A stretch of DNA of 32,279 nt from Sulfuritalea sp. GTDB lineage: Bacteria; Pseudomonadota; Gammaproteobacteria; Burkholderiales; Rhodocyclaceae. Where the stretch lies: the NCBI GenBank assembly GCA_030651305.1, contig JAUSCI010000068.1, positions 1 to 32,279 of the forward strand, in the 5' to 3' direction. Positions 1 to 32,279 of this stretch are shown piece after piece. Made by a program: the position numbers and the translations under genes. Under the pieces are notes generated by a model. The model was not told the origin of the DNA. It saw only the letters and a list, made by a program, of their open reading frames with translations, and did no database searches. Every line of letters begins with the position of its first letter. The stretch's first letter is position 1.

Positions 1-1078
1 AGGCGGTCTTTTCGTAGACCGGACGCAGCAGGTTGAGCATCTGCACGATGCCCTTCGGCCGCAGGTCGAAATGCTTCTTCACCAGTTCGGCGATGGTGGC
101 GTCGGCGACCTTGCCGGTGCCCTGCGTCGTGACCCAGACCGAGGTCGGCTCGGCAACGCCGATGGCATAGGAGATCTGCACCAGGCATTTGCTGGCCAGG
201 CCGGCAGCGACGATGTTCTTCGCCACGTAGCGGCTGGCGTAGGCGGCGGAGCGGTCCACTTTCGACGGATCCTTGCCGGAGAAGGCGCCGCCGCCGTGGG
301 GCGCCGCGCCGCCATAGGTATCGACGATGATCTTGCGCCCGGTCAGGCCGCAGTCGCCCTGCGGCCCGCCGACGACGAAGCGCCCGGTGGGATTCACCAG
401 GTACTTGATCTCGCCCTTGATCAACTCCTTGGGCAGCATCGGCTTGATGATTTCCTCGATCACCGCCTCGCGAATCTGCGGTAGTTCGATGTCCGGCGCA
501 TGCTGGGTAGAAACCACCACGGTATCGATGGAATGCGCCTTGCCGTCCCGGTAACGGATCGTCACTTGCGACTTGGCGTCGGGACGCAGCCAGGGCAGGC
601 GGCCGTCGCGGCGCAGCATCGACTGGCGCTCGACCAGGCGGTGCGCCAGGTAGATCGGCAGCGGCATCAGCACCGGCGTCTCGTCGCAAGCATAGCCGAA
701 CATGATGCCCTGGTCGCCGGCGCCCTGATTCAGGTTGTCGTCGTAGGCCTGGTTCACGCCCTGGGCGATGTCCGGACTCTGCTTGTCGTAGGCCACCAGC
801 ACGGCGCAGCCCTTGTAGTCGATGCCGTACTCGGTGTTGTCATAGCCGATGCGCTTCAGCACATTGCGCGTAATGCCGATGTAATCGACATTGGCCTTGG
901 TCGTGATCTCGCCGGCGAGCACCACCAGACCGGTATTGCACAGGGTTTCGGCGGCAACGCGGGAATGCGCATCCTGCGCCAGGATGGCGTCGAGGATGGC
1001 ATCGGAAATCTGGTCGGACACCTTGTCCGGATGGCCTTCCGAAACCGACTCGGAAGTGAAAAGAAAATCGTTTGACAT
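1..1078 (-). CDS. metK: S-adenosylmethionine synthetase, 3' end cut by window
   Basis: MetK makes S-adenosylmethionine from methionine and ATP in the cytoplasm. Reading the minus strand from the ATG at 1078 gives [20 protein letters not shown], the classic MetK N-terminus; the HPDK motif supplies an ATP-binding histidine. Further on come the GAGDQG motif (about residue 120) and the [19 protein letters not shown] block (about residues 270-290), both diagnostic for the family. About 359 codons are present of the usual ~385-390, so only the C-terminus lies outside the window. The start is secured by the conserved N-terminus, although the upstream GGAGCG is only a modest SD. Expression is probably controlled by the structured leader directly upstream. 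Function is near certain. Confidence 0.97.
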
Positions 1079-1222
1079 GGTCTCGCTCCATAAACAAAAA
1101 CGCCTCATTGCTGCGGCGAGGCCGGCTTTGAGGCGTGAGCGGGCGACGCTTTAGCGCTACTTGTTTTTCCACCGTTGCCGGTGTTCTCCGCCACGCAAGT
1201 TGTCATTTAACTCGGCGGAACA
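1079..1222 (-). promoter_or_regulatory. Structured metK leader, candidate SAM-sensing riboswitch
   Basis: The ~145 nt leader of metK folds by eye into several elements. The first is a stem CCGCC/GGCGG enclosing a loop that contains UUAAAUG and CUUGC. It is followed by a GNRA hairpin, CACCG-GCAA-CGGTG. The loop sequence ACTTG can pair with CAAGT downstream of that hairpin, forming a pseudoknot. Next come GCGCTAAAGCG and then the terminator-like hairpin at 1092-1136. The UUGC and GCUAAA elements and the pseudoknot recall SAM-II/SAM-V riboswitches, but the spacing and extra hairpin do not let me assign a class. The position upstream of metK makes SAM the obvious ligand. This is a fold made by inspection, not a covariance hit. 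Confidence 0.45.
1092..1136 (-). terminator. Attenuator-like rho-independent terminator in metK leader
   Basis: On the minus strand ACGCCTCA (1136-1129) pairs with TGAGGCGT (1107-1100) over 8 perfect base pairs and is followed at once by TTTTTGTTT (1100-1092). It ends only ~14 nt before the metK start codon and after the likely promoter, so it would stop the metK transcript itself. A second GCCTC copy inside the 21 nt loop gives an alternative pairing partner for the 3' arm. Confidence 0.6.
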
Positions 1223-1228
1223 GGGAAC

Positions 1229-1237
1229 ATTCTAGCA
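1229..1237 (-). promoter_or_regulatory. Putative extended -10 promoter of metK
   Basis: Minus-strand TGCTAGAAT matches an extended -10 element (TGn plus TAGAAT against TATAAT). No convincing -35 is visible, which extended -10 promoters tolerate. Transcription would begin near 1222, just before the structured leader. This is prediction by eye only. Confidence 0.4.
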
Positions 1238-1283
1238 GCCTCCCGGAAATTTTGGGTGGCCGCGGTAAACCCGAACAGGGCCC

Positions 1284-1314
1284 GACGAACGCCGTATCGC
1301 CAGCGCCGACTCTT
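1284..1314 (-). repeat. Dispersed REP-like repeat, core GTCGGCGCTGGCG
   Basis: On the minus strand this reads AAGAGTCGGCGCTGGCGATA followed by CGGCG, the fullest form of a repeat found many times in the window. It starts immediately after the stop codon of the sucD-like remnant, the typical place for an intergenic REP element. Confidence 0.7.
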
Positions 1315-1438
1315 ACTTCGGCAGCCCCTTGAGCAGCTTGCCCGTTTCCAATGGATTGCGCGTCATGGTGAAACCACGTTCTTCCATGATTGCCAGCTTC
1401 GCATCCGCCGTATCCACGTCGCCGGAGCCAGACGCAGG
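1313..1438 (-). pseudogene. C-terminal remnant of succinyl-CoA ligase alpha subunit-like gene
   Basis: The last ~40 codons before the TAA at 1313-1315 read DTADAKLAIMEERGFTMTRN followed by PLETGKLLKGLPK. This strongly resembles the C-terminus of SucD (GGxxTADAKxAxMEExGFxxTRxPxExGKLLK). The CoA-binding domain, the catalytic histidine and the rest of the ~290-residue protein are absent upstream, where the sequence runs into the start of an antitoxin gene on the other strand. This looks like the surviving 3' end of a deleted gene, with its native stop codon and a downstream REP. The assignment is from memory of SucD sequences; another acyl-CoA synthetase alpha subunit is possible. Confidence 0.55.
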
Positions 1439-1519
1439 CGCACTTTTTGATTCGGCGAGTTGCCGGTGGCACAATGGCAAGCTGATAGGCAAGAATCCAC
1501 GGCACACGCGGAGCAAAGC

Positions 1520-1759
1520 ATGGGATATGCTGAACTGATTGAGCGGCTGCAAGCCCTGCCGCAGGATAAGCAGGCCGAAGTCTTCGACTTTGTCGAGTTT
1601 CTGTCGGCCCGTTGCGGAACCGAGAGTGACGCCGTTCTCGCCCATGGCGACTGGACGGACGCCGAGTCCTCCAGAATGGCCATGGCGCAGGCGCTACGCG
1701 GCATCGAGGCCGACCCGGTCGCATACAGCCGTAACGATCTGCGCGAACAATGGCAGTGA
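1520..1759 (+). CDS. DUF2281/VapB-like antitoxin
   Basis: This 79-residue protein begins MGYAELIERLQALPQDKQAE and continues VFDFVEFL, the leucine-rich N-terminal helix pattern of DUF2281-type antitoxins, which bind and neutralise a partner toxin and usually autoregulate. The start is chosen at ATG 1520 because GGAG lies 6-7 nt upstream and the family motif begins right there; longer in-frame reading upstream has no family resemblance. The tail (SRNDLREQWQ) is typical of antitoxins that end close to the toxin start. The next gene, a MazF-like toxin, overlaps its end but is reduced to 26 codons, so this antitoxin appears orphaned. Confidence 0.7.
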   Translation: MGYAELIERLQALPQDKQAEVFDFVEFLSARCGTESDAVLAHGDWTDAESSRMAMAQALRGIEADPVAYSRNDLREQWQ

Positions 1760-1830
1760 AGCGCGCGGGACAGATCGTCCTTACGCCATTTCCCTACACG
1801 GACCTTTCCGGAGCCAAACTGAAGCACTAA
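1750..1830 (+). pseudogene. Truncated MazF/PemK-type toxin stub
   Basis: The ATG at 1750 overlaps the end of the antitoxin gene, as expected for a toxin-antitoxin operon. It reads MAVKRAGQIVLTPFPYTDLS followed by GAKLKH and a TAA. The motif GxIVLxPFPYTDLSGAKLRP is the N-terminus of MazF/PemK-family mRNA interferases, normally ~110 residues. The frame ends exactly where the conserved RPA(L/V)V strand should follow. Thirty bases later a degenerate REP-like repeat begins. Most of the toxin, including the later strands of the fold and the active-site region, is gone, so it should be inactive. Confidence 0.7.
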
Positions 1831-1859
1831 AGGTTCCGGGCTCGGACCGTCAATCCCGG

Positions 1860-1990
1860 CGAACGCCGTATCACCAATGGCGACTTTTGGTGCCCTGTCC
1901 CCGGATCAAGTTCGGGGCAGGCTATTCCCGCCAAGACGGGAATCCGTTAGTAGTTGTGAGATAACGGGACTCGCCCCGGCGGGCGTCGCG
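1860..1990. repeat. Composite repeat: degenerate REP, hairpin, and end of the long repeat
   Basis: 1860-1888 is a diverged minus-orientation copy of the REP-like repeat (CGAACGCCGTATCACCAATGG, one run of the family). It is followed by a hairpin ATTCCCGCC-AA-GACGGGAAT near 1924-1943. Then comes GGGACTCGCCCCGGCGGGCG (about 1967-1986), which equals the left end of the long repeat at 2843. The order REP, ATTCC hairpin, CGCCCCGGCGGGCG is the same as at 2766-2862, so this is a truncated copy of that composite. I see no gene in 1831-2083. Confidence 0.6.
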
Positions 1991-2083
1991 CATGTCAGGC
2001 CATTCCATAAGGTATGCTTACGGCGATCCATTCACGCCGGCCCCTTGGGTTCCGAGCCCGGTAGCCTACGAAAAGGAGTTGCC

Positions 2084-2332
2084 ATGACGACATTGGAACT
2101 GAAACTCAACCTGCCGGATCGATTGGCACAGGATGCCGCCCAAATGGGACTCCTGAAGCCGGATAGTCTGCAATCGCTGTTACGCGAAGCCGTGCGCAAT
2201 CGTCGTATCGCACAACTGGCCGAGGCACGTAAACGGATAGCGGCAGCGGGCATCCCGCCCATGAGTCTGGACGAAATTCAGGACGAAGTGGATGCCCATC
2301 GCGCCGCGCAACGCGGTCAGGCCGTGGGCTGA
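2084..2332 (+). CDS. Antitoxin of PIN-family toxin-antitoxin pair
   Basis: This 82-residue protein starts MTTLELKLNLPDRLAQDAAQ, behind a strong SD (AAAAGGAG, 2071-2078). The N-terminal beta strand followed by helices (residues 1-45), with LKLNLPDRLAQDA then SLLREAVRNRRIAQ, is what one expects of a ribbon-helix-helix-like antitoxin. The C-terminal half (MSLDEIQDEVDAHRAAQRG) is a typical toxin-wrapping tail. Its TGA stop shares one base with the ATG of the downstream PIN toxin (TGATG), so the two are translationally coupled. It likely represses its own promoter. It is the only toxin-antitoxin pair in the window whose two members both look complete. Confidence 0.8.
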   Translation: MTTLELKLNLPDRLAQDAAQMGLLKPDSLQSLLREAVRNRRIAQLAEARKRIAAAGIPPMSLDEIQDEVDAHRAAQRGQAVG

Positions 2333-2754
2333 TGCGCCTGGTACTCGACACCAACGTGGTGGCGTCAGGCTTGTTGTGGAACGGCGCACCGGCACGCTTG
2401 CTTGATGCGGCGCAAACCGGGGAACTCGAACTTTTTACCAGCACACGCTTGCTGGCTGAGTTGGCCGGCATTTTGACCCGCGCCAAGTTCGCCAAGGCGC
2501 TAGCCATCGCCGGGTTGCCGTGCGAAGAGTTGGTGTTGGGCTATGCAGAATTGGCTACCGTCATAGCGCCTGCGGCAATCCCGCCAACCATTGAGGCCGA
2601 TCCCTCCGACGATCAGGTATTGGCCTGCGCCATGACTGCCAACGCCGATCTGATTGTCTCCGGCGACAAGCATTTGCATAGCCTGGGCGGCAAGTACAAC
2701 GGCATTCGCATCGTCAGACCCGCCGAGGCAATGAGCATCGTCGAGGCTGGGTAG
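2332..2754 (+). CDS. PIN-domain toxin ribonuclease
   Basis: This 140-residue PIN-domain protein is of the 'putative toxin component, PIN family' (COG1569-like) group. Acidic residues expected to bind Mg2+/Mn2+ are all visible: D6 in VLDTNV, E43 in LLAEL, D94 in DPSDDQVLACA and D112 in IVSGDKHL. Such toxins cleave RNA and are held inactive by the upstream antitoxin. The gene overlaps the antitoxin stop by one base. Length and motif order are normal, so it is probably functional. The RNA target cannot be deduced from sequence. It is followed directly by REP and long-repeat DNA. Confidence 0.9.
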   Translation: MRLVLDTNVVASGLLWNGAPARLLDAAQTGELELFTSTRLLAELAGILTRAKFAKALAIAGLPCEELVLGYAELATVIAPAAIPPTIEADPSDDQVLACAMTANADLIVSGDKHLHSLGGKYNGIRIVRPAEAMSIVEAG

Positions 2755-2765
2755 CGGCAGCAATT

Positions 2766-2842
2766 GCCGTGTCGCCAGCGCCGACTCTTTGGTGTTTCGT
2801 CATTCCGGCGAAAGCCGGAATCCAGTGGGTTGCGAGAATGCC
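2766..2842. repeat. REP-like repeat plus ATTCCGG hairpin
   Basis: 2766-2790 is a minus-orientation copy of the REP-like core (GCCAGCGCCGACTCTTT). Just downstream (about 2803-2822) ATTCCGGCGAAAGCCGGAAT is a near-perfect hairpin with a GAAA-type loop, a form of dispersed repeat common in beta- and gammaproteobacteria. It may act as a transcript-end structure after the PIN toxin. Confidence 0.65.
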
Positions 2843-3065
2843 GGGACTCGCCCCGGCGGGCGAGGTACTTTCTTGTGATGCGACAAGAAAGTATCCAAAG
2901 AAACGCACCCCGCCGCCCCGGCCCTGCGGGCTACCCTCGCGGAGCAAGGCCCGCCGGGCCGGTCGCTAAACTAGCCGCCCGCTACGCGGCCGTCGTCGGA
3001 CAACGCGACCGGAATTCCCCGGCGAACCTTCCTCCACTCGGCGGGACAGAGGGGAAGGCAAACCG
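2843..3065 (+). repeat. Long inverted repeat, left copy
   Basis: This ~220 bp segment is nearly identical to the reverse complement of 4172-4394. It contains a hairpin (GGTACTTTCTTGTGATGCGA paired with CAAGAAAGTATCC), then a GC-rich stretch ending ...GGGAAGGCAAACC. Differences from the right copy are scattered substitutions, for example GATGCGAC against GCTGCGCGGC in the hairpin loop. The open frames inside it look like repeat translations, not genes. From 3066 to 3210 the DNA is AT-richer, with an imperfect inverted repeat GTGTGA/TCACAC (3123-3148) downstream of the nuclease gene. Confidence 0.85.
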
Positions 3066-3210
3066 TCGCGCGTGGTGGGTTGTGATGAGAATCAATTTAA
3101 GCCCGCCCCATTCGGCGGATTTGTGTGAATTCGAAATTCAAATCACACAGGCAGGTGTGTAAGTTACTAATAATAAACAACAAACGCGTTACGCCCTGAA
3201 TACAAGTTGG

Positions 3211-4056
3211 CTATGTCTTTTTGGCTCGTTTGTTGTGCCAATTTACCAGTCGCTGCATATCACCGTCTTTAATATCTCGCGGCGACTGCACTTTCAAACC
3301 AAGTTTCTCTCGGACCTCGGTTAGTAACGCGCTGTGCCCGAATGGATAAATCTGTTCTTCGAAGATGAGGCCGAATCCACGGTATGTCGTAGCAATGTTG
3401 TGCATGTAGGATTTCGGCGCATAGCGCATGATGAAAAGCGGTGTCAGTCCGAGGTGCTTGCAGAGATCGAGTTTCAAATCAAGTTCGGGGCGTTGAATGT
3501 AGTTCTGTGTGTTCTTTATTTCGATTCCGTATGCAATGCCATCGCGCACAACTATCCGGTCTAGGTTGTGATTTGTCTTCGTCCACGCCGCCCCTTCCCA
3601 ATTCTTGGCATCTTTATCTTTGATCATGAACCCATGCCGAGAGAGCGCCGAGTCGAACATCATTTCCGCGTGTCGGCCAATGGCATGTGTGAACTCCGGA
3701 TCGAAAATCCGTTCCAGGAGTGCCTGTAGTTGTTTCTGTTCGCGTTTCCAATACCGATATTTCGGATGCGCGTAGAAATTGACCGACTTCCCCTGTACTA
3801 CGGCAGGCATGCGCTGGATCTTTCCAGCATTGCCGAGTTCCAGCAGCGCCTTGTTCGTGATCCAGTGAAATATATCCCGCTCCAGTTGGGTTTCGATCTG
3901 GGTCGAGTAGAACACCCGGGTGGGTGCGTCGTTGAATATCTGAAGGATGCGCGGTGCCGCCGCGTCGATTGCCTCGTCGCGCGGTCTGGCCAATGTCGGT
4001 TCGTCGTCGTAATCCTCGTCGTGCACATGCCAATCGTACCTGACCGCACGGGCCAT
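3211..4056 (-). CDS. Putative PD-(D/E)XK nuclease with N-terminal winged helix
   Basis: This is a 281-residue protein from ATG 4056 (a GTG at 4071 would add five residues; neither has a clear SD). Residues ~33-95 look like a winged helix (ILQIFNDAPTRVFYSTQIE ... LLELGNAGKIQRM). Residues ~125-205 carry a PD-(D/E)XK core: E131 in a helix (HAEMMFDSAL), D166 in LDRIVV, then E179 and K181 in YGIEIKNTQN. These match the metal-binding acidic residues and catalytic lysine of this nuclease superfamily, which includes restriction enzymes and resolvases. I do not recognise the specific family. Base composition is visibly lower in GC than in neighbouring genes, and the gene lies alone between two inverted long repeats, so it is probably acquired. 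No methyltransferase or partner is visible. Possible roles are solitary DNA defence or element maintenance; both are inference. Confidence 0.7.
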   Translation of the reverse strand: MARAVRYDWHVHDEDYDDEPTLARPRDEAIDAAAPRILQIFNDAPTRVFYSTQIETQLERDIFHWITNKALLELGNAGKIQRMPAVVQGKSVNFYAHPKYRYWKREQKQLQALLERIFDPEFTHAIGRHAEMMFDSALSRHGFMIKDKDAKNWEGAAWTKTNHNLDRIVVRDGIAYGIEIKNTQNYIQRPELDLKLDLCKHLGLTPLFIMRYAPKSYMHNIATTYRGFGLIFEEQIYPFGHSALLTEVREKLGLKVQSPRDIKDGDMQRLVNWHNKRAKKT

Positions 4057-4079
4057 GCGATAAAGTTGCACCGTCGCCG

Positions 4080-4095
4080 CTAAGTCGGCGTTGCC
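4080..4095 (+). repeat. Partial REP-like core upstream of nuclease gene
   Basis: CTAAGTCGGCGTTGCC matches the start of the REP-like repeat but ends early. The remaining DNA up to 4171 shows no gene. Confidence 0.4.
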
Positions 4096-4171
4096 TAAAC
4101 CAACGAATAGCGTATTGAGCGATAAGGAGTCGTCTTCGCATTTGTTCTCGGCACAACCCGACAGGCGCGGT

Positions 4172-4394
4172 GGTTTGCCTTCCCCTCTGTCCCGCCGAGT
4201 GGAGGAAGGTTCGCCGGGGAATTCCGGTCGCGTTGTCCGACGACGACCGCGTAGCGGGCGGCTAGTTTAGCGACCGGCCCGGCGGGCCTTGCTCTGCGAG
4301 GGTAGCCCGCAGGGCCGGGGCGGCGGGGCGCGTTTCTTTGGGTACTTTCTTGCCGCGCAGCAAGAAAGTATCTCGCCTGCCGGGGCGAGACCCG
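4172..4394 (-). repeat. Long inverted repeat, right copy
   Basis: This is the reverse-complement partner of 2843-3065, nearly identical over ~220 bp. The hairpin arm ACTTTCTTGC/GCAAGAAAGT lies at about 4343-4370. With its partner it brackets ~1.1 kb containing only the nuclease gene. Like the left copy, it is joined on the outer side to a REP-like repeat. Confidence 0.85.
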
Positions 4395-4421
4395 GCGCAG
4401 TCGTGGAGCAACCACAAACCC

Positions 4422-4460
4422 AAGAGTCGGCGTTGGCGATACGGCGAACGCGGTATCGCC
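4422..4460 (+). repeat. REP-like repeat with own hairpin, upstream of MFS gene
   Basis: AAGAGTCGGCGTTGGCGATA followed by CGGCG is a near-full copy of the dispersed repeat. GGCGATAC (4435-4442) pairs with GTATCGCC (4453-4460) around a 10 nt loop, giving a stable hairpin 24 bp before the MFS start codon, so it lies in that gene's promoter or leader. Confidence 0.7.
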
Positions 4461-4484
4461 AATCGTGGGTGATAAGCTCCGCCC

Positions 4485-5723
4485 ATGCCCTGGCTGCTCC
4501 AATTCTGCGCGGCGCGTGCCGCCTTCGCCACGATGTTCACCGCCTGGTCGGCGATGCTGCCCCTGCTGCAGACCGACTGGCAGATGAGCGCATGGCAGGG
4601 TGGCATGGTGCAATCCGCCTACCACGTCGGCTTCCTGATCTCCCTGTTTTCTGTCGGCTTCCTGTCCGACCGACACGGCGCACGCCGCATCTACCTGATG
4701 ACCAGTGTCGCGGCGGTAGTCAGCGGCTTGCTGTTCGCCCTGTTCGCCGACGGCTTCGTTTCGGCGCTGCTGTTGTATGGGCTCACCGGTCTGTGTTCGG
4801 GTGGCTCCTACACGCCGGGACTGGCCATCGTCGCGCAGCAGATACGCGTGCGGCAGGGTCGCGCCCTTGGTTACTACCTCGCGGCCGCCTCGCTCGGCTA
4901 TGCCATCGGATTGCTCATCGCCAGCGCGATGCTGCCGCTGGCCGGCTGGCGCGGCGCCTTGATCGCGATGGCCTGCTGCCCGCTGCTGGGCATGGTGCTG
5001 GGTTTCCGGGCGCTGCGCGACGTGCCGAACATCGTGCATGCGTCACCCGACGGACATAACACCCTCGGCCGCCTGCTGGAGGTGGTGCGCAACAAGCCGG
5101 CGATGCTGTCGATCTGGGGCTATACCTTCCACGCCTGGGAACTGCTCGGCCTGTGGGCCTGGTTGCCGGCCTTCCTGGCGGCCGCCGCCATCGCCGGCGG
5201 CACGGCGGGAACGCAGGCGGCCAGCCTTGGCGCCACCCTCAGCGCGCTGACCTATCTGGCCGCCGTGGTCGGCAGCGTGTTTGGCGGCTCGCTGTCGGAT
5301 CGTTTCGGACGCACCGCCATCACTTTGCTGATGGCGGTCGCCAGCCTGGCCTGCTCCTTCACTTTCGGCTGGATGATCGGTCTGCCGATGTTCCTGCTGG
5401 TTATCGTGGCGGTGTTCTACAACGTCACCGGCGTCGCCGACTCATCGATTCACTCGACGACACTGACGGAACTCACCGATCCCCGCTATCTCGGCGCCGC
5501 GTATTCGCTACGCTCGCTGCTCGGCTTCGGCGCCGGCGCAATTTCGCCGTGGGTGTTCGGCCTCGTGCTGGACTGGGGAAGGTCCGGAGCGAGTCTGCCC
5601 GATCACGTGGTGTGGGGGCTGGCGTGGTCGACGCTGGGGCTGGGCGGACTGCTCGGGCCGGTGGTGGTGTGGCGCCTGCGGCGGATGCCGGAGGCCGTGA
5701 AACTGGCCGGCGGGAAGCGCTGA
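4485..5723 (+). CDS. Major facilitator superfamily transporter
   Basis: This is a 412-residue, strongly hydrophobic protein with about 12 predicted membrane helices, the usual MFS length. The loop between helices 2 and 3 carries the signature GFLSDRHGARRIY (residues ~58-70), and its repeat in the second half is GGSLSDRFGRTAI. It should be an inner-membrane secondary transporter (symport or antiport). The substrate cannot be read from sequence. The start at ATG 4485 gives a helix right away but has no good SD. It stands alone between the repeat region and the convergent hypothetical gene, so context does not identify its cargo. Confidence 0.9.
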   Translation: MPWLLQFCAARAAFATMFTAWSAMLPLLQTDWQMSAWQGGMVQSAYHVGFLISLFSVGFLSDRHGARRIYLMTSVAAVVSGLLFALFADGFVSALLLYGLTGLCSGGSYTPGLAIVAQQIRVRQGRALGYYLAAASLGYAIGLLIASAMLPLAGWRGALIAMACCPLLGMVLGFRALRDVPNIVHASPDGHNTLGRLLEVVRNKPAMLSIWGYTFHAWELLGLWAWLPAFLAAAAIAGGTAGTQAASLGATLSALTYLAAVVGSVFGGSLSDRFGRTAITLLMAVASLACSFTFGWMIGLPMFLLVIVAVFYNVTGVADSSIHSTTLTELTDPRYLGAAYSLRSLLGFGAGAISPWVFGLVLDWGRSGASLPDHVVWGLAWSTLGLGGLLGPVVVWRLRRMPEAVKLAGGKR

Positions 5724-5822
5724 CGGCTTCATCGACAGGCAGAATCCGGCTCAACGTAAGCCGTCATTCAGCACTCCAAAACCCACCATTGCTCACGGGG
5801 TACCGAAGCGAGCGATCGGCAA

Positions 5823-6494
5823 TTACGACGACGACGGTTCAGGCGACGGTGCGTCGGTGTTTGCCGGGGGCGGCCCAGCGTCGGAAGCTGTTGGCAGAGA
5901 AAGGTGGTCGTCTGGTCGCAATGCGTTGGTTTCCCTGTCGATGCCGACGTGCGCGTCGGGGCCAGGGACCGTACCCGGCGGCGTGTTGCAGTCGGCAAGC
6001 AGAAACACCTCGCCGTTGAGCAGGCAGGCGGTGGCAGCCTTGCGTGGGGCGTGAGCTTCGTCGGGATACTGTACGGTCATCTGCGGTGCACTGTTCAGGC
6101 TGTCCATCCGGAAGGCTGCATCCTGATAAACGTAACCGGCACTGGGACGAATACCGGCAACTTGCAGCAAGGCAAATCCTGGCACTGCGATGCCGGCCAT
6201 CTGCGTCGCCCGGCGCGGGGTCTGCTTGGCGACTTGTTGCTTGTTCGACTTGACGGCAGCGAGCTTTGACTTTTTCGACGATGTCCTGGCGACGCGACTG
6301 CGCGCAGACTTGCCGGCTTTCTTGACATATTTATTGCTGGCTTTCCTGGTGACCGGTTTGCTGGCTTTGCTCGCATGCGCCGCCTCTGCGGCGGATGGCA
6401 GCGTCAGCGCAACGCCCGGCACACCGATGCTGGCAGCGCACAGAACTATTCCGGCGTATTTCGAAACCGAGGCAAGAATGCGGGCGGAGTTCAT
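5823..6494 (-). CDS. Secreted basic protein of unknown function
   Basis: This is a 223-residue protein. The N-terminus (residues 1-38) has a weakly charged start, a hydrophobic core (YAGIVLCAASIGVPGVALTL) and an AEAA/AHA-type cleavage region, so it is probably exported. Residues ~40-95 are rich in Lys, Arg, Ser and Ala, resembling a disordered cationic segment. The middle contains two conserved-looking cysteines (TACLLNGEVFLLADCNTPPG) that could form a disulfide. The C-terminus is Pro/Ser/Asp-rich and low complexity. I do not recognise a family. It is transcribed alone, upstream of but not overlapping the lpxA operon end. The start is taken at ATG 6494; the SD is weak. Confidence 0.6.
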   Translation of the reverse strand: MNSARILASVSKYAGIVLCAASIGVPGVALTLPSAAEAAHASKASKPVTRKASNKYVKKAGKSARSRVARTSSKKSKLAAVKSNKQQVAKQTPRRATQMAGIAVPGFALLQVAGIRPSAGYVYQDAAFRMDSLNSAPQMTVQYPDEAHAPRKAATACLLNGEVFLLADCNTPPGTVPGPDAHVGIDRETNALRPDDHLSLPTASDAGPPPANTDAPSPEPSSS

Positions 6495-6588
6495 GTCGCC
6501 ATGATCCCCGCAAGAGCCGCATCAAACGGCTGGAGCAAGCGGAATTTTCGTCCCCATTTCTCCGCTCAGCGACTCCGTCAGGCTGCGG

Positions 6589-7362
6589 CTAGCGGGTCGG
6601 ATGGGCGAAGCCGCGGCGGCTAGCCGCGATGAAGTCGGCGAGTTCCGTCACGGCGGCGCTGTCCATCTCCTTCATCACCGCCAGCGCTTTGTCGAGCGGT
6701 ACTCGCGAATACAACAGCCGGTAGGCTTCTTTCAGCGCCCTGATCTCGTCCGCGCCAAATCCGTTGCGACGCAAACCGACGAGGTTGAGGCCGCGGGCAC
6801 GACCCGGGTTGCCGTCGGTGATGCAGAAGGGCAGCGCGTCCTGCACCACCTTGGCCGACAGGCCGATCATGGCATTCCTGCCGATGCGGCAGAACTGGTG
6901 CACGGTAACCGCCGCCGAGATGAAGGCGCGCTCATGCACCACCACTTCGCCCGCAAGACCGGCCGTATTGGCCATCACCACCTGGTTGCCGACTGCGCAG
7001 TCGTGGGCGATGTGGCTGTAGGCCATTAGGAAGCAGCCATCGCCGAGCCGGGTGGTGCTGCCGTCGCGCGAACCGCGATGCACCGTGACGCCTTCGCGCA
7101 GCCAGTTGTCGTCGCCGATTTCGGTATAGGAGAGGCAATCCGGCTTGAACTTGAAGTCCTGCGGATCGCCGCCGATCACCGCGTGTTCGGCGATGCGGTT
7201 GCGTGCGCCCATGCGCGTGTGGCGCTTGATCACGGCATGCGCGGCGATTTCGCAATCGTCGCCGAGGACGACGTCCTCCTCGACCACGACAAACGGCCCG
7301 ATGCGGACGTTGGCGCCCAGCCTCGCATCCGTGGCGATGACGGCCGTGGGGTGAAAGTTCAT
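6589..7362 (-). CDS. lpxA: LpxA-type UDP-sugar acyltransferase, probably GlcNAc3N-specific
   Basis: This 257-residue left-handed beta-helix acyltransferase shows hexapeptide repeats over residues ~10-180. LpxA landmarks are clear: GGDPQDFKF (64-72), TVHRGSRDG (93-101), SHIAHDC with the catalytic His at 120 (E. coli His125), VHQF at 154-157, and GLNLVGLRRNGF at 191-202. The C-terminal helices (EAYRLLYS) complete it. LpxA transfers a 3-hydroxyacyl chain from ACP to UDP-GlcNAc in the first step of lipid A synthesis. This copy lies outside the usual lpxD-fabZ-lpxA-lpxB cluster. Its ATG overlaps the stop of an aminotransferase gene (ATGA). Together with the upstream dehydrogenase this matches the gnnA-gnnB-lpxA setting, where LpxA acylates the 3-amino sugar. 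It could be the only LpxA or a second one. Confidence 0.88.
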   Translation of the reverse strand: MNFHPTAVIATDARLGANVRIGPFVVVEEDVVLGDDCEIAAHAVIKRHTRMGARNRIAEHAVIGGDPQDFKFKPDCLSYTEIGDDNWLREGVTVHRGSRDGSTTRLGDGCFLMAYSHIAHDCAVGNQVVMANTAGLAGEVVVHERAFISAAVTVHQFCRIGRNAMIGLSAKVVQDALPFCITDGNPGRARGLNLVGLRRNGFGADEIRALKEAYRLLYSRVPLDKALAVMKEMDSAAVTELADFIAASRRGFAHPTR

Positions 7363-8453
7363 TTCAGCGCGGCACGGATCGTCGCCGCGATGCGTGAGAT
7401 CTGCTCGTCCTTCAGCATCGGCGAAATCGGCAGCGACAGGCAGCGTTGCGCGACGCTCTCGGTCACCGGCAACGAGACATTGCCGTGCGTGGCGGCAAAC
7501 ATCTCCTGCTGGTGCAGCGGCACCGGGTAGTACACGGCACAAGCGATGCCGGCCTCGGTCAGCGCTTTCTGGATGGCGTCGCGACGGTCGGACAGGATCG
7601 TGTACTGGTGATAGACGTGGCGGCCGTGACCGTCGGCGAAGGGCGTCTCGACCAGTCCCGCCAACTGCTGGTTGTAAGAGTCGGCGATGGCGATACGGCG
7701 ATTGTTGAACTGATCGAGGCGTTTCAGCTTGATGCGCAGGATCACGGCCTGGATTTCGTCGAGCCGCGAGTTGTAGCCCAGCACGTGATGGTGGTAGCGC
7801 ACCCGTGAGCCATGGCTGGCCAGCACGCGCAGCTCGGCGGCCAACTGGTCGTCGTCGGTCAGCATCAGGCCGCCATCGCCGAAGGCCGAAAGATTCTTCG
7901 ACGGATAGAAGGAGGTGCAACCGATGTCGCCATTGGCGCCCGACTTGCGCCCGGCATAGTCGGCGCCGAAAGACTGCGCGGCATCCTCGATCAGCTTCAG
8001 CCCATGCTTTTCGCACAGCGCCTTGAGCGGCGCCAGATGCACCGGCTGGCCGAACAGATGCACCGGCAGGATGGCTTTGGTACGCGGCGTAATGGCGGCT
8101 TCGACCAGATTCAAATCGAGGTTGAAAGTGCGCGGATCGATATCGACGAATACCGGTTTGGCGCCGCACATGACCACCGTCGAGGCGGTGGCGACAAAGG
8201 TGAAGGGCGTGGTAATGACCTCGTCGCCCGGAGCAAGTCCGATAGCGCGCAGGGCGATCAGCAGGGCGTCGGTGCCGGAAGCGCAGGAAATCCCATGCTT
8301 GACGCCGGCATAGGCGGCGGCTTCCGCCTCGAAGGCCTTGACGTTGGGACCGCCAATATACTGGCAGGCAGCCAGCGCCGCCGTCACGGCGGGTTCGATT
8401 TCGTCGCGCAGCAAGGCGTATTCGGCCTTGAGATCCAGCATCGGAATGTTCAT
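7359..8453 (-). CDS. gnnB: DegT/DnrJ aminotransferase, probable UDP-3-keto-GlcNAc transaminase
   Basis: This is a 364-residue PLP-dependent sugar aminotransferase of the DegT/DnrJ/EryC1 family. The PLP lysine is K186 in SFYPSKNLSAFGDGG. IEDAAQS (155-161) holds the aspartate contacting the PLP ring nitrogen, and CASGTDAL (57-64) is the phosphate-binding turn. GnnB adds an amino group from glutamate to the 3-keto sugar made by GnnA, giving UDP-GlcNAc3N. The family alone also fits other amino-sugar pathways (O-antigen). The specific call rests on the tight operon with a Gfo/Idh dehydrogenase 11 nt upstream and an LpxA homologue overlapping its end. Confidence 0.8.
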   Translation of the reverse strand: MNIPMLDLKAEYALLRDEIEPAVTAALAACQYIGGPNVKAFEAEAAAYAGVKHGISCASGTDALLIALRAIGLAPGDEVITTPFTFVATASTVVMCGAKPVFVDIDPRTFNLDLNLVEAAITPRTKAILPVHLFGQPVHLAPLKALCEKHGLKLIEDAAQSFGADYAGRKSGANGDIGCTSFYPSKNLSAFGDGGLMLTDDDQLAAELRVLASHGSRVRYHHHVLGYNSRLDEIQAVILRIKLKRLDQFNNRRIAIADSYNQQLAGLVETPFADGHGRHVYHQYTILSDRRDAIQKALTEAGIACAVYYPVPLHQQEMFAATHGNVSLPVTESVAQRCLSLPISPMLKDEQISRIAATIRAALK

Positions 8454-8464
8454 GGTTATGGGCT

Positions 8465-9439
8465 TCAGGAAGAGGGATTCTGGCGCGCAGCGATCATGCG
8501 GTCGATCTCCAGCGCGATGGCCAGTGCGTCGCGGCCCTCACGGCCGCTGACCACGGGCTTTGTTCCGTCACGCACGGCCGCGATGAAGGCTTCAATCTCG
8601 GTCATCAACGCGTCGCCCGGAGGTTGCTGGAAGCTTTCCGTGTCGAGCGGCGGCTCGCCTTCTACAAGAGCCTCGCGCTTCTTGCTGATGCCGATGCGGC
8701 GATCGCCGAAATCGACGGAAATGTATTCGTGGTGCTGGAACACGCGCAGGCGGCGCAGCGAGGCGGTCGAAGTGCGGCTGGCGGTCAGGTTCGCCACGCA
8801 GCCGTTGGCGAATTCGATGCGCGCGTTGGCGATATCGATGCCATCGGTCAGCACAGAGACGCCCGAGGCGCGCAGATCGGCGACCGGGCTGCCGACCAGC
8901 GGCAGGATCAGGTCGAGATCGTGGATCATCAGATCGAGCACCACCGACACGTCGATGCCGCGCGCCTTGAACGGCGCCATGCGGTGGGCTTCGATGAACA
9001 CCGGCCGCTTGATCTTGTCCTTCACCGCGAGCCAAGCCGGATTGAAGCGTTCGAGGTGGCCGACCTGCAGCACCAGTTGCTTGGCGTCGGCCAGCGCGAT
9101 CAGTTCGTCGGCCTGCGCCACGGTGACCGTGATCGGCTTTTCCGCCAGCACATGCACGCCAGCGGCGAGGCAATCGCGCGCCACGGCATGATGGGTTTCG
9201 GTGGTGCTGGCGACCGAGACCAGATCGACCTTCGCGCCTTTGCCACCGTGCGCGCCGAGCAGTTCGCGGTAATCGGTAAAGGCCGCCACGCCCAGCTCTT
9301 TCGCCACGCGCTGCGCCGTTTCCGGATGGGCATCGACCACCCCGACCAGTTCGACATCCGGCAGCGAGGCGTATTTTTGCGCGTGAAAGCGCCCGAGATA
9401 ACCGACGCCGATGACGGCAGCACGAAGGGGAGTGGACAT
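8465..9439 (-). CDS. gnnA: Gfo/Idh dehydrogenase, probable UDP-GlcNAc 3-dehydrogenase
   Basis: This 324-residue NAD-dependent oxidoreductase has an N-terminal Rossmann fold, AAVIGVGYLGRFHA (residues 7-20). The family EKP motif lies at 100-102 (LAEKPITV). LDLMIHDLDLIL in the C-terminal domain supplies the histidine expected near the substrate. GnnA oxidises the 3-hydroxyl of UDP-GlcNAc to a ketone, which GnnB then aminates. The start is ATG 9439; upstream in-frame codons extend into the divergent lpxL promoter and lack similarity. It is the first gene of the gnnA-gnnB-lpxA operon. The generic Gfo/Idh call is secure and the substrate is inferred from context. Confidence 0.8.
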   Translation of the reverse strand: MSTPLRAAVIGVGYLGRFHAQKYASLPDVELVGVVDAHPETAQRVAKELGVAAFTDYRELLGAHGGKGAKVDLVSVASTTETHHAVARDCLAAGVHVLAEKPITVTVAQADELIALADAKQLVLQVGHLERFNPAWLAVKDKIKRPVFIEAHRMAPFKARGIDVSVVLDLMIHDLDLILPLVGSPVADLRASGVSVLTDGIDIANARIEFANGCVANLTASRTSTASLRRLRVFQHHEYISVDFGDRRIGISKKREALVEGEPPLDTESFQQPPGDALMTEIEAFIAAVRDGTKPVVSGREGRDALAIALEIDRMIAARQNPSS

Positions 9440-9504
9440 GGGCCATAATTCTACTTTCTCCGCTGCCTTCGTGCCCGCACCCCGCGCCCGCCGCCCAACC
9501 TGTC

Positions 9505-10395
9505 GTGCTTTTCGCCCTGTTCCGTTTCCTGTCGCATTTGCCGCTGCCGCTGCTGCACAACCTCGGCGCACTTGCCGGCTGGCTGGCATGGCTGCTGTCG
9601 GCCACCTACCGGCGCAACTTCTCCAGGCATATCGAGCAGGCCGGAATGACAGAAGCGAAGACCGCGGCGATTGCCGAGGCCGGCAAAACGCTGCTGGAAC
9701 TGCCCAGGATCTGGCTGCGGCCGCAGGACGAAGTAATCGAGAGCGTGGTCAAGGTTTCCGGCTGGAACCTGGTTGAGGACGCCTGGTCGGCCAGCCGCGG
9801 CATCCTGTTCTTGACGCCGCATCTGGGCTGTTTCGAGATCGCCGCACAGTACTACGCAGCCCGCAAACCAATGACCGTGCTCTACCGCAGGCCAAAGCAG
9901 GACTGGCTGGCGCCGCTGATCGAGGAAGGGCGCGGCGCGAATCTGAAGCTGGCCCCCGCCGACCTTTCCGGCGTGCGGCGCCTGCTGAAGGCGCTGAAGA
10001 GCGGCGACGCCGTGGGCATGCTGCCCGACCAGGTTCCGGGCAACGGCGAAGGCGCCTGGCTGCCCTTCTTCGGCCGTCCCGCCTACACCATGACGCTGGC
10101 GGCGCGGCTCGCGGAAACCGGGGCCACGGTGCTGCTGGCCTATGGCGAGCGCCTGCATTACGGCGCCGGCTACCACCTCAAGCTGTTCCCGTTGTCGGCG
10201 CCACTGGCAGGCGACCTGACGCAGCGCGCGACGCAGCTCAACCGGGAACTGGAAAAACTTATCCGGCTATGCCCCGAGCAGTATCTGTGGGGTTACAACC
10301 GCTACAAGGTGCCGGCGGGAGCCGAGCCGCCGCCCGAGAAGGCCTTGGCCGTCAACGACGCGATGAGTCATGACCAGCATGATCGTTTTGATTGA
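9505..10395 (+). CDS. LpxL/HtrB-family lipid A acyltransferase (first copy)
   Basis: This 296-residue membrane-associated acyltransferase has an N-terminal hydrophobic anchor, LFALFRFLSHLPLPLLHNLG. The catalytic HX4(D/E) motif is at H106-E111 (TPHLGCFE). Later conserved blocks are YRRPKQDW (~127-134), MLPDQVPG (~172-179) and the C-terminal EQYLWGYNRYK. These enzymes transfer secondary acyl chains onto Kdo2-lipid A at the inner membrane. The start is a GTG at 9505 with no evident SD, so the true start is uncertain. It is divergent from gnnA by 65 bp, placing another lipid A gene against the gnn operon. The C-terminal ~20 residues look non-conserved. Confidence 0.9.
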   Translation: MLFALFRFLSHLPLPLLHNLGALAGWLAWLLSATYRRNFSRHIEQAGMTEAKTAAIAEAGKTLLELPRIWLRPQDEVIESVVKVSGWNLVEDAWSASRGILFLTPHLGCFEIAAQYYAARKPMTVLYRRPKQDWLAPLIEEGRGANLKLAPADLSGVRRLLKALKSGDAVGMLPDQVPGNGEGAWLPFFGRPAYTMTLAARLAETGATVLLAYGERLHYGAGYHLKLFPLSAPLAGDLTQRATQLNRELEKLIRLCPEQYLWGYNRYKVPAGAEPPPEKALAVNDAMSHDQHDRFD

Positions 10396-10401
10396 TATCC
10401 C

Positions 10402-10695
10402 ATGATTACTGAAACCAGTGCCGTTGCCTTCAGGAAGAACCTCCGTGAAATGATCAACCAGGTGCAGTATCGCCACGACAGCGTAGTCATCAACAAAGAC
10501 GGCAAACCCGTGGCTGCGCTGGTCGACGTGCGCTTGTTCGAGCGCATCAGGCGCATGCAGGGACGCTTCGACGCACTGTGCCAGCGGATAGAGGCTGGCT
10601 TTGCGCATGTACCGGAAGCGGAAGGCCAGGCTGGAATTGACGCTGCCGTGAAACGCGAACGGGCGAAGGCGCGCGCGCCGACGAAGAAGCGCTGA
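10402..10695 (+). CDS. Phd/YefM-family antitoxin
   Basis: This is a 97-residue protein whose N-terminus, MITETSAVAFRKNLREMINQ followed by VQYRHDSVVINKDGKPVAAL, is the Phd/YefM DNA-binding fold. In this family it forms dimers that bind the operon promoter and, through the C-terminus, the toxin. The C-terminal half is rich in Arg, Lys and Ala. It lies 6 bp after an lpxL gene, so it may be read from the same transcript. The gene behind it encodes only the C-terminal part of a PIN toxin, so the antitoxin may be orphaned. Confidence 0.85.
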   Translation: MITETSAVAFRKNLREMINQVQYRHDSVVINKDGKPVAALVDVRLFERIRRMQGRFDALCQRIEAGFAHVPEAEGQAGIDAAVKRERAKARAPTKKR

Positions 10696-10701
10696 CCCGC
10701 C

Positions 10702-10884
10702 GTGGCCGCTCTGCAAGTGTTGCGCGATGTTACCGATCAAGGGGTGCTGGGCACTTTGCTGGCGACGCTCAAGACATCGGGCGCCGACCATCTCATCAGC
10801 GGCGACAAGGACTTGCTGGCGCTGGCTGAACGCTACCCGATCATCGTTCCCGCGAAGTTCTGGGCAACACACGCCGGACTATGA
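10702..10884 (+). pseudogene. Truncated PIN-domain toxin, C-terminal part only
   Basis: A GTG-started frame of 60 codons reads AALQVLRDVTDQGVLGTLLA and then ADHLISGDKDLLAL and IIVPAKFWATHAGL. The SGDKDLL...YPIIxPxxFW pattern is the C-terminal third of a PIN nuclease. The N-terminal strand with the first catalytic aspartate and the central glutamate are missing, and the third-aspartate region appears as VTDQ. It directly follows a Phd-type antitoxin, the expected partner. It is probably a decayed toxin; an intact minimal protein is unlikely. Confidence 0.7.
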
Positions 10885-11005
10885 TCGAATTGAACATTAT
10901 CTTTCGCGAGAGACTAGCTATTGATATGTTTCGGGCTGGTCGTCGCGGTGTTTCCAGATCGCGAATCGAAGCAGACCCATTTGATTGCCGCACACTGGAG
11001 AGCGT

Positions 11006-11449
11006 ATGACACCAGAAAAAGCACGCAAGTATCTCGACATCGCCCTCGCGGCTGCGCAACTTAGCAAGGACACCAGCACCAAGGTCGGCGCTATTATCGT
11101 CGGCCCGACCAATGAAGTCAGGTCGCTTGGCTACAACGGGGCGCCGCGCGGATGCAGTGCCGATGAAGATGACCGCGGGCAGACACGGCCGGAGAAATAC
11201 TTCTGGTTTTCGCACGCGGAAATGAACGCAATCACAAACGCGGCGCGCGTCGGCACCCCTCTGGACGGCAGCAGCCTGGTCGTCAGCCATCCGCCGTGCA
11301 TGGACTGCGCTCGGGCGATCGTGCAGGCCGGGATCAAGCATGTGTTCTGTCCCAGGCCAGACGACGATTTCGTCACTCGATGGCAAGAGCACATTCGACG
11401 CTCGGAGCTACTTTTCAAGGAAACAGGCGTCGAGTACGTCTGGATTTGA
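11006..11449 (+). CDS. Deoxycytidylate (dCMP) deaminase-like zinc enzyme
   Basis: This is a 147-residue cytidine/deoxycytidylate deaminase-fold protein. Zinc ligands and catalytic base are visible: H70-A-E72 (SHAEMNAI) and C98-x2-C101 (HPPCMDCARAI). The early block TKVGAIIVGP and YNGAPRGC are typical of dCMP deaminases, which convert dCMP to dUMP for thymidylate synthesis. The start is ATG 11006 with GGAG at 10997-11000. The gene sits between a broken toxin-antitoxin pair and the second lpxL, in a slightly AT-richer patch. Such genes are frequent in phages, so acquisition is plausible. A role outside nucleotide metabolism cannot be excluded. Confidence 0.88.
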   Translation: MTPEKARKYLDIALAAAQLSKDTSTKVGAIIVGPTNEVRSLGYNGAPRGCSADEDDRGQTRPEKYFWFSHAEMNAITNAARVGTPLDGSSLVVSHPPCMDCARAIVQAGIKHVFCPRPDDDFVTRWQEHIRRSELLFKETGVEYVWI

Positions 11450-11594
11450 CCGTCAGGTACAGTCCGATACCATGCAATTGGCCTATCGCCAGAATCCGCA
11501 GGAATCCTTGCGGTTGAATTCCACCCCGCCGCGGGCCAGGCAGCTATTGTGGTGATCATTCGCGATTTTGTTCGCTTGAGCATGGCATCCTGAA

Positions 11595-12455
11595 ATGACA
11601 CGACTCATTCTCGCCCTGATGTGGCTTCTGCACTGGCTGCCACTGCCGCTGTTGGCCGCTCTCGGGCGTGGCCTGGGACTGGCGCTCTATCTTCTGGTAG
11701 GCGAACGGCGGCAGGTCACGCTGACCAACCTCGACCTGTGCTTTCCGCATCTGTCGGCGGCCGAAAAGTCGGCGCTGGCGAGACGCCACTTTGCCGCCTT
11801 CGGGCGCAGCATTCTGGAACTCGGCCTCTGGTGGTGGGCTTCGCCGGCGCGCATCCGGCGCCTGGTCAGGCTCGACGGCGGCGAGAAGCTCGCGGCGTAC
11901 AAGGGCCGGCCGACGATCCTGCTGGTGCCGCATTTCGTCGGCATCGACGCCGGCTGGATCCGACTGGCGCTGGAGCAGGGGCTGGTGGCGATCTACACGC
12001 GGCAGAAGAATCGTGTCTTCGAGACAGCGATGAACGATGGCCGGCTGCGCTTTGGCAACTGCGCCCTGGCATCGCGCCAGGAAGGCACGCGCAAGGCGCT
12101 CAAGGCGATGAAGGACGGCCGCTTTTTCCACTACTCGCCGGACATGGATTACGGCCCGAAAGAGTCGGTCTTCGTGCCCTTCTTCGGGGTGCAGACGGCC
12201 ACCATCACCGGTCTCGCCCGGCTGGCCAGGTTGACCGGGGCGACGGTGATCCCGGTGGTGACACGCATGGAATCGGGTGGCTACGTTGCCACCGTGGGCG
12301 AGCCATGGACGGACTTCCCCGGCGCCGACGACGTGGCTGACGCGCAGCGCCTGAACGCCTTCATCGAGGCCGAAGTATTGAAGTCGCACGAACAGTACTA
12401 CTGGCTGCACAAACGCTTCAAAACACGGCCGCCGGGCGAAAAAGGGGTTTATTGA
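11595..12455 (+). CDS. LpxL/HtrB-family lipid A acyltransferase (second copy)
   Basis: This 286-residue paralogue of the gene at 9505 has an N-terminal membrane anchor ([20 protein letters not shown]) and the HX4D motif at H113-D118 (VPHFVGID). [27 protein letters not shown] and [17 protein letters not shown] are family landmarks. It probably adds the second secondary acyl chain to lipid A. Compared with the first copy it keeps Asp where that copy has Glu and has the typical KRFKTRP C-terminus, so it is the closer match to classical LpxL. The start is ATG 11595 with a weak SD. It lies directly upstream of dapF. Confidence 0.93.
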
Positions 12456-12470
12456 CCCCTCAATTGCCGA

Positions 12471-12497
12471 AAGTCGGCGCTGGCGGTACGGCGTATG
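12471..12497 (+). repeat. REP-like repeat just upstream of dapF
   Basis: AAGTCGGCGCTGGCGGTACG followed by GCGTATG is a near-full copy of the dispersed repeat, ending 8 bp before the dapF start codon. It therefore occupies the dapF ribosome-binding region, which has no recognisable SD. A GGGGT/ACCCC stem (12443-12459) overlaps the lpxL stop just before it. Confidence 0.65.
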
Positions 12498-12505
12498 CTC
12501 ACCCC

Positions 12506-13363
12506 ATGACGATCCGCTTCACCAAAATGCATGGCCTCGGCAACGATTTCGTCGTGCTCGATGCCATCAACCAGAACTTCGTGCCGACGCCGCCGCAGGC
12601 GCGCTTTCTCGCCGACCGCCACTTCGGCATCGGCTGCGACCAGATTCTTGTCGTCGAGCGCTCCGCCACGCCGGGGGTCGATTTCCGCTATCGCATTTTC
12701 AATGCCGATGGCGGCGAGGTGGAACAGTGCGGCAACGGCGCGCGCTGCTTCGTGCGCTTCGTCCATGAGCAGGGCCTGACGGACAAACGCGAGATTCGCG
12801 TCGAGACGCAAGCCGGCCTGATCACGCTGCGCCTTGAGCCGGACGGCGAGGTCACGGTGAATATGGGAGCGCCACGCTTTCTACCCGCCGAGATTCCCTT
12901 CGACAGCGACACGGACGCCGTAGTACAGCCGCTCGATGTGGGTGGTGCGCAGATCGACATCAGCGTGGTTTCGATGGGCAATCCGCATGCGGTGCAGGTG
13001 GTGGCCGACGTCGATACCGCAGCGGTGGCGCGACTCGGCCCGTTGATCGAATGCCACCCGCGCTTTCCGCGCCGGGTCAATGCCGGATTCATGGAGGTCG
13101 TCGACCGCCATGCGATCCGCCTGCGCGTCTTCGAGCGCGGCACCGGCGAGACGCTGGCCTGCGGCACCGGCGCCTGTGCCGCGGTGGTCGCCGGCATCCG
13201 CCGCGGCCTGCTGGATTCCCCGGTGCGCGTCACCACACGCGGCGGCGACCTGTCCATCGCCTGGAACGGAGAAACGGGCAATGGCGGAAACGCGGTCATG
13301 ATGACCGGCCCGGCAAGCACGGTATTCAGCGCAGAAATCCAACTACCGAACAACCTGACATGA
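12506..13363 (+). CDS. dapF: Diaminopimelate epimerase
   Basis: DapF interconverts LL- and meso-diaminopimelate for lysine and peptidoglycan synthesis, using two cysteines as acid and base. Both are present: C75 in EQCGNGARC and C219 in LACGTGACA. The N-terminus [15 protein letters not shown] and MGNPHAV (~157-163) are also diagnostic. Length is 285 residues, normal for the family. ATG 12506 is chosen because the conserved MxxxFxKMHGxGNDF begins there; in-frame codons upstream run through the REP repeat. The last codons overlap the DUF484 gene by an ATGA, indicating coupling. Confidence 0.97.
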
Positions 13364-14022
13364 GACCTGACATGAAATCCGAAGACGTCGCCCGCTATCT
13401 CCACGATCACCCGGAATTCTTCGACCAGCACGCCGACATGCTGGCCCTGATCACCTTGCCCGACCCGCACAGCGGCCGCGCCGTCTCGATCACCGAAAAG
13501 CAGTTGTTCAACTTGCGCGACAAGGTGCGCGCGCTGGAAGCCAAACTGGTCGAACTGATCGGCTTCGGCGAGGAGAACGACGCCATTTCCGCCAAGGTGC
13601 ATGGACTTGCCGTGGCCCTGATCGCCGCCTCCGATCGGGCGGCCGTGGTACGCGCCCTTTATTCGCACCTGGGCGGCGCCTTCGCCGTACCGCATGTCGC
13701 GCTGCGGCTGTGGGGTGCCGGGCCAGGCGACGGCCACGAGTTCGAGGCGGTAAGCGATGCCGTCAAGGCCTTTGCCTCGGGCCTGCAGCGTCCGTATTGC
13801 GGCACGGTGACCGGGCAGGAATCGCTGGCCTGGTTCGGCGAAGCAGCCGCGCATCTGCGCTCGATGACGCAAGTGCCGCTGCATGAATCCGGCGGCAACT
13901 GCCTCGGCCTGCTGGTCATGGCCAGCGAAGAACCGCATCGCTTCTATCCCGAACTCGGCACCCTGTATCTGGAGCGCATCGGCCAGATGGCCTCGGCGGC
14001 GCTGCTGCGAGTTTCCGAGTAA
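13360..14022 (+). CDS. DUF484 family protein
   Basis: This 220-residue protein matches the DUF484 family. The N-terminal segment [20 protein letters not shown] followed by LITLPDP is its hallmark. It continues with a coiled helix ([20 protein letters not shown], residues ~42-61) and a GAF-like C-terminal domain ending [11 protein letters not shown]. Biochemical function is unknown. In many proteobacteria the gene sits between dapF and xerC, as here, and is often annotated in that operon. The start is at ATG 13360 (overlapping the dapF stop) or four codons later at 13372. The gap to xerC is 4 bp. Confidence 0.9.
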
Positions 14023-14026
14023 CGTA

Positions 14027-14920
14027 ATGGACAGTTCGGTCGGGCATTTCCTCACCGAACTGGCGATACAGCGGCGCGCCAGCCCGCACACGCTCGACGC
14101 CTATCGCCGCGATCTGGCGCGTCTGACCGCGCTGGCGGCCGACAGCGGGGTGTCGACGCTGAAGGCGCCGCAACTGCGGCGCGGCCTGATGCAATTGCAT
14201 GCGCAGGAACTCGCGCCGCGCTCCATCGCTCGCACGCTGTCGGCCTGGCGCAGCTATTACGCCTGGCTGGCGCGGCGCGGTGCCATCGCCCTGAACCCCG
14301 CCGACGGCCTGCGCGCGCCGAAGCGGCCGCGCACCCTGCCCAAGGCGCTGGGCATCGACCAGGCGGCGGCCTTGCTCGACCGGCCGCAGGGAAATTCGGC
14401 AAACGAGCCCTTGCAGGTGCGCGATGCCGCGATGTTCGAACTCCTGTATTCCTCCGGCCTGCGCCTGTCCGAACTGGTCAGCCTCGACTGGCCCGGCGGG
14501 CTCGATCTGGCGGCCGGCGAAGTCACCGTCACCGGTAAACGGCAGAAGACCCGCAAGGTACCGGTCGGCGACAAGGCGCGCATTGCCCTGGAAGCATGGC
14601 TGACACTGCGCCCGCGATTCGCCGCCGAGGCTCAGCCGGCGCTGTTCCTCGGCCGCAACGGCACCCGGCTGACGCCGCGCCAGGTACAAAGCCGCCTCGC
14701 GCAATGGGCACAGCGGCAGGGCGTCGGCGTCCATGTCCATCCGCACATGCTGCGCCACTCGTTCGCCTCGCACGTGCTGCAATCCTCCGGCGACCTGCGC
14801 GCGGTGCAGGAAATGCTCGGCCATGCCAGCATCGCCGCGACGCAGATTTACACGCATCTCGATTTTCAGCATCTGGCGAAAATCTACGACGCGGCGCATC
14901 CGCGGGCGAAGAAAGCCTAG
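14027..14920 (+). CDS. xerC: Tyrosine recombinase XerC
   Basis: XerC acts with XerD at dif to resolve chromosome dimers at division. The 297-residue protein has the SAM-like N-terminal domain (SPHTLDAYRRDLARL) and a C-terminal catalytic domain. All catalytic residues are visible: R146 (SSGLRLSEL), K171 (TGKRQKTRKVPV), H240 and R243 (HMLRHSF), H266 (LGHASI) and the nucleophile Y275 (TQIYTHLDF). The context after dapF-DUF484 supports XerC over XerD or a mobile integrase. The start is ATG 14027. Confidence 0.95.
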   Translation: MDSSVGHFLTELAIQRRASPHTLDAYRRDLARLTALAADSGVSTLKAPQLRRGLMQLHAQELAPRSIARTLSAWRSYYAWLARRGAIALNPADGLRAPKRPRTLPKALGIDQAAALLDRPQGNSANEPLQVRDAAMFELLYSSGLRLSELVSLDWPGGLDLAAGEVTVTGKRQKTRKVPVGDKARIALEAWLTLRPRFAAEAQPALFLGRNGTRLTPRQVQSRLAQWAQRQGVGVHVHPHMLRHSFASHVLQSSGDLRAVQEMLGHASIAATQIYTHLDFQHLAKIYDAAHPRAKKA

Positions 14921-15017
14921 GCGACAAGCATGAATACCTGCTGCGAATAGCTCATCATTCCTGTCAATCAGTCAAGGTATCCCAGGGTCGCACACATCAT
15001 CACCAAGGAATTCAACC

Positions 15018-15962
15018 ATGACAATCGCCAACGACATCACCGAACTGATCGGCAACACGCCGCTGGTCAGGCTCAACCGCATCAACTCCGGCAAGGAGTT
15101 TGAAAACGCGGCCACGATTGCGCTCAAGCTCGAGTTCTTCAACCCGGCGCACAGCGTCAAGGACCGCCTTGCCGTGGCGATGCTCGATGCCGCCGAAAAG
15201 GCGGGCAGGATCAAGGCGGACACCATCATCCTCGAACCGACCTCGGGCAACACCGGCATCGGCCTCGCCATGGTCGCCGCGGCGCGTGGCTACAAGTCGG
15301 CCTTCGTCATGCCCGAGACCATGAGCCGCGAGCGCAAGCTGATGCTCAAGGCCTACGGCGCCGAACTGATCCTGACGCCGGGACCGGACGGCATGGCCGG
15401 CGCCATCAGGAAGTCGCAGGAAATGGCCGCAGCCGATTCGCGCTACTTCATCCCGCAGCAGTTCGAAAATCCGGCCAATGCGGAAATTCATCGCCAGACC
15501 ACGGCCGAGGAGATCTGGCGCGACACCGACGGCAAGGTAGACATTTTCGTCTCCGGCATCGGCACCGGCGGCACCATCACCGGCGTCGGCGAGGTGCTGA
15601 AAGCGCGCAAGCCCGGTGTGCAGATTATTGCCGTCGAACCCGACGCCAGCCCCGTGCTGTCGGGCGGTCCCAAGGGGCCGCATCCGATCCAGGGCATCGG
15701 CGCCGGCTTCGTCCCAGCGATTCTCAACACCAGTATCTACGACGAGGTGTTCCGCGTCACCAACGACCAAGCGCTGAATACGGCGCGCAAGCTGGCCACC
15801 GACGACGGCCTGCTGGTCGGCATTTCATCCGGCGCGGCGGTGTGGGCCGCGCTTGAAATTTCCAGGCGACCGGAGAACAAGGGCAAGCTGATCGTGGTGA
15901 TCATTCCGTCCTTCGGCGAGCGCTATCTGTCGACGGTGCTCTACCAGCACCTGGAGGCCTGA
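15018..15962 (+). CDS. cysK: Cysteine synthase (O-acetylserine sulfhydrylase)
   Basis: This 314-residue PLP enzyme makes cysteine from O-acetylserine and sulfide. K48 in NPAHSVKDR forms the internal aldimine, TSGNTG at 75-80 binds substrate, and [10 protein letters not shown] binds the PLP phosphate. The C-terminus is [11 protein letters not shown]. Length and motifs match CysK better than CysM. A good SD (AAGGAA) precedes ATG 15018. The 97 bp gap after xerC suggests its own promoter, but I see no clear box. Downstream is a convergent small gene 25 bp away. Confidence 0.93.
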
Positions 15963-15987
15963 GAAGAGGCCAGCGGCCGAACGGCGG

Positions 15988-16254
15988 TCAGCGGTAGTTC
16001 AGGGGGTTCCCGACGCCGGCAAACCAGGCGTCCGTGCGCGCCTCGAAATCGTACTGGGCAAGCTGCTTGGCCTGTTCGAGGGTCACACCCGGCTTGTCGC
16101 TGACGTTGCAGAAAGTCTCCTTCGGCGAATGGAAGGAGACAGCGCACCCCAGCGGCAGATCGTGCAGCCGATAGGTGCCGAGCGGTGTCCCCGCCTCATG
16201 TACGCCGGGTCGGGGCCATTCCTTCCAGTCGAGCAATTGAACGAACCGTGTCAT
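15988..16254 (-). CDS. Small conserved-looking protein of unknown function
   Basis: This 88-residue protein begins MTRFVQLLDWKEWPRPGVHE and ends FAGVGNPLNYR. No signal peptide or membrane helix is evident; it contains two cysteines (C38 and C49). Tryptophans, prolines and a mixed helix/strand composition suggest a folded soluble protein. I do not recognise a family. It is convergent with cysK and divergent from epd. The SD is weak, and the frame has codon usage like its neighbours, which is the main reason to believe it. Confidence 0.5.
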   Translation of the reverse strand: MTRFVQLLDWKEWPRPGVHEAGTPLGTYRLHDLPLGCAVSFHSPKETFCNVSDKPGVTLEQAKQLAQYDFEARTDAWFAGVGNPLNYR

Positions 16255-16339
16255 TTTGTCAGTGACGAATCCGCAAAGTTTCCCTGTGGCGCTATCTTGC
16301 AGCGAATCGAATGGTATATCAATACTTGTAGCAGGGTCT

Positions 16340-16373
16340 AAAGTCGGCGCCGGCGGGACGGCGACTGCCGGCG
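16340..16373 (+). repeat. REP-like repeat upstream of epd
   Basis: AAAGTCGGCGCCGGCGGGAC followed by GGCGACTGCCGGCGC is a copy of the dispersed repeat with several internal GCCGGC palindromic units, 54 bp before the epd start codon. Confidence 0.6.
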
Positions 16374-16426
16374 CGGTACCCGGTCTACAATGCCGGCTCC
16401 GTCCCTCTCACGCCCTCCATTCAGCA

Positions 16427-17464
16427 ATGTCCCTACGTATCGCCATCAACGGCTACGGCCGCATCGGTCGCTGTTTTCTGCGTGCCGTGCAGGAATCCGC
16501 ACTGCGCGAACAAGTTTCGGTGGTAGCCATCAACGAGCCGGCCGACATCGAAAGCATGGCCTACCTGACGCGCTTCGATTCGACCCATGGCCGCTTTCCC
16601 GGCAAGGTCGATGTGCGCGGCACGACGCTGGAGATCGACGGTCGGATCATCCAGGTGTCGCACGAACAGACTCCCGAGGGTGTCGACTGGCGGAACCTGG
16701 GCATCGACCTGCTGATCGAGGCCTCGGGCCGTTACGCCAGCCGTCTGGAGCTGGAAGCCTTTCTCGCCGCCGGATGTCCGCGCATTCTGTTGTCGCATCC
16801 GGGTCATGGCGCAAGCGATGTCGATCGCACCATCGTCTTCGGCAGCAACCACGAGTCGCTGGCTGGAAACGAGCAGATCGTGTCGGCGGCGTCCTGCACC
16901 ACCAACGCCATTGTTCCCGTGCTGTCCATTCTGGACGCCGCCTTCGGCATCGAGCACGCCATGATGACGACGCTGCACTCGGTGATGAACGACCAGCCGC
17001 CGATCGACGGCTATCACCATGCCGATCCGCGCCGCACGCGCTCGGCGATGCAGTCCATGATTCCGGTCGCCACCGGCCTCGCCAAAGGCGTGGCGCGCCT
17101 GCTGCCGCAGCTCGCGGAGCGGGTCGAGGCCAAGGCGATCCGCGTGCCGGTGACCAATGTCTCGGCCATCGATCTGGTGGCGACACTGACGCGCGCCGCC
17201 AGCGTCGCCGAGATCAACGCCCGCCTGCGACAGGCGGTAGACGCCGCCTTCCCCGGCCAACTGGCGTACACCGAGGAAGCCCATGCCTCGATCGATTTCA
17301 ACCACAGTCCGTATTCCGCGATCATCGATGCCAGTCAGACGCGGACGAGCGGACCGCAACTGGCCAATCTGCTGATCTGGTTCGACAACGAATGGGGTTT
17401 CGCCAATCGCATGCTCGAACTGGCGGCATTCTGGGGCGGCCGTCTGAGCGGCAAAGGCACCTGA
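16427..17464 (+). CDS. epd: Erythrose-4-phosphate dehydrogenase (GAPDH family)
   Basis: This 345-residue member of the GAPDH family has an N-terminal Rossmann fold (IAINGYGRIGRCFLRA), catalytic C157 (SAASCTTNA) and H184 (TTLHSVMND). Several blocks fit Epd better than GapA: HSVMNDQPPIDGYHHADPRR, TRSAMQSMIPVATGLA, DFNHSPYSAIIDASQTR and WFDNEWGFANRMLE. Epd oxidises erythrose 4-phosphate to 4-phosphoerythronate for pyridoxal phosphate synthesis. The residue after CTTN is Ala where Epd and GapA usually have Cys. ATG 16427 is chosen at the start of the Rossmann strand; the longer frame upstream runs through a REP repeat. No pgk or fba gene follows. Confidence 0.85.
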   Translation: MSLRIAINGYGRIGRCFLRAVQESALREQVSVVAINEPADIESMAYLTRFDSTHGRFPGKVDVRGTTLEIDGRIIQVSHEQTPEGVDWRNLGIDLLIEASGRYASRLELEAFLAAGCPRILLSHPGHGASDVDRTIVFGSNHESLAGNEQIVSAASCTTNAIVPVLSILDAAFGIEHAMMTTLHSVMNDQPPIDGYHHADPRRTRSAMQSMIPVATGLAKGVARLLPQLAERVEAKAIRVPVTNVSAIDLVATLTRAASVAEINARLRQAVDAAFPGQLAYTEEAHASIDFNHSPYSAIIDASQTRTSGPQLANLLIWFDNEWGFANRMLELAAFWGGRLSGKGT

Positions 17465-17501
17465 CCCGGCTGATCAGCGCGCCGCCGGCTTGTAGATCTG
17501 G

Positions 17502-18107
17502 TCAGGTCGATGCCGACAACCGGGGATTGGCCAACAGCGCGGCGCGATAGACCCGCAGGGCGACCTGCGCGTCATTCGCGGCGTAGAGGATCTGGCGCTC
17601 GGTCAGTCGTGGATTGGCCCAGTTGGAGGTGGTGGTCCTCTTGGACTTTTGCAGGCGCTGGCCGAAATACTGCGCCACCGCGCTCTTGGCCCCCAGGCTT
17701 TGATTGCGCACCTTGCTGCGCAGCGCGCGCGACAGGTCCAGAATGTTCTGCGGCTCGATGTGCAGGCGCGAGCGCAGTTGCGCGAGATCGCTGCCGAGCC
17801 CGAAGCCCACCTTGAGGATCCGCTGTGATTCTAGGATGGCCTTCAGGCCATGCTGCTCCGGCAGGCGGCCGACCGGGAAGAGGTAAACCCGGGTCGCGGT
17901 CGCGAGCTGTATCAGGTGCGGTCCGCTCGATACTTCGCCTTTGTTGAAGGTCGGTTTCGACTCCGTATCGAAGCCGATGACATCCTCTGCCAGCAGGGCA
18001 TGGCGGGCCTCGGCGGCGACTTCTGCCGACATCACGAGGACGATGTCGGCCATGGCAACACCCTGATAGAGCGGCAGCTCTGCATCGGTCGCGCTATTCA
18101 GGGTCAT
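17502..18107 (-). CDS. DEDDy-type 3'-5' exonuclease domain protein
   Basis: This 201-residue protein is a stand-alone 3'-5' exonuclease domain (RNase D/WRN-exonuclease-like). The four acidic residues and tyrosine are D47 and E49 (GFDTESKPTF), D107 (FGLGSDLAQL), Y175 and D179 (YAANDAQVAL). It lacks the HRDC domains of full RNase D. It could trim RNA or DNA 3' ends. The start is taken at ATG 18107, as an upstream TTG would add two residues. It converges with epd (37 bp gap) and diverges from the 73-aa gene. Confidence 0.85.
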   Translation of the reverse strand: MTLNSATDAELPLYQGVAMADIVLVMSAEVAAEARHALLAEDVIGFDTESKPTFNKGEVSSGPHLIQLATATRVYLFPVGRLPEQHGLKAILESQRILKVGFGLGSDLAQLRSRLHIEPQNILDLSRALRSKVRNQSLGAKSAVAQYFGQRLQKSKRTTTSNWANPRLTERQILYAANDAQVALRVYRAALLANPRLSAST

Positions 18108-18196
18108 GTTCAAGACGAAACCTGCTCCAGACGGGTAAGGGCATTATCGGTTTACCGGTTTACAATGGCGACACTTTACCGCCTGAGTCCGCACGC

Positions 18197-18418
18197 ATGT
18201 CCGAAACCGCATTTTGCTACCACTGTCGTCAGCATCACCCCAAGTCGGAGATGCGCCAGATCGAAACCAAAGCCGGCAAGCGCTGGCGCTGCATCCGCAG
18301 CATCGAGGCCACCCGTCAGGGGCAGGCCGCGCGCGAAGCCTACGGCCGCCAGGTGTCCGAGATGAACAAGTCCGAGGCGCAAAGCCGGGCGCGACTCACC
18401 AAGCCGATCGTCGTCTGA
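18197..18418 (+). CDS. Small CxxC protein of unknown function
   Basis: This 73-residue protein begins MSETAFCYHCRQHHPKSEMR. C7-x2-C10, the following HH, and C32 (WRCI) suggest a small zinc-ribbon-like domain. The rest is basic, with a helix QAAREAYGRQVSEMNKSEAQ and a KPIVV end. I do not recognise a family, but the compact Cys/His arrangement and normal codon usage support a real gene. It lies 12 bp upstream of amiD and may be cotranscribed with it. Confidence 0.65.
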   Translation: MSETAFCYHCRQHHPKSEMRQIETKAGKRWRCIRSIEATRQGQAAREAYGRQVSEMNKSEAQSRARLTKPIVV

Positions 18419-18430
18419 GGGCGACCGATC

Positions 18431-19165
18431 ATGCTGCGCGGGCTGGCCATCCTCCTGCTTGCGGCACTCGCGGCTTGCGCGCCACTGCCCACCGGTCAGG
18501 GAGCCGGTGCGCTGTGGCAGCCGTCACCGAGCTTCGACCAGCGCCGGCCGAATTTCGTGATCCTGCACCAGACCACCAACGACAACGCGGCAACCGCCCT
18601 GGCGACACTGACCGATCCGCAACGCAAGGTCAGCGCCCATTACCTCATCGGGCGCGACGGCGCGGTCATGCAGCTGGTCGATGAAGCCGAGCGCGCCTGG
18701 CATGCCGGTGAATCCTGGTGGGGCGGCAGCACAGACCTCAACTCGGCGTCCATCGGCATCGAACTCGACAATAGCGGCGACGAAGTTTTTGCCGAAGCGC
18801 AGATTGTCGCCCTGCTGGCGCTGCTCGACGAACTGCGCACGCGCTATCGCATTCCGGCGGCCAATGTCCTGGCGCATGGCGACATCGCGCCGACACGCAA
18901 GGTCGACCCGAGCCGCCTGTTCCCCTGGCAGCGACTGGCAACGCACGGCTTCGGCTTGTGGTGCGAAGCGCCGCCGCCGGTTGCGCCAGCCGGCTTCGAT
19001 GCGATGCTTGGCCTGCAGGCGCTGGGCTATGACATTGCTGTCCCCGCCGCAGCGCGCCAGGCCTTCCGCCGCCATTTCACGGCCAGTGACGTCGATGCGG
19101 AATTCGCACCTGGCGAGCTGGGCCTGCTCTATTGCCTGCTGCAGAAGAAGGTGTCGCGGGAATGA
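18431..19165 (+). CDS. amiD: Lipoprotein N-acetylmuramoyl-L-alanine amidase, AmiD-like
   Basis: This 244-residue protein has a lipoprotein signal: MLRGLAILLLAALAAC, with lipidated Cys16. The amidase_2 (AmpD-like) domain spans ~40-165. The zinc ligands are probably H46 (VILHQTT), H149 (AHGDIAPTRK) and D159 (VDPSRLFPW). A small helical domain follows (~185-240), resembling the C-terminal peptidoglycan-binding region of AmiD. It cleaves the amide bond between MurNAc and the stem peptide in periplasmic wall turnover. Its stop overlaps the next gene (ATGA), starting a three-gene operon with two cupins. Confidence 0.88.
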   Translation: MLRGLAILLLAALAACAPLPTGQGAGALWQPSPSFDQRRPNFVILHQTTNDNAATALATLTDPQRKVSAHYLIGRDGAVMQLVDEAERAWHAGESWWGGSTDLNSASIGIELDNSGDEVFAEAQIVALLALLDELRTRYRIPAANVLAHGDIAPTRKVDPSRLFPWQRLATHGFGLWCEAPPPVAPAGFDAMLGLQALGYDIAVPAAARQAFRRHFTASDVDAEFAPGELGLLYCLLQKKVSRE

Positions 19166-19530
19166 AAACGCGCTACGCAGATATCCGCGCTTACATCACC
19201 AAGGACGGCTCCACGATCCGCGAGCTGATGCATCCCGCCGTCCACGGCGTCCGGCAGCAGAGCCTGGCCGAAGCCACCGTCGAACCGGGCGCGCGTACGC
19301 AACTGCATCGCCATGCATTGACCGAGGAGCTGTATCACGTCAGCGCCGGCAGCGGCATCATGACTCTGGGGGATTACTCCTTCAAAGTCGGCGCTGGCGA
19401 CACGGTGCTGATCCCGCCCGGCACGGCGCACAGGATTGAAGCCACCGGCGCCGCGTCCTTGCGCTTCCTCTGCTGTTGCTGCCCGCCCTACTCGGACGAG
19501 GACACCGAATTGCTGGAGGACGCCCGATGA
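19162..19530 (+). CDS. Cupin-domain protein
   Basis: This is a 122-residue single-cupin protein. Motif 1 is visible as QLHRHALTEELYHVSAGSG (residues ~47-65), with H49, H51 and E56 as likely metal ligands. Motif 2 is FKVGAGDTVLIPPGTAHRIE (~74-93), with His at ~90. It ends with a cysteine cluster (FLCCCCPPY), which is unusual. The function is unknown; members include isomerases, epimerases and oxygenases. It overlaps amiD upstream and a second cupin downstream by ATGA junctions. The KVGAGDT stretch is encoded by DNA that matches the dispersed repeat core, though cupins often have this peptide anyway. Confidence 0.8.
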   Translation: MKTRYADIRAYITKDGSTIRELMHPAVHGVRQQSLAEATVEPGARTQLHRHALTEELYHVSAGSGIMTLGDYSFKVGAGDTVLIPPGTAHRIEATGAASLRFLCCCCPPYSDEDTELLEDAR

Positions 19531-19865
19531 GCGGCAATCTCTTTGACGACCTGCCCAATCTACCCGATGCGCCCGAAGCGGTCGAGCGCCTGGAAACCCT
19601 GCTGACCGATCCCGGCCTGCGCATCGAGCGGATCATCTCGACCGGCCAGGCGAGCCCGCCTGGCTTCTGGTACGAACAGGTAGATGCCGAATGGGTGCTG
19701 CTGGTGAGCGGCGAGGCGCTGCTGCGCTTCGAGGATGAATCCGAGGCCCGCCGACTGCGCCCCGGCGACTGGCTGCACATCAGGCCGCGGCGGCGCCACC
19801 GGGTGGAATGGACTGCGGTGGATGCGCTGACCCTGTGGCTGGCGGTGCATCACACGCAGAGCTGA
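19527..19865 (+). CDS. Second cupin-domain protein
   Basis: This 112-residue cupin begins MSGNLFDDLPNLPDAPEAVE. Core motifs are ASPPGFWYEQVDAEWVLLVS, then GEALLRFE, and LRPGDWLHIRPRRRHRVEWT. It belongs to a group of small cupins in which PPGxWYxQxxxEWVxLLxG replaces the classical HxH motif. Metal ligands are therefore fewer (E about 50, H about 91), and metal binding is uncertain. It is translationally coupled to the previous cupin. Its last 86 bp overlap, tail to tail, the end of the P-type ATPase gene on the other strand. Confidence 0.78.
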   Translation: MSGNLFDDLPNLPDAPEAVERLETLLTDPGLRIERIISTGQASPPGFWYEQVDAEWVLLVSGEALLRFEDESEARRLRPGDWLHIRPRRRHRVEWTAVDALTLWLAVHHTQS

Positions 19866-22554
19866 AGCAGGAATTCCCTGCCCGCGCCAGCATGCGCCGC
19901 AACCAGGCCTTGCGGATTTCCTCCAGCACCCACATCAGCGCTGCACCGGCCAGCGCCAGGAGCCAGACATTTGTACCGATCGGCGCCGTGCCGAACAGCC
20001 AGTTGCCGGCCGCGGTGTAGATGATGAACAGGATCACGCCGAGTTCTGCCGCCAGCGCGAGCAGGATGTAGCGATTGTCGAACAGCCCGACCGAGAGCGA
20101 GGACCTGGACGGATGCCGGCACAGGATCACATTCATCATCTGCATCACCACGATGGTCGCCAGGCAGGCCGAGGTGGCCTGCAGGTAGAGCGGATCGAGC
20201 CGGTCGAGGCTGACGCCGTAATGCCAACCGGCGGCATTCAGCACGAAGAAGAACACTGCCATCGCCGCTGCTGCTTCCAGCACGCCGAGAAACAGGTAGG
20301 CGCGGACCAGCAGACCCCATGACAGCAGCCGCTCGTTGCGCGCCCGGGGCGGCCGCTGCATCACCTGCGGATCGGGTTTCTCGGCGCCCAGCGCCAGCGC
20401 CGGCAGCATGTCGGTGCCGAGGTCGACGGCGAGGATCTGGATGATGGTCAGCGGCAGCGGGATGCGGAACAGAACGAAGGCCAGATAGGGCACCAGTTCC
20501 GGAATGTTCGAGCTCAGGATGTAGGTGAGGAACTTGCGGATGTTGTCGAATACCGCGCGCCCCTCTTCGATGGCAGCGACGATGCTGGCGAAGTTGTCGT
20601 CGAGCAGGATCAGGTCGGCGGCTTCCTTGGCGACATCGGTGCCTGCGATACCCATGGCGATGCCGATGTCGGCGGTCTTCAGTGCCGGCGCGTCGTTCAC
20701 GCCGTCGCCGGTGACGGCGACGATCTCGCCTTTCTTCTGCAGGGCCTGCACGATCAGCATCTTCTGCTCGGCGGCGACGCGGGCGAAGATGATCTCCTTG
20801 GCATCGAGCGCGAGTTGCAGGTGCGCCGGCGAGATGGCGCGCAGTTCGTCGCCGGTGATCACCACCGGTTGCTCGCCTTTGACCAGGCCGATCTGGCGCG
20901 CGATGGCCAGCGCCGTGTGCGGATGGTCGCCGGTGACCATGATGATGCGGATGCCGGCGGTGAAACAGCGCGCGATGGCATCCGGCACTTCCGCCCGTGG
21001 CGGGTCTTCCAGCCCGACCAGGCCGGAGAGGATCATGCCGTGTTCCTCGTTCGGCCTGCCGTCCCCGATGACGCAATGGGCGAAGGCCAGCACGCGCAGC
21101 CCGGCATCGGTCATTTCCTGCTGCGCCGCCAGCAGGCGGGTCTTCGCCACCGAATCGAGCGGTGCGATGCCGGCGTCGAACTGGACGAAGTCGCAGACCT
21201 CCAGCACCGTTTCCGGCGCGCCCTTGCAATACAGCATGCGTCCCTGCGGCGTTTCGCAGAGCACCGACATGCGCTTGCGGTCGGTGTCGAAGGGGATCTC
21301 GTCGATCCGCTTGTGGTCGGCCAGTTCCCCTGCCACCTGGCGACCCATGCCGGCCAGCGCGACTTCCATCGGGTCGCCCAGCAGATTCTGGTCGACGATC
21401 TTCAGGTCGTGGCATAGCGCGGCATTGACGAACAACTCACGGTTGTCCTCGGTCAGGCTCGCATTATTCGTAAATGAGGCCGCCAGATCGCCGAAGTCGA
21501 GAAAACCGCCGCCCAGCCACAGGCGCTGCACCGACATGCGGTTCTGGGTCAGGGTGCCGGTCTTGTCGCAGCAGATCGTCGTCGTCGCTCCCAGCGCCTC
21601 GACGGCGGGCAGATGGCGCACCAGGGCATTGCGCTTGGCCATGCGCCTGGTCGCCATCGCCAGCGAGAGCGTCACCGTCGGCAAGAGGCCTTCCGGCACG
21701 TTGGCGACGATGATGCCGATGGCAAACAGCAGGTTCTCCCAGGTCGGCAGGCCCATCGCCTGGCCGATGAAGAACAACGCCACGCCCATGCCCGTGGCAA
21801 GCACCGCGACGATGTGCGAAAGGCGCGCAATTTCGCGTTGCAGTGGCGACGGGCCGGTACCGACCGTCTGCGTCAGGTGGGCAATGCGGCCGAACTCGGT
21901 ATGCATGCCGGTGGCGTAGACCACCGCGCGCGCCTGGCCCGATACCACCGAGGTCCCTGCCAGCACCACGTTCTTGGCATACAGCGGCGAATCTTCGTTG
22001 CTCGGCTCGGTGTTGCGGGGCATGGGCTGGGATTCGCCGGTGACCGTCGCGGTGTTCACGCGCAGCGCAAGGGCTTCGATCAGGCGGCAGTCCGCCGGAA
22101 TGGAGTTGCCTTCCTCCAGCAGCACGATGTCGCCGGGCACCAGATCGCTGGCAAGCACCTCGACGATTGCGCCGCCGCGCAGCGCCTGCACCTTCTGCGG
22201 CAACAACTGGCGCAGTGCGGCCACGGCCTGTTCGGCCTTGTACTCCTGCCAGAAGGAGAAGATGCCATTGACCACGATGACGCCGACGATGGCGACACCG
22301 AGGCGGCCCATGCCCTGACCCGGATCGAAATGCTCGGCGAGGAAAGCCAGCGCGGCGCCGATCCACAGGATGATGGCGAAGAAGTGGGTGAATTCGCGGG
22401 CGAAGCTGAGCAGCAGATGCTCGCGCGCGACTTCCTCGACATGGTTCGGCCCGAACTCGACCAACCGGCGTGCCGCTTCGGCCACCACCAGGCCGGCCGC
22501 AGTAGTCTTCAGGCTGGCGAGCGCCTGCTCAACGCCGAGGCCGTGAATATGCAT
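19780..22554 (-). CDS. P2-type cation ATPase, Na+/K+-ATPase-like
   Basis: This 924-residue P-type ATPase has an N-terminal cation-ATPase domain, the A-domain TGES at 172-175, the M4 motif VPEGLLPTVTLSLA (286-299) and phosphorylation site D330 in CDKTGTLTQNRM. The hinge is VTGDGVNDAPALK; M5/M6 contains SSNIPELVPY and VDLGTDMLPAL. PEGLLxTVT, DPPRAEVPDA, MVTGDHPHTA and GIAGTDVAKEAAD resemble the Na+/K+-ATPase alpha subunit (P2C) more than SERCA. The paired acidic residues in DLGTD are kept. It probably exports Na+ or another cation across the inner membrane; no beta subunit is visible. The gene follows cbpA-cbpM by 15 bp. The last ~25 residues are low complexity and antisense to the second cupin gene. 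Confidence 0.92.
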   Translation of the reverse strand: MHIHGLGVEQALASLKTTAAGLVVAEAARRLVEFGPNHVEEVAREHLLLSFAREFTHFFAIILWIGAALAFLAEHFDPGQGMGRLGVAIVGVIVVNGIFSFWQEYKAEQAVAALRQLLPQKVQALRGGAIVEVLASDLVPGDIVLLEEGNSIPADCRLIEALALRVNTATVTGESQPMPRNTEPSNEDSPLYAKNVVLAGTSVVSGQARAVVYATGMHTEFGRIAHLTQTVGTGPSPLQREIARLSHIVAVLATGMGVALFFIGQAMGLPTWENLLFAIGIIVANVPEGLLPTVTLSLAMATRRMAKRNALVRHLPAVEALGATTTICCDKTGTLTQNRMSVQRLWLGGGFLDFGDLAASFTNNASLTEDNRELFVNAALCHDLKIVDQNLLGDPMEVALAGMGRQVAGELADHKRIDEIPFDTDRKRMSVLCETPQGRMLYCKGAPETVLEVCDFVQFDAGIAPLDSVAKTRLLAAQQEMTDAGLRVLAFAHCVIGDGRPNEEHGMILSGLVGLEDPPRAEVPDAIARCFTAGIRIIMVTGDHPHTALAIARQIGLVKGEQPVVITGDELRAISPAHLQLALDAKEIIFARVAAEQKMLIVQALQKKGEIVAVTGDGVNDAPALKTADIGIAMGIAGTDVAKEAADLILLDDNFASIVAAIEEGRAVFDNIRKFLTYILSSNIPELVPYLAFVLFRIPLPLTIIQILAVDLGTDMLPALALGAEKPDPQVMQRPPRARNERLLSWGLLVRAYLFLGVLEAAAAMAVFFFVLNAAGWHYGVSLDRLDPLYLQATSACLATIVVMQMMNVILCRHPSRSSLSVGLFDNRYILLALAAELGVILFIIYTAAGNWLFGTAPIGTNVWLLALAGAALMWVLEEIRKAWLRRMLARAGNSCFSSACDAPPATGSAHPPQSIPPGGAAAA

Positions 22555-22569
22555 AAGGCCGAGAGCTGC

Positions 22570-22887
22570 TTAACGGACTCCGATGCGCTGCAGTTTCGCC
22601 CGCAACATCGCGATGTCATCCAGCAGATCGAGCGCCAGCGCGACGCCGGGTGGATTGATTTCCAGGTCGCGCGTCAGCCGCAACGCCAGCCGCGCGCGAC
22701 GCAGCGAATCGCCGGTAAAGCGCCAGTCCTGCGGCGACTCGCCGACGGGCTCCAGCGCTCCCTCGAAAACCCAGGCCAGCACATGTTCCTCTTCAGCGCT
22801 GCAGGCCTGACACAGCTCCACCAAGGTCAGACGGACCTCCTCTTCGACCACCGGCCCCTGAATGAATGTCATCGCGATCGGGTTCAT
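22570..22887 (-). CDS. cbpM: Chaperone modulator CbpM
   Basis: This is a 105-residue MerR-like modulator. The segment VEEEVRLTLVELCQACSAEE followed by EHVLAWVFEGALEPVG resembles CbpM, and the helical C-terminus (ALALDLLDDIAMLRAKLQRI) fits. CbpM binds the J domain of CbpA and blocks its cochaperone and DNA-binding activity. The ATG overlaps the cbpA stop (ATGA), the usual cbpAM arrangement. It is followed by the P-type ATPase. Confidence 0.85.
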   Translation of the reverse strand: MNPIAMTFIQGPVVEEEVRLTLVELCQACSAEEEHVLAWVFEGALEPVGESPQDWRFTGDSLRRARLALRLTRDLEINPPGVALALDLLDDIAMLRAKLQRIGVR

Positions 22888-23831
22888 GACGAGTCGCCTT
22901 TCATCTTTGTTCGCGGGTTGAAATCAAAGGCCTTGGCCATGGTCCGGTAGGCCTCCTGCGCGCCCTCGCTGTCGGCTGGCGGCAGGACAATCGCCAGCGC
23001 CACATACAGGTCGCCCGGCGGCGACCCCGGAATGCCGCGGCCTTTCAGGCGCAACTGGCGGCCGGCTGCAGATCCGGGAGGAATCGTGAGCTGCACCGGG
23101 CCCTCGGGCGTCGGCACGGCAACCGAGGCGCCCAGCGCGGCTTCCCACGGCGCCAACGGCAGGTTCAGATAGACATCGCGGCCATCGACGCGAAACTGCG
23201 GATCGGGCTTGAAGGAAATTTCCAGGTACAGGTCGCCCGCCGCGCCCTCGCCCAGCCCCGGCGCGCCCTGACCTGCCAGGCGCAGGTGCTGTCCGGCACG
23301 GATGCCCTTGGGAATGCCGACATCGAGCTTGCGCTCCTGCAGCGTGCCACGGCCTTGCGCATCCAGCCCCGGCATGCGCAGCGAGATGCTGCGCTGGGCG
23401 CCGCGGTAGGCATCGGCAAGATCGATCAGCACCTTGGCGTGATGGTCCGGGCCCTTCGCATGCATCTGGGCACGCTGCGCGGCCCTTGCCTGGCGACCGA
23501 ACAGGGCTTCGAAAAAATCGCTGTGATCTGCGCCTGCGCCGGCGCCAAAATCGCGGCCGCTGAATTCGAAGCCGGCATCCCAGTCCGGCGGCGGCTGGAA
23601 GTCCTGCCCGGTCTTCCACTGGCTGCCCATCTGGTCGTAAGCCGCGCGTTTCTCCGGATCCTTCAGCACCGCATAGGCTTCGCCGAGTTCCTTGAAACGT
23701 GCCTCGGCATCCGGGTCCTTGCTCACATCCGGGTGATACTTGCGCGCCAGCTTGCGGTAGGCCTTTTTGACGTCATCCTGCGTGGCGCCGCGCGCAACGC
23801 CGAGAATTTCGTAGTAGTCCTTGAATTTCAT
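22884..23831 (-). CDS. cbpA: Curved DNA-binding DnaJ-like cochaperone CbpA
   Basis: This is a 315-residue class II J-protein. The J domain (1-70) carries HPD at 33-35 (KYHPDVSK). It is followed by a G/F-like linker (DWDAGFEFSGRDFGAGAGAD) and two C-terminal substrate-binding beta domains (KVLIDLADAYRGAQRSISL; GDLYLEISFKPDPQFRVDGR). There is no zinc-finger region, separating it from DnaJ. It stimulates DnaK ATPase and can bind curved DNA. It is cotranscribed with cbpM. A TGCAACA/TGTTGCA hairpin lies 25 bp before the start codon. Confidence 0.93.
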   Translation of the reverse strand: MKFKDYYEILGVARGATQDDVKKAYRKLARKYHPDVSKDPDAEARFKELGEAYAVLKDPEKRAAYDQMGSQWKTGQDFQPPPDWDAGFEFSGRDFGAGAGADHSDFFEALFGRQARAAQRAQMHAKGPDHHAKVLIDLADAYRGAQRSISLRMPGLDAQGRGTLQERKLDVGIPKGIRAGQHLRLAGQGAPGLGEGAAGDLYLEISFKPDPQFRVDGRDVYLNLPLAPWEAALGASVAVPTPEGPVQLTIPPGSAAGRQLRLKGRGIPGSPPGDLYVALAIVLPPADSEGAQEAYRTMAKAFDFNPRTKMKGDSS

Positions 23832-23855
23832 GGGGCAGGGCTCGCTGCTGTGGTC

Positions 23856-23873
23856 TGCAACATCGCTGTTGCA
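23856..23873. promoter_or_regulatory. Inverted repeat upstream of cbpA
   Basis: TGCAACA-TCGC-TGTTGCA is a perfect 7 bp inverted repeat with a 4 nt spacer, 25 bp upstream of the cbpA start codon. It could be a leader hairpin or an operator. It does not match CIRCE. Confidence 0.4.
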
Positions 23874-23941
23874 CGGGCGCTCGCAGGCTACGCGGGATGT
23901 CGATCACTGCTCTGTACGGTGTCGCACACAGCAGTATAGAT

Positions 23942-23966
23942 CGGCGTCGCCAAACGGGCGACGCCG
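23942..23966. repeat. 10-bp-stem hairpin between cbpA and the AsmA gene
   Basis: CGGCGTCGCC and GGCGACGCCG pair perfectly around AAACG. Neither side has a T-run, so it is not a simple terminator. It lies in the 267 bp gap between divergent genes, so it may be in both promoter regions. I see no gene in 23832-24098. Confidence 0.55.
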
Positions 23967-24098
23967 GGCAGGGCCGTTCAACTGCGGCCTGGGTGCGCCG
24001 CTGTCAGCGTGACGAAACGCAATCCGGATTTCATGCGACCGTCTCTCTGACTGATAATGTCGGCAATCCAACGCAATTCGCTTCTACTGGCAGACCCC

Positions 24099-26105
24099 AT
24101 GAAAGCGCTCCGTATCATCGGCATCGCCCTCGGCCTTGTTTTTGTCCTGCTCGCGGCGGGCGTCGGCGCCCTCTACGCGCTGTTCGACGGCGAGAAGATC
24201 AAGGGCGAACTGAGCCGTGTCGTGCTCGAAAACAATCAGCGCGAGCTGGAGATCGCCGGCAAGCTCGAGCTCTCGCTATGGCCGGACGTCAGCATCAAGA
24301 TAGGTCACCTGACACTGTCGGAACCCGGCGGCAGGGAAGAGTTTCTCGCGCTCGACTCGGCGCGCGTGGCGGTCGCGGTGATGCCGCTGCTGTCGAAGCA
24401 GGTGCAGGTGCAGCGCGTCGAGGTCAACGGTCTCAAGGCGACACTGGTAAAACGGAAGGACGGCACGCTGAACATCGCCGACCTGCTCGGCGGCGGGAAG
24501 CAAAGTGCCACCAAACCCGATGCAGGAGTCGGCGCTGGTGGTGCGCCGAGTGTGCCGCTGCGGATCGACATTGCCGGCATCAAGGTGGCGAACGCGCAAT
24601 TCACCTGGCGCGACGAGAAGAGCGGCAGCACGACGGCATTTTCCAAACTCGATTTCGGCACCGGGCGCGTCCAGGTCGATGGCGCGATGCAAACCCTGGC
24701 GCTCGAATCGCTGAGCCTCGCCGCGACCCTGGCCGGCAGCGGCCTCGATGGCCAGGCCAAGCTCGTTCTGTCAGACGTTGAAGGCACAGCCCGGACCATG
24801 AAGATCGGCCAACTGGCTCTTGATCTCGATGCCAGGTCAGGCGAAACAACGCTCAAGGCCCACCTCGGTTCGCCCGTGACGACGAATTCCGAGGCGCAGA
24901 CCATCGCGCTGGAGAAGATCGCCGGCAGCGTCGATCTCGCCAACCCACGAATGCCGATGAAACAACTCAAGCTGCCGCTTGCAGGCAATCTGCGCGCCGA
25001 TATGGCACATCAGACGGTGGCACTCGAACTGACCACCCGGTTCGACGAATCGAAAATTGCGGCGAAACTCAAGGTGGCGAAATTTGCGCCGCGGGCGCTG
25101 GGCTTCGATCTCGACATCGACACGTTAAACGTGGACAAGTACTTGCCGCCCGCGCCACCCAAAACCGTTGCGAACGACAAAGCCGGCGCCGGCAAGGAGG
25201 ATGCTCCGGGCCAGGAAGCCAAGGAGGGCAAGCTGGATTTCTCGGCGCTGAAAGGGCTCGACGTGAATGGCGCGATCCGCATCGGCTCACTGCAGGTGTC
25301 GAGGCTGAAACTGGCCAGGCTGAATGCGAAGATCAATCTCGCCGGCGGGCGCCTCGATGTCGCGCCGCTGACGCTGAACCTCTACGAAGGCACGGCCAGC
25401 GGCAGCCTGTCGCTCAACGCGGCGGGCAACACCTTCGCCCTCAGGCAGAACCTGGCCGGCATCAGCATCAATCCGCTGATGAAGGATCTCGCCAACAAGG
25501 ACCTGGTGGAAGGGCGAGGCAACGTGACGCTCGACATCAGCAGTCGCGGCGACAGCGTGATAGCGATGAAGAAGGCACTGGCGGGAACCGCTGCGGTGAG
25601 TCTCAGGGACGGCGCGATCAAGGGCATCAACCTGGCGCAAAGCCTGCGCGACCTGAAGGGCAAGCTGGGTGCCGCATCTGGCAAACCCGAGGATGCAACG
25701 CAGCAGGCCAAAGCCGGCGACAAGACCGATTTCTCCGAGCTCACCGCCTCGCTGAAAATTGCCAACGGCATCGCCCACAATGAAGACCTCGCCATGAAGT
25801 CGCCCTTCCTGCGGCTCTCCGGCGCAGGCGATATCGACATCGGTGGCGGCCAGATGAATTACGTCGCCAAAGCCAGCGTGGTCGCCACCAGCGCCGGACA
25901 AGGCGGGCAGGGCCTCGACCAGTTGAAGGGACTCACCGTCCCGGTGCGTGTCACCGGACCGTTCGAGAACCTGGCCTACCAGATCGAATTCGGCAGCATG
26001 GTCGAGGACGTCGTCAGGGCCAGGCTCGAAGAGAAGAAGCAGGAGGTCAAGGCCAAAGTCGAAGACAAGCTGAAGGACAAGCTCAAGGGCTTGTTCGGCA
26101 GATGA
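24099..26105 (+). CDS. AsmA-family inner-membrane anchored protein
   Basis: This is a 668-residue protein. A single N-terminal membrane helix (MKALRIIGIALGLVFVLLAA, then GVGALYALF) is followed by FDGEKIKGELSRVVLENNQR, the hallmark AsmA N-terminus. A long periplasmic beta-rich region ends with GNGxA-type AsmA C-terminal features (DIDIGGGQMNYVAKASVVAT; LTVPVRVTGPFENLAYQIEF) and a charged coiled tail (EEKKQEVKAKVEDKLKDKLK). Related proteins are implicated in moving phospholipids to the outer membrane and in its permeability. ATG 24099 gives a clean signal-anchor; an ATG 42 bp upstream would add 14 polar residues. The DNA at 24526-24548 matches the dispersed repeat core and encodes VGAGGAP in a linker. 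Confidence 0.88.
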   Translation: MKALRIIGIALGLVFVLLAAGVGALYALFDGEKIKGELSRVVLENNQRELEIAGKLELSLWPDVSIKIGHLTLSEPGGREEFLALDSARVAVAVMPLLSKQVQVQRVEVNGLKATLVKRKDGTLNIADLLGGGKQSATKPDAGVGAGGAPSVPLRIDIAGIKVANAQFTWRDEKSGSTTAFSKLDFGTGRVQVDGAMQTLALESLSLAATLAGSGLDGQAKLVLSDVEGTARTMKIGQLALDLDARSGETTLKAHLGSPVTTNSEAQTIALEKIAGSVDLANPRMPMKQLKLPLAGNLRADMAHQTVALELTTRFDESKIAAKLKVAKFAPRALGFDLDIDTLNVDKYLPPAPPKTVANDKAGAGKEDAPGQEAKEGKLDFSALKGLDVNGAIRIGSLQVSRLKLARLNAKINLAGGRLDVAPLTLNLYEGTASGSLSLNAAGNTFALRQNLAGISINPLMKDLANKDLVEGRGNVTLDISSRGDSVIAMKKALAGTAAVSLRDGAIKGINLAQSLRDLKGKLGAASGKPEDATQQAKAGDKTDFSELTASLKIANGIAHNEDLAMKSPFLRLSGAGDIDIGGGQMNYVAKASVVATSAGQGGQGLDQLKGLTVPVRVTGPFENLAYQIEFGSMVEDVVRARLEEKKQEVKAKVEDKLKDKLKGLFGR

Positions 26106-26177
26106 GTGGGAATGTCATGTTGCTTGGCAAGCGGGTCTGAACCGAGCGGCGGCCTGTTACAGCAGCCGTTTGTCGAA

Positions 26178-26238
26178 AGAGTCGGCGCTGGTGTGCTCTG
26201 CGTACCTGGGCTTCCGCTTCGCGGGCAGGTAACGGCGG
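26178..26238 (+). repeat. REP-like core plus second palindromic unit
   Basis: AGAGTCGGCGCTGGTGTGCT is a copy of the dispersed core. It is followed at 26204-26230 by ACCTG...CAGGT enclosing TTCCGCTTCGCGGGC (26212-26226). The reverse complement of that 15-mer recurs exactly inside mak at 29423-29437. The gap 26106-26381 shows no gene and no clear promoter (a TTGAAA and a TACTAT near 26328-26349 are only 10 bp apart). Confidence 0.6.
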
Positions 26239-26381
26239 CTGGCTTGATACGAGCGCGCCCGACACGGGTTCGGGGAACCAATGCGTACTGAATCGAACTA
26301 GCATCTGACCGCCGCCCTCAGACTTGTTTGAAAGTCTCCGGCGTACTATGCAAGACACAGATATGCCCAAGGAGGATTTTT

Positions 26382-26519
26382 ATGGCGTCCGAAGGTAGTA
26401 ACAACCACCGATTTCAAGCGCCCCCCGCTATTGCCAAAGCGATCGAGCGGCTTCCGCGCTCGCCGGGAACGGTCACGCTGACTTTAGTTTGGGCTCGACG
26501 GCTTTATCATCCCCGATGA
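26382..26519 (+). CDS. 45-codon ORF with strong SD, coupled to histidine kinase
   Basis: The ATG at 26382 follows AAGGAGG by 5 nt, the strongest SD in the window. The frame encodes [20 protein letters not shown] followed by [20 protein letters not shown] and LYHPR. Its TGA overlaps the kinase ATG (ATGA), so its translation should feed the kinase. I recognise no family. It could be a real small protein, a leader peptide that sets kinase translation, or the beginning of a gene whose rest has been lost. Signal and spacing favour that it is translated. Confidence 0.5.
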
Positions 26520-28759
26520 CAGTCCCATCCTTCGCTGCGAACATCGCCCGTTCGGGCAAGAGCCGGACTCAGGGGGCCCTCATCCTGTTGCTCGCGTTCG
26601 TAATTGCGGTGGGCGCGATTGTCACCAACATTGCACTGCTACGTGTCGCCGATGGCGGACGGCGCGCTGAATTGTTGCTCCTGCAAATCAATGGGTTGGC
26701 CTATCGTCTCTCCGCTTTGGAGTGGCAGGCTATCGGCGAACGCGAAATATCCTCCGAAATTGCCCGGAGCGTGCAAGACACGCAAGATGAGCTGGAGCAC
26801 CTGGTCGGGCGTTTGGCGCAACAGGATCCGGATATGGACGCTGTGCGCTTGGTCCGGCGAAGCCACGACGACTACCGGCTGGCAATGAATAGGGAGTTCA
26901 GTTTGATCAAGGCCGGCGATTTCTCCCAGGCGAAGATCGTCGACCGCGATCAGGTCGATCCGGCTTTTGACGTTCTTTCCGAGGGCCTGAAGTCCGCCAG
27001 TGTCATATACAACGCGAAGATGAAACGGGCAGAGCAGCTTGCCGTGCTTGGAACCTTGATCGTTCTATTGCTTGCCATGGCTGCAATCGCCCTGTTGGTC
27101 AGGCGGACACAAAAGGCGCATGACGCAGCCGAGGAAGCTGCCGCCGAGGAGAGGATATTGGCGCAGGCCCAGAGGGAACTGCGCCAGTTCGCCGAGAATG
27201 TCCCGACCATGGCCGCCTCATTCGATGCGAACCAGCGTTGTCGTTTCGCCAATAAGGCGTTCAGCGAGTTCTTCGGATCCGCCGGCGGAGACATTTCCGG
27301 CAAGCACGTGCGGGAGATTGTCGAGGAAGGCGCGTACGCGGAGATCGAAGGATATATTGCGCAAGTGCTGCTGGGGAATGCGGTCAAGTACCAAACAACG
27401 CGCAAGCTTGCCAACGGCGAGTTGCGCTACATCGAGATTCGCCTGCTGACGAATATTGCGGACGACGGAAAGATACTGGGTTTCTTCTGCGCGACGAGCG
27501 ACATTTCCGAACACGAGCTAACCAAAGCCGATCTGATTCAGTACCGCAACCACCTCGAAGAATCCGTCTTTGCCCGCACTGTGGAACTATCCGCTGCCCG
27601 TGATGCTGCCGAAGCCGCCAACCGCGCCAAGAGCAGCTTCCTCGCCACCATGAGCCACGAACTGCGCACGCCGATGAATGGCGTCATGGGCATGATCGAC
27701 CTGGTGTTGCGCCGTGCCACTGATCCCGAGCAGATCGACTGGCTCAACAAGAGCAAGGACTCCGCGAGGCATCTGCTTGATGTCATCAACGACATCCTCG
27801 ACATGTCCCAGATTGAAGCCGACCGGCTGACGCTGGCCGAGACGAACTTTTCCCTCGCGCAAGTACTTGAAGACACCATCCAGATGCAGGGTGGCGCGGC
27901 CCAGGTCAAAGGGCTGCGTTTATCCTGCGAAATCTCCCCTGCATTGCCTGACCGATTATGCGGTGACGCCACGCGCCTGAAACAGGTACTGATCAATTTC
28001 ATCGGCAACGCCGTCAAGTTCTCCGAGCATGGACAGATCACCGTGAGTGCCCGCGCCGTAGAGGAAGACGAGATCAGCGTGTTACTGCGTATCGAGGTTA
28101 CTGATCAGGGCATCGGCATCAGCCCTGATCAGCAGGCCCGGCTGTTCCGGGTCTTTACACAGGCCGACGATTCCATGAACCGCAAGTACGGCGGCACAGG
28201 TCTGGGACTGAGCATCGCCAAACGCATCGCCTTGCTGATGGGTGGCGACGCCGGGGTGATCAGCGAGGAAGGCAAGGGCAGCACCTTCTGGGCGACCGTG
28301 AGGCTGAAAAAGGATACGAAGGCGATCGAGTCCCCGCCGCCGGTGAATGCCGATGCCGAAACCATTCTGCGGCAACGTTACTATGGCCACTACATACTGG
28401 TGGTCGATGACGAGCCGATCAACCTCGAAATTGCCCGGATGCAACTGGAGGCGATCGATCTTGTGGTGGACACGGCGCAGAACGGTGCAGAGGCGATTGT
28501 CCTGGCGCGGCAGAACAGCTATGCGGCCATCTTGATGGACATGCAGATGCCGAACGTGAACGGGCTGGAGGCGACGCGGCAGATACGCCAGATCCACGGC
28601 TACCGCGACGTACCAATCATCGCCATGACCGCCAATGCCTTTGCGGAGGACAGGGCGCGCTGCTTCGAGGCCGGGATGAACGACTATCTGGTCAAGCCCT
28701 TCACCCCTGACGAGTTGTTTGCAACCGTGCTGCGCGCGTTGAGCCGGAGGAATGATTAG
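26516..28759 (+). CDS. Hybrid sensor histidine kinase with PAS and receiver domains
   Basis: This is a 747-residue inner-membrane sensor. TM1 is at ~20-43 and TM2 at ~175-195, flanking a ~130-residue helical periplasmic domain. A PAS domain (~222-335) comes next, then a coiled linker and HisKA with H381 ([11 protein letters not shown]). The HATPase has an N box with N498 (NFIGNAVKF), G1 DQGIGIS (530-536) and G2 GGTGLGLS (559-566). A C-terminal receiver domain carries D631/D632, phospho-acceptor D675 (LMDMQMP), T705 and K727. It should autophosphorylate and relay to its own receiver. An Hpt protein and output regulator are not in the window. ATG 26516 overlaps the upstream small ORF. The signal sensed is unknown. 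Confidence 0.93.
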
Positions 28760-28851
28760 CCGCGATCCAACCGTAGCCTGACTGGCCGCAAAGTGGCGGG
28801 AGTCTCCTTTCACTATGCCGAGGTCATCGGGCGGCAACCAGTCCTGAGCAC

Positions 28852-29190
28852 TTATTCGCCGTTCGAAGCTGACCTTCCCTTGATGGCATCGCGCACTTCC
28901 CTGCCCACCTGTTCGCGAATCTGGAGGCGTTCGCCTGATTGCAAGTCCGTCGCGCGCCAGCTTGTCCCGCAGCGGGAGAGATGACAGTCCTCGACTTGTC
29001 GCTGGCTAACCGAACCAGGGTCGACCATTTTGCCGGCGCCGGCAAAATGGTGGTCAGGGTTGTTGCCAGAGCCTTGGCAGGAAGTCATTGCCCGCCTGAC
29101 GGCATCCTCGAAGCGGAGCCATTGGCCGTATCCGAGCATGGGCTGCAAGTCGCGGGCGCTCGGTGAATCGTTTGAATATACTTCGACCAA
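28852..29190 (-). pseudogene. Internally deleted dinD-like gene
   Basis: The minus-strand frame reads SARDLQPMLGYGQWLRFEDA, then SGNNPDHHFAGAGKMV and SQRQVEDCHLSR. This matches the N-terminal ~80 residues of DinD-family proteins (SARxLxxLLGYxxxxxF...HFxxxxKMVxxGSxxxRxVxDxxLSRY). It then jumps to WRATDLQSGERL and REQVGREVRDAIKG, which resemble the C-terminal FRATQxEEKL...GRxVRxxI block. Roughly 140 residues between them are missing, and the frame ends early. DinD inhibits RecA filaments and is SOS-induced in E. coli. No proper start codon is visible (only TTG at 29190). The remainder of the gap 28760-29192 shows no other gene. Confidence 0.6.
29024..29051. repeat. 28 bp perfect palindrome within the dinD-like remnant
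   Basis: ACCATTTTGCCGGC is followed immediately by its exact reverse complement, with no spacer. On the minus strand it encodes the HHFAGAGKMV part of the DinD-like sequence. Confidence 0.8.
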
Positions 29191-29192
29191 TA

Positions 29193-30176
29193 ATGGACAA
29201 CAACAAGTTACGCATCGGCATTGACCTCGGCGGCAGCAAGATTGAAATCATCGCACTGGGCGATGATGGCAATGAACTGCTGCGCGAGCGGGTGGCGACG
29301 CCACAGGGCGACTACCATTCAACGATCATGGCGGTAGCCAATCTGGTCGAAGCGGCAGAAAGAAAAGTTATGTCCCCGGGCGCGTGCGCCGGGGACGGTA
29401 TCCACTCGGACGGCGCTTGCCGGCCCGCGAAGCGGAATCCCCGGCAGACAGAGTCCGGTACGGCGGCAAGTGTCGGCATCGGCATCCCCGGTGCGGAATC
29501 GCCCGCCAGCGGGCTGATCAAGAACGCCAATTCAACCTGCCTGATCGGCCAGCCGCTGCGGCATGACCTGCAGGCGCGGCTGCAGCGCGAAGTGCGCATC
29601 GCCAACGATGCCAACTGCTTTGCGCTGTCCGAAGCGGTCGATGGCGCGGGGGCGGGCGCACGGGTGGTGTTCGGCGTCATCCTCGGCACCGGCGTCGGCG
29701 GCGGCATCGTGGTCGACGGCAGGGTGCTGACCGGCGCCAACGCCATCGCCGGTGAATGGGGTCATAACCCGATGCCCGGCGAACAGCATCGCGACGCCTG
29801 CTATTGCGGACGCCGGGGATGCGTCGAACTGTACCTTTCCGGTCCTGGCCTTGTCGCCGATCATCGCCGTGCCACCGGCGCCGACTCTTCACCCGAAGTG
29901 ATCGCTGAATTCGCTGCGTCTGGCGATGCGGCCTGCGAAGCTACCCTGCAACGCTACGAAGCCCGTCTGGCGCGCGCACTGGCGCAGGTGATCAACATCC
30001 TCGACCCCGATGTCATCGTCCTCGGCGGCGGCCTCTCCAACATGGATCGGCTCTACGAAAACGTCCCGCGCCTGTGGGCCGGACATGTCTTTTCCGATCA
30101 GGTGGCGACGAAGCTGCTCAAGCATCGGCATGGCGATTCCTCCGGCGTGCGCGGCGCGGCGTGGCTATGGCCATGA
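29193..30176 (+). CDS. mak: Fructokinase Mak (ROK family) with an in-frame insertion
   Basis: Mak phosphorylates fructose with ATP to fructose 6-phosphate. The 327-residue ROK kinase has the ATP loop IGIDLGGSKIEII (8-20). Other landmarks are NANSTCLIGQPL, ANDANCFALSEAVDGAGAGA, GEWGHNPMPGE and a ROK zinc site (CYCGRRGCVE). ILDPDVIVLGGGLSN and HGDSSGVRGAAWLWP complete a strong match to E. coli Mak. Between VEAAERK and VGIGIPG lie ~29 residues absent from E. coli Mak (about 58-93), encoded by palindromic repeat DNA. The active site is otherwise intact. The ATG has no SD; a TATACT 10 bp upstream hints at an almost leaderless message. The stop overlaps the following MFS gene. Confidence 0.88.
   Translation: MDNNKLRIGIDLGGSKIEIIALGDDGNELLRERVATPQGDYHSTIMAVANLVEAAERKVMSPGACAGDGIHSDGACRPAKRNPRQTESGTAASVGIGIPGAESPASGLIKNANSTCLIGQPLRHDLQARLQREVRIANDANCFALSEAVDGAGAGARVVFGVILGTGVGGGIVVDGRVLTGANAIAGEWGHNPMPGEQHRDACYCGRRGCVELYLSGPGLVADHRRATGADSSPEVIAEFAASGDAACEATLQRYEARLARALAQVINILDPDVIVLGGGLSNMDRLYENVPRLWAGHVFSDQVATKLLKHRHGDSSGVRGAAWLWP
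29365..29470 (+). repeat. Palindromic repeat inserted in frame within mak
   Basis: GTCCCCGG (29372-29379) pairs with CCGGGGAC (29389-29396). A second stem TGCCGG/CCGGCA (about 29418-29446) encloses GCCCGCGAAGCGGAA, whose exact reverse complement lies in the intergenic repeat at 26212-26226. The segment is open in frame and adds ~29 residues to Mak. Confidence 0.65.
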
Positions 30177-31357
30177 ATCTTTGGCGGCGCGTGTTTCTGC
30201 CTTTCGCCGCGGGCTATTTCTTCTCTTACTTCCTGCGCAACGTGAACGCCGTCATCGCGCCGGAACTGACGCGCGAACTCGGCGTCTCGGCCGCCGACCT
30301 GGGCCTGCTGACCAGCGCCTATCTGCTCGCCTTCGGCGCCGCGCAGCTGCCGCTCGGCCTGGCGCTGGACCGCTACGGCGCGCGTCGCGTCGAAGCCTTG
30401 CTGCTGCTGATCGCCGCCAGCGGCTGCGCATTGTTCGCCGTTGGCAACTCGCTGACCGAACTGGCGATCGCGCGGGCGCTGATCGGGCTGGGTGTGTCGG
30501 CCTGCCTAATGGCCTCGTTCAAGTCTTTCAGCCAGTGGTTCGGCGTCGAGCGCCAGGCCTCGCTCAATGCCGCCATCATGGCCGCGGGCGGCCTGGGTGC
30601 CCTCACCGCATCGACACCGCTGTCCTGGGCGATTCCGCAGTTCGGCTGGCGTACCGTGTTCGTCGCACTCACAGTGGCCGGCATCGCAGCCGCGGCAGGC
30701 ATTTTCAGCACGCCGGAAAAACCTGGCAGCACGCGGCCCGAACCGATGCGCAGCCAGATTGCCGGCCTCGGCGAGGTATTGGCCAGCGGTGTCTTCTGGC
30801 GCTATGCGCCGCTATCGACGCTGAACATCGGCGGTCTGATGGCGCTGCAGGGACTGTGGGCGGTGCCGTGGCTGATGAACTTCTCGGGCCTTTCGCGCAG
30901 CGCGGCCGCTACCCACCTGCTGCTGATGGGCGGCGGCATGCTTGCCGGCTCTCTCGCCATCGCCTTCGGCGTAGCGCCGCTGGCAAGGCGCGGCATAACG
31001 CCGCAACGACTGCTGCAAGCCGGCATGGGGCTGGGCCTGTTTGCCAGCCTGCTCATCGTCCTCGGCACCGGGCCGAGCGAACCGCTCTGGTTCGTGCTGG
31101 GCCTGATCTTTTCGGTCGGCAACCTCTCCTACGCGCTGCTGCAGCGACACTACGCCGTAACGCTGGCCGGCCGCGTGAACACCGCGCTGAACCTGATGGT
31201 TTTCATCGGCGCTTTCTGCATCCAGTGGGGCTTTGGCGCGGCGGTGGATGCCCTGCAGGCCGCCGGCCACGCGCCACGCGCGGCTTACCAGATCACTCTT
31301 GGTGGCCTGCTGGCGCTGCAGGCGACGAGCTGGTTGTGGTTCATCAAGCGGAATTAG
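30173..31357 (+). CDS. Major facilitator superfamily transporter
   Basis: This is a 394-residue protein with about 12 hydrophobic helices. It starts MNLWRRVFLPFAAGYFFSYF followed by LRNVNAVIAPEL, and has the MFS loop 2-3 signature LGLALDRYGARRVEA (~60-74). It resembles the nitrate/sugar-phosphate-antiporter-like branch of MFS, but the substrate is not readable. The ATG at 30173 overlaps the mak stop (ATGA); an alternative ATG six bases upstream is in frame. Coupling to mak makes a sugar cargo possible, which is inference only. Its stop overlaps the priA stop by 4 bp on the opposite strand. Confidence 0.88.
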   Translation: MNLWRRVFLPFAAGYFFSYFLRNVNAVIAPELTRELGVSAADLGLLTSAYLLAFGAAQLPLGLALDRYGARRVEALLLLIAASGCALFAVGNSLTELAIARALIGLGVSACLMASFKSFSQWFGVERQASLNAAIMAAGGLGALTASTPLSWAIPQFGWRTVFVALTVAGIAAAAGIFSTPEKPGSTRPEPMRSQIAGLGEVLASGVFWRYAPLSTLNIGGLMALQGLWAVPWLMNFSGLSRSAAATHLLLMGGGMLAGSLAIAFGVAPLARRGITPQRLLQAGMGLGLFASLLIVLGTGPSEPLWFVLGLIFSVGNLSYALLQRHYAVTLAGRVNTALNLMVFIGAFCIQWGFGAAVDALQAAGHAPRAAYQITLGGLLALQATSWLWFIKRN

Positions 31358-32279
31358 AACTCCAGCGGGTCCACGTCCAGATGCCAGCGCAGGCCACCGG
31401 GCATTTTCATCGCGTAGAGTTGTTCCATCCACTTCGCCAGAAAGGCCTGCAGGGCCGGCCGGTTGACCGATTCGACCAGCAACTGGCCGCGTTCCAGCGT
31501 CATCAGGCGTTGCATTCTCATCGGCACGGGGTCGTAGAGCGTAACGCCGTCGGCCAGCGCTTCGCCGGCACTGCGCGCGGCGGCCAGAAAAGCCAGCGAC
31601 TGCTCCATGCTCCTGGCTTCGGCGCGCAGCATGGCCTGAAAACTGAACGGGGGAAAGCCGGCGATCCTGCGCTCGCCGAGCTGCGAGCGGGCGAAGCGCA
31701 CATAGTCGTGATCGACCAGGGCACGGTACAGCGGATGGTCGGGATATTCGGTCTGGATCAGCACTTCGCCGGGCAGCGCGGCGCGCCCGCTGCGGCCACC
31801 GACCTGCATGAGCTGGGCAAAGAGCCGTTCGGGCGCGCGGAAGTCGGCGGCGAACAGCGCGGCGTCGGCGCCGACCGCGCCGACCAGGGTCAGCAGCGGA
31901 AAGTCGTGGCCCTTGGCCAGCATCTGGGTGCCGACCAGGATGTCGGCCTCACCGGCGTGGATGGTCGCGAGCAGCGCCTGCCATTTCTTCGGCGTGCTCG
32001 CCGAGTCGCGGTCGATGCGCAATACGCGGGCCTCGGGAAAGCGCTCGACCAGCATGGTTTCGAGGCGCTGCGTGCCGCGCCCGAAAGGCAGCAGGTCGAC
32101 GTTGCCGCAATCGGGGCAGGCGCGCGGCACCCGCGTCTCGAAGCCGCAATGGTGGCAGCGCAGGCGCCCATCCGCCAGATGCAGCACCAGGTTGGCGGCG
32201 CAGCGCTGGCAGCGCGAAATCCAGCCGCAGGGCGGGCAGGCCAGCACCGGCGCATAGCCGCGCCGGTTGAGGAACACCA
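31354..32279 (-). CDS. priA: Primosomal helicase PriA, C-terminal part (5' end outside window)
   Basis: The visible ~308 C-terminal residues begin within the helicase core. FLNRRGYAPVLACPPCGWIS leads into the zinc-binding domain with eight cysteines (CPPC, CQRC, CHHC, CPDC), which binds two Zn2+. Helicase motifs follow: GRGTQRLE, RIDRDSAS, ILVGTQMLAKGHDFP and QVGGRSGRA. The C-terminal domain ends MPGGLRWHLDVDPLEF. PriA reloads the replisome at stalled forks. The N-terminal DNA-binding domain and Walker motifs are beyond the window. No defect is visible. Confidence 0.97.
   Translation of the reverse strand, partial: VFLNRRGYAPVLACPPCGWISRCQRCAANLVLHLADGRLRCHHCGFETRVPRACPDCGNVDLLPFGRGTQRLETMLVERFPEARVLRIDRDSASTPKKWQALLATIHAGEADILVGTQMLAKGHDFPLLTLVGAVGADAALFAADFRAPERLFAQLMQVGGRSGRAALPGEVLIQTEYPDHPLYRALVDHDYVRFARSQLGERRIAGFPPFSFQAMLRAEARSMEQSLAFLAAARSAGEALADGVTLYDPVPMRMQRLMTLERGQLLVESVNRPALQAFLAKWMEQLYAMKMPGGLRWHLDVDPLEF

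Follow-up and report, generated by a model that had tools for sequence, protein, structure and literature searches.

The chemistry of lipid A sets outer-membrane stability and host sensing of Gram-negative bacteria, and lipid A containing the 2,3-diamino sugar GlcN3N is usually regarded as a trait of few groups. GlcN3N is found in the lipid A of Campylobacter jejuni and Leptospira interrogans, whose LpxA enzymes can use, or are selective for, UDP-GlcNAc3N, and the LpxA of Acidithiobacillus ferrooxidans reportedly prefers UDP-GlcNAc3N in work by the Raetz group. As a reference for the latter system we used a genome assembled as one contig of 2,982,397 bases (G239, locus L339); its GnnA matches 7bvj at 100% identity across 302 residues, which makes it A. 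ferrooxidans or a very close relative. Its genes run lpxD-fabZ-lpxA-gnnA-gnnB-lpxB, and the genome has a single LpxA, with Arg at position 200 and Gly at position 76 in place of the Glu and Lys of E. coli. Capnocytophaga canimorsus has lpxA, lpxA', gnnA and gnnB; its lipid A, whose structure was solved, is GlcN3N'-GlcN in over 95% of molecules, with a role for the two lpxA genes offered as a suggestion (PMC3342949). A search of the literature returned no lipid A chemistry for the genus Sulfuritalea. Here we analyze a stretch of 32,279 nucleotides (the window; contig JAUSCI010000068.1 of assembly GCA_030651305.1) from a Sulfuritalea genome, whose closest named records are Sulfuritalea, other Rhodocyclales and unplaced betaproteobacterial MAGs, in keeping with the betaproteobacterial host proposed in a first-pass annotation.

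Results

Reading of the sequence and its open reading frames identified three tightly coupled minus-strand genes forming a single operon at 6589-9439. The first, gnnA (8465-9439), encodes a 324-aa predicted UDP-GlcNAc 3-dehydrogenase of the Gfo/Idh/MocA family (GFO_IDH_MocA, 110 bits), whose top NCBIfam model is UDP-GlcNAc 3-dehydrogenase at 191 bits, below the model cut-off of 450. An 11-nt gap (8454-8464) separates it from gnnB (7359-8453), encoding a 364-aa predicted UDP-3-keto-GlcNAc aminotransferase of the PLP-dependent DegT family (DegT_DnrJ_EryC1, 422 bits). Overlapping gnnB by the 4 nt ATGA (7359-7362) is a paralogue of lpxA (6589-7362) whose 257-aa product, LpxA2, is a predicted UDP-GlcNAc3N 3-N-acyltransferase. 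With 310 bits against NF003657 (cut-off 226), 299 bits against TIGR01852 (cut-off 231), a C-terminal Acetyltransf_11 domain and the catalytic His125, LpxA2 belongs to the LpxA family. The spacing and family scores confirm the first-pass description of a tight trio of Gfo/Idh dehydrogenase, DegT aminotransferase and LpxA homologue. An upstream ATG at 9589 was considered as an alternative gnnA start and rejected: it falls within the reading frame of the divergent lpxL, and the alignments of most homologues from close relatives begin at 9439.

The trio is not a chance grouping, because the order gnnA-gnnB-lpxA recurs in all 15 named close relatives (L017-L031, with titles including Sulfuritalea, Rhodocyclales and Rhodocyclaceae), among which lpxA runs off the contig in L026 and has a broken frame in L019. 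That break, near residues 80-86, is found at L016:727-1495 and L019:5474-6242, two copies of the same contig from one Sulfuritalea MAG, and may be an assembly error or decay.

Upstream of gnnA, a short intergenic region of 65 nt (9440-9504), read from the sequence as the presumed promoters of both flanking genes, leads to a divergent LpxL/HtrB-type late acyltransferase gene (lpxL1, 9505-10395, plus strand; PRK08905, 377 bits). A second LpxL-type gene (lpxL2, 11595-12455, plus strand; Lip_A_acyltrans, 200 bits) lies further on, followed by dapF and a phage-integrase-type recombinase gene that is xerC by position. In the 15 named trio-bearing loci lpxL1 always adjoins gnnA, lpxL2 lies beyond lpxL1 in 9 and an MFS gene lies beyond lpxA2 in 7, the rest being cut short or different there. 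Both acyltransferase genes are where the first-pass annotation placed them, but its use of them as support for the pathway fails: they are no evidence about the cassette because relatives without the trio carry them too. In two such genomes (G020 and G029) lpxL1 and the MFS gene are adjacent, with about 150 and about 840 bases between the matches, and four genomes of other genera (G032, G033, G034 and G036) have lpxL1 with the trio absent within the flank examined. The LpxL genes are ancestral residents of the site, outside the cassette.

Other genes in the window include a Phd/YefM-type antitoxin gene (10402-10695, plus strand; PF02604, 36 bits) between lpxL1 and a deaminase-like gene, with a short PIN-like fragment, recognized by eye, immediately after it (about 10703-10883, plus strand). 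The deaminase-like protein (10985-11449, plus strand, 154 aa) has an anti-phage dCTP deaminase model as its top NCBIfam match, at 70 bits against a cut-off of 400. A PIN_3 domain protein (2332-2754, plus strand; 71 bits) is a probable toxin-antitoxin part, and two minus-strand ORFs (5823-6494, 223 aa; 3211-4071, 286 aa) gave no Pfam or NCBIfam match at E <= 0.001.

The first-pass annotation had suggested looking for a second lpxA in an lpxD-fabZ-lpxA-lpxB cluster, and we found one in the same genome at C52:28722-29480. Contig C52 carries, in order, an OmpH/Skp-like gene, lpxD, fabZ, lpxA and lpxB, the last four all above their family cut-offs (360, 201, 324 and 363 bits, respectively), and only one LpxB was found in the genome. 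Because this cluster is complete, the lpxA of the window is a paralogue and the trio supplements an already complete set of early lipid A enzymes. The source genome thus does not have the single-LpxA GlcN3N system of the A. ferrooxidans type, and the earlier prediction of lipid A that is amide-linked throughout does not follow from the presence of the trio, given the canonical lpxA beside lpxD, fabZ and lpxB.

Lipid A built wholly on GlcN3N, with both units amide-linked at position 3, would call for a canonical LpxA that also uses UDP-GlcNAc3N or is hardly used. GnnA and GnnB could convert most of the UDP-GlcNAc pool, and an LpxA of the E. coli type can reportedly accept UDP-GlcNAc3N (again from the Raetz group). 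However, the canonical LpxA clears its family cut-off and has Glu200, and 27 of the 31 genomes in the genus retain a pair of LpxA matches, some of which are partial; none of 30 genomes sampled outside the genus but within its family and order has two. C. canimorsus, moreover, makes a hybrid with two lpxA genes (PMC3342949). We consider the all-GlcN3N arrangement improbable and, by analogy, a hybrid or mixed GlcN/GlcN3N backbone likelier.

We then surveyed 140 gammaproteobacterial families (in the GTDB sense, Betaproteobacteria included), one genome per family, for GnnA and LpxA. GnnA scores fell into two sets, with 55 of the 140 genomes at 342 bits or above and the rest at 145 bits or below; 20 genomes have two LpxAs, 117 have one and 3 have none. 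Of the 20 two-LpxA genomes 19 encode GnnA, versus 36 of the 117 single-LpxA genomes (Fisher p = 4.5e-8), and the sole two-LpxA genome without it (G196) is listed with 6% contamination. Taking as the second LpxA of each pair the copy with the lower TIGR01852 score, we found its gene within 2 kb of gnnA in 6 of these 19 genomes (G000, G119, G134, G151, G155 and G212). In the other 13 it is more distant or located on a different contig, and linkage alone therefore does not account for the association. At G119:C237:29653-32235 (L230, L231), gnnA shares a strand with a canonical lpxA on one side and an LpxA2-type lpxA on the other, which may represent an intermediate arrangement, and an Ectothiorhodospiraceae MAG (L044:3240-8742) holds a gnn-linked LpxA with Arg200 and a canonical LpxA with Glu200 within 6 kb.

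In a 130-row LpxA tree, 18 of the 19 second copies from GnnA-positive genomes, that of the window included, fall in one 25-row group (SH-aLRT 99). Its other members are two Sulfuritalea-type rows, the gnn-linked LpxAs of L032 (Granulosicoccaceae), L033 (a gammaproteobacterial MAG) and L043 (Methylococcaceae), and the second LpxAs of the L040 (Methylobacter) and L036 genomes. The exception, from G155, sits outside the group among gnn-linked LpxAs from Ectothiorhodospiraceae, Nitrospirota and relatives of Geobacter. A slower 69-row tree, which kept every fifth single-LpxA row, omitted two long-branch second copies (L238 and L309) and added the A. ferrooxidans LpxA, retained the group with 23 rows (bootstrap 100, not fully settled; SH-aLRT 99) and placed the A. 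ferrooxidans LpxA outside it. On this phylogenetic evidence LpxA2 represents an LpxA lineage of its own, associated with GnnA, of which we found no earlier description in the literature searched.

The LpxA2 of the window keeps H122, H125, D74, K76, N198 and R204, and has V200 in place of Glu and E144 in place of His. Glu200, which presumably contacts the sugar nucleotide, lies beside N198 and R204 of the substrate site in the sequence. Among 252 columns, E. coli position 200 gives the sharpest separation between GnnA-negative and GnnA-positive genomes with a single LpxA, followed by positions 104, 116, 75 and 76. Glu200 occurs in 35 of 39 GnnA-negative versus 8 of 36 GnnA-positive genomes (p = 1.7e-9), in rows that are related by descent and with the 39 drawn from 81 (19 with an LpxA among the best 30 scores, 20 picked from the table). 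It is a tendency rather than a rule, since those 8 GnnA-positive genomes keep Glu200 and 4 of the 39 GnnA-negative ones are without it. Where both LpxAs occur with GnnA, Glu200 is found in 16 of 19 first copies and 0 of 19 second copies. A phylogeny-corrected test confined to supported (starred) branches of the LpxA tree offered only 2 independent pairs and has no power, while custom pairing code on the best, weakly supported tree gave 16 pairs, about 8 for the association and 0 against. Columns 64, 65, 67, 156 and 170 split first from second LpxAs almost perfectly, and at these lineage and function are inseparable.

Two further differences fall at positions discussed for E. coli LpxA. His144 is proposed to act in substrate binding and position 173 is an acyl-chain position (PMC6408518). 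Residue 173 is Leu in the LpxA2 of the window and Met in the canonical copy, and the two enzymes may therefore choose different acyl-chain lengths.

The top solved match of GnnA, by sequence and by fold, is A. ferrooxidans GnnA (44% identity), much closer than WlbA, which supports the UDP-GlcNAc3N route predicted in the first-pass annotation. The GnnA alignment used 25 of 29 listed rows, leaving out L044, L045 (with a stop), L057 and L071. GnnB is 53% identical to its counterpart in the A. ferrooxidans-type genome; among solved structures it scores highest against 7b0d, a glutamine--scyllo-inositol transaminase by name (375 bits), and it reaches 336 bits against WbpE, an O-antigen enzyme. In a GnnB tree that left out 11 of 15 Sulfuritalea-type rows, 52 gnnA-linked rows need 4 label changes versus 17.8 in shuffles, and 16 gnnA-less loci form their own clade with 7b0d (98, starred). 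GnnB of the window falls on the gnnA-linked side, but so does WbpE, on a long branch of unsure placement, and for this reason GnnB is not decisive between a lipid A and an O-antigen role. A GnnB-like protein accompanies a single LpxA in G052 (C2:150950-151711, L099; 55% identity) and G061 (L139; 60%), with Arg and Glu, respectively, at position 200 of LpxA.

These GnnB matches would fit a pathway in which GnnA and GnnB feed a 2,3-diamino sugar to the O-antigen or some other glycan, with LpxA2 either incidental or acylating a glycolipid of another kind, a role with which GnnB alone is compatible. It is made improbable by the far better fit of GnnA to the lipid A enzyme than to WlbA, by a third gene encoding a full-length LpxA above cut-off, as opposed to the N-acetyltransferase 8e62, which aligns over just 155 residues, and by the co-occurrence of second LpxAs with GnnA even when the genes are not neighbors. 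The refuting outcome named in the first-pass annotation, a grouping of the dehydrogenase and the aminotransferase with O-antigen sugar enzymes, was not obtained: the separation is clear for GnnA and blurred by WbpE for GnnB. Assignment of the predicted pathway to lipid A is well supported, chiefly through the comparison of GnnA and LpxA.

Within the genus, a gnnB orthologue at 86% identity or more is present in 28 of 31 genomes and absent in 3, including G020 and G029; in G003, which has gnnB but is not among the 27 with two LpxA matches, the trio lies at a contig end and its locus (L026) stops inside lpxA2. A cassette that is conditional or in decay, being expressed under some stress alone or redundant, with ordinary cells making normal ester-linked lipid A, could account for the 3 genomes without gnnB (in two of which lpxL1 adjoins the MFS gene) and for the broken lpxA2 frame in L016 and L019, but is the least likely of the alternatives given the operon order kept in every named locus, the 86-93% identity of gnnB in the 27 genomes besides the source and the conserved catalytic residues of LpxA2.

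Discussion

Together our results suggest that the trio supplements a complete conventional pathway with a cassette for primary acylation of lipid A through amide bonds, and that it probably yields a hybrid or mixed GlcN/GlcN3N backbone. GnnA would oxidize UDP-GlcNAc at C3, GnnB would transaminate the product to UDP-GlcNAc3N, and LpxA2, from a lineage that accompanies GnnA and has lost Glu200, would acylate the newly formed 3-amino group with a 3-hydroxyacyl chain. Meanwhile the canonical LpxA would continue to supply the ester-linked 3-O-acyl precursor, and both precursors would enter shared later steps, as the single LpxB found would imply. By analogy with C. canimorsus, the lipid A of a Sulfuritalea-type cell is expected to be a hybrid or a mixture.

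The presence of GnnA in 55 of 140 sampled families stands against the usual view of GlcN3N as confined to few groups. In 18 of the 20 two-LpxA genomes GnnA is present and the second LpxA belongs to one lineage, which provides a sequence test predicting amide-linked or hybrid lipid A. Single residues, 200 and then 104, 116, 75 and 76, become candidates for substrate choice in LpxA, a long-studied drug-target enzyme. We regard as evenly balanced the broader proposal that LpxA2 is an unrecognized lineage dedicated to amide formation on UDP-GlcNAc3N, occurring beside canonical LpxA in about one-eighth of gammaproteobacterial families (18 of 140, GTDB sense), which would make controlled hybrid lipid A common in the class and position 200 a main residue for O- versus N-acylation.

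Among known systems, the likeness to C. jejuni and L. interrogans lies in their GlcN3N lipid A, with LpxA compared through PDB search scores only (3r0s and 3hsq, which we take to be the LpxAs of these two species). C. canimorsus shares two LpxA genes, gnnA and gnnB with the Sulfuritalea genome; that species is a member of the Bacteroidota and has lpxA and lpxA' beside lpxC and lpxD. The first-pass annotation had equated the trio with that of A. ferrooxidans, and this holds for the kind of GnnA and GnnB and for an LpxA departing from Glu at position 200, but not for the arrangement. In A. ferrooxidans the main lpx cluster contains gnnAB together with the sole LpxA gene of the genome, whereas in the window the cassette stands apart in the order gnnA-gnnB-lpxA, its lpxA is a paralogue of another LpxA lineage, and the canonical lpxA is kept.
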